Below are positions 1 to 64,000 of a stretch of 64,000 nt of DNA, piece by piece. The stretch is taken from NCBI GenBank assembly GCA_003697135.1, contig RFGC01000018.1, positions 124,001 through 188,000 of the forward strand, given 5' to 3'. The notes beneath the pieces are model-generated. The model ran no database searches. It saw only the letters and a program-made list of their open reading frames with translations, and had not been told where the DNA came from. Within the stretch, counting starts at the first letter, position 1. Every line of letters begins with the position of its first letter. Made by a program: the position numbers and the translations under genes. This stretch comes from Acidobacteriota bacterium. Its GTDB lineage: Bacteria > Acidobacteriota > Blastocatellia > Pyrinomonadales > Pyrinomonadaceae.

Positions 1-200
1 ATGCTTTGCACATGGTTGTGGGTTTGATAATAATGTCGTGGCTTCTATTTAAGGCTATACAAGGAACTTTTTCAGCAGATTATTACTCACCTGTTGAGAT
101 TTCAGGGCTTTACTGGCACTTTGTTGATATTGTTTGGATTTTCTTGTTCCCATTGCTTTACCTTCTCGGAAGGCATTTCTTACATGGAGGTGGACATTGA
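1..200 (+). CDS. cytochrome c oxidase subunit III, 3' fragment
   Basis: Only the last 65 or so codons are present; the start lies before the window and the reading frame begins at base 3. The visible part holds two membrane segments and the C-terminal helix with the [11 protein letters not shown] motif that is typical of haem-copper oxidase subunit III. Subunit III is an integral membrane subunit of the terminal oxidase and helps stabilise the catalytic subunit I. The TGA stop (198-200) shares its last base with the ATG of the subunit IV gene, so the two are translationally coupled. Upstream cox genes are presumably just outside the window. Confidence 0.9.
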
Positions 201-532
201 TGGCTGATAAAAAGCATAAACATCATCACGAAGAGCATTTGCACATAGGGATTCCAGGGTATTTCTTGGTTTTTGTGGCTTTGGTTATAGGAACAATTGT
301 AACTTACCTTGTTGCTTTGAGGGATTTAGATTGGCTTTTTCCAGGAGCGAATACCTTGGTAGCTTTATCAATAGCCTTTACCAAGATGTCTCTTGTAGTC
401 CTTTACTTTATGCATGTAAGATGGCAGTCGAACCTTATATGGCTGACGGCATTAGGTGGATTTTTCTGGCTTGCAATCATGTTTGCCTTCACAATGCAGG
501 ATTACTTGACACGCTCTGTTATTGGTAAATAG
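200..532 (+). CDS. cytochrome c oxidase subunit IV family protein (caa3-type small subunit)
   Basis: A 110-residue protein with a His/Lys-rich cytoplasmic N terminus ([15 protein letters not shown]) and three hydrophobic segments at about residues 18-40, 51-71 and 77-98. This is the usual shape of the small subunit IV that follows subunit III in bacterial aa3/caa3 oxidase operons. The ATG at 200 overlaps the subunit III stop; an in-frame upstream start at 134 would run through the subunit III gene and is unlikely. The chain ends in a short polar tail. Subunit IV is not catalytic and is thought to help assembly of the oxidase. Confidence 0.85.
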   Translation: MADKKHKHHHEEHLHIGIPGYFLVFVALVIGTIVTYLVALRDLDWLFPGANTLVALSIAFTKMSLVVLYFMHVRWQSNLIWLTALGGFFWLAIMFAFTMQDYLTRSVIGK

Positions 533-665
533 CTTTGCTGAGGCAACCTTATAGTTACTTGGTGTTTGAAACTCACTAGGTCTGATGTTCTGAAAGATTA
601 AAACCTCAAAACTGAAAATCTGGCTAAAGCATGAAGAATCAGAAAATCGGCTAGATTTTAGGGTT

Positions 666-691
666 GAGACTGCCTTTCAAACGGCGGTCTC
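666..691 (+). terminator. probable terminator of the cox operon
   Basis: A 9-bp stem (666-674 with 683-691, one G-U pair) with an 8-nt loop. It is followed by GGTATTTT rather than a long T-tract, so termination may be only moderately efficient. It lies 134 nt after the subunit IV stop. Confidence 0.5.
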
Positions 692-780
692 GGTATTTTA
701 CCTGTTCTTACAAAAAGCGCTAATAACGGTCTCATGATCCATTTCGGAGTCCTACCTGTTTTGCGAAAAGCTTTCTTGTT

Positions 781-809
781 TTGAGCAAGCCCAAAAGGCG
801 TGCTATCAT
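781..809 (+). promoter_or_regulatory. sigma70-type promoter of the Lol-like cluster
   Basis: The -35 box is TTGAGC (781-786), the spacer is 17 bp, and the -10 box is TATCAT (804-809), preceded by TGC as in an extended -10. The predicted start near 816 gives a leader of about 48 nt before the TTG start at 864. Confidence 0.6.
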
Positions 810-863
810 CGTTTTTTGCGAGCAGTTTGGGAAGAACAATCAGAAATAATATAGGGGTTTACG

Positions 864-1895
864 TTGAGCATCAAAAAAGAGATGAGAAATTTTATTTTTG
901 CGTTCTTATCGGCTTTTATTTTCACTTCTTGCCTTTCTCCTAAAGAAAGAGTTCAACGTCCGACGCTTTTAAGAACAGAAAATGCTACCAAAGAGCAGTT
1001 ACTCGCAGAGATAAACAGGTTTGCACGAATAAACTCGATGCGTGCCAGAATGGATTTGAAGTTTGAGGACAATTCTTTCGCTGAGATGGGAATAAGCGAG
1101 AAATACAAATCAGCAGATGGCGAAATAGTTGTTCAGCGTCCAGCAAACATACTTTTGAAGGTGCAAGTACCAGTTTTGAAAACAGATGTAGCACAGATGA
1201 CCTCGAACGGAACAAGATTCTGCGTTGCTATTCTAAATGACGGGGGTGATGGTAGATACAGAAGATTCGTTTGCGGAACAAACAATAAAGACTATTCGCT
1301 GCTTCAAAAAGAGATACAGAAACTCGAGAATGGAAACTCGAAAACTCTAAGACAAAACATAAATGCCTTTGCAAATCTCCGCCCGCAACATTTTACGGAA
1401 GCAATTTTGATGCGCCCGATAAGTGATGAAAACGTATATGTTCAAAGCGAGATATTTCAAGAAGAATTTGACTTAAGCGCTGATAAAAAATCGCCTTTGC
1501 GATGGGTTTTACGGGGTTATTATCTTTTGGACGAGCTTAGAAAAGAATCTGATGGGAGCTTGAAAATTTCTCGTCGCTTTTGGTTTGATCGTGTCGGAGG
1601 GATAAGACTCGCAAGGCAGCAGATATTCGACTCGCAGGGTGAACTAGAAACTGATATTGTCTATGGTAGAGAAGGAAATCTTTCGGGCGAATATACAAAT
1701 CTTCCATTGAGGATCGAAGTTACTAGACCAAAAGAAAGATACAAAATGAGCCTAACTTATCAAGACCCTGCTGGTGTTTCAATCGGTCGAACATACCCAC
1801 AAACGGCTTTTGAGCTTTCAAACCGTTGGAATCTACCTGAATTAGACTTAGATAAAAAATTAGCCGAGATGCAATCAAAGCAAAGGGTTCAGTGA
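864..1895 (+). CDS. putative outer-membrane lipoprotein, LolA/LolB-like
   Basis: A 343-residue protein. The N terminus is a hydrophobic signal ending in FTSC, a good lipobox for signal peptidase II, so the mature protein should be lipid-anchored. The body (roughly residues 40-290) is rich in beta-strand pattern. It resembles the LolA/LolB-type fold by its layout: an N-terminal helix with an INRF..INSMRA pattern, then alternating strands. Function is inferred from this shape and from its neighbours: an ABC ATPase overlapping its stop codon and a LolA-like protein two genes on. The TTG start has an AGGGG ribosome-binding site 6 nt upstream. An ATG at 882 (MRNFIF) would also leave an intact signal but has only a weak site. 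The exact family is not certain. Confidence 0.65.
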
Positions 1896-2584
1896 TGAAA
1901 GTTATCTTGGAAACAATAGATTTGAAAAAAAGCTTCAAGATGGGAAAAATCGAAAATCTCGTCTTGCGTGGTATCTCACTTCAGATAAAGCAAGGCGAAT
2001 TTGTTGCAATCATGGGGCCGTCAGGTTGCGGAAAATCAACTCTACTTCACATAATGGGCGGGCTTTTGACTCCTACAAGCGGCAAAGTTCTAGTCGAAGG
2101 CGAAGATATTTCTTCGGTGTCTGATGCAAAAAGAACTGAAATAAGAAGAAAGAAAATCGGATTTGTGTTTCAGCGATTCAACCTTTTCCCGACTCTAACG
2201 GCTGAAGGCAATCTAAAACTGGCAGAGAGAATTTACAGCGGAAACGGCGGAAACAGTGCTAGAAGACATGAGATTTTAAGGCTCTTACAGTTGGAAGACA
2301 AGATGCATCATAAACCTTCAGAGCTTTCAGGTGGTGAGCAACAAAGAGTTGCATTAGCGCGCGCAATTATAAACAATCCAGCCATAGTTTTAGCAGATGA
2401 GCCAACCGGTAGTTTAGATTCAGAAAACTCAGCGGTTGTTTTGGAAATGTTCAAGAAGCTTAATAGCCACTTTGGACAAACAATTGTGATGATTACGCAC
2501 AATCCAGAAGCGGCGGCTGTTTGTCATCGCATAATCTATATGCGTGATGGAATGATTCTAGGCGAAAAGTCCGTTGAGTCTTGA
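1895..2584 (+). CDS. ABC transporter ATP-binding protein, LolD/MacB family
   Basis: A 229-residue nucleotide-binding subunit. Walker A is GPSGCGKS (residues 41-48), followed by a Q-loop in [13 protein letters not shown], the signature [14 protein letters not shown], and Walker B running into ADEPTGSLD. The FQ-F-L-P-LTA pattern is typical of the LolD/MacB/FtsE branch that works with FtsX-like permeases on lipoproteins, peptides or division machinery. The ATG overlaps the previous stop (TGA 1893-1895), so it is coupled to the lipoprotein gene. A GTG at 1892 is an alternative. No FtsX/LolC/LolE-like permease follows; the next gene encodes only a small one-TM protein, which is unusual. ATPase function is firm; the transported substrate is inferred. 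Confidence 0.85.
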
Positions 2585-2670
2585 ACTTTTCGATTCTTTT
2601 TGTAACTCAAAAGATACTTACAACCGTCTTGCTGTTTGAGATTGTCTAAAAGTCTGAATCTTGGCGAAAT

Positions 2671-2973
2671 ATGGAAGCGTTAAAGAAAATAATTCTTTGG
2701 GAATATAAACGAGGTACGTGGCAATACGATATTCTTTGCCTTTTGATTATAGCCTTCGTTTTTCTCACGCCGAAAAGCTGGTTTGAAAAAGAATTAAAAA
2801 CGCCGCCTGCTGCTACGCGTCTTTTAATTAAGCATGAAGACTTTATACAGACAAAGGAGCAACTTCAACAAAGAGTTCGAGAAATAAGCAAGAATCCTAA
2901 CGCCGAAGTGATAAGCTGGAAGGAGCGAAGAAACGAAAAAGGCGAGATTTTCTATGAGGTTGACATAAGGTAA
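2671..2973 (+). CDS. small one-TM membrane protein in the Lol-like cluster
   Basis: A 100-residue protein I cannot assign to a named family. It has a polar N terminus (WEYKRGTWQYD), one membrane segment at about residues 20-34, then a charged domain with a helical stretch (about 48-72) and a probable beta-hairpin end. The topology suggests a single anchor with a roughly 65-residue soluble domain. It lies 86 nt after the ABC ATPase and 65 nt before the LolA-like gene on the same strand. It is far too small to be a LolC/E permease, so it could be an accessory or adaptor subunit. Function unknown. Confidence 0.7.
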   Translation: MEALKKIILWEYKRGTWQYDILCLLIIAFVFLTPKSWFEKELKTPPAATRLLIKHEDFIQTKEQLQQRVREISKNPNAEVISWKERRNEKGEIFYEVDIR

Positions 2974-3038
2974 GTTTTCTCAGGTTTTCATGTAAAGAAA
3001 GTTATTGCTATTTTCTTGATTTTCTAGAGGTTTAGGTT

Positions 3039-3722
3039 ATGTTAAGAGGGGCAATAATTTTGTGTTTTGGGTTCTTTTTTCTTAGTTTAAGTAGCGAGGT
3101 AAAGGCACAGCTTCTTTTAAGAGAAATTCTCAAGCGTATGGACGAACATCATAAAGCGCTTACATCGCTTCAAGCGAATGTTCTGATGGAAAAGTATAAC
3201 TCTCAACTAGACGAAGTTGACGTAACCGAGGGAGTTGTAAAGTATCTTCCCAAAACGCCGAAACGGGCGATGTATGTAAGGCTGGATTGGACTAAACCAG
3301 TTGTTGAACACATTTCCGTAATCGGTAACACTTACACTTTGTATCGTCCAAGACTCAATCAGGTCTATGTTGGGAAAACTGATGAAGCCAAAAACAATGC
3401 TAAAGTGGGAAATGCACTGGCTTTTATGAGCATGTCGAAAGAAGAACTAAGAGCAAATTACACGGTCAACTATCTGGGAAAAGAAAGGCTAAAAGACGGT
3501 GTTGAGACATGGCATCTTGAATTGATACCTAAGAAAGCATCGAGTTACAAAGCCGCATATCTTTGGGTGGACGTTGACGGAATGCCGAGACAGGCTAAAG
3601 TAGTCGAGACAAACGGCGACACCACCACCGTTTTGCTTTACAATATCCAGAAAAATGTAACCTTAAAAGGCTCAGACTTTGAGATTCGGTATCCGAAGGA
3701 CGCAAAGCTAATTAGAGGTTGA
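3039..3722 (+). CDS. LolA-like outer-membrane lipoprotein carrier protein
   Basis: A 227-residue protein with a Sec signal peptide (about residues 1-24, ending VKA-Q). The N-terminal helix of the mature part (ILKRMDEHHKALTSLQANV) followed by alternating strands (MYVRLDW, YTLYRPRLNQVYVG, WHLELIP, YLWVDVDGMPRQAKV) matches the LolA-type half-barrel that carries a lipoprotein acyl group across the periplasm. The length is close to that of LolA (about 200). A purine-rich site (AGAGG) lies about 12 nt before the ATG. Together with the lipoprotein and the LolD-like ATPase upstream it forms a compact lipoprotein-trafficking neighbourhood. The LolA-fold assignment is by pattern. Confidence 0.75.
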   Translation: MLRGAIILCFGFFFLSLSSEVKAQLLLREILKRMDEHHKALTSLQANVLMEKYNSQLDEVDVTEGVVKYLPKTPKRAMYVRLDWTKPVVEHISVIGNTYTLYRPRLNQVYVGKTDEAKNNAKVGNALAFMSMSKEELRANYTVNYLGKERLKDGVETWHLELIPKKASSYKAAYLWVDVDGMPRQAKVVETNGDTTTVLLYNIQKNVTLKGSDFEIRYPKDAKLIRG

Positions 3723-3746
3723 TTTTGGTTTCGTTTGAAGAAATTT

Positions 3747-3752
3747 TATAAT
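3747..3752 (+). promoter_or_regulatory. -10 box (TATAAT) just upstream of the radical SAM gene
   Basis: A consensus TATAAT ends 11 nt before the ATG at 3764 and no Shine-Dalgarno sequence lies between them. Transcription from here would give a leader of about 5 nt. No good -35 box at 17 bp is obvious, so support rests on the -10 and on the same arrangement at 28082 and 33686. Confidence 0.45.
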
Positions 3753-3763
3753 TTTTCGTAAAT

Positions 3764-4789
3764 ATGCCGAGTTCGAGCGGATGGAGTCGTTTTCTTCGTG
3801 GTGTTAAGCACACGATTCGGGCTTTTGTTTCAACGAAGCATCCAGTATTAGTGCATATTGTCCCGATGAGAAGATGCAATCTTTCGTGTGCTTATTGCAA
3901 CGAATATGATAAAACAAGCCAGCCTGTGCCGATTGACGAAATGATTAGGAGAATAGATAAGCTGGCTGAATTTGGCACTTCAGTTGTGACTATAAGCGGT
4001 GGCGAGCCAATGTTACATCCGCAAATTTACGACATTATAAAACGCATTCGCTATCATGGCATGATTGCGGGCTTAATCTCGAATGGTTATTACTTTCAGC
4101 CCGAAAGAATTATTAAGCTCAACGAGGCAGGATTGGACTACTTGCAAATTTCGATTGATAACGTCAATCCTGATGAAGTCTCAAAAAAGAGCTTAAAAGT
4201 TCTAGACAAAAAGTTAGTTAATTTGCGGAAATATGCAAAGTTCAAAGTCAACATTAACTCCGTGATCGGAAGCGGAGTCAAGAATCCCGAAGACGCCTTG
4301 ATAATCGCAAAAAGAGCTAGAGAATTAGGATTTTCTTCGACTGTTGGGGTTATTCATGATTCGATGGGGCTTTTGAAACCTTTAAGCGAGCGCGAGAAGG
4401 AAGTCTATCGGCAAATAAAAGCGCTTGGAGCAAGAAGTTATGCCAGATGGAATTGGTTTCAAGATTATCTAGTTGAAGGTAAAGAATACAAATGGCGTTG
4501 TCGTGCTGGTGCACGTTATCTCTACATTTGTGAAGACGGATTGGTTCACTGGTGTTCGCAACAGCGCGGAACACCGGGAATTTCGATTTATGAATACACG
4601 CGCGAGGACATGGAAAGAGAATACATAACCGAAAAATGGTGCGCACCAACCTGCACGATTCAATGTGTTCATCAAGTAGGGCATCTAGACGCATGGCGCG
4701 ATCCACAAATCCCACCAGATCAATACCACAAATACAAAACCAAAAGAATAAAACGAGAAACTATAGCAAAAGTTTTGAAGGCAGAGTAA
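3764..4789 (+). CDS. radical SAM protein with Cys-rich C-terminal region
   Basis: A 341-residue enzyme. The 4Fe-4S/SAM motif CNLSCAYC gives C38, C42 and C45, and the SAM-binding GGEP follows at residues 79-82 (ISGGEP). The C-terminal third holds a second set of cysteines (WRC, YIC, HWC, then [10 protein letters not shown]), suggesting an auxiliary iron-sulfur cluster like the SPASM/twitch type. Such enzymes modify peptides or cofactors. No precursor peptide gene is visible next to it, so the substrate is unknown. It is 41 nt downstream of the LolA-like gene and may be partly cotranscribed, but it also has its own -10-like box. No Shine-Dalgarno sequence precedes the ATG. Confidence 0.8.
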
Positions 4790-4875
4790 AAAGCAGAGTA
4801 ATTTAGCCGAAACGTAAGAGCAGAATAAAAGACAAAACAATTTGGCTGGAGTGTAAGAAAAGATTTCGTGGCTAC

Positions 4876-4991
4876 ACAAAAATTAAAGACAGGCGAAGCA
4901 ACGTGGGAGTGTGCCGCGCCTGTCAATTCGTGGTTACTGTCCTCACCCCAGCAACCACAAGAGACGGAGGATTCACCAACCGTCTCGGTTG
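4876..4991 (-). ncRNA. candidate small non-coding RNA, about 115 nt
   Basis: Read on the minus strand, a promoter (TTGAAA, 18 bp, TATATT) is followed after about 7 nt by three hairpins. The 5' one is GAGACGG/CCGUCUC (4980-4986 with 4961-4967), which competes with a CAACCG/CGGUUG hairpin (4986-4991 with 4977-4982). The middle one is a GUGGUU/AACCAC stem (4953-4958 with 4930-4935) extended by an inner CAG/CUG. The 3' one is an 8-bp GACAGGCG/CGCCUGUC stem (4917-4924 with 4888-4895) followed by TTTAATTTTT, a convincing intrinsic terminator. The GC-rich stems stand out from the AT-rich surroundings. I could not match it to SRP RNA, 6S RNA, tmRNA, RNase P RNA or a riboswitch I know. Alternatively it is just the 3' UTR and terminator region of the propeller gene. 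Confidence 0.5.
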
Positions 4992-4996
4992 ATTTT

Positions 4997-5026
4997 AATA
5001 TAACAAAATTTTCATTTTTGTTTCAA
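4997..5026 (-). promoter_or_regulatory. minus-strand promoter of the candidate sRNA
   Basis: On the minus strand: -35 TTGAAA (5026-5021), an 18-bp spacer, -10 TATATT (5002-4997). It points away from the propeller gene and into the hairpin block, with a predicted start near 4990. Confidence 0.5.
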
Positions 5027-5105
5027 GTGACGAAACCGTCCTTTAGTCTAAGTCAAAAATTCTTTGTTGCCTAGTCTAGAAGGATTGTAGAAATCACTGA
5101 AAATC

Positions 5106-6974
5106 TTACCTTGAGAGAAACGAGAAAGCCTGCAAGCGGTTTCCATCAGCCGAATAAAGTATGTTTTCATCTACTATGAATCTTCGATCAGGCTCGGAAA
5201 GAGCGATGAATCGCTCATCTTTCCCGGTATCAACATTAACACCAACGAAGCCTTTGCGATTAAAAGGTTTTGGCAAGTCGGTATAAAAATACATGTAGCT
5301 TCCTCTGATTTCAGATATTTTTCGTTGTCGTAGCAAATAGTCAGAAAGTTTCTCAAGTCTTTTCGCAGGATCGAGTTTGCTGAAGAAGTTCTCTTTTGGA
5401 TTATCGTTTGGTGTTATTTTAGAGAAGTTGCTAGAGCGATCTATCGAGGGAGCTCCTATTTTCATGCTGTCTGATAGCAAGCCTGGTGTTCGAGCGGCAA
5501 TCCCAAAGACTTTTATCTGTTTAGAGACAAAACTCTTTGTTGAGGCAAGAGTTGTTAGACTGAACGATGAGAAACGCCATTGAAGTCCCGACCAACGCCC
5601 GCCCATGAAAGAGTGAACGGCTGAACTAAAGTTCAAAAACGAAGTTGCTAAACCGCCGTATCTAAAATAAAAAGCTATTGCCCGCAAAGCAATTCCAGTA
5701 ATTACACGGAAAATCCCACGTGATGGCGGTTTGTGTTTAACGCGCCAAATCTCCATCTCTTTTGAGTTTCTTGAGGCTGAAGAGTCGAAAGATAGCATTT
5801 TGTTTATATCGAAAGCGGCGATTTCATCGCGTCCACCGACAACGGCTTGATTTTTGTTATTCACTAGAACAAATTGTGCTTCTTCGACTTTGTGTTCGTA
5901 TTTGAAGATTCTCTTTCCGTTCAACGCATCAAGCCCGATCAAATCGTCTTTATCTGCGATTAAAATCGTGTTTGCGTCTACAAAAACAAAATTAGTCATT
6001 CCTTTATCTGCGCCTTTATATCGCCACAGAACTTTCCCATTTTTAGTATCAATGGCAGAAATGCCGAAAGGACCTTTTTCTTCTGTTTCGCCATCTTTTA
6101 TGCGTGTGAAACGTCCGCCCGTTCTGACATACAAAATGTTGCTGATGGCGGCCATTTCCGACGTTACGCCCAAGTCTTTTGCTTCCCATTCTACTTTGAA
6201 ATTTTTGCGGTTGACAGCGCGAACCTTTCCTCTTCCCGAAACATAAAGGTATTTGTCATCAAAAATAGGGTCGGCTTCTGTCAAGGCTAATCCGCTTTCA
6301 TTTACCTTAAATTCGTCTTTTTCTCGTGCATCGCCGCTTTGAGCGTCGTATGATGTGACACCTTCGTAAAAAAGATAAAGCCTGCCATCGAGCATCAACG
6401 GCGGTCTGTAGTTGTCCAAAGTAAAAGGCACTTCCGATTCAGAATCAAAACGCGAAGGCATCATCTGCACGCTCGATGAAAGTTCTTTTTTCCAGAGTTC
6501 TTCGCCATCAGAAAGGCGAAAAACATAAACTATCGGTTTTCTTTCAATGTTCTGACCCACCTTTCCGTAAGCTTTTTTGACCGAGATTACAGCAACCAAA
6601 TCTGAATCGGTTGCCAGTTGCATCACGTCTCCTTTGATCTTGTTTGACAACCAAAGACGCTCTCCCGAAAGCAAATCAACAGCTTCGAGTCTGGATTTTT
6701 CACCTTCATCAATTGAGATAAGAATCAGATCAGTTCCCGGAACCGGTGTAATCGCTGTCTCGTCAAGGCTCGAAACACTCCTTCGCCAGAGCTTTTCGCC
6801 TGTTTTAGCATCCAAAGCATAAAGCGATTGTTCCGTTCCTACCAAAAGAATACCGAAATCTGTCATGTGGTAGAACTGAATTCGGGAGTCAAGGCTAGAT
6901 TGCCAAAGTGATTGCGAAAAGGTCAAAGAAAATCCTAAAAAGCAAATCAATATGAGAAGGAAAACTATTTTCAT
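5106..6974 (-). CDS. PQQ-like/BamB-like beta-propeller protein
   Basis: A 622-residue secreted protein with an N-terminal signal peptide (about residues 1-20, ending TFSQ). It carries repeated propeller blades with the PQQ-repeat pattern: LYALDAKTGEKLWR, LEAVDLLSGERLW, VYVFRLSDGEELWKK, and ISAIDTKNGKVLWRYKG. This is the fold of BamB and of PQQ-dependent dehydrogenases. No clear dehydrogenase catalytic region is seen, so a structural or scaffold role is likelier. At about residues 420-455 there is a hydrophobic/aromatic stretch (RVITGIALRAIAFYFRYGG) that breaks the repeat pattern and could be membrane-associated. It is monocistronic, with a divergent aminotransferase gene upstream. Confidence 0.75.
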   Translation of the reverse strand: MKIVFLLILICFLGFSLTFSQSLWQSSLDSRIQFYHMTDFGILLVGTEQSLYALDAKTGEKLWRRSVSSLDETAITPVPGTDLILISIDEGEKSRLEAVDLLSGERLWLSNKIKGDVMQLATDSDLVAVISVKKAYGKVGQNIERKPIVYVFRLSDGEELWKKELSSSVQMMPSRFDSESEVPFTLDNYRPPLMLDGRLYLFYEGVTSYDAQSGDAREKDEFKVNESGLALTEADPIFDDKYLYVSGRGKVRAVNRKNFKVEWEAKDLGVTSEMAAISNILYVRTGGRFTRIKDGETEEKGPFGISAIDTKNGKVLWRYKGADKGMTNFVFVDANTILIADKDDLIGLDALNGKRIFKYEHKVEEAQFVLVNNKNQAVVGGRDEIAAFDINKMLSFDSSASRNSKEMEIWRVKHKPPSRGIFRVITGIALRAIAFYFRYGGLATSFLNFSSAVHSFMGGRWSGLQWRFSSFSLTTLASTKSFVSKQIKVFGIAARTPGLLSDSMKIGAPSIDRSSNFSKITPNDNPKENFFSKLDPAKRLEKLSDYLLRQRKISEIRGSYMYFYTDLPKPFNRKGFVGVNVDTGKDERFIALSEPDRRFIVDENILYSADGNRLQAFSFLSR

Positions 6975-7173
6975 GTTGCTTATTTTATCGGAAAAACTTG
7001 AAAACCAGAAGATTTTGGAAGACTTGCCAAACTTAATAAGCCCTCTGTTGGCTTGATAAAGTCAATCGTTTTAGCTTATTCTGTTAAAAAGTGGAGCTTA
7101 TCGTTTTTGGAATTTTTGGCCGCATAAGCGACCGTCGAGTTGATTTGCGAAAATTAAACATGAGGAGAGTTTT

Positions 7174-8160
7174 ATGGCGAAGAATGATGTCAGCACTTTA
7201 AGGATTGCGCCGAAGATTTGGCGCGATGGAGAGTTGATAGATTGGAACGATGCACGCATTCATGTAATGACTCATGCTCTTCACTATGGTTCAAGCGTTT
7301 TTGAAGGCATTCGTTGTTATCCGACAAAACGCGGTCCTGCTATTTTCAGGTTAAGGGAGCATATTCAAAGGCTTTTGAATTCAGCCAAGATTTATCGAAT
7401 GGAAGTTAATTACACTTGCGAAGACTTATGCCAAGCGTCTGTTCAAGTTGTTAAGGAAAGCGGTTTAGAACAATGCTACATTCGTCCTATAATGTTTCGT
7501 GGTTTGGACGAAGAGAAGCCTACGTTTGGTGTTAATCCATTTCCGAATCCAATTCAATGCTTCATTGCGGCGTGGGATTGGGGCAAATACTTGGGAGACG
7601 AGGCGGTCGAAAATGGCGTTGACGTTTGCATTTCGAGCTGGACTAGAATAACCTCAAATTCGCTTCCAGCGATGGCAAAAGCGGCCGCTAACTACATGAA
7701 CTCTCAACTTATAAAAATGGAAGCAATAGTGAACGGATTTGCTGAAGGTATTGCGCTTGATGAGCGTGGTTATGTTTCGGAAGGATCGGGCGAGAATCTT
7801 TTTGTTGTGAAAGATGGCGAAATCTATACACCGCCCCTTGGTTCATCTATTTTGCCCGGAATTACGCGTGATTCTGTTATCAAGATAGCCAAAGAACTTG
7901 GAATTACGGTGCATGAAACATCAATTCAAAGAGCGGCGCTCTATGTAGCCGATGAGGTTTTCTTCACCGGCACGGCCGCAGAGATAACGCCTATCCGTTC
8001 AATTGACAGAATAAAGATCGGCTTAGGAAAGCGCGGCGAGATTACAAAGAAACTTCAAGAAGTTTTCTTTGAGATAGTTCACGGAAAAAGACCAGCTCCG
8101 AATAACGAAAAATGGCTGACTTACGTTAATGAGACTCATGCCCAAACGGCAAATCTTTGA
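7174..8160 (+). CDS. ilvE: branched-chain amino acid aminotransferase
   Basis: A 328-residue class IV PLP aminotransferase. It interconverts Val, Leu and Ile with their 2-oxo acids, using glutamate/2-oxoglutarate, in the cytosol. Signature parts are VMTHALHYGSSVFEGIR near the N terminus, the PLP lysine K169 in PAMAKAAANY, and EGSGENLF with LPGITRDS downstream. Length fits the family (about 300-330). The start has an AGGAGAG site 6 nt before the ATG. It stands alone; no ilv/leu neighbours are present. Some class IV members are D-amino acid aminotransferases or ADC lyases, but the EGIR and K-AANY motifs favour IlvE. Confidence 0.92.
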   Translation: MAKNDVSTLRIAPKIWRDGELIDWNDARIHVMTHALHYGSSVFEGIRCYPTKRGPAIFRLREHIQRLLNSAKIYRMEVNYTCEDLCQASVQVVKESGLEQCYIRPIMFRGLDEEKPTFGVNPFPNPIQCFIAAWDWGKYLGDEAVENGVDVCISSWTRITSNSLPAMAKAAANYMNSQLIKMEAIVNGFAEGIALDERGYVSEGSGENLFVVKDGEIYTPPLGSSILPGITRDSVIKIAKELGITVHETSIQRAALYVADEVFFTGTAAEITPIRSIDRIKIGLGKRGEITKKLQEVFFEIVHGKRPAPNNEKWLTYVNETHAQTANL

Positions 8161-8214
8161 GAGAATCTCAAAAACATCAACTCAAAAACAGTTTGCTGGG
8201 ATTGAACTTCAACT

Positions 8215-9777
8215 TTAGTAATTATCTTCTTCAAAGTCTTCAGGTTCTTCAGGAAACCAACCTTCTTTTATGATAGGTTCGTAAGTTTCGTTGGAGAATC
8301 TATAAACAATAAAGCTAGTAAAGGGTTCTGGGACGTATCTTCGTCCTACCTTCACACTTCTTTTGCCCGAGAAAATGACTTTTATGTCGTAGTATTCAGA
8401 GCCATTATTTGGTAGATACTCAATCTTAAAGTCAAACTCAACGTAGCCATCTTGATCGGGAGAATAATACCCTGATGTGTCTGAAAAGGGTATAGGAATT
8501 TGATGCTCCGTGATTACACCATCTTTGTGCCAGAGGTAACTGTAAGAGAATTCTGTTATACCTTGCCCCGTAAAACCTCTTTCAAGTAAAAGCGCATGCT
8601 TTTGAGGACCTATTTTTACCAGACTCATTTGAGGAGGGGAACCAAAACTACCTTGTGCACCGATATTGCGATTAAATAATTCAAATCTCCAGGTTCCGTT
8701 TTTCTGAATAAATACGGCTATACTTATCGGCACGCCGCAGGCATGACAGCTGCCGAATATCTCATCATCACCAAGGCTCTCTTTGTTCAACATGTATGTT
8801 CCTTCATCAACGGAACCAGCAACAACTACAAACTTAGAAAGACCATTTTCTTGAAAAGCTTGACTGTGTATTGCTTCTGCGTAATATACAGTCAGTTGTT
8901 TTTCTGAATTTTCGTTGTTATTGTCCCGTATAGTTTCCGCAGATTCTTCTAGTGACGAGGTTTCTTCGGTGTTTTGCATGTTGTCACCATCAGGGTGATT
9001 CTGTGCATTCTCTGTAACTTCTTTCACGTTATGACAACCGAATACATAAAAGAAATCATAATGAATGTTTTGCCAGATGGACCGCACTTTGCCCTTTTTG
9101 GTAACTTCTTCGATATTTCCAAAAAGCAGAAACATTGCGCGTTCAACGTTCATTTCATCGGGCTTGACTTTGTATGTTTGTCCATCTATTTCCACAGTGC
9201 TGCTAACTAGATATTCCTTTGCCTGTCCTTCAGAGTCTAGAAAGAAGGCAAATCGTCCAAATCCATTTACCTTTTTCTTCTGTCTTAGCTCATTTTCTTG
9301 TTCTGCAGAGACGAAAATAGCCCTTTTATCTCCTGAGTCGAAGAGAAGTTCGATAGAGTTTGTCTTTGAACTGTAAGAACCTACGGTAGCTGTGAAGGGA
9401 AAGTCAAGCTCAATGTTTGAAAGTATCTCGTTTATTTCCTTTCCGGTTGATCTTATTTCTTCGCAGTTTTTCCCGAACAGCCATTTTTTGTATAAAGTTT
9501 CAAGGCGTTTTCTTGTTTGTTCGATTTCCTCTTGTGTCTTGAGTATTCTTGTTTTTTCATCAACATTTTCTTTGGAAGATTCCTGACTAAAAACACCTCC
9601 GGTGTCTTTAAGTGATGTTTGATCAGTGGTCAGACAGGAAGTTGTCGGAAGTGTCAGAAAGATCACCACAAAAGTAGCCCATAGGATTTGGGGAGACAAA
9701 TACGCCTTTAGTTCAGTTGCTATCTTTGGGTTTTTCTTAATGCTTATTTTATGTTTCTTTCGTTTGTAAAGTATCAT
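8215..9777 (-). CDS. hypothetical lipoprotein
   Basis: A 520-residue protein that I do not recognise. It has a long basic N-terminal extension (MILYKRKKHKISIKK), then a hydrophobic segment ending PTTSC, a plausible lipobox, giving an unusually long lipoprotein signal of about 48 residues. The mature part starts with a charged helical stretch rich in E/K (TRILKTQEEIEQTRKRLETLYKKW) and then mixed strands, with a low-complexity E/S/N segment around residues 265-290. The ATG at 9777 has a GGGAGA site 6 nt upstream and is preferred over an in-frame TTG at 9795. It has its own promoter at 9822-9850. Function unknown. Confidence 0.7.
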   Translation of the reverse strand: MILYKRKKHKISIKKNPKIATELKAYLSPQILWATFVVIFLTLPTTSCLTTDQTSLKDTGGVFSQESSKENVDEKTRILKTQEEIEQTRKRLETLYKKWLFGKNCEEIRSTGKEINEILSNIELDFPFTATVGSYSSKTNSIELLFDSGDKRAIFVSAEQENELRQKKKVNGFGRFAFFLDSEGQAKEYLVSSTVEIDGQTYKVKPDEMNVERAMFLLFGNIEEVTKKGKVRSIWQNIHYDFFYVFGCHNVKEVTENAQNHPDGDNMQNTEETSSLEESAETIRDNNNENSEKQLTVYYAEAIHSQAFQENGLSKFVVVAGSVDEGTYMLNKESLGDDEIFGSCHACGVPISIAVFIQKNGTWRFELFNRNIGAQGSFGSPPQMSLVKIGPQKHALLLERGFTGQGITEFSYSYLWHKDGVITEHQIPIPFSDTSGYYSPDQDGYVEFDFKIEYLPNNGSEYYDIKVIFSGKRSVKVGRRYVPEPFTSFIVYRFSNETYEPIIKEGWFPEEPEDFEEDNY

Positions 9778-9821
9778 AGACGATCTCCCTAACAAATTCG
9801 TCGGCAGTAAGTTTTAGCGGA

Positions 9822-9850
9822 ATGATAGCAACCCTAGAAAGCTTTTTCAA
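9822..9850 (-). promoter_or_regulatory. promoter of the hypothetical lipoprotein gene
   Basis: On the minus strand: -35 TTGAAA (9850-9845), exactly 17 bp spacer, -10 TATCAT (9827-9822) preceded by TGC (extended -10). The start would be about 38 nt before the ATG. Confidence 0.6.
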
Positions 9851-9980
9851 GTGCTTTGTTAATGAATAAGATAGCACTACCGCAAAAATTGCTAAGTGGT
9901 TTCATTAAGTTTTTCGGGTGTAACTTTTGAGTTAAAACTTGCAAAGATTGAAGAGAATAAGTGACTCTTAAGGCTACTGT

Positions 9981-13236
<3,256 letters not shown>

Positions 13237-13386
13237 TTCTCTAGCAAAAAATACTCCATTAGAATAACAAGAAATTTCGAGAAAGAAAAGATTGCTAGGC
13301 TCACCGGGTCTTGCCACAACAATTAGGTTTCTTCCAAAAATCTCCAAACTCTTGAATTAGAGCCTGCCTTCCGATAAACTTCTACT

Positions 13387-14259
13387 GTGCTTGAAAAGGA
13401 TATTTCAAAAGCTTCTGAAACAAATATAACTAGTCGAGAAAATTTCGGGAATCTCTCGAACATAGAAAACCAAAATGTTGAGGAGTTTAGACAAGCCCAA
13501 GTTTTTGGTAACTCTTCTAATCCATCTTGGCACATACTAACGGCAATCTTAGTCTGGTTGATTAGTGTTCTTTCGGTAATTTTTACTCAGGCGCTCTCTA
13601 CGGTTTTCTACGCTCAATACAAAAATCTGAGGTTTACGAATCCGCAGGAGTTTTCGGAAATTATACAAAAGGATCAAACCGCTTTAGTAATCAACTTGAT
13701 TGCCGTTATTCCTGCTCATATCTTGACATTGCTTTTTGCGTGGCTTGTAGTAACTGGTTTCAAACAGCGTCCGTTTTTTCAAACTTTGAGTTGGCAATGG
13801 AAAAAAATACATCTTTCGCAAGTTTTTTCGATCGTTTTGGTTTTCAATGCGCTGGCTTTTGCGTTGTTTCTTCTGGTGCCAGAGAATAAAGAAAATGACT
13901 TTCAAAAGATAATTACTAGTTCTGAAACGGCACTTTATCTCACTGCCTTAATAGCGATTACAACGGCTCCGCTGGTTGAAGAGATAGTTTATCGAGGCGT
14001 CCTTTATTCAAGTTTTGAACAAAAATTGGGGAAAATCCAAGCTGTTTTCATAGTCTCTTTACTTTTTGGCCTAGTGCATGTGCCGCAGTATTATCCTAGC
14101 TATGTAACGATTGTTTTGATATTCGCCTTAAGTTTTTTCCTTGCGGTTGTTCGGGCTTATACTGGCAATCTATTTTTATGCGTGATTATCCATACTTTGC
14201 ATAACTTCATTCAAGCTGGTTCTCTGGTAGTTCAACATCATCTCAAAGGAGTTAACTAA
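13387..14259 (+). CDS. CPBP family intramembrane metalloprotease
   Basis: A 290-residue polytopic membrane protein with about six to seven hydrophobic segments after a polar N terminus of roughly 50 residues. The CPBP/CAAX-protease (Abi) motifs are all visible: EEIVYRG (the glutamate pair and Arg), FGLVHVPQ (the FxxxH motif), and HTLHNF near the C terminus. These residues form the active site of Rce1-type glutamic endopeptidases in the membrane. The substrate is unknown. The start is a GTG at 13387, and the gene is divergent from kdsB with a short spacer. No bacteriocin genes are nearby, so it is probably a general housekeeping member. Confidence 0.85.
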   Translation: MLEKDISKASETNITSRENFGNLSNIENQNVEEFRQAQVFGNSSNPSWHILTAILVWLISVLSVIFTQALSTVFYAQYKNLRFTNPQEFSEIIQKDQTALVINLIAVIPAHILTLLFAWLVVTGFKQRPFFQTLSWQWKKIHLSQVFSIVLVFNALAFALFLLVPENKENDFQKIITSSETALYLTALIAITTAPLVEEIVYRGVLYSSFEQKLGKIQAVFIVSLLFGLVHVPQYYPSYVTIVLIFALSFFLAVVRAYTGNLFLCVIIHTLHNFIQAGSLVVQHHLKGVN

Positions 14260-14356
14260 CCAGCAAATACCAAGAATTTGCAACAATTCGGAAACTTTTG
14301 TCTTTAAGTTGAGTATAAAAATATCAAATTTTATGATAAAGTAACAGTAACTTTTC

Positions 14357-14386
14357 TTGACAAAGCGAAAGCGGCTTTTTTATACT
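14357..14386 (+). promoter_or_regulatory. promoter of groESL
   Basis: A near-consensus sigma70 promoter: TTGACA (14357-14362), 18 bp, TATACT (14381-14386). A leader of about 35 nt ends in an AGGAGG site before groES. No CIRCE inverted repeat (TTAGCACTC-N9-GAGTGCTAA) is present, so HrcA control is not supported by the sequence. Confidence 0.7.
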
Positions 14387-14428
14387 TAAAAACGGAAACC
14401 AAAAAATTTCGTTAAATTAGGAGGTTTT

Positions 14429-14746
14429 ATGTCAACGAAGATTAGACCTTTGCATGATAGAGTTTTGATTGAAAGAATTGAAGAGACTGAAAAAACCGTT
14501 GGTGGTATCATTATTCCCGACACAGCAAAAGAAAAGCCACAGCAAGGAAAGGTTATTGCTGTTGGTGATGGTAAAGTTTTAGAAGACGGAACCCGAAGAC
14601 CTTTAGATGTGAAGGTTGGTGATCATGTTTTATTCGGTAAATACAGTGGTTCCGAAATCAAAATTGATGATAAGGAATATCTCATAATGCGTGAAGATGA
14701 GATTTATGGAATTCTCGAAACACAAGCAGAATCTGCTACCAAATAA
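14429..14746 (+). CDS. groES: co-chaperonin GroES
   Basis: A 105-residue co-chaperonin that caps the GroEL ring. It shows [27 protein letters not shown], where the mobile loop around residues 17-32 contains the GGIII/IPD motif, and the C-terminal [13 protein letters not shown]-like end (here [17 protein letters not shown]). An AGGAGG site lies 7 nt before the ATG. It is slightly longer than the usual 95-97 residues because of a C-terminal ETQAESATK tail. It precedes groEL by 24 nt in a standard groESL operon. Confidence 0.97.
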
Positions 14747-14764
14747 TCGAGAAAGGAGGTGTAA

Positions 14765-16396
<1,632 letters not shown>

Positions 16397-16437
16397 TTTA
16401 GCTTTTGCTAAATCTTTTGGATTCGAGAAAATCTGAT

Positions 16438-16485
16438 AGGGCTATCAGGTCAAGTTTGAGATTGACTTGGTAGCCCTGAATTTTT
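16438..16485 (+). terminator. groESL terminator
   Basis: A 16-bp RNA stem (16438-16453 with 16462-16477, two G-U pairs), an 8-nt loop, then GAA and TTTTT at 16481-16485. A strong intrinsic terminator placed 41 nt after the groEL stop. Confidence 0.85.
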
Positions 16486-16536
16486 GGTGCTTTATTAAAT
16501 CTTGACCATAGCGACTTGTGAGGGTATCCTAAACTT

Positions 16537-17361
16537 ATGATTGTAACTGGGGAACTCCTAGAAGCTCTGGAACAACTCGATCCTGCCGCTAGAAATGCCT
16601 TTATAAAGATAGTGAAAAATTTGGAGAAGGCGATAGGAGAAACTGTAAGAAAGGAAGATTTCAATGAGCTTGGCAAAAAGGTAGCCGATTTGGCAGAGGC
16701 TCAAAAGGAGACAGAGAAGAGTTTGAAGGAGCTAGCCGAGGCTCAAAAGAGAACAGAGCAGAGAATAGAAGAGCTAGTGGAGGTGCAGAAGAAATCTGAG
16801 CAAAGAGTTGACAAACTCGAACAAGCGGTTCAGGAACTTGTAGAAGCGCAGAAGAGGACAGAGCAGAGAGTAGAAGAGCTAGCAGAGGCGCAGAAGAAGA
16901 CGGAAGAAGAGATACAGAAGCTTACAATGAAGCTTGATAATTTGATAGAGGATCATAAGAGAACCAGAGAGCAGATAGGTTCTTTGTCACATGCATTTGG
17001 GTATTATCTTGAAAACGAAGCTTACAAACATTTGCCTAGACTGCTTCAGAGCAAATACTCTTTGGTGGTTGAAGGAGACTTGATAAGGACTTATTTGGAA
17101 ACTAGGCCGAATGCATACGAAGAGGTGACCATATATGGTTATGGCAGGAAAGATGGTGAAAGGTATTTGATTTTGGGTGAGTGCAAATCGCAGTTGAAGA
17201 AGGGTGACATAGATAAATTTCTCAAAAAGGTTGAGAGATTGAAGAGATTTTACGATGGCAAGCCTTTTGTTATTTTTGTCACGCATCAACCAACTTTTGA
17301 AGCATTGAAATATATTCAAAAACTCGAACTCCCACTGTTCTACAGTTATCAATTTTCTTGA
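16537..17361 (+). CDS. coiled-coil protein with PD-(D/E)XK nuclease-like C-terminal domain (DUF3782-like)
   Basis: A 274-residue protein. Residues 1-50 are helical; residues 52-128 contain five near-copies of a 14-residue (two-heptad) unit of the form LAEAQKRTEQRVEE, with one 7-residue insert (LEQAVQE), a strong coiled coil. Residues 145-274 form a compact domain with YEEVTIYGYGRK and LILGECKSQ, where E196 and E215-x-K217 sit as in PD-(D/E)XK nucleases. It resembles the DUF3782 type found scattered in thermophiles and often carried as multiple copies. The unit repeats are also visible in the DNA, suggesting recent internal duplication. It is an isolated gene between two terminated units, possibly acquired by transfer. 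Nuclease activity is inferred only. Confidence 0.7.
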   Translation: MIVTGELLEALEQLDPAARNAFIKIVKNLEKAIGETVRKEDFNELGKKVADLAEAQKETEKSLKELAEAQKRTEQRIEELVEVQKKSEQRVDKLEQAVQELVEAQKRTEQRVEELAEAQKKTEEEIQKLTMKLDNLIEDHKRTREQIGSLSHAFGYYLENEAYKHLPRLLQSKYSLVVEGDLIRTYLETRPNAYEEVTIYGYGRKDGERYLILGECKSQLKKGDIDKFLKKVERLKRFYDGKPFVIFVTHQPTFEALKYIQKLELPLFYSYQFS

Positions 17362-17366
17362 AACTT

Positions 17367-19202
17367 CTAGTTTTCTTGGTTTTGAGATTTGAGTTTTGTT
17401 CGGTAGAGTAAGAAACGCCCATGAATTTCTGGCTTGCTTCTTTCGTAGAATTTATCAAGATTTGAGAAGTCAAAGTCCCAATCTGCCGGAACAATTATGT
17501 AAGATATTACTGTCTCAGGAGATTTCCGTGGATCGAAATTTTTTACATATTCTTCAAAAGCTATTGCTTCATTTATAACTTCTTCGTAAGTTATTGGCTC
17601 TGCTTTCGGGTTTAGTTTAGTCCATCTAGACCAGCCGAAGATAGCGATGATTGAGAAGACCTTTTGTCTTTCCATCAGGTTAAACATTTGTTCTGCATTT
17701 CTAAAGCCCGAAAAGTAAAGGTGTTGGTAAAGTCTTTCTTTGTTCTCTTGCCATGTTAAATCTGGAAAAACATGCATGTGTAGTGTCCACAGAAGCGGGT
17801 ATGATGTTAAAGTTGGTAAGTCGTCTCCTTGTTCTACATTGGGAACAAAGACAACTCCTAATTTTTGCTCTGTTCTGGCTAGTTCTGTCAATCTCTTGGC
17901 TACTGGAACTGATTCATCTCTTAAGACATTGACTGAATCGAAGGGATTTACGGTGTAATAACATTCTACAAAACCCCAAAAGACGGCTATTATGCAAATT
18001 TCAATCAAGAGACGTCTTGAGAAAGGACTTTGAAGCCTTTGCCAAACCGTCCAGAAGACCAAAACAATTGCCAGTGTTACTACATAGTTTCCTATGTAGA
18101 GTTGATAGTGGAAAGGTTGTAGAATTTTGCTGGTTATAATCTGCTGATTAAGCGTCACAATAGGAGTTAAAATCAACGACAAAGTGAAAAGCGTTTGACG
18201 AGATCGAATTTTGATTATTTTCAAAGCAAAAAGCCATACGACAATTATCAAAAGCAAATAGCAAATCAGTTCAGTGAGAGCTTTTGCATAAACTCCTTCG
18301 CTGAAGATCATTTTTAAGTATGGCTCTCTGGTTGAAGCTAATCCCGAAACCTGATCCGTTGAATGAGCACGATTCGCCAGCATAATGGCGTAGGGAATGA
18401 GAGAAATCAGACAGCCGAAAAGCAAAGCTAGAAGAGCATAAATATCTCTTTTCCAAAGCGGCTGTTCTAGGTTTTCATCTTGAGGACGAAAGATGAGCCA
18501 CAGTAGGGTTAAGCATATAAACAAAGCGAATAGTGCAGTCCAGATGTAGAAGTAGGAGAAAACACAGTAGGAAAAGCAGAAAGCGGAAAGTAGGCAGAAG
18601 AGAATTCGTCTTTTTTGATTGGTTTCTTCCAGCATTAACCACACGAAGTTAAGGGCTAGAAGGAAGGCGAGAAAAGCGAGTATTGGGACGTAGCGTCGGA
18701 AAATAGGATGGAAAGGGTGAGGATCACCTATTCCTAGTATTCCCAAGATCGCTCCCCAACTTGATATTATGGGACCAAAGCACATAACGAAAAGCGAGCC
18801 TGTAAAAGCGAAGAGAGAGTTTTTGGTTATTTGACCGATTAACCAGAATAAGCTTAATCCTATAAGAAACGCAGCTATAGCTCCTGAAAGCCAAAACGCA
18901 GTTGGAGCAGAAATGCCTAGTATTCTTGCAGGAATTGCGATAGTGTAAGGGGCGGCAAACTGTATTGAAAGAAATGATTCGTCCACATCATCTTCTCGGC
19001 CTGTGTAAGCATCGTTTCGGCGTGGTTTCCCGTCAATTAACGATCTCAAATAAGCGGCATACGCTACTTCATCTGGATCGTTGTAGGCATAATGACCTTG
19101 CCATTCGCTTCCGCGAATATACCAAAGCCTAAGCTGTGGATACATCGAAAAGAAAGTCAGGATCAAAGCAACTATCAGTCCGTAACGCCAATTTAGTTTC
19201 AT
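17367..19202 (-). CDS. polytopic membrane protein, probable GT-C-type glycosyltransferase
   Basis: A 611-residue protein with about 11-12 hydrophobic segments and a soluble C-terminal part of about 180 residues. After the first membrane segment there is an acidic loop with YNDPDEVAYAAYLRSLIDG, the placement and Asp-rich nature expected of the catalytic first extracytoplasmic loop of GT-C enzymes (ArnT/PMT/PglB-like). These transfer sugars from polyprenyl-phosphate donors in the inner membrane. It starts 6 nt after the glmM stop, so it is probably in the same transcript. Neither donor nor acceptor can be named. No glycan gene cluster surrounds it. The GT-C label is inferred from topology and the acidic loop. 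Confidence 0.6.
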   Translation of the reverse strand: MKLNWRYGLIVALILTFFSMYPQLRLWYIRGSEWQGHYAYNDPDEVAYAAYLRSLIDGKPRRNDAYTGREDDVDESFLSIQFAAPYTIAIPARILGISAPTAFWLSGAIAAFLIGLSLFWLIGQITKNSLFAFTGSLFVMCFGPIISSWGAILGILGIGDPHPFHPIFRRYVPILAFLAFLLALNFVWLMLEETNQKRRILFCLLSAFCFSYCVFSYFYIWTALFALFICLTLLWLIFRPQDENLEQPLWKRDIYALLALLFGCLISLIPYAIMLANRAHSTDQVSGLASTREPYLKMIFSEGVYAKALTELICYLLLIIVVWLFALKIIKIRSRQTLFTLSLILTPIVTLNQQIITSKILQPFHYQLYIGNYVVTLAIVLVFWTVWQRLQSPFSRRLLIEICIIAVFWGFVECYYTVNPFDSVNVLRDESVPVAKRLTELARTEQKLGVVFVPNVEQGDDLPTLTSYPLLWTLHMHVFPDLTWQENKERLYQHLYFSGFRNAEQMFNLMERQKVFSIIAIFGWSRWTKLNPKAEPITYEEVINEAIAFEEYVKNFDPRKSPETVISYIIVPADWDFDFSNLDKFYERSKPEIHGRFLLYRTKLKSQNQEN

Positions 19203-19208
19203 AGTCAG

Positions 19209-20555
19209 TTAGTTTAGAGAATTTTCGATTGTTCTAGCAAGAAATTCTGCTTGTGAACGTATGTTCTTTTCGTCTTCGCCTTCGATCATAATCCTAGCCA
19301 GATTTTCTGTGCCGGAGTAGCGAAGAAGAATTCTACCTTTTTCACCTACTTCTGCTTTGACCTTCTCTAGAGCTTTGCTTAATTCGGGAATATCTTCAAA
19401 GGGCACTTTTTCACGCACTTTGACATTGATTAAGACTTGCGGAAATCTCTTGAATCCTTCTGTTAAACTCGAAAGTTTCTTTCCGGTTTCGTAGATTGCT
19501 TGCAGAATAAATAGAGTTGTGAGCATACCGTCACCTGCGAGTGAACGGAAGGGAAAAATAATGTGCCCGGATTGTTCTCCTCCTAAGCGTGACTTTGTTC
19601 TCAGAAGCTCTTCCAAGACATATTTATCGCCGACAGCCGTTCTGATTAACTTGATTCCCATTTGAGCGAGCGCAATTTCCAATCCAATATTGCTCATTAC
19701 TGTTGCTACAACCGTTTCATTAGCGAGCATGTTTCGTTCTTTCATGAAGCGAGCCATAATGTAAAGGCTTGCATCTCCATCAATGACATTCCCTTTTTCG
19801 TCAATAAAAATGGCGCGGTCAGCATCGCCATCATAGGCTACGCCGAAATCTGCGTTCTCTTGCAAGACACAGTTTTTCAGGCTTTCAATGTGGAGTGAAC
19901 CGCAGTTAGCATTTATGTTCTTTCCGTTCGGTGAGTTGTTAATTACCATGACGTCCGCTCCAAGACTCGAAAAAAGCGAATACGCCATGTGCGATGAAGC
20001 ACCGTTTGCACAATCTACGATCATCTTAAAACCTTTCAAATTCAGTTTTTCAAAGCCTTGTAACAAATTGCCTAGATACGCTTTTTTGTATTCTTCAGCT
20101 TTCAGATTTTGCACAAAAGGAGTTTCTTTTTGGATTGTTGGTTTCCGAGATGCGAAAATATCGGCTTCTATTGCTCTTTCAGTTTCATCATCTATTTTTT
20201 CTCCCGTAGGTGAAAAAATTTTGATTCCGTTATCTTGAAAGGGATTATGCGATGCACTAATAACTACTCCTGCATCAAAACCGAATTTCCCAGCCAAAAA
20301 TGCAACTCCTGGAGTTGTTATTACGTCTGCTGATTCGCACGAAGCGCCAGCACTTAAAACTCCTTTATGAAAAGCCGCTTCTATCCATTCGCCTGATTCT
20401 CGTGTGTCTCTGCCGGTTATTATCTTTGCCGTTCTTTCCAATTTCTTCTCAAGTTGTTTTGCTAGTGAATATCCAATGACGGCTACGGTGTCGGCATCCA
20501 GAGGAAATTGACCTGCTTCAGCGCGAATTCCATCTGTCCCAAAAAGCTTCTTCAT
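19209..20555 (-). CDS. glmM: phosphoglucosamine mutase
   Basis: A 448-residue cytosolic enzyme converting glucosamine-6-P to glucosamine-1-P, for UDP-GlcNAc, peptidoglycan and LPS. It begins MKKLFGTDGIRAEAG. The active serine is in VISASHNP (about residue 100), followed by the metal-binding DGDADRA and the sugar-binding GEQSGH, with RYSGTENLARIM near the end. The motif after GTDGIR is A where most members have G. The start at 20555 is preferred: an upstream in-frame ATG at 20582 would overlap the predicted -10 box (TATCAT, 20576-20571). No Shine-Dalgarno sequence precedes the ATG. Confidence 0.95.
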   Translation of the reverse strand: MKKLFGTDGIRAEAGQFPLDADTVAVIGYSLAKQLEKKLERTAKIITGRDTRESGEWIEAAFHKGVLSAGASCESADVITTPGVAFLAGKFGFDAGVVISASHNPFQDNGIKIFSPTGEKIDDETERAIEADIFASRKPTIQKETPFVQNLKAEEYKKAYLGNLLQGFEKLNLKGFKMIVDCANGASSHMAYSLFSSLGADVMVINNSPNGKNINANCGSLHIESLKNCVLQENADFGVAYDGDADRAIFIDEKGNVIDGDASLYIMARFMKERNMLANETVVATVMSNIGLEIALAQMGIKLIRTAVGDKYVLEELLRTKSRLGGEQSGHIIFPFRSLAGDGMLTTLFILQAIYETGKKLSSLTEGFKRFPQVLINVKVREKVPFEDIPELSKALEKVKAEVGEKGRILLRYSGTENLARIMIEGEDEKNIRSQAEFLARTIENSLN

Positions 20556-20570
20556 AATAAGCAATTGCCA

Positions 20571-20579
20571 ATGATAGCA
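20571..20579 (-). promoter_or_regulatory. extended -10 box upstream of glmM
   Basis: On the minus strand, TGC followed by TATCAT (20576-20571), an extended -10 without a good -35 box. The ATG of glmM follows 15 nt after it, which leaves a leader of only about 9 nt without a ribosome-binding site. Confidence 0.5.
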
Positions 20580-20681
20580 CATCTTTTATTTCAGAGCGAA
20601 AATCCTACGCGATTGCTTCCTTCGTTGAGTCAGACAATCATCAAAAAATGCGCCAAGTTTTCTTGATTTGCTTGTGCAATT

Positions 20682-20687
20682 TATCAT
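20682..20687 (+). promoter_or_regulatory. -10 box upstream of the aldehyde dehydrogenase gene
   Basis: TATCAT at 20682-20687 ends 13 nt before the ATG at 20701. There is no Shine-Dalgarno sequence between them. The -35 is poor, so this rests on the -10 and the shared layout seen at several other genes in this window. Confidence 0.4.
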
Positions 20688-20700
20688 AAAGTTATAACAA

Positions 20701-22158
20701 ATGAAGTTTATAAGTCACATCATAGATGGAAAAAGCGTTGCTTCAAAGAGCGGTAAAACTTTCTTTTCAGAAAATCCCGCTACAGAAGAAGTGATTGCGG
20801 AAGTTGCTTATGGTGAAGCGGAAGATGTTGATAGAGCTGTTGAAGCGGCTGATAGGGCTTTCAAGATATGGTCGCGTTTTGCGCCTTCAGAACGCGGAAA
20901 ATTGCTTTACAAAGTGGCAGAGAAACTTTTAGAAAGGAAAGAAGAATTTGCTCGTGCTGAAACTGAAGATTCGGGCAAAACTTTTCAATCAAATCTAAAC
21001 ATAGACATTCCTTTTTGTGCTGATTTTTGGCGTTACTATGCAGGAGCGGCTGATAAAGTCCGAACGCCTGTTGTCGCAAACGAGTTTGGAATTCATCGTT
21101 ACGCCATTCGTGAGCCTTACGGAGTGATAGGTGCAATTGCGCCATGGAATTTTCCTCTTGTTATGGCTACTTTGAAAATTTGCATCCCCTTAGCTTGCGG
21201 AAATACGGTCGTAATAAAAATGGCAGAACAGACGCCTTTGACTGTGACAATGCTTGCAGAGTTATTGCTTGAAGTCGGTTTTCCGCCAGGCGTTGTTAAC
21301 GTGGTTCATGGCGACGGGCAAACTGGTCAGTATCTTGTAAAACATCCCAAAGTCAAAAAGATTGCTTTCACGGGTTCATCGAAGGTTGGAAAAATCATAG
21401 GAAGTCAATGCGCTGAGATGACAAAACCTTGCTTGCTTGAAATGGGAGGAAAGTCTGCCAACATAGTTTTTGCAGACGCCGATTTAGACCTCGCAGCTAA
21501 TGGAGTTTTACAATCAGGACTAGGCAACAATGGGCAATTTTGTCTTGCCGCTTCTCGAATACTCGTCGAGGAAAAGATTGCCGATGAGTTTATAGGAAAG
21601 CTCATAAAAAAAGCAAGCAAAATAAATCTTGGTGATCCATTTGATTCTCGGACGAATTGCGGACCTTTGATCTCTCGGAAACACTTAGAGCGTGTAGAAA
21701 GTTATATCGAAATTGGCAAAAAAGAAGGTGCGAAATTGGTTTTTGGTGGAAATAGACCAGGGCATCTCAAAAAAGGCTATTTTCTTGAGCCAACAGTTTT
21801 CTGTGATATGAGACCGGGCATGAGAATTTGGCGGGAGGAGATATTCGGTCCTGTGATTGGTTTAACGACTTTCAAGACAGAAGAAGAGGCAATCGAGCTG
21901 GCGAACAACTCTGATTATGGTCTCGGAGCTTATTTTTGGTCGAGAGATGTCAACAGAGTATATCGTGTTGCGAATGCCCTTGATGCAGGGTTGGTTTTCG
22001 TGAATATGCCTTCGTATATGGTTCCACAAATGCCTGCTGGAATCCGAAATCTGAGTGGTAGTGGTTTCAATTTTGGTTTGGAGGCTCTAGAAAACTACAC
22101 AAAACTTAAAGGCATTTATGTAAACTATAGCGAGAAAATTTTTCCTTGGTTGACGTGA
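20701..22158 (+). CDS. aldehyde dehydrogenase (NAD(P)+-dependent)
   Basis: A 485-residue ALDH-superfamily enzyme oxidising an aldehyde to the acid. Cofactor and active-site motifs are seen: APWNFPL, FTGSSKVGK, the general base Glu in LEMGGKSANIVFADAD, the nucleophile Cys in NNGQFCLAASRI, and EEIFGPV. Length is typical (about 480-500). It resembles the betaine-aldehyde/4-aminobutyraldehyde/2-hydroxymuconic-semialdehyde dehydrogenase group, but no substrate can be assigned. The gene stands alone, divergent from glmM, with moaA converging downstream. Confidence 0.88.
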   Translation: MKFISHIIDGKSVASKSGKTFFSENPATEEVIAEVAYGEAEDVDRAVEAADRAFKIWSRFAPSERGKLLYKVAEKLLERKEEFARAETEDSGKTFQSNLNIDIPFCADFWRYYAGAADKVRTPVVANEFGIHRYAIREPYGVIGAIAPWNFPLVMATLKICIPLACGNTVVIKMAEQTPLTVTMLAELLLEVGFPPGVVNVVHGDGQTGQYLVKHPKVKKIAFTGSSKVGKIIGSQCAEMTKPCLLEMGGKSANIVFADADLDLAANGVLQSGLGNNGQFCLAASRILVEEKIADEFIGKLIKKASKINLGDPFDSRTNCGPLISRKHLERVESYIEIGKKEGAKLVFGGNRPGHLKKGYFLEPTVFCDMRPGMRIWREEIFGPVIGLTTFKTEEEAIELANNSDYGLGAYFWSRDVNRVYRVANALDAGLVFVNMPSYMVPQMPAGIRNLSGSGFNFGLEALENYTKLKGIYVNYSEKIFPWLT

Positions 22159-22186
22159 TTTTAAGCTTCAACGAAGACCAGTAAAT

Positions 22187-23185
22187 CTATCCTCCGATCA
22201 AACTCATTGATCGTGAGGCTGGTGTGAAATTTCGCTCGTTAATGTAGTGTCTGGGTTCTTTTTGAAGTGTGACCTTTTTGATGAAGTCGGCTATTTCTTT
22301 GTCGTTAGCACCACTTCTTAGAAGTGTGCGTAAGTCGTGTTCCTTTGTTGAAAATAGGCATGTACGGATTTGGCCGTCAGCGGTTAATCTTATTCGGGAG
22401 CAAGCTCCACAAAACATATCGGTAATCGGCGCAATTATTCCAACTTCTCCTTCAGTGCTGTCTTTGAATCTGTATTTCCATGAAGTTTCTGTGCCTCTTG
22501 AATTTTCTTTCAGTTCCAAAGGGAAGACTTCATTGATTTTCTGAAGAACTTCTTTCCCTGGAACTACAAGGTTTCGATCCCACTTTTTGGCTGAATCCAA
22601 AGGCATGTATTCAATGAATCTGATTGTCAATGCCCTTTGCCTTGCAAAGGCGGTTAAATCTACGATCTCATCATCGTTATAACCGCGGACAACCACCACG
22701 TTTATTTTTACGGGATTGAGTTCAGCTTCTTGTGCCGCTTCGATTGCCTCAAGGACCTTTTCCAGGCAATCAATACCGGTTATTCGCCTGAATTTCTCTG
22801 GCTTAAGTGTATCAAGTGAGATGGTTACTCTATCAAGTCCTGCTTTCTTCAAGATTTTTGCTTTTTCTTTCAGCAAATATCCATTTGTGGTCATTGCGAT
22901 TTCTTTAAGAGACTTTTCCGCAGTTTTCAAACTTGAAAGTTTTTCAACCAAGACTTCGACTTCTTTTCTTAACAAGGGTTCGCCACCGGTTAGCCTTAAT
23001 TTTTCTATTCCTAAAGAAGCGAAAATTTTGCTAACTCTGGTGATTTCTTCAAAGGTAAGAATTTTTTCTTTGCTTGCAAGTGGTGGTTCACCGTAAGGTA
23101 GGCAGTAAAAACAGCGAAAATTGCACCTGTCAGTCAAGCTGATGCGAAGGTCTTTAATGATTCTTCCGTATGAGTCTTTTAACAT
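22187..23185 (-). CDS. moaA: GTP 3',8-cyclase (molybdenum cofactor biosynthesis MoaA)
   Basis: A 332-residue radical SAM enzyme that converts GTP to (8S)-3',8-cyclo-7,8-dihydroguanosine triphosphate in the first step of molybdopterin synthesis. The N-terminal cluster motif is CNFRCFYC (C21, C25, C28). The C-terminal cluster cysteines are in CGACSRIRLTADGQIRTC, and the chain ends in the characteristic Gly-Gly. Length matches the family (about 330). No other moa/moe gene is adjacent except a ThiF/MoeB-like gene about 14 kb away. Last in a minus-strand series rng-pyk-ribE-moaA with gaps of about 50-100 nt. Confidence 0.96.
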   Translation of the reverse strand: MLKDSYGRIIKDLRISLTDRCNFRCFYCLPYGEPPLASKEKILTFEEITRVSKIFASLGIEKLRLTGGEPLLRKEVEVLVEKLSSLKTAEKSLKEIAMTTNGYLLKEKAKILKKAGLDRVTISLDTLKPEKFRRITGIDCLEKVLEAIEAAQEAELNPVKINVVVVRGYNDDEIVDLTAFARQRALTIRFIEYMPLDSAKKWDRNLVVPGKEVLQKINEVFPLELKENSRGTETSWKYRFKDSTEGEVGIIAPITDMFCGACSRIRLTADGQIRTCLFSTKEHDLRTLLRSGANDKEIADFIKKVTLQKEPRHYINERNFTPASRSMSLIGG

Positions 23186-23288
23186 TCGCCTGAAAGAATT
23201 CTACAGCAGTGCAAAAGGACTATCAAAGCGAAACCATCAAAGAGAACTAAATTGTGGATTTGCTACTATCTTCGAGCATCAACACGAT

Positions 23289-23903
23289 TTATGCAGAAGT
23301 ATGATGCGGTATTTCTCTACAGCTTAAAAATCTCTCGACGTATTTAGCGATTATATCAGCTTCGAGATTAACTTCATCACCAGCCTTTAGCGTGTGAAGA
23401 TTTGTAAGAGTCCATGTTTTAGGGATAATCGCAACTTCAAAGGTGTTTTCATCGAGATCGGCAATTGTTAAAGATATTCCCTCGACGGCTATTGAGCCTT
23501 TATAAACCAAGTAAGGTTTGATCTGTTCGGGATAAGAAATCTTAATAGTCCAAAAGTCTCCATTTTCCTTGATTGAGACGATTTTACCTAAGCAATCAAC
23601 ATGACCTAAAACAATATGACCGCCAAGCCTTGTTTGCAGAGTGACAGAGCGTTCGAGATTGACTTTCGCTCCGACTTTGATTTTTGAGAAAGTCGTTCGC
23701 TTTAGTGTTTCGTAAGAAACATCGGCTGAAAAGCCATTTGGAGTGACTTCTAGTGCTGTTAAGCAAACTCCGTTAACCGCTATCGAATCTCCCTCTTTTG
23801 TATCTTCAGTTACAAGGCTTGCCGAGATGCGTATTCTGGCGCCTTCGTCTCGCTTTTCTATCCGTTCAATCGTCCCAACTTCTTCGATAATACCTGTGAA
23901 CAT
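23289..23903 (-). CDS. ribE: riboflavin synthase alpha chain
   Basis: A 204-residue enzyme that dismutates two 6,7-dimethyl-8-ribityllumazine molecules to riboflavin. It begins with the diagnostic MFTGIIEEVGTI and has the two-fold internal repeat of lumazine-binding domains (first GDSIAVNGVCLTA, second KGSIAVEGISLTIAD), plus GGHIVLGHVD. Length fits (about 200-220). No FMN riboswitch was noticed upstream. It lies 52 nt downstream of pyk on the same strand. Other rib genes are not in the window. Confidence 0.96.
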   Translation of the reverse strand: MFTGIIEEVGTIERIEKRDEGARIRISASLVTEDTKEGDSIAVNGVCLTALEVTPNGFSADVSYETLKRTTFSKIKVGAKVNLERSVTLQTRLGGHIVLGHVDCLGKIVSIKENGDFWTIKISYPEQIKPYLVYKGSIAVEGISLTIADLDENTFEVAIIPKTWTLTNLHTLKAGDEVNLEADIIAKYVERFLSCREIPHHTSA

Positions 23904-23955
23904 AGCGCAAACTTTTCGATCTAGACAACATAAATTACGCTTTCCGAAACTAGTT

Positions 23956-25404
23956 TTATCTTCTCGGCACTTCTTCGCCGATAGTCCAAACGACCACAGA
24001 GCTGGAAAGTCCCAAACCTGAAAGTCTCCCTGCCATCATTACGATTGTTTCTCCCTTTTCAACAACTTTGGCTTCAAGCAAAGTTTTTTCACCGTCTTTG
24101 AGCATCTGTTCTGTTGTTGATGCTTTTTGATGAAGAAGAGGCTGAACACCCCAAATCAGCGATAGTTGGTTATAAACATCAACAGAGTTTGTCAAGGCAA
24201 ATGTTACGAGCCATGATCTGACAGATGAGAGTCTTCGTGCCATTAGCCCCGATTCTGTAAAAACAGCGACCTTGTCGGTCATTTTTTCTCTGGCGCAGAT
24301 GGCAGCAGCTTTGCAAAGTGCTTGCGAGGTTCTGCCAGTAGGCTCATCGTTAATTCTTGTGAGTCGGTTTAGTTTGGTTGATCTTATTGTTTCAGCCATT
24401 TCTATAATTCTGCGCATCATTGCAACCGACTCTATAGGATATTTACCCGTAGCTGTCTCTGCTGAAAGCATTAAAGCATCAGTTCCATCCCAGACCGCAT
24501 TTGCTACGTCTGATGCTTCTGCTCTCGTCGGACGCGGACTTTCGACCATGGATTGGAGCATTTGAGTTGCAGTAATCACGAATCGGTCTTTGAAGACTGC
24601 TTTTTCTATGATTCTTTTCTGATAGATTGGGACTTCTTCTGCGCTTGTTTCAACGCCTAGATCACCGCGTGCAACCATCAATCCATCGCTTTGCTCGATT
24701 ATTTCATCAAGATTGCGTATAGCTTCAGCTTTTTCTATTTTCGCAACTAGAAGGGGTCTGCCGTGTTTACGAGTGTTGAGCTTTTTTATAAGGTCTTTGA
24801 CTTCTTTGCAATCAGAGCCTTTTCTAACGAACGAAAGAGCTATGTAATCAACGTTTTGTTTAATCGCCCATTGAAGATCGGCTCGGTCTTTTTTTGTTAA
24901 AGATGGAATCGGCAGTTTGACGTTAGGTAGGTTAATTCCTTTTCTTTCTGATAGAATTCCGCCGTTTACAACTTCTGTGAAAATTTCATTTTCTGTTACT
25001 TTTGTAACACGAAGTTCGATTGAGCCATCGTCCAGTAAAACTCTATCGCCAATCTTGACAAACTGAGGTAATTCTTTGAAGTTTGTAGAAACTCGCTTTT
25101 CGTTGCCCTCAATTTCTTCGGAAGTTAGGACAAACTCGCTTCCGGTTTCTAAGAGGACGGGGTTAGCGTTTTGCAGAGGACCTGTGCGAATTTTTGGTCC
25201 AGCCAAATCAACCAAAACCGCCAAAGGTTTTCCAAGTTTTTGTGCCGCTCTTCTCGCTCTGTTAATTGTTTCAGCATGACCTTCTTGAGTGCCGTGAGAC
25301 ATGTTGACGCGAATGGCATTTAGCCCAGCTTCTATCATTTTTCCGATGATTTCTTCCTTGTCGGAGGAAGGCCCTAAAGTAGCTATGATCTTTGCTCTGG
25401 CCAT
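23956..25404 (-). CDS. pyk: pyruvate kinase
   Basis: A 482-residue glycolytic enzyme making pyruvate and ATP from phosphoenolpyruvate and ADP. Motifs: KIIATLGPSS at the start, RVNMSHG, DLAGPKIRTG, the catalytic region VAKIEKAEAIRNLDEII, and MVARGDLGVE followed by TATQMLQSM. The C-terminal allosteric domain has the AAAICAREK and GETIVMMAGR parts. Length is typical for the shorter type I/II form (about 470-480). It lies 90 nt downstream of rng; the rng terminator sits in that gap, so pyk probably starts a new transcript. Confidence 0.97.
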   Translation of the reverse strand: MARAKIIATLGPSSDKEEIIGKMIEAGLNAIRVNMSHGTQEGHAETINRARRAAQKLGKPLAVLVDLAGPKIRTGPLQNANPVLLETGSEFVLTSEEIEGNEKRVSTNFKELPQFVKIGDRVLLDDGSIELRVTKVTENEIFTEVVNGGILSERKGINLPNVKLPIPSLTKKDRADLQWAIKQNVDYIALSFVRKGSDCKEVKDLIKKLNTRKHGRPLLVAKIEKAEAIRNLDEIIEQSDGLMVARGDLGVETSAEEVPIYQKRIIEKAVFKDRFVITATQMLQSMVESPRPTRAEASDVANAVWDGTDALMLSAETATGKYPIESVAMMRRIIEMAETIRSTKLNRLTRINDEPTGRTSQALCKAAAICAREKMTDKVAVFTESGLMARRLSSVRSWLVTFALTNSVDVYNQLSLIWGVQPLLHQKASTTEQMLKDGEKTLLEAKVVEKGETIVMMAGRLSGLGLSSSVVVWTIGEEVPRR

Positions 25405-25440
25405 AACACAAACTAAGAGTATAAATCTCGGACTTTGAAA

Positions 25441-25483
25441 ACAAAAAGCCGAGTATTTACTTGTAGCATTCTCGGCTTTTTGT
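25441..25483. terminator. strong bidirectional terminator between rng and pyk
   Basis: A perfect 13-bp inverted repeat (25441-25453 with 25471-25483) with A- and T-rich outer ends, so each strand ends in a T-run. Its main role would be to end rng on the minus strand, 11 nt after its stop. Confidence 0.85.
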
Positions 25484-25494
25484 AATTCAGCATA

Positions 25495-27864
25495 CTAAAT
25501 GGAAGCGAAATCGAATTGCTCTCGGTGAATTGTAATGTCGCTTACTAAGTCAATTGGCCCAAGATAATCTTCGATTTCTTTAAGAACATCTTTTTCTTCA
25601 TTGCGCAGTGCTTTTGCTACGTCGGGATGGACTCTCAAGGTAACTTGTTTTATGTCTTCTGCGTGCCTAGCCAAGCGCTTAGCTTCTTCGAGAATTCTGT
25701 AGCAAACGGTTTGTGTTGATTTAATCCAACCTGAGCCTTGGCAATAAGGACATGGTGAGCAGAGAGTCCTTTCCAGAGATTGCTTCACTCTTTTTCGAGT
25801 CATTATGACAAGACCTAAATCGTTGAATGAGATTATCTTTGTCGGCGATTTGTCACGAGAAAGATGCTCTTGCAAAGCCTGCAAAACTTTCTGCCGATTT
25901 CGCTTATCTTCCATGTCAATTAGATCAAGCACAATAATACCACCTAAGTCTCTGAGTCTAATCTGTCTTGCAATTTCTTCAACGGCTTCGAGATTTGTTT
26001 TTACTATTGTGTCTTCGAGACGAACATTACCTTTGCCAATGAACTTTCCTGTGTTTACATCAATAGCAACAAGGGCTTCAGTCTGGTTTATCACAAGATA
26101 ACCGCCTGATTTAAGCCAAACTCTTGGTTTTAAGGCTTTGTCTAATTCACTTTGAACGCCGTAGGCTTCAAAAATGGGTTCGTCGCGTGTGTAAAGTTTA
26201 ACGCGATTTACGAGTTTAGGTTGAATTCGATTGACGAATTCAACTACACGCATGTATTCTTCTTCGTTGTCAACTCGAATTGCGGTAAATTCTTCCGACA
26301 GATGGTCTCGCAGAATTCTTTGCACTATATCTAAATCTTGGTAAACAAGGGCTGGTGCTTTAACTTTTTCAGCTTGCTTTTTTATGTCTTTCCATGTTTT
26401 GAGAAGATACCGCACATCTTCACGAAGTTTCTCTTCAGAAGCTCCGATACCAGCGGTGCGAACTATGAAACCTCCAGAAGGAACTCCTTCCTCGCGGTAG
26501 ATTTTCTGAATCAAATTGCGAAGACGGTTTCTTTCATTTGCAGATTCGATCTTGCGTGATACTCCAATATGCTCTATCGTCGGCATGTAAACCAAATACC
26601 GACCGGGCAAAGCAATGTGAGAAGTTATTCTAGCACCTTTGCGGGCCATTGGCTCTTTCGCTATTTGAACAAGTATTTCCTGGCCCTCATGTAGTAAATC
26701 AGTAATCGTAGGTTGGCCACGCCGTCTTTCCTCTCTGATTTTGCCGTTGCTTTCAGCTATTTCCTTCGCAATTTCTTCTTCAAGCTCTTCATGTTCAAAA
26801 CTTTCGTAATTTTCGGGTTGTCGGCTTTGGCGTCTGCGGCGATTTCCACTGCCGCGCCGCCTTCTACCACCTCGGCGAAGACTCATCTCCGCTACTATCG
26901 GCATTTCACCAATTACAATTTCAGTGTCTTCTAAGTTTTTTTTCTTTCTGTTAGTTTTTTTGTTTTTGCTGTTTTTCTTGGATTCAACTTTTGATTTTTG
27001 TTGCCGATTGGCTTCTTCTGGTTTTTTCTTTCTACTTCTTCTTTTCTTCGGAGTTTCTTCAGATTTTTGAGGCTCAATTTCGTCCTCATCAGCAATTCGC
27101 TGAAGATCAATCTCAGTAGGTTGGATTTCATGAATTATTGAGCCAACATCAGCAGTTGCAGTGGTTTCCATATCAAATTCAACTGCACGCACCTGATCAA
27201 TTATGGCTTCTTGAACGTATGCATCTTTGAACATCTCAATGGTTTCATCATCTTCTTCATCTGTGACTCTTTCCAGTTGATTGAAGAGCGGTTTTTCTTG
27301 CTTTTCGATTTCTACAATTTGCACTTCAGAGGCTTCTTCTGCGGCTTCAGTTTTGGACTTTCTACCGCGCCTTTTTCTTTTATTTTGTGTTTCTGGTTCT
27401 TGAACGATCTCATAAGGCTCAACAGTGGTGTCGAATGAGTCTGAAAGGTTGTCGAAAGGTGCTGCTATTTCATGAAGTTCATCAATTTGTTGCTCGTGTT
27501 CGAGTCTAGCTTGTGTTAACTTTTCAATAGCTTCAGGCGATACAGATTCGTGTATTGCTTCCTCGTCCGAAACTTCTTCTGAGGAAACCGTTTGCTTTGG
27601 TTTCTCGACCATGATTTTTTCTAGTTCTTCTGCTTCATCGAAGAAGTCTGAAACATAAAGGAAAGCATTGCGTTCAAGTCCTATGTCAACAAAAGCCGAC
27701 TGCATTCCCGGCAAAACCCTGCTAACTCTTCCCTTATAGACGCTACCAACCGAGCCTGTGTTTTCTTCTCCTCTTTCGATGTAGAATTCAACGACTTGTC
27801 CATCTTCGATAATGGCGATTTTTTTCTCCTTACCGTTGACGCTGATTATCATTTCTTTCGGCAT
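25495..27864 (-). CDS. rng: ribonuclease E/G family endoribonuclease with a large insertion
   Basis: A 789-residue Rne/Rng family protein that cleaves single-stranded RNA 5' ends and processes rRNA/mRNA. The N-terminal S1 region starts (SVYKGRVSRVLPGMQSAFVDIG, NAFLYVSD) and then is broken from about residue 76 to 383 by a low-complexity, E/K/R-rich insertion before resuming at ITDLLHEGQEILVQIAKE. The catalytic part has VAIDVNTGKF and IVLDLIDM (Mg-binding aspartates), and the Zn-link is CSPCPYCQGSGW. The ATG at 27864 has an AAGGA site and is preferred over an in-frame TTG at 27879. It lacks the extended C-terminal degradosome scaffold of E. coli RNase E, so rng is the closer label. The insertion might take that scaffolding role. 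Confidence 0.9.
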   Translation of the reverse strand: MPKEMIISVNGKEKKIAIIEDGQVVEFYIERGEENTGSVGSVYKGRVSRVLPGMQSAFVDIGLERNAFLYVSDFFDEAEELEKIMVEKPKQTVSSEEVSDEEAIHESVSPEAIEKLTQARLEHEQQIDELHEIAAPFDNLSDSFDTTVEPYEIVQEPETQNKRKRRGRKSKTEAAEEASEVQIVEIEKQEKPLFNQLERVTDEEDDETIEMFKDAYVQEAIIDQVRAVEFDMETTATADVGSIIHEIQPTEIDLQRIADEDEIEPQKSEETPKKRRSRKKKPEEANRQQKSKVESKKNSKNKKTNRKKKNLEDTEIVIGEMPIVAEMSLRRGGRRRRGSGNRRRRQSRQPENYESFEHEELEEEIAKEIAESNGKIREERRRGQPTITDLLHEGQEILVQIAKEPMARKGARITSHIALPGRYLVYMPTIEHIGVSRKIESANERNRLRNLIQKIYREEGVPSGGFIVRTAGIGASEEKLREDVRYLLKTWKDIKKQAEKVKAPALVYQDLDIVQRILRDHLSEEFTAIRVDNEEEYMRVVEFVNRIQPKLVNRVKLYTRDEPIFEAYGVQSELDKALKPRVWLKSGGYLVINQTEALVAIDVNTGKFIGKGNVRLEDTIVKTNLEAVEEIARQIRLRDLGGIIVLDLIDMEDKRNRQKVLQALQEHLSRDKSPTKIISFNDLGLVIMTRKRVKQSLERTLCSPCPYCQGSGWIKSTQTVCYRILEEAKRLARHAEDIKQVTLRVHPDVAKALRNEEKDVLKEIEDYLGPIDLVSDITIHREQFDFASI

Positions 27865-28081
27865 AGGTTTTCCTTTCAACTGTGAAATCGAGGAACTTTG
27901 GCTTGAAGAGTTTCCGTAAGCTAAGCAAAAGTCTTAATCATGTCGAATAGGCAATGAGAGAAACGCCGAAAAAGAGAAGCTTTAGCTAGCCGTAAGATTT
28001 ACTCTTCAAGCAAATTCTAATAAGTAGTATAAATTAGATTCTTGCGTTTGTCATCACTAGCCAGCAATTGCTTTGCAAAGC

Positions 28082-28087
28082 TATAAT
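28082..28087 (+). promoter_or_regulatory. -10 box (TATAAT) upstream of the sugar kinase gene
   Basis: A consensus TATAAT ends 11 nt before the ATG at 28099, with no Shine-Dalgarno sequence in between; the predicted leader is about 5 nt. The -35 box is unclear. Confidence 0.45.
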
Positions 28088-28098
28088 CTTCGTTTGTT

Positions 28099-29046
28099 AT
28101 GCGATTTCCCTTTAAGTTAGCAGGTGAAAAAGAGTTTGATGCAATTGGTTTCGGAACGAACGCTGTGGATTTTCTGATAGTTGTTCCCGAATATCCAAAG
28201 TTCAATTCAAAAGTGGAACTGAAAGACTACTATCAGCTTGCAGGCGGTGAGGTTGCTTCAACGATGGTTGGTTTGAGCCGATTAGGCATGAAGACCGCTT
28301 ACATTGGAAGATTTGGCGATGATGCGGCAGGTGATTTCGGACTAAAAACTCTGATTGATGAAGGCGTCAATGTTGATTTTGCCGAGAAAGTGAAAGGGGC
28401 AAGAACTCAAATAGCGTTCATCGTAATTGACGAAAGAAATGGTGAAAGAACGATTATTTGGAAGCGTGATGAGAAACTTTCATACAAACCTGAAGAAGCA
28501 CCACTTGAAGCCGCTGACAAAGGCAAAATTCTTCACATGACACCGCACGACACTGCAGCTTGCTGTGTCATGGCAAAGAAGGCTAAGTCTTCTGGAACGA
28601 TAGTTTCTTTGGATATTGATAACGTATTTGATGGGCTAGAAGACTTGCTCGAACTCGTTGATGTTTTCATATCCTCGCAGGAGTTTCAGCACAAATTTTT
28701 GGGAATAGCTGAGCAAAAGACAGCTTTGCAGGAAATAAAGGCGCGCTACGGATGCAAAATCGTCGGGACTACGCTTGGTGACAGAGGTTCTTTGATTTTG
28801 TGCGAGGATAAGTTTATTGAAACGAAGAGTTTTCAGGTGCCGGGCGGATGCAAAGATACAACAGGCGCCGGTGATGCTTTTCGTGCAGGATTTCTTTACG
28901 GTATTTTAATGAATGAAACAGTTGAAGTAGCGGCTAAATTCGCAAATGCAGTTGCCGCTTTGAAATGCCGTCAAATAGGCGCTAGAACCGCTTTGCCTGA
29001 TAGAAGTCAACTCATCAGCTTTCTTAGCTCTTATGAGATCAGCTAA
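28099..29046 (+). CDS. PfkB-family carbohydrate kinase
   Basis: A 315-residue ribokinase-like kinase that phosphorylates a sugar or nucleoside with ATP. Motifs: the first PfkB signature around LAGGEVASTMVGLSRLGMK with YIGRFGDDAAG, and the second, DTTGAGDAFRAGF (catalytic Asp in GAGD). Length is typical of the family (300-330). The substrate cannot be deduced; ribokinase, fructokinase and adenosine kinase all share these motifs. It starts 234 nt from rng (divergent) and converges with the alcohol dehydrogenase gene. Confidence 0.88.
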   Translation: MRFPFKLAGEKEFDAIGFGTNAVDFLIVVPEYPKFNSKVELKDYYQLAGGEVASTMVGLSRLGMKTAYIGRFGDDAAGDFGLKTLIDEGVNVDFAEKVKGARTQIAFIVIDERNGERTIIWKRDEKLSYKPEEAPLEAADKGKILHMTPHDTAACCVMAKKAKSSGTIVSLDIDNVFDGLEDLLELVDVFISSQEFQHKFLGIAEQKTALQEIKARYGCKIVGTTLGDRGSLILCEDKFIETKSFQVPGGCKDTTGAGDAFRAGFLYGILMNETVEVAAKFANAVAALKCRQIGARTALPDRSQLISFLSSYEIS

Positions 29047-29224
29047 TTGATATATTGACAGGCAAAGAGGAGAGAAAGGTTTGATTTCCATTAGCGCAAG
29101 TTACATTGACAATGTTCTATAGTCATCAGTTCTCTCGATAAAACTTAGCTTGTCTTTAACGAGCGCGCTTTTGATTTTGGCAAGTATAGTAGTGTTGAGC
29201 TAAGTCGCTTTTTCAGGGCAGTTA
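29047..29224. other. convergent intergenic region with several inverted repeats
   Basis: Between the 3' ends of the kinase and the alcohol dehydrogenase. There are no genes. It holds an ACATTG-A-CAATGT palindrome (29103-29115), an inverted repeat GAGAGAA/TTCTCTC (29070-29076, 29130-29136), and an 8-bp inverted repeat ACTTAGCT/AGCTAAGT (29143-29150, 29198-29205). These may be terminators or a structured RNA; no clear T-run follows any stem. Confidence 0.4.
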
Positions 29225-30232
29225 TTATTTGACTTTAAGAACTGCCGCACCGCGAATTGCATCTGTTTTAAGTGCAATCAAAGCTTCATTGCCTTTTTCA
29301 AGCGGAAAAAGCTCAATATGAGTTTTCACGCCGATTTTTGCCGCTTCTTGCAAGAAGTCCTCTCCATCTTTGCGTGTGTTGTTGGCTACTGAGCGGACGA
29401 TTCTTTCGCCATACAGAAGCTTATATTCAAATTCAGGAATTGGAGACATATAAATTCCGCCTAAAACGAGGCTTCCGCCTTTGTCAAGTGCTTGCAGAGC
29501 GACAGGGACGATTTCGCCTGCAGGAGCGAAAATGATTGCCGCATCGAGCATCACGGGCGGCTTGTCGAAAGTGTTACCTACCCAAACAGCACCAAGTTCT
29601 TCTGCTAATGCTTGATGCCGTTCTCGATCACGCGTGGCAACGTAAACATCTGCTCCGCGCCCTTTTGCTATTTGAATGCAAATGTGACCAGCCGCTCCGA
29701 ATCCATAAATACCTAATTTTGCTCCCGACCAATCAGTGATGCCGGTAAGACGCAATGCTCTATAGCCTATTATCCCAGCGCATAGAAGTGGTGCCGCTTG
29801 TAAATCGGCAAAATCTTCTGGCAAGGAGTAGGTGAAAGCAGATGGAGCTACAGCGTATTCTGCAAAACCACCGTTAACACTCCAACCTGTGAAATCTGCT
29901 TTCTCACATAGGTTTTCTTTTTCCTTGAGGCAGTAAATACACCTTCCACAAGTTCGGTTAAGCCACGCAACACCGACTCTTGAGCCGATCTCGATATTGT
30001 CAACTTTCTCGCCTTTCTTTATGACTTCCCCAACTATTTGATGGCCGGGAATAACCTTGTTTCTCTTCATCGGGAGTTCGCCTTCGCAGATGTGAAGATC
30101 GGTGCGACAAACTCCACAAGCGGAAATTTCTATCAGGACTTCGTCTTCCGCAGGCTGTGGTATTTCAGTTTCAACCAGTTGCAAGGGCTTGCTTTCAATG
30201 GGTTGAGGATTCGTTAAGATCAATGCTCTCAT
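29225..30232 (-). CDS. zinc-dependent alcohol dehydrogenase, MDR family
   Basis: A 335-residue medium-chain dehydrogenase. Catalytic zinc ligands are seen in ACGVCRTDLH (C39) and GHQIVGEV (H64). The structural zinc set is CGRCIYCLKEKENLC (C95, C98, C101, C109). The nucleotide-binding Gly motif is GIYGFGAAGH. This arrangement matches the zinc alcohol dehydrogenases that use NAD(P)H on primary alcohols. The ATG at 30232 is chosen; an in-frame TTG at 30262, overlapping the preceding SDR stop, would add 10 residues not seen in the family. Neither start has a good ribosome-binding site. It may be cotranscribed with the upstream SDR and psd. Confidence 0.88.
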   Translation of the reverse strand: MRALILTNPQPIESKPLQLVETEIPQPAEDEVLIEISACGVCRTDLHICEGELPMKRNKVIPGHQIVGEVIKKGEKVDNIEIGSRVGVAWLNRTCGRCIYCLKEKENLCEKADFTGWSVNGGFAEYAVAPSAFTYSLPEDFADLQAAPLLCAGIIGYRALRLTGITDWSGAKLGIYGFGAAGHICIQIAKGRGADVYVATRDRERHQALAEELGAVWVGNTFDKPPVMLDAAIIFAPAGEIVPVALQALDKGGSLVLGGIYMSPIPEFEYKLLYGERIVRSVANNTRKDGEDFLQEAAKIGVKTHIELFPLEKGNEALIALKTDAIRGAAVLKVK

Positions 30233-30258
30233 AGTTTTGCGAGTCCAGTTTTGATTCT

Positions 30259-31320
30259 TCAACTGAAAATGTCTTTTCCTAGAAAATTTTCGCGCAAAAA
30301 CTTAACCGTTTCCTGTAAGGTTTCCATCGGATCGCGGGCAGAAAAACCTAATTCTGCTTTCGCTTTGCTGGAATCGAAATACCAAAAATACTCGCCCATT
30401 TCGACTTCAGAAGCTTCAAATGGTGCTTCTCTGTCAAATGTTTTGTAAAGTGTTGAGATAAGATTAGACCCGGCTATTGCGATCTTTTTTGGGATTTTGA
30501 GCATCGGAGCAGAAACGCCCGTGAGAATTTCCAATCGCTCGAAAAATTCTGCAACTGTCCAGTTGACTGCGCCCAAAAGGTATCTTTCTCGATGCCTGCC
30601 TTTGTCAATCGCATTGAAGAAAGCCTCTGCCGCGTCGCGAACGTCAACAAAGTTGATTCCGCCAGAAGGCGTGTAGGGAAACTTTCTTGCCATGAAATCG
30701 AGGACGACTTTTGTCGAACTTAAACGATCATCGCCGCTTCCCAAAAGTAGTGAAGGATTCAGAATAACCAATCGCAAGCCTTTCCCGTCGAAAATGCGTA
30801 GTGCGGTTTTTTCCTGATAATACTTTGAAGCGTAGTAAGGCCATTTAACGAGAATATGAACGGGCTGAGGATATGTTTCATCAACTATTTTGCCGTCTTC
30901 AGTTATAGCCGACGTTCCTGAAGAAGAAGCTAAAATGAAATTCTTAACGCCATTTTCCTTTGCCGCTTCGCATAAAAGCCTTGTGCCTTCGACATGGATT
31001 TTATTCATTTGTGCGGCGCCATCGTATGCAAATGAGACCTTGCCTGCAAGATGGTAAATGACTTCAACGTCTTTAGTGGCTTTAGCGACGTCTTCTTTGC
31101 GCGTAACTGAGCCTTCAAAGGGTTCCACGCCTGCATCTTTCATCCACTCAGGCACAGAGGAAGCCATAACACGCAAGTTTTTTGCTCCCGCTTGCAAAAA
31201 TCTTTCTACCAGATGCTTGCCTAAAAATCCCGTGCCACCTGTGATGAGAATTTTCTTTCCCGTTGATTTCAGGGTTTTTGGTTTAACCTTGCTTGTTTGT
31301 TGTGTTTTTTGGTTTGTCAT
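30259..31320 (-). CDS. NAD-dependent epimerase/dehydratase (extended SDR)
   Basis: A 353-residue Rossmann-fold protein. The N-terminal motif is ILITGGTGFLGKHLVERF, and the catalytic YxxxK lies in PYYASKYYQEK; FILASSSGTSAI carries the upstream Ser. This is the extended SDR class that acts on nucleotide-sugars, steroids or hydroxy-acyl compounds. The sequence after VVLDFMARKFPYTPSGGINFVDVRDAA resembles the dihydroflavonol-reductase/3-beta-HSD-like subgroup. The ATG at 31320 has a GGGA 10 nt upstream; a TTG at 31371 would overlap psd. Substrate unknown. It lies between psd and the alcohol dehydrogenase on the same strand. Confidence 0.82.
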   Translation of the reverse strand: MTNQKTQQTSKVKPKTLKSTGKKILITGGTGFLGKHLVERFLQAGAKNLRVMASSVPEWMKDAGVEPFEGSVTRKEDVAKATKDVEVIYHLAGKVSFAYDGAAQMNKIHVEGTRLLCEAAKENGVKNFILASSSGTSAITEDGKIVDETYPQPVHILVKWPYYASKYYQEKTALRIFDGKGLRLVILNPSLLLGSGDDRLSSTKVVLDFMARKFPYTPSGGINFVDVRDAAEAFFNAIDKGRHRERYLLGAVNWTVAEFFERLEILTGVSAPMLKIPKKIAIAGSNLISTLYKTFDREAPFEASEVEMGEYFWYFDSSKAKAELGFSARDPMETLQETVKFLRENFLGKDIFS

Positions 31321-31348
31321 TTTTTGAATTCCCAAGGGATTTACAATT

Positions 31349-31954
31349 CTATGGTTTTTTGATTTTGGCAATTATTGTTTCTCCTGCTCTGACTCTATCG
31401 CCAACTTTTACAGTGATTTCAACAGAATCGGGCATCAGGAGATCAGTTCTAGAGCCGAACTTTATCAGTCCGAACCTTTCACCTTGTTTCACAAAATCGC
31501 CTTCACGTTTCCAGCAAACTATTCGTCGCGCCAAAATTCCTGCTATTTGCGTGCATGTGACCGAGATTTTGTCGTTTTCTATCAAGAGCGAGTTTCTTTC
31601 ATTCAGAAAGCTTGCTTCATTACTGGTTGCTGGCATTTTCTTGCCTTTTTCGTAAATTATTTTCGTAATTTTTCCGCTGATTGGAGCGCGGTTAACGTGG
31701 ACATCTAGCGGTGAAAGAAACACGCTAACGACTTTGCCTTTTTCTGTTGTTTCGACTCTGGTGACGTGTCCGTCTGCGGCGGAAACAATTACGCTGTCAT
31801 CATCAGGCGCTTTCCTTTCCGGATCACGGAAAAAATAAGCCATAAAGCAGGCGACCAGAATAAACAAAAGACTTGCGAGCCAAACTTGAAAAATAGCAAA
31901 TACCGCCGCAATCAGAATCGGAACTATAACAAATGGAATTCCTTCTTTAACCAT
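31349..31954 (-). CDS. psd: phosphatidylserine decarboxylase proenzyme (short, PSD-B-like type)
   Basis: A 201-residue membrane enzyme making phosphatidylethanolamine from phosphatidylserine. Two hydrophobic segments at the N terminus (about residues 8-40) anchor it. The self-cleavage motif is FGSR, where Gly167-Ser168 is cut and Ser168 becomes the pyruvoyl group; this is the short type with GSR instead of LGST. The body contains PLDVHVNRAP, a conserved block. A -10 (TAAAAT, 31972-31967) lies 12 nt before the ATG with no Shine-Dalgarno sequence. No pssA gene is next to it here. The SDR gene begins 28 nt after it. Confidence 0.9.
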   Translation of the reverse strand: MVKEGIPFVIVPILIAAVFAIFQVWLASLLFILVACFMAYFFRDPERKAPDDDSVIVSAADGHVTRVETTEKGKVVSVFLSPLDVHVNRAPISGKITKIIYEKGKKMPATSNEASFLNERNSLLIENDKISVTCTQIAGILARRIVCWKREGDFVKQGERFGLIKFGSRTDLLMPDSVEITVKVGDRVRAGETIIAKIKKP

Positions 31955-31966
31955 TTTTAAGTTAAA

Positions 31967-31972
31967 ATTTTA
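31967..31972 (-). promoter_or_regulatory. -10 box upstream of psd
   Basis: On the minus strand, TAAAAT at 31972-31967 ends 12 nt before the psd ATG at 31954; no ribosome-binding site lies between, implying a very short leader. Confidence 0.35.
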
Positions 31973-32033
31973 CGAAATTTTTTCGCCCGATGAAACGTTG
32001 TTTCAGATTACTTTCGATGATGCAGATTGAAAA

Positions 32034-32726
32034 CTATATCTCATCAAAAGTATTCACGACACGATGAGTGGATTCAACCTTTTTATTGTCTCTAACGGAA
32101 AGAGCCGTTTGAAAGTTTGCATCTCTTGCGGCGTTTAATTCTTCGATTACGTCGGAGATGAAAAGAATTTCATCGGAATTGAACTTGAGTTGCTCGGCTA
32201 TTTTTTTGTAGCTCTCCGAGCTTTTTTTGTTTCCGGTGTTTGTGTCGAAATAAGCTGATATAAACGGCGTTAGGTCACCGTGATTTGTGTATTTGAAGAG
32301 TAGCTTTTGTGCCAGAATGCTACCTGAAGAAAAAATGGCGATTTTCTTTCCTTCAGCTTTCCACCGATTAAACGCAGGCGGGACATCGTCGAAAACAATT
32401 GATTTCAATTGTCCCGATTCATATCCGATTTGCCAGATTTTTCCTTGCAAAGACTTCAGCGGTGTTGATTTTCGATCTTGACTTATCAAAAAGAGCAGAT
32501 AATCCGCAACCGAAGATGGCAAATGCTTTTCAAATGGCTTGACGTATCTGCCTGAAACAAAATCCAATCGGTGTTCTTCTTCTAGTTGAGCGATTTCGTT
32601 TTGAATTTGAGAGAAATTTTCTTCGATAAATTCGAGCATTTTTTCTGCGGAAAAAGGGAAAAGAACTTTATGAACGAAATCAATTGGCGTCGTAGTTCCT
32701 TCAATATCAAGTAAAATCGCTTTCAT
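32034..32726 (-). CDS. mtnC: 2,3-diketo-5-methylthio-1-phosphopentane phosphatase/enolase (E1)
   Basis: A 230-residue HAD-superfamily enzyme that enolises and dephosphorylates the methionine-salvage intermediate. The start MKAILLDIEGTTTPIDFVHKVLFPF has the HAD Asp in DIEG and the E1-specific GTTTPIDFV. The FSSGS motif (IAIFSSGSILAQ) and ISDVIEELNAA (acidic metal site) follow. The ATG at 32726 gives normal length; further upstream the frame is open but unlike the family. No other methionine-salvage gene is nearby, so it is a lone member here. Confidence 0.92.
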   Translation of the reverse strand: MKAILLDIEGTTTPIDFVHKVLFPFSAEKMLEFIEENFSQIQNEIAQLEEEHRLDFVSGRYVKPFEKHLPSSVADYLLFLISQDRKSTPLKSLQGKIWQIGYESGQLKSIVFDDVPPAFNRWKAEGKKIAIFSSGSILAQKLLFKYTNHGDLTPFISAYFDTNTGNKKSSESYKKIAEQLKFNSDEILFISDVIEELNAARDANFQTALSVRDNKKVESTHRVVNTFDEI

Positions 32727-32923
32727 AAAACAAGAAATAGAAGATTTCAGCCGTAAATTCAATGAGATGAGTTGATTTTTTTCGAGTTTCAAAACTTAGC
32801 TTTTCTGAGGAGTTGCTCAAGCAAATTCGTGGCAATACGCCAAATTTTGTTTTCCTGTTTGAGGTATGGCAAACTTGCAATTGTAATTTTTGTCGTTTAG
32901 CGGTAAGCTCGCTTGCTGAAATT

Positions 32924-33667
32924 ATGAAGTATTTGCTTGCTTCGACTCGATTTGTTTTATTTGTTTTCGTAACGCTTTTTTTGTATTCGGTTTGGTTTAT
33001 CGGTTCTTTCATTATTCCGAACAAGCCTTTCTGGCGGCAGTTACTTTTCAGGCTTTGGGCGATTTCATTCATAAAAATTGCCGGGATAGAGGTTGAAGTA
33101 ATCGGAACTCCACCGCAACAGCCATTTTTTTTGGTTTGCAACCATCTCGGCTACGTTGATATACCAGTTTTGAGAGCGATTGTAGATTCGGTTTTTGTTG
33201 GGAAAAAAGAAATTAAAGATTGGTTTCTGGCTGGGCGAATTGTTAGCGATATGGAAACGATTTTCATTGACAGACAAAATAATCGCGACATTTTAAGAGC
33301 TGGAGAAGAGATTCTTGAAAAACTCAATGCTGGCGAAGGCGTGATCGTATTTCCAGAAGGCACAAGCAGTAAAGGAGAGGAGGTTTTGAAATTTAATTCT
33401 TCATTTCTTGAGTTTCCTGCAAGAGTAGATTTTCCTGTTCATTATGCTTCTATAACTTACCAAACGCCGAATAACAATCCACCTGCGAACACGATTTGTT
33501 GGTGGGGAGATGACACTTTTCTTGAGCATCTGTGGAAGATTCTTCAAATACCTAGATTCAAAGCGATAGTCACTTTCGGCGAACAGCCGATTCAAAATCC
33601 TAACAGAAAGGAACTCGCAAAAATCCTTCATCAAAAGGTGAGTGAGATTTTCGTTCCTGTGCTTTAA
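32924..33667 (+). CDS. plsC: 1-acyl-sn-glycerol-3-phosphate acyltransferase
   Basis: A 247-residue membrane-associated enzyme making phosphatidic acid from lysophosphatidate. The catalytic HX4D is H74-D79 (CNHLGYVDI), and the glycerol-phosphate-binding motif is VFPEGTSS at about residues 142-148. A hydrophobic N terminus (residues 5-32) anchors it. An open frame extends upstream to a TTG at 32813, but the ATG at 32924 better fits family length. No Shine-Dalgarno sequence is seen. It is the first of a plus-strand group with the cobalamin adenosyltransferase and an M1 peptidase. Confidence 0.87.
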   Translation: MKYLLASTRFVLFVFVTLFLYSVWFIGSFIIPNKPFWRQLLFRLWAISFIKIAGIEVEVIGTPPQQPFFLVCNHLGYVDIPVLRAIVDSVFVGKKEIKDWFLAGRIVSDMETIFIDRQNNRDILRAGEEILEKLNAGEGVIVFPEGTSSKGEEVLKFNSSFLEFPARVDFPVHYASITYQTPNNNPPANTICWWGDDTFLEHLWKILQIPRFKAIVTFGEQPIQNPNRKELAKILHQKVSEIFVPVL

Positions 33668-33685
33668 CAGAAAAACTTCGATAAG

Positions 33686-33691
33686 TATAAA
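33686..33691 (+). promoter_or_regulatory. -10 box upstream of the cobalamin adenosyltransferase gene
   Basis: TATAAA at 33686-33691 ends 11 nt before the ATG at 33703, with no Shine-Dalgarno sequence; same spacing as at 3747 and 28082. Confidence 0.35.
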
Positions 33692-33702
33692 CTGAATTTG
33701 AT

Positions 33703-34281
33703 ATGGGAAGCATTTCAACGAAAACAGGTGATAAAGGAGATACTTCGCTTATTGGTGGTAAAAAGGTCTCGAAAGCGGATTTGCGCGTAGAGGCTTATGG
33801 GACGATTGATGAATTAGGTTCTTTTTTGGGATTTGCTCGCTCGATTTGTGATGATGAAGAGATTAACGAGTTGGTTAAATCAATTCAGCGCGAGCTTTTT
33901 CTAGTTTCTGGGTCTGTGGCGAATCCGGATTTTGATAAAGCACCATCGCCTTACGTGACTCAAGAAATGATTGATCGCTTGACTTCAGAAGTCGAAAGAA
34001 TTGAAAAAATGGAGGGTATCCTTTCGGATTGGAGTTTGCCCGGTGAGATGAGCGTTTCAGCCGCTTTTGACATGGCAAGAACCGTTTGCCGACGTGCTGA
34101 AAGATGCGTCGTAAGGCTCAGCGATTCAGGCGAAAATGTCGATCCGAAAGTCGTAGTTTATCTCAATCGCTTATCGGACTTGATTTGGCTTATCGGGCGA
34201 TATGTTGAACTAAAGGCCGGTGTTGATTCAAAACTCAGAGATGAACAGCACAAAGGCAAAAACTGGTCTAGAGCTTGGTAG
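33703..34281 (+). CDS. cob(I)alamin adenosyltransferase, PduO/MMAB type
   Basis: A 192-residue enzyme that adenosylates cob(I)alamin to coenzyme B12. The N-terminal ATP-binding motif is TKTGDKGDTSLIGGKKVSK, followed by RVEAYGTIDELGSFLGFAR and the C-terminal RTVCRRAERCVV and YLNRLSDLIWLIGRYVE. These are hallmarks of the PduO-type ATR family. The length is normal (about 180-190). It supplies AdoCbl for B12 enzymes; none is in this window. It follows plsC by 35 nt and has its own -10-like box. Confidence 0.94.
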   Translation: MGSISTKTGDKGDTSLIGGKKVSKADLRVEAYGTIDELGSFLGFARSICDDEEINELVKSIQRELFLVSGSVANPDFDKAPSPYVTQEMIDRLTSEVERIEKMEGILSDWSLPGEMSVSAAFDMARTVCRRAERCVVRLSDSGENVDPKVVVYLNRLSDLIWLIGRYVELKAGVDSKLRDEQHKGKNWSRAW

Positions 34282-34329
34282 ATTTTTTGATTTTTTGCCG
34301 ATTGGAAAATTGTTGGAGGCTTAGAGGTT

Positions 34330-36189
34330 ATGACAAAGAGACTTGCACTTGTAGCATTAAGTTTTCTTTTCTTTGTTGTCTTTGCGAAGGCTCAAGAGTT
34401 TGCCGAAGATTTTCATTCATACGCAGAACCAAACAAGGTGGTTGTGCGACATGTTGATCTTGATTGGCAGGTAAATTTTAGCTCAAAAATAATCACAGGT
34501 TTTGCTACGCTGACACTCGAAAGATTTGACAAAAGCGCACCTTTAATGCTCGATACGCGCGACTTGCAAATCAAAGACGTTCTGGTTTCAAAAGACGGTA
34601 AAATCTTTAAGAAAACAACATTTAGCCTTGGAACGCCTGATAAGATTTTAGGCGCACCTTTGAAAGTTGATTTGGCTTCAGATACGAAATTTGTTCGGGT
34701 TTACTATTCTACGAGTCCGAACGCATCGGGTTTGCAGTGGTTGACACCAGAACAGACTGCCGACAAGCGTTATCCTTTCATGTATTCGCAGGCTCAAGCG
34801 ATTCATGCAAGAAGTTTTATTCCTTTGCAAGATTCGCCTCAGATTCGCATAACTTACTCGGCAAAAGTTAGAACACCAAGGAACCTACTTGCCGTGATGA
34901 GTGCTGAGGGAAACCTTGAAAACAGCAAGCGGCGCGGAGGGCTTTACACTTTCAAGATGACAAAGCCGATTCCACCTTATTTGATTGCTATTGCAGTTGG
35001 CGAGTTAGGTTTCAGGCCTTTAGGCAAAAGATGTGGAGTTTTTGCAGAGCCTTCGGTTTTGGAAAAAGCGGCATCGGAGTTTTCCGATACTGAGAAAATG
35101 ATGGAAGCCGCAGAAAGGCTTTATGGCCCTTATCGTTGGGGAAGATACGATATTTTGGTTTTACCGCCAAGTTTTCCGTTTGGCGGTATGGAAAATCCAA
35201 TGCTCACCTTTGCTACGCCGACGATTCTTGCAGGAGACAAAAGCCTTGTTTCTGTAATTGCTCATGAACTTGCTCATTCGTGGTCAGGGAATCTTGTGAC
35301 AAACGCAACATGGCGCGACTTTTGGCTCAACGAAGGTTTTACGACATACATTGAAAGACGAATAATTGAAGTTTTATACGGTGAGAATCGGCGTGAGATG
35401 GAAGCAATGTTAGGGAAACAAGGGCTTTTACGTGAGCTTTCATCTCTTCCACCATCGGATCAGATTCTTCATGTTGATTTGAAAGGACGAGACCCAGACG
35501 ATGCTTTTACAGGTGTTCCTTACGAAAAGGGAGCATTGTTTTTAAGATGGCTTGAAGAAAAATTCGGAAGGGAAAAGTTCGACAAATTTTTGCGAAGCTA
35601 CTTCGATTCTCATGCTTTCAAGAGCATTACAACAGAAACTTTCGTAAGTTACCTTCAAAAGAATCTGCTTGAAGTTTATCCGGGCGTGGTTTCGATGGCA
35701 GAAATTGAGGAATGGATTGAAAAAGCGGGTTTGCCGAAAAATGCGCCTTCGCCGTATTCGGAAAACTTTGCAAAAGTTGAAACTGATGCAAGAAAATACC
35801 TAAACGGAGAGATTACTGCTAGTGAGATTAACGCTAAAGATTGGACTACTCAGGAATGGCTCAAGTTTCTTGACGTTTTTTCCGAAGGTTTGACAGCCGA
35901 AAGAATGAAGGAGCTTGATCTAAGGTTTAATTTAACGAAAACTGGTAACTCCGAAATAGCTTTCCAATGGTTGATGCTTGCAATTAGGAGTAATTACCGC
36001 GAAGCGTATGGAAGACTTGAAGATTTTCTGATGAACATCGGTCGGCGAAAATTTGTAAGACCGCTATATGTCGAGCTTGCAAGAACGCCTGAAGGGAAGG
36101 AATTTGCGCAAAGAATCTATGCAAAAGCGCGAAATCGTTATCATCCGATAACACAAGCGACAATTGATGCCATTCTGGCAAGTCAATGA
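34330..36189 (+). CDS. M1-family metallo-aminopeptidase (LTA4H-like)
   Basis: A 619-residue zinc aminopeptidase with a signal peptide (about residues 1-19, ending AKA-QE), so it should act in the periplasm or outside. The exopeptidase motif GGMENP precedes the zinc-binding HELAH (H312, E313, H316) and the third ligand E335 in LNEGFTTY. N-terminal beta-domain motifs include SKIITGFATLTLER and RDLQIKDV. Overall similarity of the zinc region (GGMENPMLTF, HSWSGNLVTN) is to leukotriene-A4-hydrolase-like bacterial enzymes. A GGAGG site lies upstream. Substrates are probably short peptides for nutrition. Confidence 0.92.
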   Translation: MTKRLALVALSFLFFVVFAKAQEFAEDFHSYAEPNKVVVRHVDLDWQVNFSSKIITGFATLTLERFDKSAPLMLDTRDLQIKDVLVSKDGKIFKKTTFSLGTPDKILGAPLKVDLASDTKFVRVYYSTSPNASGLQWLTPEQTADKRYPFMYSQAQAIHARSFIPLQDSPQIRITYSAKVRTPRNLLAVMSAEGNLENSKRRGGLYTFKMTKPIPPYLIAIAVGELGFRPLGKRCGVFAEPSVLEKAASEFSDTEKMMEAAERLYGPYRWGRYDILVLPPSFPFGGMENPMLTFATPTILAGDKSLVSVIAHELAHSWSGNLVTNATWRDFWLNEGFTTYIERRIIEVLYGENRREMEAMLGKQGLLRELSSLPPSDQILHVDLKGRDPDDAFTGVPYEKGALFLRWLEEKFGREKFDKFLRSYFDSHAFKSITTETFVSYLQKNLLEVYPGVVSMAEIEEWIEKAGLPKNAPSPYSENFAKVETDARKYLNGEITASEINAKDWTTQEWLKFLDVFSEGLTAERMKELDLRFNLTKTGNSEIAFQWLMLAIRSNYREAYGRLEDFLMNIGRRKFVRPLYVELARTPEGKEFAQRIYAKARNRYHPITQATIDAILASQ

Positions 36190-36225
36190 AGAATCGTCTG
36201 CTACGAACTCGAAAATCATCGAGCA

Positions 36226-37251
36226 CTAGTTTCCGACGAACTTTGAGTAGATAGATCGCGCAAGAGCAACATCTTCAGTGCCGCGAATAATAGCGCGAGC
36301 ATCGTTGAAGATTGTCAATTCAAATTCATCGGTTTTGAATCTCAAAAGAAACTCATTTTGTTTTACCGAGCCGAGTTTTTCTAGCTTTTTTGCCAAATCA
36401 TTTAAGTTAATCTCAGAAGTTTTCAAAGGCGCTATTTGGACGGCGTTTCTTCCGCACAAAACACTCGCAAAATCTTTTGTTTCGGCTTCGAGAAACTCAA
36501 ATTTCTTTTGTTGGCAGCATGGGCAATCTTTGTTTGGTGATTTGAGGTTTAGTTTGCGCCATTCGTTTTGCCACAGGTCAATTTGCATTAGCGATCTGTG
36601 CAATTTATCGAATTCGCCAGTCAAGATTTTCAGGGCTTCTGCGACTTGAATAGAAGTAATTGCGAAAATAATCGGCTGTATGATGCCGACGGTGTCGCAC
36701 GTAGGAGAACTTCCGGCATCAGGCATCTGGTCGAAGAGGCATCTCAAACAAGGTGTTTGATTGGGTATGACGGTCATGGTGGCACCGTAAGCAGAAACCG
36801 CCGCTCCATAAATCCAAATTTTTCCATGTTTGACGCAGGCATCGTTTATTAGGTAGCGTGTTTGGAAATTGTCCGTTCCATCAAGAACCAAATCAACGTC
36901 TGCAATGAATCTTTCGATGTTTGAGTTATTAACGTCTGCAACGATTGATTCTACGGTTATTTCCGAATTGATCAGCTCAAGCTTTCTTTTTGCGGCTACT
37001 GCTTTTGGAATTCTTTCTTCAGCATCCTTTTCGTCGTAAAGAATTTGCCTTTGCAGGTTGGAAAATTCGACAAAATCTCTGTCAACTAATTTCAAACGTC
37101 CGATGCCAGCACGTGCGAGCATTTCGGCTTGTGCCGCTCCAAGCGCACCACAGCCTACGATTAAAATACTGGAGTTTGCCAGTCTTTCTTGTTTTTCTCG
37201 ACCTAAAAAAAGAATCTGGCGACTGTAACGATCCGTGAATTCTGTTCTCAT
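36226..37251 (-). CDS. ThiF/MoeB/HesA-family adenylyltransferase
   Basis: A 341-residue E1-like enzyme that adenylates the C terminus of a ubiquitin-like sulfur carrier (MoaD or ThiS). The Rossmann motif is VGCGALGAAQAEMLARAGIG with VDRDFVEFSNLQRQ, and two zinc-binding Cys pairs are seen (PCLRC and CPCC). The C-terminal about 90 residues after the second Cys pair is an extra domain, not a typical rhodanese with its active Cys, perhaps a degenerate or sulfur-carrier-like one. It could serve molybdopterin or thiamine synthesis; no partner gene is adjacent. The ATG at 37251 is preferred to a TTG at 37260. Confidence 0.85.
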   Translation of the reverse strand: MRTEFTDRYSRQILFLGREKQERLANSSILIVGCGALGAAQAEMLARAGIGRLKLVDRDFVEFSNLQRQILYDEKDAEERIPKAVAAKRKLELINSEITVESIVADVNNSNIERFIADVDLVLDGTDNFQTRYLINDACVKHGKIWIYGAAVSAYGATMTVIPNQTPCLRCLFDQMPDAGSSPTCDTVGIIQPIIFAITSIQVAEALKILTGEFDKLHRSLMQIDLWQNEWRKLNLKSPNKDCPCCQQKKFEFLEAETKDFASVLCGRNAVQIAPLKTSEINLNDLAKKLEKLGSVKQNEFLLRFKTDEFELTIFNDARAIIRGTEDVALARSIYSKFVGN

Positions 37252-37328
37252 CAAGCTCAATCATACCACTAGAATTCTACAAATTTTGAATTTCGTGGAT
37301 TAGACGTCAAAGGTTGGACAGGGCTATA

Positions 37329-37398
37329 TTTAACACAATTTTTACATGCTCTTTATGCTTGTTTAACATGCGGGCAATATCTTCATCCTTTAACACAA
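37329..37398 (+). repeat. two direct copies of TTTAACACAA upstream of the TonB receptor gene
   Basis: Identical 10-mers at 37329-37338 and 37389-37398, exactly 60 bp apart, in the 190-bp region before the receptor gene. Possible regulator sites; a weak promoter (TTTACA, 18 bp, TAACAT) lies between them. Confidence 0.4.
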
Positions 37399-37441
37399 AA
37401 CATAATCTCGAGAAAGTTTTGTGGAATTTTAAGGAGGAAGT

Positions 37442-40400
37442 ATGAAAACATTGAAAGGTGCAAAGCTTTTATCATTCATGGTCTTGTTGTTTGTTCAAAG
37501 TTTATTCGGACAAGCGACAGGCAGTTTGGTTGGAACCGTCAAGGATGCAAACGAAGCTCTCGTTCCGGGAGTAACTGTGACGGTTACGAATAAAGCAACG
37601 AATCAATCTAGAACCATAATAACTGACGAAGAGGGAAGATGGACAATATCGGTCTTACCAGTTGGAGTATATTCGATAACTTACGAAAAGCAGGGCTTCA
37701 AAAAAACCGTTGTTGACAATATAGAAGTTGAGGCTTCCGTTCCCAGAATTGTGGAAGTAAAACTGGAGGTTGGTCAGATCGAAACAGTGGTTGTTACTAT
37801 GGGTGAACAGCCATTGGTTCAAGCAGAGAGTTCAACTTTGGCTAGACAAATCTCTGGAGAGGAAGTAACAAAAGTCCCAACTTCAACCAGAAGTTTTACA
37901 GGACTTTTGGCATCAGAAGCCGGAGTTACAGCCGAGCTTTCGCCTGTAGCTGTCAACAGCAATGGAAACATTTCACCATCGGTTAACGGGACAAGAACAA
38001 CTTCAACGAGTCTTTATTTCAACGGCATTGATGCTACCAATATAACGAACAATGAAGGCTCGTTAAACGATAACATTGCTCCTGCTCCTGAAACATTGCA
38101 AGAAGTAAAGTTACAGACAGCTCTTTATGATGCTTCTTCTGGGCGTTCTGGCGGTGGCAACTTTCAGCTTGTAACAAAACAAGGCGGCAATAAACTAAGT
38201 GGCACGGTTTATTACTATCTGCAAAATAAAGCCTTTAACTCAAACGAGTTTTTCCTGAAAGAAAGCGGTAACGAAAAACCGAAAGCCGACAGAGTCGAAA
38301 CAGGATTTACATTAGGCGGACCCATTGTCAAGGATAGGTTTTTCTTTTTCGGTGGTTATCAATTCACCAAAGCTGATACCGGTTTGGTTCCCACGGCTAG
38401 AACTAGAACGGTTTTGCCGTTAGCTTTAAGCGTTTTAGGCGATGACCGCTCGAAAGCGGCTATTGCGGCGGCTTTTAATCAGTTTAATGGATGCAGTGGT
38501 TCAAATTGCTTGACTGCAGCGGATATATCAGATGTCGCATGGAGAATATTAAATCTGAGAAATCCTGTGACAGGCAACTTTATAATCCCAAGCCTTCGTC
38601 CCGGCACTTTTCAACCACTCGGTATTGTTGATCAGACTGGAACAGGGAACTTTTTGTTTGGGACTTTTCCGAACGTTACAACTAGAACATTACAAAGAAA
38701 CAATCCTTTGGTTGAGGTCATTTTTGTTGAACCTTCACGCTTTAAGCAAAATCAATTCACAGCTAGATTAGATGGGCAATTGAGCAGGAATAATTCTCTC
38801 AGCGGAACGCTGTTTTGGGCTAATTTTCCCGGCTTTGATTCTTTCCCTGATCCAAGCTCGCTTGTATCGCCTTTTACGTTAAGACGCGATGACAGAAACC
38901 GCACGTTTTCGCTGGGCAATATTCATGTTTTCTCACCAAACATTACGAACGAACTACGTTTTGGTTACTTTTACCTAAACAACACGAGACGTTTAGATGA
39001 TGACTTCTTGGGCATAACCAATGATCTTGTTGGAGTTTCAAACCCGGCAACTGCTTTTGACAATAGCGATGCTACGCGAAGATTAGGACACTACATCGGA
39101 AGAAACAACATTGCGAATTTTTCGTTTGGCGGACCAAACGATTCTTTCAACAAGCGCAAGCAGATAACCTATACTTTGCGTGACGATGTAAGCTGGATTT
39201 ACGGGAAACACAGCGTAAAGTTCGGTGGAGAATATAAACTACACCGATACAAAACCAATCTTCCTGAAGAGCAGGCTACAGAGTTTGAAAAGTTCGACAG
39301 CTTCACTCAATTTCTAACTGGTAATGCAACAGAAGCTGATACTCAATACGGAATCACTGAAAAGGATTTTCGTTTCCAAGACTTTAGTTTCTACGTCACC
39401 GATACTTGGAAGGCTACAAAGAAACTAACCCTTAACTTTGGCGTTCGCTATGAACTTTTTATGTGGCCTGCTGAAAAGAACGGGCTTATTGGAAATTTCG
39501 ATATTGAGCCGTTTCTTCCATGCTTTACACCTAGAGGTGGTTCGTTGGCTTTGTGTGATAATAGCTTAATCAACGGATTTGTTGTTCCAAAGAATGTCAA
39601 ACAGACTGGGATTCAAGCTGTTGATTCCGCAATAGCGGCTACAAAAGTGGCGGACAACAAGCACACGCTTAAGGGGCTTGATCTGAACAACTTTGCTCCA
39701 AGATTAGGTTTTGCCTATGCATTCAACGAGAAACTTGTTTTCCGTGGTGGATACGGCATCTTTTACGATCGTCCCAGCGCGGCTTTTATAAACACGATCT
39801 TTTCAAACTATCCTTTCTTGCGTGAAGTTGAAGTGACCACTCCTTCAGGCAATGTTCCTATCGCTACGGCATTTTCTCATATTCCAACAACCCTTGGGTT
39901 TAACACATGGCTTCCGTTTAGAGTAATTCGCACTGCAGGAGCGAACGGGACATATCAGATTAGAGATAATACGCCTATCTTTGTTGATTCTCGTCGCACT
40001 CCTCAAGGCACAGGTTGCGATCCGTCAACAGGTGCAAACTGCATTCGTGGTAATCTTGCTGAAACTTTTGAATTTCGTGCAATTGACAAGAACCTAAAAA
40101 CTCCGTATGTCCATCAGTGGAGTGTAGGATTTCAGTATGAGTTTCTCAAAGACTTCATGTTTGAAGCCAGATACGTTGGCACTGCGGGCAGAAGTCTTTT
40201 GATAACGACTGCTCTCAATCAGGGATATGATCTGAATGATCCGAATACACCGGATCATATCTTTGAGAGACTAAATCAAGCTTATTTAGCGGCGGGCGCT
40301 CCGAATGGGCCACTTAACCCCGGCAATACTGCAAGAGAGCGCGGACTAGGAAAAGCTTTTGGATTCTTGAATCCTGTGACTGGAAGAGTTGACTTGAATC

Positions 40401-41284
40401 TAGCAAATGCTAACGGGCAAGTCATAAATTTTGAGATTAGAGTTCCAATTTTAGGTTTCAACGTTCCGGAAGCTTTGCTCCTACAGTCGAAAGGTTACTC
40501 TGATTATCACGGTGGACAATTCAGCCTTACGAAGAGATTCTCGAGCGGTTTACAGTTTAATGTAGCTTACACTTTCTCGAAGTCAATTGACATAATGTCA
40601 ACCGATCCGGGAAGCACCGCAGGAAGCGGAAAGCCTGATGTTCCGAACACTGGTTTTATCGTGCAGGGCGATTCTAGGAATCTAGAAAGTAATCGTGGCG
40701 TATCCGATTTTGATAGAACCCACCGCTTCAGCACGAACTTCGTTTGGGAAATTCCTTCAGGAGGTTCAAAGAACCCAATTTTGACGGGTTGGACGATCTC
40801 AGGATTTTTCCAAGCTCAATCAGGGGCACCCTTCACGGTCTTTTCATCTGAGCCTGAAGTTGCGACTGCTTCGCAATATACAAACTTAGCTAGAGGTTCC
40901 GGAGGACTTTTCCGTCTCGGATTCGGAAGACCGAATTTCGTTTGCTCATCAGCAAAAGATGCCATCAGGGGTTACAGCAAAAGCAATATCAACAATGTTA
41001 TAAATACTTCCTGCTTTGCCTCTCCACTAGGTGGTTTTGGCAATTTGGGAAGAAACACCTTCCGTGGACCCGCTCAAAGTCGCTTGGATTTAGGCATTGC
41101 GAAGACAACAACCTTTAGCGAAAGATTCAAGCTCGAAATAGGCTTTGATATTTTCAACGTTCTCAATACGGTGAATTTTGCAATTCCGAATAATGACCTG
41201 CAAGATTCAACCGATTTCGGAAGAATAACGAACACGGTTGGTGGACCTAGAGTCGGACAGTTCAGAGCTAGATTTATCTTCTAG
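37442..41284 (+). CDS. TonB-dependent receptor with N-terminal carboxypeptidase-regulatory-like domain (Oar-like)
   Basis: A 1280-residue outer-membrane protein. A signal peptide (about 1-24, ending FGQ) is followed by a CarboxypepD_reg-like domain (about 25-110; GSLVGTVKDANEALVPGVTV, GRWTISVLPVGVYSITYEK). Then comes the plug domain (about 115-245; VNGTRTTSTSLYFNGIDATN) and a large beta-barrel. The chain ends in an aromatic residue, FRARFIF, as needed for BAM recognition. Such large receptors take up polymers or siderophores energised by TonB; the ligand is unknown. The start has an AAGGAGGAAGT site. A bidirectional terminator follows, so it is a single-gene unit. The protein is a hallmark of Acidobacteriota genomes, though also found in others. 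Confidence 0.92.
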   Translation: MKTLKGAKLLSFMVLLFVQSLFGQATGSLVGTVKDANEALVPGVTVTVTNKATNQSRTIITDEEGRWTISVLPVGVYSITYEKQGFKKTVVDNIEVEASVPRIVEVKLEVGQIETVVVTMGEQPLVQAESSTLARQISGEEVTKVPTSTRSFTGLLASEAGVTAELSPVAVNSNGNISPSVNGTRTTSTSLYFNGIDATNITNNEGSLNDNIAPAPETLQEVKLQTALYDASSGRSGGGNFQLVTKQGGNKLSGTVYYYLQNKAFNSNEFFLKESGNEKPKADRVETGFTLGGPIVKDRFFFFGGYQFTKADTGLVPTARTRTVLPLALSVLGDDRSKAAIAAAFNQFNGCSGSNCLTAADISDVAWRILNLRNPVTGNFIIPSLRPGTFQPLGIVDQTGTGNFLFGTFPNVTTRTLQRNNPLVEVIFVEPSRFKQNQFTARLDGQLSRNNSLSGTLFWANFPGFDSFPDPSSLVSPFTLRRDDRNRTFSLGNIHVFSPNITNELRFGYFYLNNTRRLDDDFLGITNDLVGVSNPATAFDNSDATRRLGHYIGRNNIANFSFGGPNDSFNKRKQITYTLRDDVSWIYGKHSVKFGGEYKLHRYKTNLPEEQATEFEKFDSFTQFLTGNATEADTQYGITEKDFRFQDFSFYVTDTWKATKKLTLNFGVRYELFMWPAEKNGLIGNFDIEPFLPCFTPRGGSLALCDNSLINGFVVPKNVKQTGIQAVDSAIAATKVADNKHTLKGLDLNNFAPRLGFAYAFNEKLVFRGGYGIFYDRPSAAFINTIFSNYPFLREVEVTTPSGNVPIATAFSHIPTTLGFNTWLPFRVIRTAGANGTYQIRDNTPIFVDSRRTPQGTGCDPSTGANCIRGNLAETFEFRAIDKNLKTPYVHQWSVGFQYEFLKDFMFEARYVGTAGRSLLITTALNQGYDLNDPNTPDHIFERLNQAYLAAGAPNGPLNPGNTARERGLGKAFGFLNPVTGRVDLNLANANGQVINFEIRVPILGFNVPEALLLQSKGYSDYHGGQFSLTKRFSSGLQFNVAYTFSKSIDIMSTDPGSTAGSGKPDVPNTGFIVQGDSRNLESNRGVSDFDRTHRFSTNFVWEIPSGGSKNPILTGWTISGFFQAQSGAPFTVFSSEPEVATASQYTNLARGSGGLFRLGFGRPNFVCSSAKDAIRGYSKSNINNVINTSCFASPLGGFGNLGRNTFRGPAQSRLDLGIAKTTTFSERFKLEIGFDIFNVLNTVNFAIPNNDLQDSTDFGRITNTVGGPRVGQFRARFIF

Positions 41285-41308
41285 TTTCTTGCGAGAACGA
41301 AATCCCAA

Positions 41309-41340
41309 ACAAAAAGGAAGGCGATTGCCTTCCTTTTTGT
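41309..41340. terminator. bidirectional terminator after the TonB receptor gene
   Basis: A perfect 14-bp stem (41309-41322 with 41327-41340) with a GATT tetraloop. T-runs lie on both strands, so it can also end the convergent GAF-domain gene (stop at 41364). Confidence 0.88.
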
Positions 41341-41363
41341 TTTTGTCTTTGTAGCTGGACAAT

Positions 41364-42974
41364 TTATACTGAAGGACCTGGATAATTTTCTCCTAGTTTC
41401 GATACGTCACCCTCAGCCAATGAGTGAACGAGTTCGTAGTGGAAGTAATCAAATTTTGCGGCGACTATGGGTTTGACGCGTTTATCATACATTTCGCGTG
41501 AGCGATCAATAACCTCTCGGAGTCTGTCATAAAGATCGCCTGCTTCGCGTCCTTCCTTGACTTTTTGCTCATTATAAAGCTTGATTTCCGAGACCAAAAG
41601 CCTTGCAAATCTTCTGGCTTCGTTGTGATAACGCCTTTCTTCTTCTGAGGAAACCTCTATGGGTAAGTCAATGGGTCGATCGGCTAGAGTAGAAGCACGA
41701 GTTTTTGTTGTCGTAGTTGCTGCAGATGGTTGAGATGGAATAGTTTCTTCGTAAGGTTGATAGGTTTCAACGCGCGGAGTTTCTACAGCAGTAGGAGTTT
41801 CTGCGATAGTAGGCTCTTCAGCATAGGTGACAGTGGGTTCTTCAACTTCTTCCTTTGCAGAAACAGTAACCTCTTCAACAGTAGGTGCTTCTTCGACCGC
41901 TGGCACTTCCTCAGCAGCAGGAATTTGCTCGGCAACTGTTGGCGCCTCTTTGGCAGCGGGTGCTTCTTCTACAGCAGGAGCTTGCCCAAATTCTTGGGAC
42001 GGTGCTGGTTGAGTTTCTTGGACTACTTCTGGAGCAGGTTTAGCTTCAACTTCTTCATATGTGGGTTTTACACTTGGTTCGGCATAGTAAGATTTATAAG
42101 TCTCTTCGTAGGTTGGAGTAGGAGAAGCTTGAGGTTGTGCAGTTTCTCTTGCAGCTTCTTCGGCTGTTCTTTTTGCGGCCGCCTTCAGGAAGGCCAGTAT
42201 CTCAACTGTCATGCCTGTGATTCTGACCAAGGACTCAAGAGCTTCTACATAGATTTTTTCGCGTGCGCCTTTCTCTGCGTAAAGCACTGCAACGCCGCGT
42301 CCACGCACAACAAGCGGAATTGCGACCATTCTGATTGAGCCGTAGCCGATTTTTTCTAAAAAGCTTATGTCTCCAGAATAATCACGATTAGAAACATCTA
42401 TAGTCGTGAGTGAATTCACTGCATCGCTCAAGATGGTGTGTGAGGTAACTGGCAGGTTTATGTTTTTGATAGCTTCTTCTTTTTGTTCTTTTTCCTCACC
42501 AAAGGCACGCCAACCGATGAATCTTTCATTTCTAACTATAAACAGAGCGCCACGCGCGGCGAATTTTTCGGCATGAGAAAGCAAAGACGTGAGAATATCG
42601 GCTTGAGTGGTTTTCGTGCTAATTTCTTTAATGGCCGCGACCAATTCAGCAAATCCCGGTTCTGCAGCGCGAGCACGTTTTTCCAACTCTTCAGCTTCTG
42701 CCATTGCCATTGCTGCTATTTGAGCGCCTTCATCTTTTGCAAGGCGTAGGTGTTCAACTACGGAACTTCTAAAGCCAGGATCAAGTTCTTTTTGTTCTGG
42801 TATGCGTGCCTTAGCTTCTTTGAAGAGCTCTTCAAGTTTTCGTTTTTGATTCTCGATTTCAGTAAATACTTTTTCTTCGAGTTGAGTTAATTCTCTTCTT
42901 ACCTCTTCCAGTGTATCTTTGAGGTAATTTTCAAACTCTAAGTTCAAGCTTCTCTCCAGTTCTTCGCTTTTCAC
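41364..42974 (-). CDS. GAF-domain protein with a low-complexity linker
   Basis: A 536-residue cytosolic protein. Residues about 1-110 form a charged coiled coil. A GAF-like domain follows at about residues 110-265 (TQADILTSLLSHAEKFAARGALFIVRNERFIGW, then IRMVAIPLVVRGRGVAVLYAEK). A long A/E/P/T/V-rich low-complexity stretch spans about residues 280-425, and a conserved-looking helical C-terminal domain of about 100 residues ends the chain (YHNEARRFARLLVSEIKLY). It could sense a ligand or act as a scaffold. No output domain is present. The start is a GTG with a GGAGG site 9 nt upstream, under a strong minus-strand promoter. I do not know its function. Confidence 0.75.
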   Translation of the reverse strand: MKSEELERSLNLEFENYLKDTLEEVRRELTQLEEKVFTEIENQKRKLEELFKEAKARIPEQKELDPGFRSSVVEHLRLAKDEGAQIAAMAMAEAEELEKRARAAEPGFAELVAAIKEISTKTTQADILTSLLSHAEKFAARGALFIVRNERFIGWRAFGEEKEQKEEAIKNINLPVTSHTILSDAVNSLTTIDVSNRDYSGDISFLEKIGYGSIRMVAIPLVVRGRGVAVLYAEKGAREKIYVEALESLVRITGMTVEILAFLKAAAKRTAEEAARETAQPQASPTPTYEETYKSYYAEPSVKPTYEEVEAKPAPEVVQETQPAPSQEFGQAPAVEEAPAAKEAPTVAEQIPAAEEVPAVEEAPTVEEVTVSAKEEVEEPTVTYAEEPTIAETPTAVETPRVETYQPYEETIPSQPSAATTTTKTRASTLADRPIDLPIEVSSEEERRYHNEARRFARLLVSEIKLYNEQKVKEGREAGDLYDRLREVIDRSREMYDKRVKPIVAAKFDYFHYELVHSLAEGDVSKLGENYPGPSV

Positions 42975-43057
42975 TTTTTATTTCCTCCATGTTGAATTTT
43001 TAGGTTTTGATAAATATGAGTAGAGACAAATTTTTGAAAATCTTTATCACCTTTGGC

Positions 43058-43087
43058 ATTATGAACAAAAATCATGGCCAATGTCAA
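43058..43087 (-). promoter_or_regulatory. promoter of the GAF-domain gene
   Basis: On the minus strand, TTGACA (43087-43082), 18 bp, CATAAT (43063-43058). A leader of about 75 nt precedes the GGAGG site. Confidence 0.6.
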
Positions 43088-43119
43088 GATTCTTTGCGCT
43101 TCTTTTTAGAGTAGATTGA

Positions 43120-43320
43120 TTATTTTTCTCCGATGGTTTTTGATGCATGAAGTTGTCGCTCGCTCATTCTTTTTTTGATCTCAAACCTGATACTTATAAA
43201 AAAGGCAAGCGAACCAAAAACTGCTGATACAAAAGCATTTTCTACCTCACCGCGCCACAGCAGAAAATAAACAGAAGCAAGAATAAAAAATATCGAGAGC
43301 AACTTAAAAAACAATATCAT
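43120..43320 (-). CDS. small membrane protein at the end of the two-component operon
   Basis: A 66-residue protein with two hydrophobic segments (about residues 3-20 and 29-44) and a basic C terminus (EIKKRMSERQLHASK). Its ATG overlaps the stop of the response regulator gene by 4 bases, so it is translationally coupled. It has no recognised family. It may be a membrane partner or regulator of the histidine kinase, or a target of it. Confidence 0.7.
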   Translation of the reverse strand: MILFFKLLSIFFILASVYFLLWRGEVENAFVSAVFGSLAFFISIRFEIKKRMSERQLHASKTIGEK

Positions 43321-44669
43321 GAGTGTTGATCTTCCTCTTTTTTTAAGTCTTCCTTTCTGATTCCAAATTTTTCCAGCCTGTATTGGAGTGTTCTGAAAGT
43401 CAATCCGAGCAATTTAGCGGCTTTTGTTATGTTGTAGTTTGCTCGTTCCATTGCTTGAAGAATCAGGCTTTTTTCTACTTCCTCAAAATTGATCCCGCCG
43501 GGAGGCAGTTTGAAGATGGCATCAGCACTTGAAGGAGTTTCAGGAACTTGCATTTCAGGCGGTAAGTCTTCAGCTTTGATTACACCGCCTTCAGCCAGTA
43601 GAACAGCCCTTTCTATTGCAGATTCGAGCTGACGGACGTTTCCCGGATACGAGTATTCTAACAAAATTTTTTTTGCCTCGGGTGAGATAGCTTTTATTTT
43701 GTTTGGGCTATTTTTGGTGTGTTTTTTGATGAAATAATCAATTAGCAAAGGTATATCCGAACGGCGTTCACGAAGCGGTGGAATTTCTATAGAAAGAACA
43801 TTCAAGCGATAGTATAAGTCTTCCCTGAATCTGCCTTCTTGCATCATCTTCAGTAAATCTCGGTTGGTTGCGGCTATGACTCTAACATCAACAGGAATCT
43901 CCTTGGTGCCGCCAACGCGTCTGATGGTTTTTTCTTGAAGAGCGCGCAGCAGTTTAGCTTGTAGCGAGACATCGAGTTCTCCGATTTCATCCAGAAAAAG
44001 CGTGCCGCCATCAGCTACCTCGAAAAGCCCTTTTTTCTCGCTTACAGCTCCCGTGAAACTCCCTTTTTCGTGTCCGAATAATTCGGACTCTAACAAGTTT
44101 TCATTTATCGCGGCGCAATTAACAGCCTGAAAAATTTTGTCAGCGCGAGGGCTGTTTTGATGAATCGCTCTTGCTATCAATTCTTTTCCAGTGCCAGACT
44201 CGCCGCGAATTAAAACAGTCGAATTCGATCTTGCAACCTTCAAGATGAGTTTTTTAACTTTGTCCATTTCGGGAGAGGCTGAAATTATCTCGGTGTCCAG
44301 TTGCGACAATTTCTCCAAAGCGCGGCTTATGGTTTCCAGCAGTTTCTCACGGTCGTAAGGCTTTTGAAGATAAGCGAATGCGCCAAGTTCTTTAGCCTCG
44401 AAAGCTGAGTCAATCGTTCCGTGAGCAGTTAGCAAGATGACTATGATTGATTTGTCTAGAGCTACAAGTTCTTTGAGTAGGTCAAGCCCACTCATGCCGG
44501 TCATTTTCAGGTCTGTTAGAACGAGATCAAATCGGCGTTCACGCACGAATTTCAATGCCGCTTCGCCCGAGCTGGCTGTGGTGACGTCGTAGCCTTCGCT
44601 CGACAAAATCATCTGCAATATCTCTCTCTGGTTTCTTTCGTCATCAACTACTAGAATTGATCTTCTCAT
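43317..44669 (-). CDS. sigma-54-dependent response regulator, NtrC family
   Basis: A 450-residue regulator with three domains. The receiver domain (1-120) has the acidic pair D9-D10, phospho-acceptor D53 (LTDLKM) and K103. The AAA+ domain has Walker A GESGTGK (156-162) and the sigma54-contact loop GSFTGA (203-208; most members have GAFTGA). The C-terminal Fis-type HTH has ITKAAKLLGLTFRTLQYRL. It follows the histidine kinase with a 1-nt gap. Target promoters should be of sigma54 type (TGGCAC-N5-TTGCW); I found none in the intergenic regions here. The signal is unknown. Confidence 0.94.
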   Translation of the reverse strand: MRRSILVVDDERNQREILQMILSSEGYDVTTASSGEAALKFVRERRFDLVLTDLKMTGMSGLDLLKELVALDKSIIVILLTAHGTIDSAFEAKELGAFAYLQKPYDREKLLETISRALEKLSQLDTEIISASPEMDKVKKLILKVARSNSTVLIRGESGTGKELIARAIHQNSPRADKIFQAVNCAAINENLLESELFGHEKGSFTGAVSEKKGLFEVADGGTLFLDEIGELDVSLQAKLLRALQEKTIRRVGGTKEIPVDVRVIAATNRDLLKMMQEGRFREDLYYRLNVLSIEIPPLRERRSDIPLLIDYFIKKHTKNSPNKIKAISPEAKKILLEYSYPGNVRQLESAIERAVLLAEGGVIKAEDLPPEMQVPETPSSADAIFKLPPGGINFEEVEKSLILQAMERANYNITKAAKLLGLTFRTLQYRLEKFGIRKEDLKKEEDQHS

Positions 44670-44670
44670 A

Positions 44671-46167
44671 TCAAGCCTTCGGTAATCTCAAAGTAAATTT
44701 TGTGCCTTTGCCTAATTCGGATTCAACAGTGATTTTGCCCTTGTGTTCATTGACAAATCTCTCAACTATCGCCAGCCCCAAGCCTGTTCCTGTTTCTTTT
44801 GTTGAAAAATAAGGTTCAAAGATTTTAGGTAAATTTTCTGGCGGAATACCAATCCCAGTGTCGGCAACTTCTATTTTAACGAATCCTTCTGAATCTGGAG
44901 CAACGCTAATCGTCAATGTTCCGCCTTTTTCAGTCATTGCCTGTATCGCGTTGATGAAAAGATTATTGAAAACCGAGCGCAAGGCTTGTTCATCTCCCAT
45001 GATTTCAGGTGTTTCGTTGGCGCATGAAAAATTTATTTCAACAGAAAGGTCTTCTGCTTCGGCTTCTGCGACTCTTATGGAATCTTCGATAATCTTTCTA
45101 ATCTCCAAAGGTTTGAGATTGAGCTTTGGTGGACGAGAATAATGCAAAAAATCGGTGATTTGTTGATTGATTCGAGCAACTTCTGCTTTTAGTTGGGTTG
45201 TCAATTTCTCAAAGTCTGCCTTTCTGGTTTTGTCTTCAGGGGCGAATTTGGCGCGTAGGTGATCAAGCGTTAGATTGATGTAGTTCAAAGGGTTGCGGAT
45301 TTCATGGGCGATTGCGGAAGCCAGCCTTCCAACTACTGCGTTTTTTTCTGCTTCTTTCAATTGTTGCTCCAATTTTTTGTTCTTTTCGAGTTGTGCAATC
45401 ATTTCGTTGAATTGAACAGCTAGTTTTCCCATTTCGTCTGTGCGGTTTCCCACAGGCACTCTGACACTCAAATCGCCTTGTGCGATTTTTCTTGCCGCTT
45501 CTGAAAGATTTGCAATCGGTTTTGTGAAACGCCAAACAAGAATGACGGTCACGGTTGTTGAGATCAGCAGAACGGCAAGAGTGTAAGTTAAACTCAAAGC
45601 GGCTCTCTGAGCTATTAGATTTCGCTCGTTTTTCAAAATAACCATTACATACCAACGCCCGCGATTGGTTTCTATTGGAATCGCATGAGCCTCAGCTTCA
45701 GCGTTCTCGTTTTCAATCACTGCATTTGGAAATTTGCTTTTGTCTTCGCCCAAACGCTCAACGTCAACAAGCGGTGGCAAGTCTTTTAGCTCGGAAAGTT
45801 TCTTGTAAACTGTCTTTCCGTTTTCGTCGGTTGTCGGTAGGTAATCAGGATTTAAGCTATCATAAACTGTCCAATCATTGCTGATGACTATGACATCTTG
45901 AATTCTATTCCTTATCTTTTCGCCAAAAAAGAATTGATTTTCTTGCTCTAGAATTTCGCTCATTCTGTATGGCGATTGCATTCCGTTGACGCCAAGCACT
46001 ATTCCCGCAACTAGAGCTTGTTCTTGCTTTTTGCGTAAGTCTGCATTCTGCTTTTCATTCTGCAGGTTCAAGTAATACTGAACGCCAAGTGTTACTATCA
46101 AAAGAAAGGCTAAAACAATTAAAAGCTTGGTGCGAAAAAGTGATAGTTTCAAAACAAAAATCTTCAT
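44671..46167 (-). CDS. membrane sensor histidine kinase
   Basis: A 498-residue kinase for the NtrC-type regulator. It has two membrane segments (about residues 12-33 and 191-213) enclosing a periplasmic sensor of about 155 residues with an NDWTVYDSLNPDYLP pattern like a PAS/Cache fold. HAMP follows (about 214-265), then the H-box SAIAHEIRNPLNY with H288, and the HATPase motifs NLFINAIQAM, DTGIGIPPE and GTGLGLAIV. The H-box form is typical of NtrB/ZraS-like partners of sigma54 regulators. First gene of a three-gene operon; the divergent neighbour is a transpeptidase. Confidence 0.93.
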   Translation of the reverse strand: MKIFVLKLSLFRTKLLIVLAFLLIVTLGVQYYLNLQNEKQNADLRKKQEQALVAGIVLGVNGMQSPYRMSEILEQENQFFFGEKIRNRIQDVIVISNDWTVYDSLNPDYLPTTDENGKTVYKKLSELKDLPPLVDVERLGEDKSKFPNAVIENENAEAEAHAIPIETNRGRWYVMVILKNERNLIAQRAALSLTYTLAVLLISTTVTVILVWRFTKPIANLSEAARKIAQGDLSVRVPVGNRTDEMGKLAVQFNEMIAQLEKNKKLEQQLKEAEKNAVVGRLASAIAHEIRNPLNYINLTLDHLRAKFAPEDKTRKADFEKLTTQLKAEVARINQQITDFLHYSRPPKLNLKPLEIRKIIEDSIRVAEAEAEDLSVEINFSCANETPEIMGDEQALRSVFNNLFINAIQAMTEKGGTLTISVAPDSEGFVKIEVADTGIGIPPENLPKIFEPYFSTKETGTGLGLAIVERFVNEHKGKITVESELGKGTKFTLRLPKA

Positions 46168-46227
46168 TTTTGCTCTTCTTAATCCGATATTTTTATCAAA
46201 AAGTTGTAAATTTCTTTAACAAAAGCC

Positions 46228-46257
46228 TTGCAAAATCTTTGTTTTGAATGCTATATT
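46228..46257 (+). promoter_or_regulatory. promoter of the transpeptidase gene
   Basis: TTGCAA (46228-46233), 18 bp, TATATT (46252-46257) with a preceding TGC (extended -10). It lies in the divergent region between the sensor kinase and the transpeptidase genes. Confidence 0.5.
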
Positions 46258-46355
46258 TTTCATGGCTTTTGAGTAAACTTCTTTTCATCTTTTCTAATCG
46301 AAACAACTGACCGAATCGCTCTCCTAAGGGATGAGTGAGAAGCTAGGGAAAAACG

Positions 46356-47984
46356 ATGGTGATTAAAGGTAAAGAGTTGCATGTTAAGTTAGTAGCGGCG
46401 TTTCAAGTTTTATTGTTCTTGTTACTTGCTTTGATTCCAGCCAATGTTGAAGCCCAAAGAAGGGGTTCTAGACAAAAAGTTCAAGCCGTTAAGAGTCAGA
46501 AAAATAGCAGGGGAAGCGAGAAGAAAGGCAAGATTGGTAGCGAAAGGGCTGTTTCCAAACAGGAGCGAAGAAAGGCTTTGTTAGAAGCGAGGAGGCAGCG
46601 ACTTGAGGAAATTCGTCGGCGTCAAGAAGCGATTCGTCGGGAACGTGAAAGAAGATTAGCTTTCGAGCGTGGACTACGGCAAGAAACTGCGGAGAATATC
46701 TTAAACGATAATCTCGAAGGTGAGAATTTAGAGATTCGGCGTGCCGCAATCAATGCTTTAGGTAGTCACGCAGGAACGGTTGTGGTAATGGAAACCGACA
46801 CCGGCAAAATTTTAACCATTGTCAATCAAAATTGGGCAATACGAAGAGGTTTTAAGCCTTGTTCTACCATAAAACTCGTTACTGCAATTGCAGGCATAAA
46901 CGAAGGAATAATCAACGAAAATGGCGAGATTATTTCGCGTCCATTCAGCTTGAGACTGGCTGATGCGTTAGCGTATTCAAACAATGTTTACTTTCAGCGT
47001 GTTGGTAACGAGATCGGAAGCGAGAAGTTTATAGCATACGCCAAAATGCTTGGTCTTGGAGAAACGACAGGTATAAACGCTGAGGGTGAATCTCCAGGTA
47101 AGCTTCCTTACGGAAATGAAAGTTTGAAGATTTATTCTCACGGTGACGATATAGAAGTAACTCCGCTCCAGCTTGCCGTAATGGTTTCGGCTATAACCAA
47201 TGGTGGCAAAATAGTCGTTCCGCAGATTGCGAAAAATGATGTTCAGAAAGCCGGATTTACGGCGGTGCGCCGTGAAATGAATTTGCCGAGAAAAACATTG
47301 CAGGGACTTTTGCCGGGAATGCTCGGAGCGGTTGCCTATGGAACGGCTAAAACTTCTGATGGTGTGTTTTACAGTGTTGCTGGTAAAACCGGCTCATGCA
47401 TTGGTCAAGGCTCATGGCTTGGGCTGTTTGCTTCTGTAGCTCCGGCAATCAATCCGAAATACACAGTTGTTGTCGTAACACGCGGACAAGCAGAAAGGGG
47501 AAGGAATGCCGCTATAATTGCCGGAAAAATCTACCAAGCTTTGTTTAGTAAATCCAAAGATGCTCAAACACTTTTGGCAGAAAGCAAAAGGCAAATATCA
47601 ATACCGAAGCCGCAAGTTGATGCTAAACTTTCGATGTTGCTAGATGGAGAAAACGAAGAGGCAAACGAGATTTTGACTGAAGGTGTTAAAAGATCAAGAA
47701 AAATCTCCATCACGAAACAAAGAAGTATAGATGATCTCTTGGACGAAGAAGGTTTAGGAGGCGATTCTCCAAATCTTAAAACCACCGTAGATTCTAAGAA
47801 TCCGACCGATTCAAAAACGCAGAAGAAAAATGTTGTGAAGCCAATAATTATCGAAGTTAAGAAACCGAACTTATCAAAGGAAGGTGAAACTGAAAAAACT
47901 GAGAATGAGAAAAAGGACGAATCCAAAAAAGATTCCTTCACTAGACCGAGAATAGTAAAGAGTAGTAGCAGAGTTATGGAGTAA
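46356..47984 (+). CDS. penicillin-binding transpeptidase-domain protein
   Basis: A 542-residue protein. After an N-terminal membrane/signal segment (about 9-30) comes a 90-residue R/E/Q-rich coiled-coil linker. The transpeptidase domain has the serine nucleophile in STIK (S170-K173), the SNN motif (208-210) and KTGS (344-347). No glycosyltransferase domain is present, so it is a class-B-like PBP or a class-D-beta-lactamase-like enzyme. The C-terminal tail of about 120 residues is K/E/S-rich and probably disordered. AGGG lies 7 nt before the ATG. No cell-division or elongation gene is near, so its exact role is unclear. Confidence 0.85.
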   Translation: MVIKGKELHVKLVAAFQVLLFLLLALIPANVEAQRRGSRQKVQAVKSQKNSRGSEKKGKIGSERAVSKQERRKALLEARRQRLEEIRRRQEAIRRERERRLAFERGLRQETAENILNDNLEGENLEIRRAAINALGSHAGTVVVMETDTGKILTIVNQNWAIRRGFKPCSTIKLVTAIAGINEGIINENGEIISRPFSLRLADALAYSNNVYFQRVGNEIGSEKFIAYAKMLGLGETTGINAEGESPGKLPYGNESLKIYSHGDDIEVTPLQLAVMVSAITNGGKIVVPQIAKNDVQKAGFTAVRREMNLPRKTLQGLLPGMLGAVAYGTAKTSDGVFYSVAGKTGSCIGQGSWLGLFASVAPAINPKYTVVVVTRGQAERGRNAAIIAGKIYQALFSKSKDAQTLLAESKRQISIPKPQVDAKLSMLLDGENEEANEILTEGVKRSRKISITKQRSIDDLLDEEGLGGDSPNLKTTVDSKNPTDSKTQKKNVVKPIIIEVKKPNLSKEGETEKTENEKKDESKKDSFTRPRIVKSSSRVME

Positions 47985-47988
47985 ATAC

Positions 47989-48008
47989 AAGCCTTACTGG
48001 CTTTTTCT
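47989..48008 (+). terminator. probable terminator of the transpeptidase gene
   Basis: A short 5-bp stem AAGCC/GGCTT (47989-47993 with 47999-48003) with a 5-nt loop, then TTTTTCTTT. It is only 5 bp, so weak, but well placed directly after the stop. Confidence 0.45.
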
Positions 48009-48020
48009 TTCTGATTTTCT

Positions 48021-49838
48021 TTAGGTTCGGCTAGTGGTTTTTTTGAAAGGCTCAGCGAATTGAAGTTCATAAAGTCTTTTGTAAATGCCGCGTTTTGCAA
48101 TCAGTTCTTCGTGAGTTCCGACCTCAACTATCTTACCTTTTTCCATAACCACAATCAGATCAGCTCGGCGGATAGTCGAGAGCCTATGTGCGATTATTAT
48201 TGCTGTTTTGCCTTCCAAGAGATTTGCTAATGCTCTTTGCACTAAATTTTCACTTTCAGCATCGAGCGCGCTTGTAGCTTCGTCGAGAATCAAAACAGGC
48301 GCATCCATCAGAACAGCTCTTGCTATTGCAATTCTTTGTTTTTGCCCACCGGAGAGAAATTGCCCTCTTTCGCCGACAATCGTATCATAGCCTTGCGGAA
48401 GTGCAACGATGAAATCATGTGCATAAGCTATGCGTGCGGCGCGTTCGATTTCTTCATCTGTAGCATCGGGTTTACCGTAGGAAATGTTGTAGCGGATCGT
48501 ATCGTTGAAAAGGACTGTTTCTTGTGTCACCAAAGCAATTTGGCGTCTCAAGGAGCTGAGACGCGCATTGCGCAGGTCTATCCCGTCCCAAAAAATTGCT
48601 CCTTCTGTTGGATCGTAAAGTCTCTGAATCAATTTCGTTAAACTCGATTTGCCACCACCGCTTTCGCCAACCAAAGCAATGATTTTGCCTTTCGGAATCT
48701 CTAGGGAAACTCTATCCAAAACTTTTTTGCCATGAGGTTTGTAACTGAAAGAAACGTCTTTGAGTTCGATTTTATCTTGAAGAGGTTTCAGCTCTACGGC
48801 ATCTTCTTTTTCCGGTAGCGTTTCAGAATGATCGAGTATATTCCAGATGTCACGTGTTGCGGCAAAGGCTTTATTAAGCTCATTGTGTTGGCGTGAGATT
48901 TTTCTTACGGGATCGTAGCTTCGGAAAAGAAAGAAAAGAAAGGTGAAAAACTGCGAGGCTTCCATTCGTCCCAAATTTATCTCTCGCAAGCCGAAGAAAA
49001 GCAATACGGAAATCAGTAAAACGCCGATTAAGGAAATTGTTGGCGGTGAGAATGCAGAAATCTTTCCAGAGCGAAGATTAGCTTGAGCGATTTTGAGGGC
49101 GACTTTGGCAAATCTTTGCTTTTCCCGTTCTTCAGCCCGATAAGCTTTGACAATTTGATGATTTGAAAGCGTTTCTTGCGCCGTGTCAGTTAGGAGTTTG
49201 TTTCCCTCGAATGCTTCTTCTGAGAGCTTACGCAAGGTTTTTGAGAATTTAGAAGTTATGTATGCGATTATCGGCGCTATAATCAAAGCTCCGAGCATCA
49301 ATCGCCAGTTGTAGTAAAATGCGGCTGAAACGAAGAAAATCAGTGCGAAACTTTCTTTCAAAACGTCTCTCAAATTTGCCGAGACTGCCAGTTCTATTGC
49401 GGTTGCAGAAACAACGAGTTTTGAGACCAAAAAGTTTGTTCTGTGTTTTTCGAAGAACGATGAAGATTGTTTAAGAAGATGCTCGTAAAGCTCACGTCGC
49501 AATTGTAAAACTGCTGATTGCCCAACCTTTGCCATCAGATAAACCGAAAAATACTCTGCGATTCCGCCAAGAATCGTGAAAGTAATCAGCATCAGTGAAA
49601 TTGCAAACCATTGCTTGAGCCAATCATCTTGCGGAATAAATTCCTGCAAATTAAAAAGCGTTTGGGTGCGCGCTCCAACATTTGTCCCGAAAACAACATC
49701 GGTTATAGGCACAATCAATGCACCTGTGGCAGTTTCAAACACCGCTACCAGAACCATTGAAATTAAGGCGAGTAAGAAAATATGCCAGTTAGGTCGCAAA
49801 TATCCGAGTAGTCTTTTGAAGTCTTTCATTTTTTTCAA
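48021..49838 (-). CDS. ABC transporter, permease-ATPase fusion (MsbA-like lipid flippase)
   Basis: A 605-residue half-transporter. It has six membrane segments in the N-terminal about 310 residues and an ATPase domain after residue about 340. Walker A is GESGGGKSS, the signature is LSGGQKQRIAIARA, and Walker B leads to LDEATSALD. The domain order and N-terminal start (LLGYLRPNWHIFLLAL) fit MsbA-type exporters that flip lipid A-core or other lipids; multidrug exporters share the same shape. With kdsB and other LPS genes in the window a lipid role is plausible. A single gene convergent with the transpeptidase. Confidence 0.88.
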   Translation of the reverse strand: MKKMKDFKRLLGYLRPNWHIFLLALISMVLVAVFETATGALIVPITDVVFGTNVGARTQTLFNLQEFIPQDDWLKQWFAISLMLITFTILGGIAEYFSVYLMAKVGQSAVLQLRRELYEHLLKQSSSFFEKHRTNFLVSKLVVSATAIELAVSANLRDVLKESFALIFFVSAAFYYNWRLMLGALIIAPIIAYITSKFSKTLRKLSEEAFEGNKLLTDTAQETLSNHQIVKAYRAEEREKQRFAKVALKIAQANLRSGKISAFSPPTISLIGVLLISVLLFFGLREINLGRMEASQFFTFLFFLFRSYDPVRKISRQHNELNKAFAATRDIWNILDHSETLPEKEDAVELKPLQDKIELKDVSFSYKPHGKKVLDRVSLEIPKGKIIALVGESGGGKSSLTKLIQRLYDPTEGAIFWDGIDLRNARLSSLRRQIALVTQETVLFNDTIRYNISYGKPDATDEEIERAARIAYAHDFIVALPQGYDTIVGERGQFLSGGQKQRIAIARAVLMDAPVLILDEATSALDAESENLVQRALANLLEGKTAIIIAHRLSTIRRADLIVVMEKGKIVEVGTHEELIAKRGIYKRLYELQFAEPFKKTTSRT

Positions 49839-49980
49839 AACCTGCTTAAAGTCTAGTCTTGAGAATAGGAAAATTCAAATTTTACCGAATGCGTTGGGAT
49901 TGCTGGGAATGTATCGGCAACCGTCGCTTGAAAAAAGCTCATCTTTTTTTCAAAACTTAATAAGTAAAGGAGAGTGTAGA

Positions 49981-51519
49981 ATGAGAAAAACTTACTTGGT
50001 TTCGTTGCTGGTAATTTTGTCTGCAATTCTTCAAGCGATAGCTCAAGTTGATGTTCCACGCCAGGCTTTGGCGATAACGTATCCGCAAGGCGAAACCGTC
50101 AAGGTTTTATTTCGTGGAACGACTCGCTTTCCGAGAATGAGCGGAGAGGCTACCATCAAACGCACGGCACGAAATACTACAGAGATAGACCTTTCGGTTT
50201 CAAAAATGCCACGCCCATTTGAACTTGGGGCGGGTTACACAACCTATGTTTTGTGGGCTATTTCGCCTGATGGAACTATAAACAATCTCGGCGAAATCAA
50301 GCGTCGCGGCACTTTTGAGTTTGATTCAAAAATAAAAGTTACGACTCCTTTGCAAACTTTCGCTCTTATTGTGACGGCAGAGCCTCATTTTCTAGTGCGT
50401 CGTCCAAGTAGAGCTGTTATGTTGGAGAATATAGCGGCTACTACTCGAAGCGGGAAAGTTGTGCAGACAACGCAAACAGTAAACTATTTTGGAAATACTA
50501 GCGACTATTTCTTTGATGCAAGAGCACCTGAAATAGCCGAAAGTGACTATGCCAAGACTCCACCAACTATTTTGCAGGCAAGGCAGGCAGTGGTTTTAGC
50601 AAAATTTGCAGGTGCAACACGCGAGGCTCAAGAAGAACTGCAAGAAGCTGAAGATTTGTTGAGAAAAGCTGAAGACGCTTGGAGAGCAGGAAGAGATGAG
50701 GGTGAAGTCGAGATAATTGCGCGACAAGCAATAGGCGCGGCTGTTAAAGCTGAAAGCATTGCGCTTGCGCGCACAGAGGCGCGCAAAATAAGAGATGAAA
50801 AAATCCGCACCGAATCCGAAATACGCCAAGCTGAAGAAAAATACGCTGAAGCGCAAAACGAAATCAAATTACTCAAAGAAGAACTGGCTCGTGAAAGAAA
50901 ATTCCGTGAATTTTCCGAAAGAGACGTAGAAAACTTAAATCGGCAAATCAAAATCTTGCAAGAAGAAAATGCTCGGCTTCGTCAGGAAATATCGAGTCTT
51001 CGTAAGGAAGTTGAAGATGCGAAAGCGAAATTAGCAAGGGTAGAAGGCGAGAAGGAAGCACTTGAGCGCCAACGTGAAAAAGAGCAAAAGCTTGCGCGTC
51101 TTAAGGAAAGCGCACCTTCGTTCATGCAGTCACTCAAGCCTTTTGGGAATGTCAGACAAACCGAGCGCGGGATTGTTTTGACCTTGCCTGAAAGTTATTT
51201 TGAAAACATAAGGTCCACTCTGTTCACAAAGCAAGCTGAAACAAGGCTGATAAATCTTGCAACTATCTTAGCAAATAATCCAGACTATAAAATCGTCATC
51301 GAATCTCACACAGACAGCAAAGGCGTGCCGGGAGAGCTTTTGAATCTGACACAAGCAAGAGCCGGCTTGGTAGCACAGAAACTAGCCGAAGGCGGCGTAG
51401 AAGCTGGCAGAATAGAAGCAAAAGGTTTCGGTGCAAGCGTTCCTGTTGCTCCAAACGATACGAACTTAAATCGTGCAAAAAATCGCCGTATCGAGATTAT
51501 CTTGATTCCGAATCTTTAA
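49981..51519 (+). CDS. OmpA-family outer membrane protein with central coiled coil
   Basis: A 512-residue protein. It has a signal peptide (about 1-22, ending AIAQ), an N-terminal beta-rich domain (to about residue 170), and a long E/R/K-rich coiled coil (about 190-375). The C-terminal OmpA-like peptidoglycan-binding domain (about 400-512) shows [24 protein letters not shown] and NRRIEIIL. The TDxxG and RA-V-L pattern is that of OmpA/Pal/MotB domains. It probably links envelope layers. The ATG at 49981 has an AAAGGAGAG site; the frame is open much further upstream but that part overlaps msbA and is not coding. Confidence 0.88.
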
Positions 51520-51542
51520 GGTTTTCGTTGTTGGCAAAAATC

Positions 51543-51881
51543 ATGCAAACGATTTCGTGGGATGATTTCGTAAAAATTGAAATTCGCGTCGGGAAAATAA
51601 TCAAAGCAGAAGAATTTCCTGAAGCCAGAAAACCGGCTTATAAACTGCTAATTGATTTCGGCGATGAGATAGGTTTGAGGAAATCCAGCGCTCAAATAAC
51701 CGATTTATACAAACCAGAAGATTTAGTCGGGAAGTTGGTAGTGGCGGTCGTGAATCTACCAGAAAAACGCATAGGTCCATTCACTTCAGAATGCTTGGTT
51801 ACAGGTTTTCCCGATGAAAACGGTAAAGTCGTTCTTTGCGTTCCAGAGCGCGAAGTTCCTTTGGGAGCAAAACTGTTTTAG
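51543..51881 (+). CDS. csaA: CsaA-like tRNA-binding-domain protein
   Basis: A 112-residue protein that is a single OB-fold tRNA-binding domain (EMAP/Arc1p type). Typical motifs are [16 protein letters not shown] near the N terminus, KSSAQIT in the middle, and [18 protein letters not shown] further on. It belongs to CsaA, the small cytosolic chaperone linked to protein export, and to the similar C-terminal domain of bacterial methionyl-tRNA synthetase. The ATG at 51543 gives family length (about 110). It lies 23 nt after the OmpA gene on the same strand. Confidence 0.92.
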
Positions 51882-51911
51882 CACTTCCTTGAAAAACTCT
51901 GTAACGAACTG

Positions 51912-53237
51912 TTAATTTTTCCGGTGATTTTCAAGCCAGCTTTCCAAGACTGAATTCTTCAAAATAATTGTTTGCTCTCTTTCAGCACCTGTAGAGATAA
52001 GATCAATTTTGACTCCGATAGCATCAGAGAGAAAATTGACATATCTTTTCGCATCTTCGGGTAATTTTTCAAAATCGGTGATGCCAGAAGTATCGGTTTT
52101 CCAGCCTTTCAAAGTTTCGTAGATTGGTTTTACTCTTCTCAAGTCATAAGCAGATGCCGGGAAAGTATTAACAACTTTACCATCGAGTTGATAGCCGATG
52201 CATACTTTGATTTCGTCTAGGGCATCTAGAACATCGAGTTTTGTTAGAGCGACAGAATCGAATCCATTAAGTTGTGCCGCGTAGCGAGTTGCGACGGCAT
52301 CGAACCAACCGCATCGGCGCGGTCGGCGAGTAACAGAACCGTATTCGTTTCCACGCTGTCGAATAAGGTTTGCGATTTCTTCTTCTGCATCAATCATCTC
52401 TGTTGGGAAGGGGCCTTCACCAACTCTCGTTGTATAGGTTCTGACAATTCCTAATACGCCTGTGATGTGATGGGGCGGAATACCAAGCCCAACGCAAGCC
52501 CCGCCTGCAGTTGGATTTGACGAAGTAACGAAAGGATAAGTCCCGTGATCTACGTCCAGAAGCGTTGCCTGCGCTCCTTCGAGCAAGATTTTCTTGCCTT
52601 GCCTTTTAGCTTCTGCGATAAAAGCTGATGTCTCGCAAACGTAAGGTTTGAGTCTTTCGATTAAGACGGAAATCTCATCGAAAATCTCGTCTGAACGCAG
52701 AGGTTCGCGCCCATAAAGCACTATGATTCTATTAGCTTCTTCCAAGTTTCGCTCGATTTTTTGCTTGAGAATTTCTGGCACTAAAGCATCAGCAACTCTT
52801 ATACCGCGCCTTCCCGCTTTATCTTCATAAGCAGGACCGATGCCGCGCAAAGTCGTGCCGATTTTCTCATTTCCTAGTCTTTCTTCGCTCGTGTGATCAA
52901 GGACTCTGTGATATGGCATTATCAAATGTGCGCGGCTTGAAACCTTCAGCCGTTCGGGGGTTATCGAAATTCCTTCACCTTGCATCTGTTCAACTTCTTC
53001 AAAGAATGCTTTCGGGTCAATAACCATGCCGTTTCCGAGCACGCAGGTTTTGTCTTCGTGAATGATGCCTGAAGGTAGAAGCCTCAAGATGAAAGACTTG
53101 TTTTTTACATGAACGGAGTGTCCCGCTTTATGTCCGCCTTGATAACGTGCTACGATGTCGAATTTATCAGTCAATAAATCAACTATTTTGCCTTTGCCTT
53201 CGTCGCCCCATTGGGCACCAATTACTGCGATTATCAT
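51912..53237 (-). CDS. purA: adenylosuccinate synthase
   Basis: A 441-residue enzyme that joins IMP and aspartate with GTP in AMP synthesis. Motifs are the start VIGAQWGDEGKGKIVD (Lys and Asp of the active site), GHSVHVKNKSF, the GTTLRGIGPAYEDK block (IMP site), and NPTAGGACVGLG with TRVGEGPFPTE. Near the C terminus, STGAEREQTI is the guanine-binding motif. Length is typical (about 430). It starts 4 nt downstream of glgA and is presumably cotranscribed. Confidence 0.97.
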   Translation of the reverse strand: MIIAVIGAQWGDEGKGKIVDLLTDKFDIVARYQGGHKAGHSVHVKNKSFILRLLPSGIIHEDKTCVLGNGMVIDPKAFFEEVEQMQGEGISITPERLKVSSRAHLIMPYHRVLDHTSEERLGNEKIGTTLRGIGPAYEDKAGRRGIRVADALVPEILKQKIERNLEEANRIIVLYGREPLRSDEIFDEISVLIERLKPYVCETSAFIAEAKRQGKKILLEGAQATLLDVDHGTYPFVTSSNPTAGGACVGLGIPPHHITGVLGIVRTYTTRVGEGPFPTEMIDAEEEIANLIRQRGNEYGSVTRRPRRCGWFDAVATRYAAQLNGFDSVALTKLDVLDALDEIKVCIGYQLDGKVVNTFPASAYDLRRVKPIYETLKGWKTDTSGITDFEKLPEDAKRYVNFLSDAIGVKIDLISTGAEREQTIILKNSVLESWLENHRKN

Positions 53238-53241
53238 AAGC

Positions 53242-54663
53242 TCAATCTTTTAGCATTGAATAAAGCTGAACGTATTTGCGTGCGGCATTTTCCCACGAAT
53301 TATCTTCATTCATTCCGTTTAGCTGAAGTCTCCGCCATAATTCCTTGTCGTAGTATATGAACAGAGCTTCGTAGATTTTCTCAAGGAACTTGTCGGCTCT
53401 GAATTCCTGAAACTTAAAGCCTGTGCCTGTTAAAGTGACAGCGTTGAAGTTTTCAACCGTATCGTCCAAACCGCCAACAGCTCGAACTATGGGAACTGTT
53501 CCGTAGCGGAGTGAATACATTTGATTTAGTCCGCAAGGCTCAAAACGCGACGGCATCAGAAAAATATCCGCTCCCGCTTCAATCTTATGGGCTAAAGTTT
53601 CGTTATAGCCAATATAGACGCCGACTTGGCGCGGAGCATAATCACGTAGCCTTTGCCAGAATTGCTCGTATTGCCATTCGCCCGAACCAAGCGCAATGAT
53701 GTATGAACCCGTTGCAAGAAGCTCGCCTGCAATTTCCATTATCAAATCAATTCCTTTTTGGGCAGTTAAACGGCTTATCGAAGCAAAAACAGGTTTTTCA
53801 AGGTCCACGGGCAAACCAAAACTTTCAAGAAGAGAGCGTTTGCAGATGAGCTTTCCGCTCAAATCGTTTTTGCTATAGTTTGCCGGCAAGTTCGGATCGG
53901 TTTCCGGATTCCAAACTTCATAATCAATTCCGTTGACAATCCCGAAAAGTCTATTTGAGCGAAGTCGCAAAAGCCAGTCCAAACCGTAACCTGCTTCTGG
54001 TGTTTGAATCTCAAGGCTGTATCTTCTGGAGACTGTTGTTAGCACGTCTGAAACGACTAATCCTGCTTTAAGTGCAGATGCATAGCCATTAAACGAAAAT
54101 GCGTTAACTTCAAATTCTCCCCCGAAGCCTAATTTCCAAAGTTCGTCTAAACTGAAGCCGCCTTGATAGGCGAGATTGTGAATCGAAAAAACAACATGAG
54201 TTTTCTGCCAGTAGGGATCGTAGTTAGAGAGTCTCGCTAGTTCAACAGCCGCAAAACCAGTGTGCCAGTCGTTCAGATGAACAATGTCCGGCGGCGCTCC
54301 AAGTCTTTTTAGCAACAAAATCGAAGCATGACTAAAAAACGCAAATCTTTCATAGTCTTCTCTAAAGCCATAAATCGAAGAGCGATGGAAAAATTCAGGT
54401 GCATCAATTAAAAAAGTCGGTGAGCCGTTGGCTTCTGAATAGAAGGCTTTTGCTCTGTAGATAAGGCCGCGCCAATCAACCCATAGATCGTCAATCGCAA
54501 GTTTCCAAAGATATTCACCTTTGGTTTGCAAGTAACAAGGCGTTATCAAGACCGAGTCAACACCTATTTTTTTCAATGCTTTCGGTAGTGCACCGGCCAC
54601 ATCGCCTAAACCACCGGTTTTTGAATATGGAACTGCTTCAGCAGAAACAACGGCAACACGCAT
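53242..54663 (-). CDS. glgA: glycogen synthase (ADP-glucose type)
   Basis: A 473-residue GT5 enzyme that extends alpha-1,4-glucan from ADP-glucose. The N-terminal KTGGLGDVAGALPKAL holds the nucleotide-sugar-binding loop; VFSIHNLAYQG and VNGIDYEVWNPETD follow, and the C-terminal MPSRFEPCGLNQMYSLRYG carries the E-x7-E type residues. Length is as expected (470-480). No glgB/C/P gene lies in the window. It is paired with purA with a 4-nt gap. The start ATG lies 8 nt after a possible -10 (TATTCT, 54677-54672), with no Shine-Dalgarno sequence. Confidence 0.96.
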   Translation of the reverse strand: MRVAVVSAEAVPYSKTGGLGDVAGALPKALKKIGVDSVLITPCYLQTKGEYLWKLAIDDLWVDWRGLIYRAKAFYSEANGSPTFLIDAPEFFHRSSIYGFREDYERFAFFSHASILLLKRLGAPPDIVHLNDWHTGFAAVELARLSNYDPYWQKTHVVFSIHNLAYQGGFSLDELWKLGFGGEFEVNAFSFNGYASALKAGLVVSDVLTTVSRRYSLEIQTPEAGYGLDWLLRLRSNRLFGIVNGIDYEVWNPETDPNLPANYSKNDLSGKLICKRSLLESFGLPVDLEKPVFASISRLTAQKGIDLIMEIAGELLATGSYIIALGSGEWQYEQFWQRLRDYAPRQVGVYIGYNETLAHKIEAGADIFLMPSRFEPCGLNQMYSLRYGTVPIVRAVGGLDDTVENFNAVTLTGTGFKFQEFRADKFLEKIYEALFIYYDKELWRRLQLNGMNEDNSWENAARKYVQLYSMLKD

Positions 54664-54929
54664 AAACGCAAAGAATACAAATTTATCAAATTTAACTCTG
54701 CCGATACAATTACAAGCTCAAGAATGTTAAGAGCTTAAAAGTCGTTAGCTTGTGTGAGGTCCTTGCAGGTTGCAGAAAGTCTCGTTGAGTCCGAAGTTCT
54801 TTGTTTAATCAAAAAGTGTATCTTCCTCTCTAGAAAAGCGCATCGCTGATTTGTTAACTTTAATTTTAGACGCATTCTTGATTTGAAGATGCTTTAGCCG
54901 AAAATTCTTCAACTTTTTAAGATTCCAAT
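54664..54929. other. 266-bp divergent intergenic region
   Basis: Between glgA (-) and the 53-aa membrane-protein gene (+). I see no tRNA, repeat or strong inverted repeat. It probably contains the two divergent promoters; no convincing -35/-10 pair for the plus strand stands out. Confidence 0.4.
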
Positions 54930-55091
54930 ATGAACGAACCTTTTGAGGAAAAAGTTTTAACTGAGAAGTTTTCAAAAACGACGGAAGAGATACCAGATGA
55001 GCGTTGGTATTGGATTTATTTTTCGGTAGTAATCACGAATTCAATTTTGTTGATGCTTTTTTGGCTTTTTTCCAGGTATTTTTCCGGTTGA
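54930..55091 (+). CDS. 53-residue single-TM protein in front of the SSS symporter
   Basis: A short gene coding for 53 residues: a charged N-terminal half (E/K/T-rich, residues 1-25), then WYWIYFSVVITNSILLMLFWLF as one membrane segment, and an R-Y-F-S-G end. It ends 6 nt before the symporter ATG and reads on the same strand, so it is almost certainly cotranslated. Several SSS-family transporters are preceded by small membrane subunits, usually with two segments; this one is shorter and one-segmented. It might be a small subunit or chaperone of the symporter. Support: reading frame, composition and position only. Confidence 0.65.
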   Translation: MNEPFEEKVLTEKFSKTTEEIPDERWYWIYFSVVITNSILLMLFWLFSRYFSG

Positions 55092-55097
55092 AGCATT

Positions 55098-56753
55098 ATG
55101 AAAACACTTGATTGGGTTGTAGTTGTTGCTTATTTGGCATACGTCATTTGGGATGGTATTCGGCTGACTAAAAAGAGCGAGAGCGCTGAAGGATACTTTC
55201 TGGCGAATCGTAGTTTGCCTTGGTGGGCTGTTGGGCTTTCTGTTATGGCAACTCAGCTTTCTGCCATCACGCTTGTTGGCACGACGGGACAGGCTTACGA
55301 TGACGGAATGCGTTTCTTGCAATTTTACTACGGCCTGCCGCTCGCAATGATTATACTTTGTGTAACGGTTGTCCCATTCTTTTACCGTGCAAAGGTCTAT
55401 ACAGCTTACGAATATCTTGAGCGCAGATTTGACGCTAAAACACGCTCCTTAACAAGTTTTTTCTTCCTACTTTCAAGAGGGTTGAGTTTAGGAGTTGTTA
55501 TCGCTGCGCCTTCGGTTGTTCTTTCAATAGTGCTGGGTTGGAATGAAGTTTTAACAATTTTTGTCATAGGACTTTCCACGACAATTTACACAATGTTTGG
55601 TGGTGTTCAGGCTGTTACATGGACAGACGTAAAGCAAATGTTTGTCATATTCTTTGGACTTGGTGTTTGTCTTTTCATCATAGTTTCTAACTTTCCTGAG
55701 AATTTTTCCGTTACCGATGGGCTTTTTCTAGCCGGTGCTGTTGGAAAACTAGAAACATTCGATTGGCGTTTCGATTTAACATCGAAATACACCTTTTGGT
55801 CGGGCACTTTCGCCGCTCTCTTTCTTTTTCTATCTTATTTTGGTTGTGATCAAAGTCAGGTGCAGAGGTTTCTAACGGCAAAATCTGTTTCTGAAGGGCG
55901 CATCTCGCTTTTGATGTCGGCTTTCCTGAAAATCCCAATGCAATTCTTTATTCTCTTGATCGGGATCATGGTGTTCGTTTTTTATCAGTTTCAAACTCCA
56001 CCAGCGATTTTTAACTCTGTTGAAGAAGCAAAAGTCGCACAACTTCAAGAATATCAGGGGTTTTTGCAAAAATACCAAATTGCTCATCAGAAAAGGGAAG
56101 AGGCCGCAATCAGCTATATCGAAAATCGTTCTGAAGAAACAAAGCAGGATTATATTCAAGCACAAAAAGAATTTACTCAAGTGCGTCAGGAAATTATAGG
56201 TTTTGTCAAAAAGGTAACTGGCGATGAGAAATTCAATGATGTCAACTATGTTTTTCCGAGATTTGTTATTGAAAATATGCCTAATGGCGTCATTGGACTC
56301 ATAATTGCGGCTATTTTTGCTGCTGCGATGTCAACAATTTCATCAGAGTTGAATGCTCTCTCGACAGCAACCACGATGGATTTCTACCGCCGATATTTTG
56401 CCAAAAATGCGGCCGATCGAAACTACTTAATCTTTGGAAGGTTCGCTACTCTTTTCTGGGGGATCTTTGCTTGTATCGTGGCAACATATTCAACCAGATT
56501 AGGCTCGCTGATCGAAGTCGTAAACAAATTTGGGTCTTATTTCTACGGTTCAATACTCGGAGTTTTTATCCTAGCAATTGGCTTCAAACGTGCTACGGCT
56601 AATGGAGCATTCTTCGGCATAATAACCGGGGTTGCTTCTGTTTATATTGCTTCAAGTTATAGCTCGATAGAGTTTCTATGGTTTAACGTTCTAGGATGCT
56701 TTGTTACAGTGGTTGTGGGCTATCTGATAAGCCTATTTTCCTTCAGAAAATAG
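55098..56753 (+). CDS. sodium:solute symporter (SSS family)
   Basis: A 551-residue inner-membrane transporter with about 13 membrane segments. SSS traits: the start [16 protein letters not shown], the region SEGYF-like ([31 protein letters not shown]) in TM2, and [11 protein letters not shown] after TM3. A hydrophilic loop of about 70 residues with many E/K/Q (about 310-375) splits the second half. It couples Na+ entry to uptake of a sugar, amino acid, carboxylate or similar; the substrate is unknown. It is the second gene of the four-gene operon, 6 nt after the small membrane gene and 2 nt before the PIG-L gene. Confidence 0.9.
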
Positions 56754-56755
56754 TT

Positions 56756-59389
56756 ATGAAATTCAAAAGAGCTTTTGTTTTTGTATTTTTCGCGCTGTTT
56801 GTTTTGCAAGCGAAGTCTCAAGTTCGTCCTGTTTACGACGGTGGGGCGCTTGGTTTAGGGCAGATTTTGAAACGTTTGCAGACTACTGCAAGCGCTCTTC
56901 ATGTTGGAGCGCATCCTGACGATGAAGATTCGGCTTTGCTTGCATATTTAGCAAGAAAAGAACAAGCAAGAACGGCTTATCTTTCATTAAACCGCGGTGA
57001 AGGCGGGCAAAACGTCATCGGGCCTGAGATATTCGAGCCTTTGGGAATAATCCGCACTGAAGAGCTTTTGCAGGCTAGAAAACTCGATGGTGCAGAGCAA
57101 TTTTTCACGCGCGTGATGGATTTTGGATTCTCAAAGACGCTTACGGAATCCGCGCGAATATGGAACGAAAGACTCGTTCTTGAGGATATGGTCAGAGTCA
57201 TCAGAATTTATCGCCCGTTGGTGATAATTTCAAGATTCACGGGAACGCCAGCAGATGGACACGGACATCATCAACTCGCAGGCTATCTAACTCCTATAGC
57301 TTTCAAAGCGGCGGCTGATCCAAATCAGTTTCCCGAACAACTAAAACAAGGTCTGAAACCATGGCAGGCGAAGAAACTTTATGTTTCTGAGGGCTTCTTG
57401 CCGAATCCGCAAAATCGTCCTACGCTGCTTTTGAACACTGGCGAATACGATTTTTTGTTAGGTAGAAGCTACTACGAGATTGCAATCGAAGGTAGAAGTC
57501 AACATAAGTCGCAAGAAATGGGTGCGCTTGAGCTGCGCGGAAAACAAACTTCAGGCGTTCGATTGCTGGAAAGTCTTGTCCCAACAAATGCCGAAAAAGA
57601 AACCAGTGTTTTCGATGGTATTGACACTTCGCTTGCAGGAATTGCAAGGCTTTTTGGTGAGGAAAATGCAAGTCTTGAAGCAAAACTTGCAGAACTTCAA
57701 AAAGTTGCAGAAAAGGCATTGGAAAATTTTGATCCGTTGAATCCGGAACAACTTGTGCCGATTTTGGCAGAAGGATTCAAGCTCACACAAGAAGCTCAGC
57801 GGCTTACTGAAAATTACGATATTAAGCGAATTCTAAAGCAAAAGGAATCGGAATTTGCGAAGGCTTTGATGTTAGCTTCTGGTGTTGTGGTTGATGCTTT
57901 AAGCGATAATGAAACTCCAACGCCGGGAAGTTCTATCTTGGTTGCGGTTCGCATATTTGCTCCTGAAAAAACAAAAATCGAGATTGGCGAAGTCTCGCTA
58001 AAACTTCCGCAAGGTTGGAGAGCCGAAAAAGTCAACTCGATTACACCGATTCAAGAAACAGCTCTTTCAATACAGCGTGAAAGAGCAACCTTCAGTGCAT
58101 TTTTCAGAGTTTCGATTCCGAAAACTGCCAAACTGACGCAACCTTTTTGGCTCGAAAAGCCGAGAGAAAATTTCGCTTTTGTTTGGGATGAAGAGGAATT
58201 GAAGTCGCTTCCCTTTGCACCGCCTTTGATTGTGGCAAAAGGCGAGTTAGGAATTGCAGGAGTTAAAATTCCTTTTGAGAAAGGCGCTGAATATCGTTAC
58301 GCGGACGCCGTGCGTGGAGAAATTAGGCGAAACATAAACGTTGTTCCCAGAATTTCAGTTGCAGTTGATTCGGAGTTCATCATTTTGCCGACTTCAAACG
58401 AAAAAAGCGAGCAAGAAATCAAAGTTTCCGTAACCAATAACGATCAAAATGGCGCTGTAAAAGGCACATTGAAACTTTTGCTTCCCGAAGGTTGGATTTC
58501 ACTGCCAGATTCAGTTGATTTTCAGTTCAAGAGTAAAGGTGAAAAGGCTTCATTCGCTTTCAAGATAACGATTCCACAAGGCGTTCAAGGTGATTACAGG
58601 GTTCTTGCACAAGTCGTGTCGGACGGAGAAGTTTTTGATCAAACAATGCACACGGTTTCATATCTGCATATTCAGACTCACCGATATTACAGAAAGGCTC
58701 AAACGGAGATAAAAATTTTCGATCTCAAGGTCGAAAAAGTAAATGTCGGTTACGTGATGGGTAGTGGTGACAAAGTGGCTGAGGCAATCAAGCGTTTAGG
58801 TTTGAACGTGACGTTTCTTGAAGAAAAAGACCTTTCTACGGGCGATTTATCGAAGTTTGATGTCATAGTTGTCGGAATTCGTGCTTCGCAAGTGCGTCCT
58901 GATTTTGTTGCGAACAACAACCGTTTGCTTGATTATGTTAAGGCTGGCGGAGTTTTGATAGTTCAGTATCAGCAATCTGATTACGTAAGACAAAACTTAA
59001 CTCCTTTCCCAGCGAAGATGGACGCTGTGACAGTCGGAAATCAAAGATTTTCCAATTTGCGGGTTACTGATGAAAATGCTCCAGTCAAGATTTTAGTTCC
59101 CGATCATCCGATATTTAATTTTCCCAACAAAATCACAGATGAAGATTGGAAAGGATGGATTCAGGAGCGGAATCTTTATTGCTTTACCGAGTTTGATCCT
59201 CGTTACATTCCGCTTTTGGAATCGCATGACGAAGGCGAGCCGGAGAACAAAGGCGGAATGCTTTATGCCGAAATAGGCAAAGGAAAATATATTTATACGG
59301 CTTATTCATGGTTTCGCCAACTTCCTGCCGGAAACAAAGGTGCTTACAGAATTTTCGCTAATATGTTGAGTTTACCGAGGGCAAAATGA
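56756..59389 (+). CDS. secreted PIG-L-family deacetylase with C-terminal ThuA/GATase-like domain
   Basis: An 877-residue protein. The signal peptide (about 1-21, AKSQ) is followed by a PIG-L/LmbE domain (about 45-270) with zinc/catalytic motif GAHPDDED (H53, D55, D56) and the second motif GHGHHQLAG (about 168-176). The middle has Ig-like strand domains (about 400-640). The last about 230 residues resemble a ThuA/class-I-GATase-like fold (VGYVMGSGDKVAEAIKRLG, DVIVVGIRASQ, VKAGGVLIVQYQQ). PIG-L enzymes deacetylate N-acetylglucosaminyl compounds. Its place after a symporter suggests handling of a sugar or glycoside taken up next. Its stop overlaps the ArgH-like start by 4 bases. Confidence 0.85.
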   Translation: MKFKRAFVFVFFALFVLQAKSQVRPVYDGGALGLGQILKRLQTTASALHVGAHPDDEDSALLAYLARKEQARTAYLSLNRGEGGQNVIGPEIFEPLGIIRTEELLQARKLDGAEQFFTRVMDFGFSKTLTESARIWNERLVLEDMVRVIRIYRPLVIISRFTGTPADGHGHHQLAGYLTPIAFKAAADPNQFPEQLKQGLKPWQAKKLYVSEGFLPNPQNRPTLLLNTGEYDFLLGRSYYEIAIEGRSQHKSQEMGALELRGKQTSGVRLLESLVPTNAEKETSVFDGIDTSLAGIARLFGEENASLEAKLAELQKVAEKALENFDPLNPEQLVPILAEGFKLTQEAQRLTENYDIKRILKQKESEFAKALMLASGVVVDALSDNETPTPGSSILVAVRIFAPEKTKIEIGEVSLKLPQGWRAEKVNSITPIQETALSIQRERATFSAFFRVSIPKTAKLTQPFWLEKPRENFAFVWDEEELKSLPFAPPLIVAKGELGIAGVKIPFEKGAEYRYADAVRGEIRRNINVVPRISVAVDSEFIILPTSNEKSEQEIKVSVTNNDQNGAVKGTLKLLLPEGWISLPDSVDFQFKSKGEKASFAFKITIPQGVQGDYRVLAQVVSDGEVFDQTMHTVSYLHIQTHRYYRKAQTEIKIFDLKVEKVNVGYVMGSGDKVAEAIKRLGLNVTFLEEKDLSTGDLSKFDVIVVGIRASQVRPDFVANNNRLLDYVKAGGVLIVQYQQSDYVRQNLTPFPAKMDAVTVGNQRFSNLRVTDENAPVKILVPDHPIFNFPNKITDEDWKGWIQERNLYCFTEFDPRYIPLLESHDEGEPENKGGMLYAEIGKGKYIYTAYSWFRQLPAGNKGAYRIFANMLSLPRAK

Positions 59390-60882
59390 TGAGAAAAGAA
59401 GTTCTTACGGAAGAAAAGTTTCCTGCTGAAGAATACAAAGAAACGGTTTTGCAGGAGAATTTTGAAGATGCGAAACGCTACTTTCTCGAAGCCTATCTTC
59501 AAATAGACTATGCACATGCAATAATGCTTTTCGAGCAAGGGATAATCACAAAATCTGAGGCAAAGCAGTTACTAAAGGCTTTGAAGAGCATTGATCTAGA
59601 AAAAATTAGGGCGATTGTCTATGACGGGAGTTTCGAGGATTTGTTTTTTCTTTTGCAGCGCGAAATCAAAAACAATTGCAGTGATCCCGACACAGCAGGG
59701 AAACTTCACACTGCCAGAAGTCGCAATGATATTGATGCAACACTTTATCGCATCAAGCTACGTGAATATCTTTTTGAGACGATCAGCGCGGTTATAGAAC
59801 TTCGCAAAGTGTTTTTAGATTTGGCGGAGTCGCATCAGAAAACCGTTATTCCAGCTTACACGCACACTCAGCCTGCGCAACCAACGACACTTGCGCATTT
59901 TCTACTTGCGATGGTTGAAAATCTGAATCGTGATACAAAAAGGTTGATTCGGGCTTTTGAAAATTTGAATCTTTGCCCGCTTGGTTCAGCGGCAATAACA
60001 ACCAGCGGATTTCCGATTGATCGTTTCAAAACCGCTTCGCTTTTGGGTTTTGATGCTCCTATGAGAAATTCCTATGGTGCAATCGGCGCAATTGATTATT
60101 TTGCGGAAGCAATAAGTGCTATTGCCGTTTTGATGATAAACATTGGCAGATTTGCACAAGAATTTTTGCTGATGTCAATGCAAGAATTCGGCACTCTTGA
60201 GATTTCAGAAGGATTCGTTCAAGGTTCTTCGATAATGCCGCAAAAACGTAATCCTGTGGCATTGGAGCATGTCCGAGCTTTAGCAAGCAAGGCATTTGGA
60301 GGAGCAATCGGAGTTTTAACTGCGGTTCACAACACGCCTTTTGGCGATATAAACGACATCGAAGATGATTTGCAACCTTTAATCTTTGGAGTTGTGAAGG
60401 ATGCTAACCGTTCGACACGGCTTTTCGGAGCGGCCATGCGCAGTGCGAAGTTTAATGAATCTTTGCTAAAGAAAAGAGCAGGTGAAAATTTCATTACGGT
60501 AACAGAACTTGCCGATGAAATAGTCAGAAGAGAAAACCTTTCCTTCAGATTGGCTCATGAGATTGTTGGGAAGGCTGTTAGAAAATCGCTTGAGCTAAAT
60601 TCGACTCTTACGATTGAGATTCTACAAGAATCAGCAGAGGAAACTATTGGGAAAAAGCTGAGTCTGGATTCTGATGAACTTGAAAGAATTCTCTCGCCCG
60701 AACATTTTGTTGAAATCAGAAAAGTTTATGGTGGACCTGCACCTGAAGAGGTTGAGAATTCGTTGAGTGCGGAGATGCAGGAAGTAGAAAAAGATAAGCA
60801 GTGGCTTCGGGACAAAAAAGAAAAATTGAGCCGCGCTAGGACGAAACTCGAAGAAGAAGTTGATAGTATTCTCAAAAGTTGA
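59386..60882 (+). CDS. argH: argininosuccinate lyase-like protein
   Basis: A 498-residue member of the fumarase/aspartase superfamily. The signature GSSIMPQKRNP is intact, GKLHTARSRND matches the ArgH N-terminal motif, and YTHTQPAQPTTLAHF carries the THxQ type. It differs from canonical ArgH: the superfamily signature ends in KRNPVALE (usual KKNPD), and a charged C-terminal coiled coil (about residues 450-498; EVEKDKQWLRDKKEKL) adds about 35 residues over the usual 460. The function may be argininosuccinate cleavage or a related lyase reaction. No other arginine gene is in the window, and it shares an operon with a PIG-L deacetylase and a symporter. A second ATG at 59389 is the alternative start. 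Confidence 0.75.
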   Translation: MMRKEVLTEEKFPAEEYKETVLQENFEDAKRYFLEAYLQIDYAHAIMLFEQGIITKSEAKQLLKALKSIDLEKIRAIVYDGSFEDLFFLLQREIKNNCSDPDTAGKLHTARSRNDIDATLYRIKLREYLFETISAVIELRKVFLDLAESHQKTVIPAYTHTQPAQPTTLAHFLLAMVENLNRDTKRLIRAFENLNLCPLGSAAITTSGFPIDRFKTASLLGFDAPMRNSYGAIGAIDYFAEAISAIAVLMINIGRFAQEFLLMSMQEFGTLEISEGFVQGSSIMPQKRNPVALEHVRALASKAFGGAIGVLTAVHNTPFGDINDIEDDLQPLIFGVVKDANRSTRLFGAAMRSAKFNESLLKKRAGENFITVTELADEIVRRENLSFRLAHEIVGKAVRKSLELNSTLTIEILQESAEETIGKKLSLDSDELERILSPEHFVEIRKVYGGPAPEEVENSLSAEMQEVEKDKQWLRDKKEKLSRARTKLEEEVDSILKS

Positions 60883-60883
60883 G

Positions 60884-60945
60884 CCTTCAAGGTGTTCAAA
60901 CACCGATGTTTGTTCAGGCGGTTTGTGAAGGTTTCTTTAGTTTTT
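60884..60945 (+). terminator. possible terminator of the symporter/argH operon
   Basis: An outer 6-bp stem CCTTCA/TGAAGG (60884-60889 with 60926-60931) encloses a small GGTGT/ACACC hairpin (60891-60895 with 60900-60904, TCAA loop). It is followed by TTTCTTTAGTTTTT. Confidence 0.4.
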
Positions 60946-60950
60946 GAGAT

Positions 60951-60980
60951 TTGACTTGACATGAATCTGAAAACGATAAT
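60951..60980 (+). promoter_or_regulatory. promoter of trxB
   Basis: TTGACT (60951-60956), 18 bp, GATAAT (60975-60980). The ATG at 60989 is only 8 nt from the -10, so the transcript is close to leaderless. Confidence 0.5.
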
Positions 60981-60988
60981 CGTTGGTG

Positions 60989-62002
60989 ATGGCTATACAA
61001 GAGACTAAACACAAGGTTGTGATTTTAGGTTCGGGACCTGCTGGTTTAACTGCGGCGATCTATACGGCTAGAGCGCAACTTAAACCACTTGTTGTTGAAG
61101 GTCCACAACCCGGTGGTCAATTGACGATAACCACTGAAGTTGAAAACTATCCGGGATTTTCAAAAGGGATTTTAGGCCCGGATTTGATGAGAGAGTTTCG
61201 CCTTCAGGCGGAAAGATTCGGAGCAGAGTTCACCGATGTTTGGATTGACAAGGTTGAGCTTGATCGAAGACCTTTCACGCTTTATGCAAAATCAAGTCCC
61301 ATAGGAACAGAGATTATCAGGATAATCAAAGCGGAAACTTTAATAATTTCTACGGGAGCTTCGGCTAAATGGCTTGGAGTTCCGGGCGAAGCACCGATGC
61401 CTGAAGGATTCGGCGGTAATGGAGTTTCAGCGTGTGCAACTTGCGATGGATTTTTCTTTCGTGGAAAAGAAGTTGTCGTTGTAGGCGGTGGCGATACTGC
61501 AATGGAAGAAGCTCTGTTTTTGACGCGTTTTGCAACACGCGTTACGATAATCCATCGGCGCGATCAGTTCAGAGCGTCGAAAATCATGCAAGAGAGAGTT
61601 TTTGCCAATCCGAAAATAGGTGTTTTGTGGAACACGGAAGTTAAGGAAATTTTAGGCGAAAAGGAAAAAGGCGTTACAGGAGTTAGGATTATCAACAACA
61701 AAACCGGTGAAGAAAGCATTTTCAATTGTCAAGGTGTTTTCGTGGCTATTGGCCATAAGCCCAACACCGATTTATTCAGAGGGCTTCTCGACATGGATGA
61801 ACTCGGTTACATAAAGACCGAAGGGAAGACAATGAGAACCAGCGTTCCGGGTGTTTTTGCCTGCGGAGATGCGCAAGACCCGCATTATCGTCAAGCCGTT
61901 ACAGCTGCCGGCACAGGTTGCATGGCAGCAATTGATGCCGAAAAATTCTTGGCTGAACACGGAGAATCATCAGAAGAAGAAACCGTTGCTTCGAGTATCT
62001 AA
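60989..62002 (+). CDS. trxB: thioredoxin reductase
   Basis: A 337-residue FAD enzyme that uses NADPH to reduce thioredoxin in the cytosol. Motifs: FAD-binding VVILGSGPAGLTAAIY, redox CATC (C149, C152) in ACATCDGFF, NADPH-binding VVVGGGDTAMEEALFL, and VFACGDAQD near the C terminus. Length is a little longer than the typical 310-320. The ATG at 60989 is chosen; GTG 60986 and TTG 60983 directly upstream are in-frame alternatives. No thioredoxin gene is adjacent. Confidence 0.96.
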   Translation: MAIQETKHKVVILGSGPAGLTAAIYTARAQLKPLVVEGPQPGGQLTITTEVENYPGFSKGILGPDLMREFRLQAERFGAEFTDVWIDKVELDRRPFTLYAKSSPIGTEIIRIIKAETLIISTGASAKWLGVPGEAPMPEGFGGNGVSACATCDGFFFRGKEVVVVGGGDTAMEEALFLTRFATRVTIIHRRDQFRASKIMQERVFANPKIGVLWNTEVKEILGEKEKGVTGVRIINNKTGEESIFNCQGVFVAIGHKPNTDLFRGLLDMDELGYIKTEGKTMRTSVPGVFACGDAQDPHYRQAVTAAGTGCMAAIDAEKFLAEHGESSEEETVASSI

Positions 62003-62011
62003 GTCATTTAA

Positions 62012-63043
62012 TCAAAGTAGAATTTCTCTCATAGCTTTTAGCGTGGTTTCTATATCTTCGCTTGAGACGTCGTAATGAGTGACCATGCGGATTCGGTTGC
62101 CGAAGGGAATTGCAAGAATGCCTTTCTCTTTTAGCTCGGCGCAGATTTGACTTGCTGTTTTCCCTGTTTCCGCAACGTCGAAAATAACGATGTTTGTTAC
62201 GACCTTTTCAGGATTTATACAGATGCCTTTAATCTCAGCCAATCCTTCTGCTAATCTCTTTGCGTTTTTGTGATCTTCGTAGAGTTTAGGTGGCGATTCT
62301 TCCAAAGCAACTAGTCCTGCGGCGGCTAAAATGCCGACTTGACGCATTCCGCCACCGAGACGCTTCCGCCAAACTCTAGCTTCGCGAATAAAATCTTTTG
62401 TGCCGAGCAAAATCGAGCCTACGGGCGCGCCCAAACCCTTCGATAAACAAAACTGCACTGAGTCAACCGATTTTGTAAGCTCTGCTACCGATTCTCCTAA
62501 AGCAACAGAAGCGTTGAAAATTCTAGCACCGTCGAGATGAACTGGAATTTTGAGACTATGAGCTTTTTGGCAGATTTCATCAGTTTGAGCGGCTGTCATT
62601 ACGCTTCCGCCGCCGAAATTATGAGTGTTTTCAAGGCAGATTAGACCCGTAGGGCAAGCGTAATAAGGTTGATTGTGATGAATTGCAGGTTCGATTTCTT
62701 CCCATGTGAGGATTCCGCTATCGTCTTTAGCACGAATTGGACGAATCAAAACACCCGAAACGACACTTGGAGTTGCCATTTCGTAGTTAAAGATATGACC
62801 GCGCTCTTCGATGATTACTTCATCGCCGGGTTTAGTGTGAAGTTTAACGGCGATTTGATTTCCCATAGAGCCTGTCGGGACAAAAAGTGCCGCTTCTTTG
62901 TTGAAAATCTCTGCCGCTTTTTCTTGAAGTTTCTCTACTGTTGGGTCTTCACCAAATACGTCGTCGCCTACTTCAGCTTCGGCCATTGCTCGGCGCATCG
63001 CAGGTGTTGGCTTTGTAACTGTGTCGCTTCTTAAGTCTATCAT
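62012..63043 (-). CDS. ltaE: low-specificity L-threonine aldolase
   Basis: A 343-residue fold-type I PLP enzyme splitting threonine (or allo-threonine) to glycine and acetaldehyde. It starts [20 protein letters not shown], has [15 protein letters not shown], the aromatic/His block [16 protein letters not shown] (Asp for the PLP ring), and the PLP lysine in [12 protein letters not shown]. Length is typical (about 340). Its start overlaps the preceding ggct gene's end by 4 bases, so it is the second gene of a pair. It converges with trxB with a 9-nt gap. Confidence 0.94.
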
Positions 63044-63438
63044 CTTTCGTTTTTCATGTATTCTTTGAAATTTCCACTTTCGATAAGTTCGGCAAATTCA
63101 ATTTCCCAATTATACTCGTAAATCCAGCAATCTAATTTTCTGTCATGCAAATAAGCAGGCACGATTTTTCTAACAAAGAGGCTTTTTTCGGGATCGTTCA
63201 GATAAAAACCTTCGTATTGATCGAATTTTTCGAGTTCCTGTTCGCTTGGCAACCTGAAAATCTCTCCAAAAACCTTGTTTTCCGATGAATCTGACAAGAT
63301 CACGCCTGGATATGCACCGAGATCATAAAGTTTTCCGTAAACAAAGCCTTCGCCGATGAATTCGAGTTTATGAATTTCAAGTTCTGGTGGAGCGAATTCT
63401 TGCATCAGCGTTCCGTAGAAGAAAATATAGTCGGTCAC
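63040..63438 (-). CDS. gamma-glutamylcyclotransferase-family protein (AIG2-like)
   Basis: A 132-residue cytosolic protein of the AIG2/GGCT fold. The start [10 protein letters not shown] has the family's substrate-binding YGTL motif, followed by [12 protein letters not shown] and an acidic-tyrosine region ([10 protein letters not shown]) where the catalytic Glu lies in known members. It could cyclise gamma-glutamyl amines or be a chaperone-like member; the substrate is unknown. Its 4-base overlap with ltaE indicates translational coupling. Confidence 0.88.
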
Positions 63439-63483
63439 AAAAGGTAATTTTAGAAAAATTTTTAGAAAAATGCTTTTTCGGGT

Positions 63484-63512
63484 TTGCAGTTTTCACAAAA
63501 TAAAGTCATACT
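63484..63512 (+). promoter_or_regulatory. promoter of the RRM-protein gene
   Basis: TTGCAG (63484-63489), 17 bp, CATACT (63507-63512). It would give a long leader of about 205 nt before the ATG at 63725. The leader contains a GGTTT/AAACC hairpin (63534-63550) and a CCGC/GCGG hairpin (63620-63634). Confidence 0.45.
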
Positions 63513-63724
63513 TAAACAAGCTTAAGCTCTTTCAGGTTTTTGGTAAACCTGCCGAAATCGTAACAAGCGACAGTTTCGTTTCGGGAAAGAGTCAGGTTTT
63601 GGCAAGTTAAAGAAGCAGTCCGCTAGATGTGCGGCGAGAACGATGGGTCGCAAAGGTTTCAGAAAAAGCCTTTCATCATTCTTTTTGCTTCTCGTTTTTA
63701 TGGTTAGAAGGTTAGAAGAAAAAG

Positions 63725-64000
63725 ATGAAACTTTACGTAGGAAATTTGTCATATAGAGTAACGAGTGAAGATTTGTTTGAATACTTTTCCCAAGCAGGAA
63801 CGGTAGAGTCAGCCAATGTCGTTTACGACAGAGAAACAGGAAGGTCAAGAGGTTTCGGATTTGTAGAAATGGCTACAAAGGAAGAAGCATTTGAGGCGAT
63901 AGCAAAATTTAACGGTCAAGAATACGACGGTCGGCACATCGTCGTAAACGAAGCTCGTCCAAAAACAGAAAACATAAGTAGCAAACGCAATAACTCCAGA
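63725..64000 (+). CDS. RNA-binding protein with an RRM, 5' part
   Basis: The first 92 codons; the gene continues beyond the window. One RRM domain fills residues 1-80: RNP2 is LYVGNL (3-8) and RNP1 is RGFGFVEM (about 45-52), followed by NGQEYDGRHIVVNEARP. It continues into a basic, polar tail (KTENISSKRNN). These small RRM proteins bind single-stranded RNA and in many bacteria are cold- or stress-induced. The long leader upstream suggests post-transcriptional control, perhaps autoregulation. Confidence 0.92.
   Translation, partial: MKLYVGNLSYRVTSEDLFEYFSQAGTVESANVVYDRETGRSRGFGFVEMATKEEAFEAIAKFNGQEYDGRHIVVNEARPKTENISSKRNNSR

Follow-up and report, generated by a model that had tools for sequence, protein, structure and literature searches.

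The minus strand of the window, that is, the whole 64,000-nucleotide stretch of DNA that was analysed, carries what is probably the gene for a trans-acting regulatory small RNA (sRNA), provided with its own promoter and intrinsic terminator and belonging to an undescribed modular family of the Blastocatellia (Acidobacteriota). As far as sequence comparison can establish it, the element is a discrete RNA gene with compensatory structure, independence from its neighbours, paralogues and invariant loops; the comparative evidence establishes an RNA gene, while its transcription remains inferred, in the absence of transcript data. An sRNA with its own promoter had already been proposed in the original prediction, and this is supported by the finding that promoter, hairpins and terminator are kept together as the neighbours change and that the stems covary. 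Three points go beyond that proposal: on the comparative data described below, the RNA has relatives with which it forms a larger, modular family, its ancestral promoter type is probably sigma-54, and it is class-wide.

All parts of the predicted layout, namely a minus-strand promoter, three closely packed hairpins and a terminator stem with a U-rich tail in a unit of about 115 nt, could be located (Table 1); the 5' end of the RNA is itself inferred, being placed 7 nt downstream of the -10 hexamer. The minus-strand segment folds with -57.7 kcal/mol versus -34.9 +/- 3.6 for shuffled sequences (z -6.3; 0/200 as good). Its G+C content (0.53) exceeds that of the two flanks (0.38 and 0.30), as expected from the first description of the region as GC-rich. 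No notable reading frame runs across the element, the frames being short, and its relatives differ by single-base indels and paired substitutions; thus the element is not coding, in agreement with the earlier view that no protein fits. The promoter match alone is not significant, since 4 promoter-like sites are found in 2 kb versus 3.9 expected, and a simple terminator scan misses the window terminator because of its long loop. The case for a real element is made by its conservation and not by the promoter match alone.

Table 1. Coordinates of the sRNA gene and its parts in the window, and of the second copy in the source genome (G000).
Feature	Position	Strand	Remarks
-35 hexamer	5021-5026	minus	TTGAAA; hexamer scan
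-10 hexamer	4997-5002	minus	TATATT, extended -10 TG ahead; 18-bp spacer from -35
sRNA gene	4878-4990	minus	about 113 nt; 136.7 bits against model R1
Hairpin 1	4961-4986	minus	GAGACGG..CCGUCUC; apical loop UGAAU, GG/CC closing
Hairpin 2	4930-4958	minus	loop GGGUGAGGA (4948-4940), nearly invariant
Hairpin 3 (terminator stem)	4888-4924	minus	C-rich loop CUCCCAC (4909-4903)
Terminator U-rich tail	4878-4887	minus	TTTAATTTTT
Type B copy	C45:22085-22192 (L274:2086-2193)	minus	loops UCCCC, GGGUGAGGA, GUGUGGGAGA

The sole substantial block of the locus that can be aligned with a sister species (G001) is 5028-4890 (87% over 142 columns, E 2e-45), with the -35 hexamer at one end and the terminator stem at the other; the sister carries TATACT at the -10 position. 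A blastn search of 60 relatives, most of which are metagenome assemblies, gave matches in 53 at E<=1, those of the same family nearly all at E<1e-7; almost every same-family genome had a match, at 82-97% identity across the RNA. The promoter is conserved along with the RNA: 18 of the 21 primary copies in Pyrinomonadaceae retain TTG(a/c)-18-TATATT, at a spacing of 16-19 bp. Covariation in related genomes, the check proposed together with the prediction, was found at 12 of 33 pairs that changed on both sides, with 48 such cells versus 13.9 +/- 4.0 in shuffles, and 99.2% of cells are paired versus 38-52% when the partner is slid. Helix 1 is paired in 100% of 19 distinct sequences, and hairpin 3 shows two-sided changes at 8 of its 14 pairs. 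A point against our interpretation is that some relatives have only weak U-tracts behind the terminator.

These alignments bear directly on the alternative raised by the original prediction, namely that the element belongs to the 3' UTR of the propeller gene, which is of PQQ type. In the window the RNA is flanked by a BamB-like PQQ propeller gene and a radical SAM gene; the former is on the same strand, with its stop 115 nt upstream of the RNA, which speaks for such an element. However, the block from promoter to terminator is conserved as a whole next to different genes, the upstream gene in relatives being usually glmM or another one with the promoter still kept, and in the sister species both neighbours are different. 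The 3' UTR origin is thus left without support and we regard it as very improbable. In the same sister species a tRNA gene lies divergent just upstream of the sRNA (L099:4144-4215, plus strand).

A model of the RNA (R1) detected it in 29/29 sampled Pyrinomonadaceae genera and in the Blastocatellia families f2, f6 and f8, whereas every genome sampled outside Blastocatellia was negative. With a wider model (R2), 57 of 104 genomes of the class were positive, weak members appeared in some genomes of genus g9, and the second copy came to light in the source genome, an assembly of 2.79 Mb in 47 contigs. A match is also held by a cultured species, Pyrinomonas methylaliphatogenes K22. Type A, the arrangement of the window copy, was undetected in families f3, f4, f5 and f7 and in most of genus g9, despite the presence of Hfq and sigma-54 genes in these groups; the absences are apparently losses or cases of strong divergence. 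Among about 280 sampled phylum genomes outside the RNA-bearing groups there was none, bar one borderline match (E 9e-4) in a genome of another class (G211), which lies in GC-rich sequence without promoter or terminator and was taken as chance. Two Paenibacillus matches (L156, L191) share only a 21-base DNA pattern (11.9 bits, E 0.13 with R2) and were likewise discarded, and a phage origin was rejected, phage records being without match. In metagenome assemblies, type A copies are often located no more than about 300 bases from the end of a contig (G007:C216 and C51, G013:C76, G130:C319, G122:C245, G129:C133, G036:C226, G127:C5), a pattern suggestive of assembly breaks caused by near-identical copies or by strain variants.

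In many Pyrinomonadaceae the RNA follows glmM and precedes aroB, or an M3-type peptidase gene and then aroB, and in family f2 it likewise stands before the peptidase gene and aroB; these gene names derive from a reading of the protein sequences and not from a profile search. This position is probably ancestral, and the window copy has probably moved. Such an arrangement could be that of a cis-acting leader or attenuator of the downstream gene (aroB or the M3-type peptidase), stranded in the window by rearrangement: the RNA ends in a terminator, and in many relatives it lies 10-220 nt upstream of the co-directional gene. The orientation of the downstream gene is indeed the same in 19/21 Pyrinomonadaceae primary copies, but only in 10/20 copies of other families and 11/19 paralogues. 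The convergent gene in the window and in about half of the other-family copies, all with an RNA that is no less intact, speaks against a cis leader; moreover, no conserved ribosome-binding site or antiterminator is found, and the paralogues adjoin unrelated genes. A cis-acting role is accordingly quite improbable, if less so than a 3' UTR origin, and an independent sRNA gene remains the preferred interpretation.

The type of promoter varies by clade, as comparison of the upstream regions shows: it is sigma-54-like in f2, f6 and f8, overlapping sigma-54/sigma-70 in part of the Pyrinomonadaceae, and of sigma-70 type only in the window and its clade. In the first group a -24/-12 element, GGCA-N6-TTGC, lies at a constant distance of 11-12 nt upstream of the conserved 5' end UGGGGCAAGAG; a strict match is present in 14/20 copies (shuffle expectation 0.04), and 3 more are off by one base (GGCC or GGCG). 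Among the Pyrinomonadaceae primary copies a sigma-54 element is found in 10 of 21, and 7 of these 10 also fit an overlapping TTG-N21-TATATT. A palindrome, approximately GTGTAA-N3-TTACAC, is situated some 80-130 nt upstream of the -24 element and reaches at least 9/12 in 26/27 copies; a second box is often present about 22 nt further upstream. The corresponding null is lenient, the consensus having been read from the same sequences: 14 of 400 shuffled 95-nt stretches reach 9. The palindrome box is lacking in the window and in the sister species, where the best scores are 8 and 7. Sigma-54 is encoded in 58/60 genomes, the source genome included. From this layout a sigma-54 promoter with a near-dedicated enhancer-binding activator may be inferred, and sigma-54 control with tandem upstream palindromes is the likely ancestral state. 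In a search of 18 whole genomes with the combined promoter pattern, 19 of 30 matches fell at loci of this RNA; a wider regulon of the putative activator was not identified, the other 11 matches being within the reversed-pattern control (23). A change from sigma-54 to sigma-70 around an unchanged RNA would make a clean natural case of regulatory rewiring.

The original prediction gave no match to SRP, 6S, tmRNA, RNase P or known riboswitch cores, and Rfam 15 gave none either: for the window and 15 loci with homologues, nothing exceeded the gathering threshold except tRNA in the homologue loci. The best sub-threshold score for the window RNA was that of PrrF (RF00444), which likewise has three hairpins; the value of 20.5 bits, versus a gathering score of 90, with E 0.27, is at chance level. 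6S RNA is one long rod with a central bubble, differently from the three separate hairpins of the window RNA. No Rfam model matches the family, which is undescribed; in the open-access literature no paper was found that names Blastocatellia together with sRNA. GlmY/GlmZ of Enterobacteriaceae offer a likeness in control: overlapping sigma-54/sigma-70 promoters are known for them (PMC4098024) and are seen here in part of the Pyrinomonadaceae but not in the window; their sigma-54 promoter with upstream activator sites is present in some relatives and absent at the window copy. The ancestral locus of the Blastocatellia RNA also happens to adjoin glmM. There is no sequence match, and the resemblance is limited to control, the RNAs being unrelated. 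The promoters and the glmM neighbour suggested glmS as a target, but UCCUCAC is not present in the 120-nt leaders of the examined Pyrinomonadaceae glmS genes; this candidate, whose leaders are without the complement of the GGUGAGGA loop, was rejected. As the single target candidate tested, it counts against the preferred interpretation.

A closer parallel is given by the sRNAs with UCCC motifs. LhrC, RsaE, RNAIII, SprD and FsrA are established cases in which C-rich loops of this type block Shine-Dalgarno sequences, and LhrC of Listeria is a multicopy sRNA that bears C-rich UCCC in hairpin loops, including that of the terminator (PMC4132741). LhrC and the other UCCC-motif sRNAs of low-GC Gram-positives (RsaE, FsrA, SprD) resemble the window RNA in a length of about 110 nt, in copy number and in the C-rich loop, and the defining trait, a C-rich motif in an unpaired loop, is met by the CUCCCAC of the window terminator. 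Conversely, there is no sequence relation to the LhrC family (no Rfam match), LhrC has three C-rich loops versus one, and the window RNA has the extra GGUGAGGA and UGAAU loops and an acidobacterial host. Given these precedents, the rarity of CsrA, and an Hfq family match in 59/60 genomes, the source genome included, a trans-acting sRNA that pairs via CUCCCAC is the most likely mechanism. As inferred without expression data, synthesis of the RNA would depend on some stress or nutrient signal in most of the class and be more constitutive in the source genome; the RNA would be bound by Hfq, for which no binding data exist; its C-rich loop would then pair with G-rich ribosome-binding sites of mRNAs and block translation, no target having been validated. 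The GGUGAGGA hairpin may be a shared protein docking site or a second pairing loop, and its loop could mask the C-rich one via UG(a)GGA x UCCCA pairing. The sequences are compatible with such kissing (UG-a-GGA with UCCCA), but both loops are nearly invariant and the interaction is unproven; one possible compensatory case (G088, L115), GUGAGAA with UUCCGC, is not proof.

The family members share the loop motifs UGAAU, GGUGAGGA and a C-rich UCCCA/UUCCAC in varying order. In type A a UGAAU loop and a GGUGAGGA loop are followed by a terminator with a UCCCAC/UUCCAC loop. Type B, represented by the second copy in the source genome, by G017 and by some g9 genomes, has a UCCCC loop, a GGUGAGGA loop and a terminator with a GUGUGGGAGA loop, so that the C-rich loop is in hairpin 1 and the terminator loop is G-rich, which also weighs against the preferred interpretation. 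Type C consists of GGUGAGGA, UGAAU and a terminator with a C-rich, A-rich loop; type D has only GGUGAGGA and the C-rich terminator; type E has UGAAU, a C-rich loop and a terminator bearing GGUGAGGA, with another middle loop in 1 of 2 examples. The terminator loop of the type B copy on C45 contains GUGGGAG, the exact complement of the window CUCCCAC; pairing between the two sRNAs is possible, but most g9 genomes with type B are without type A, and the idea was not retained. When 297 phylum genomes were searched with a further model (R3), 14 Blastocatellia genomes matched, and elsewhere there was a single borderline case. The C-rich motif is present in 57/64 terminator hairpins that follow a GGUGAGGA loop versus 0/125 other terminator-like hairpins at the same loci; these counts include near-duplicates and homologues, and a p-value based on them should not be read literally.

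The GGUGAGGA hairpin is the sole element common to every type, and its position within the RNA shifts. Across all types its stem has 99 double-change cells versus 28 in shuffles and its loop is nearly fixed, an invariance partly due to selection, the sequences having been collected by that loop. That the most conserved element is GGUGAGGA and not the C-rich loop speaks against our interpretation and also fits a protein-binding RNA, whose copies would sequester or recruit a dedicated protein docked on this hairpin. Models for such a role are CsrB and RsmZ with CsrA, or GlmY with RapZ. The freely compensating stem and the several genomes with many copies (up to 9 matches) are in line with this possibility. 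However, the best-known partner is excluded, CsrA being found in only 4/60 genomes and not in the source genome, and the window RNA has a single GGA, in the hairpin 2 loop, whereas a sponge should carry several; a CsrA sponge was accordingly rejected. A docking role would also offer no explanation for the C-rich and UGAAU loops. We consider a docking RNA rather unlikely, and pairing through the C-rich loop is still preferred. A more far-reaching proposal, only slightly less doubtful and to be taken as tentative, is that of a modular sRNA superfamily spanning the class, in which the loop motifs (UGAAU, GGUGAGGA, UCCCA) are re-ordered like protein domains, with GGUGAGGA as the site of an unknown RNA-binding protein that serves Blastocatellia as sRNA matchmaker or adaptor and the founding member under a near-dedicated sigma-54 activator.

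The combination of an invariant loop with a stem that covaries freely indicates a single conserved partner, for which one can search. The deep conservation, which includes the cultured species K22, provides a major soil phylum with an sRNA open to direct testing, and the invariant loops, together with the sigma-54-type promoters of the relatives, recommend it as a starting point for work on RNA regulation in this phylum, of which hardly any example is known. Finally, in one genome (G124; L283, L284, L285) the GGUGAGGA hairpin ends another, larger structured RNA, which occurs three times in that genome and has the sequence GGUGAGCGCGGCUCCC..GGCAACG..CGUUGCC..CGCCUGCGCUCCC.
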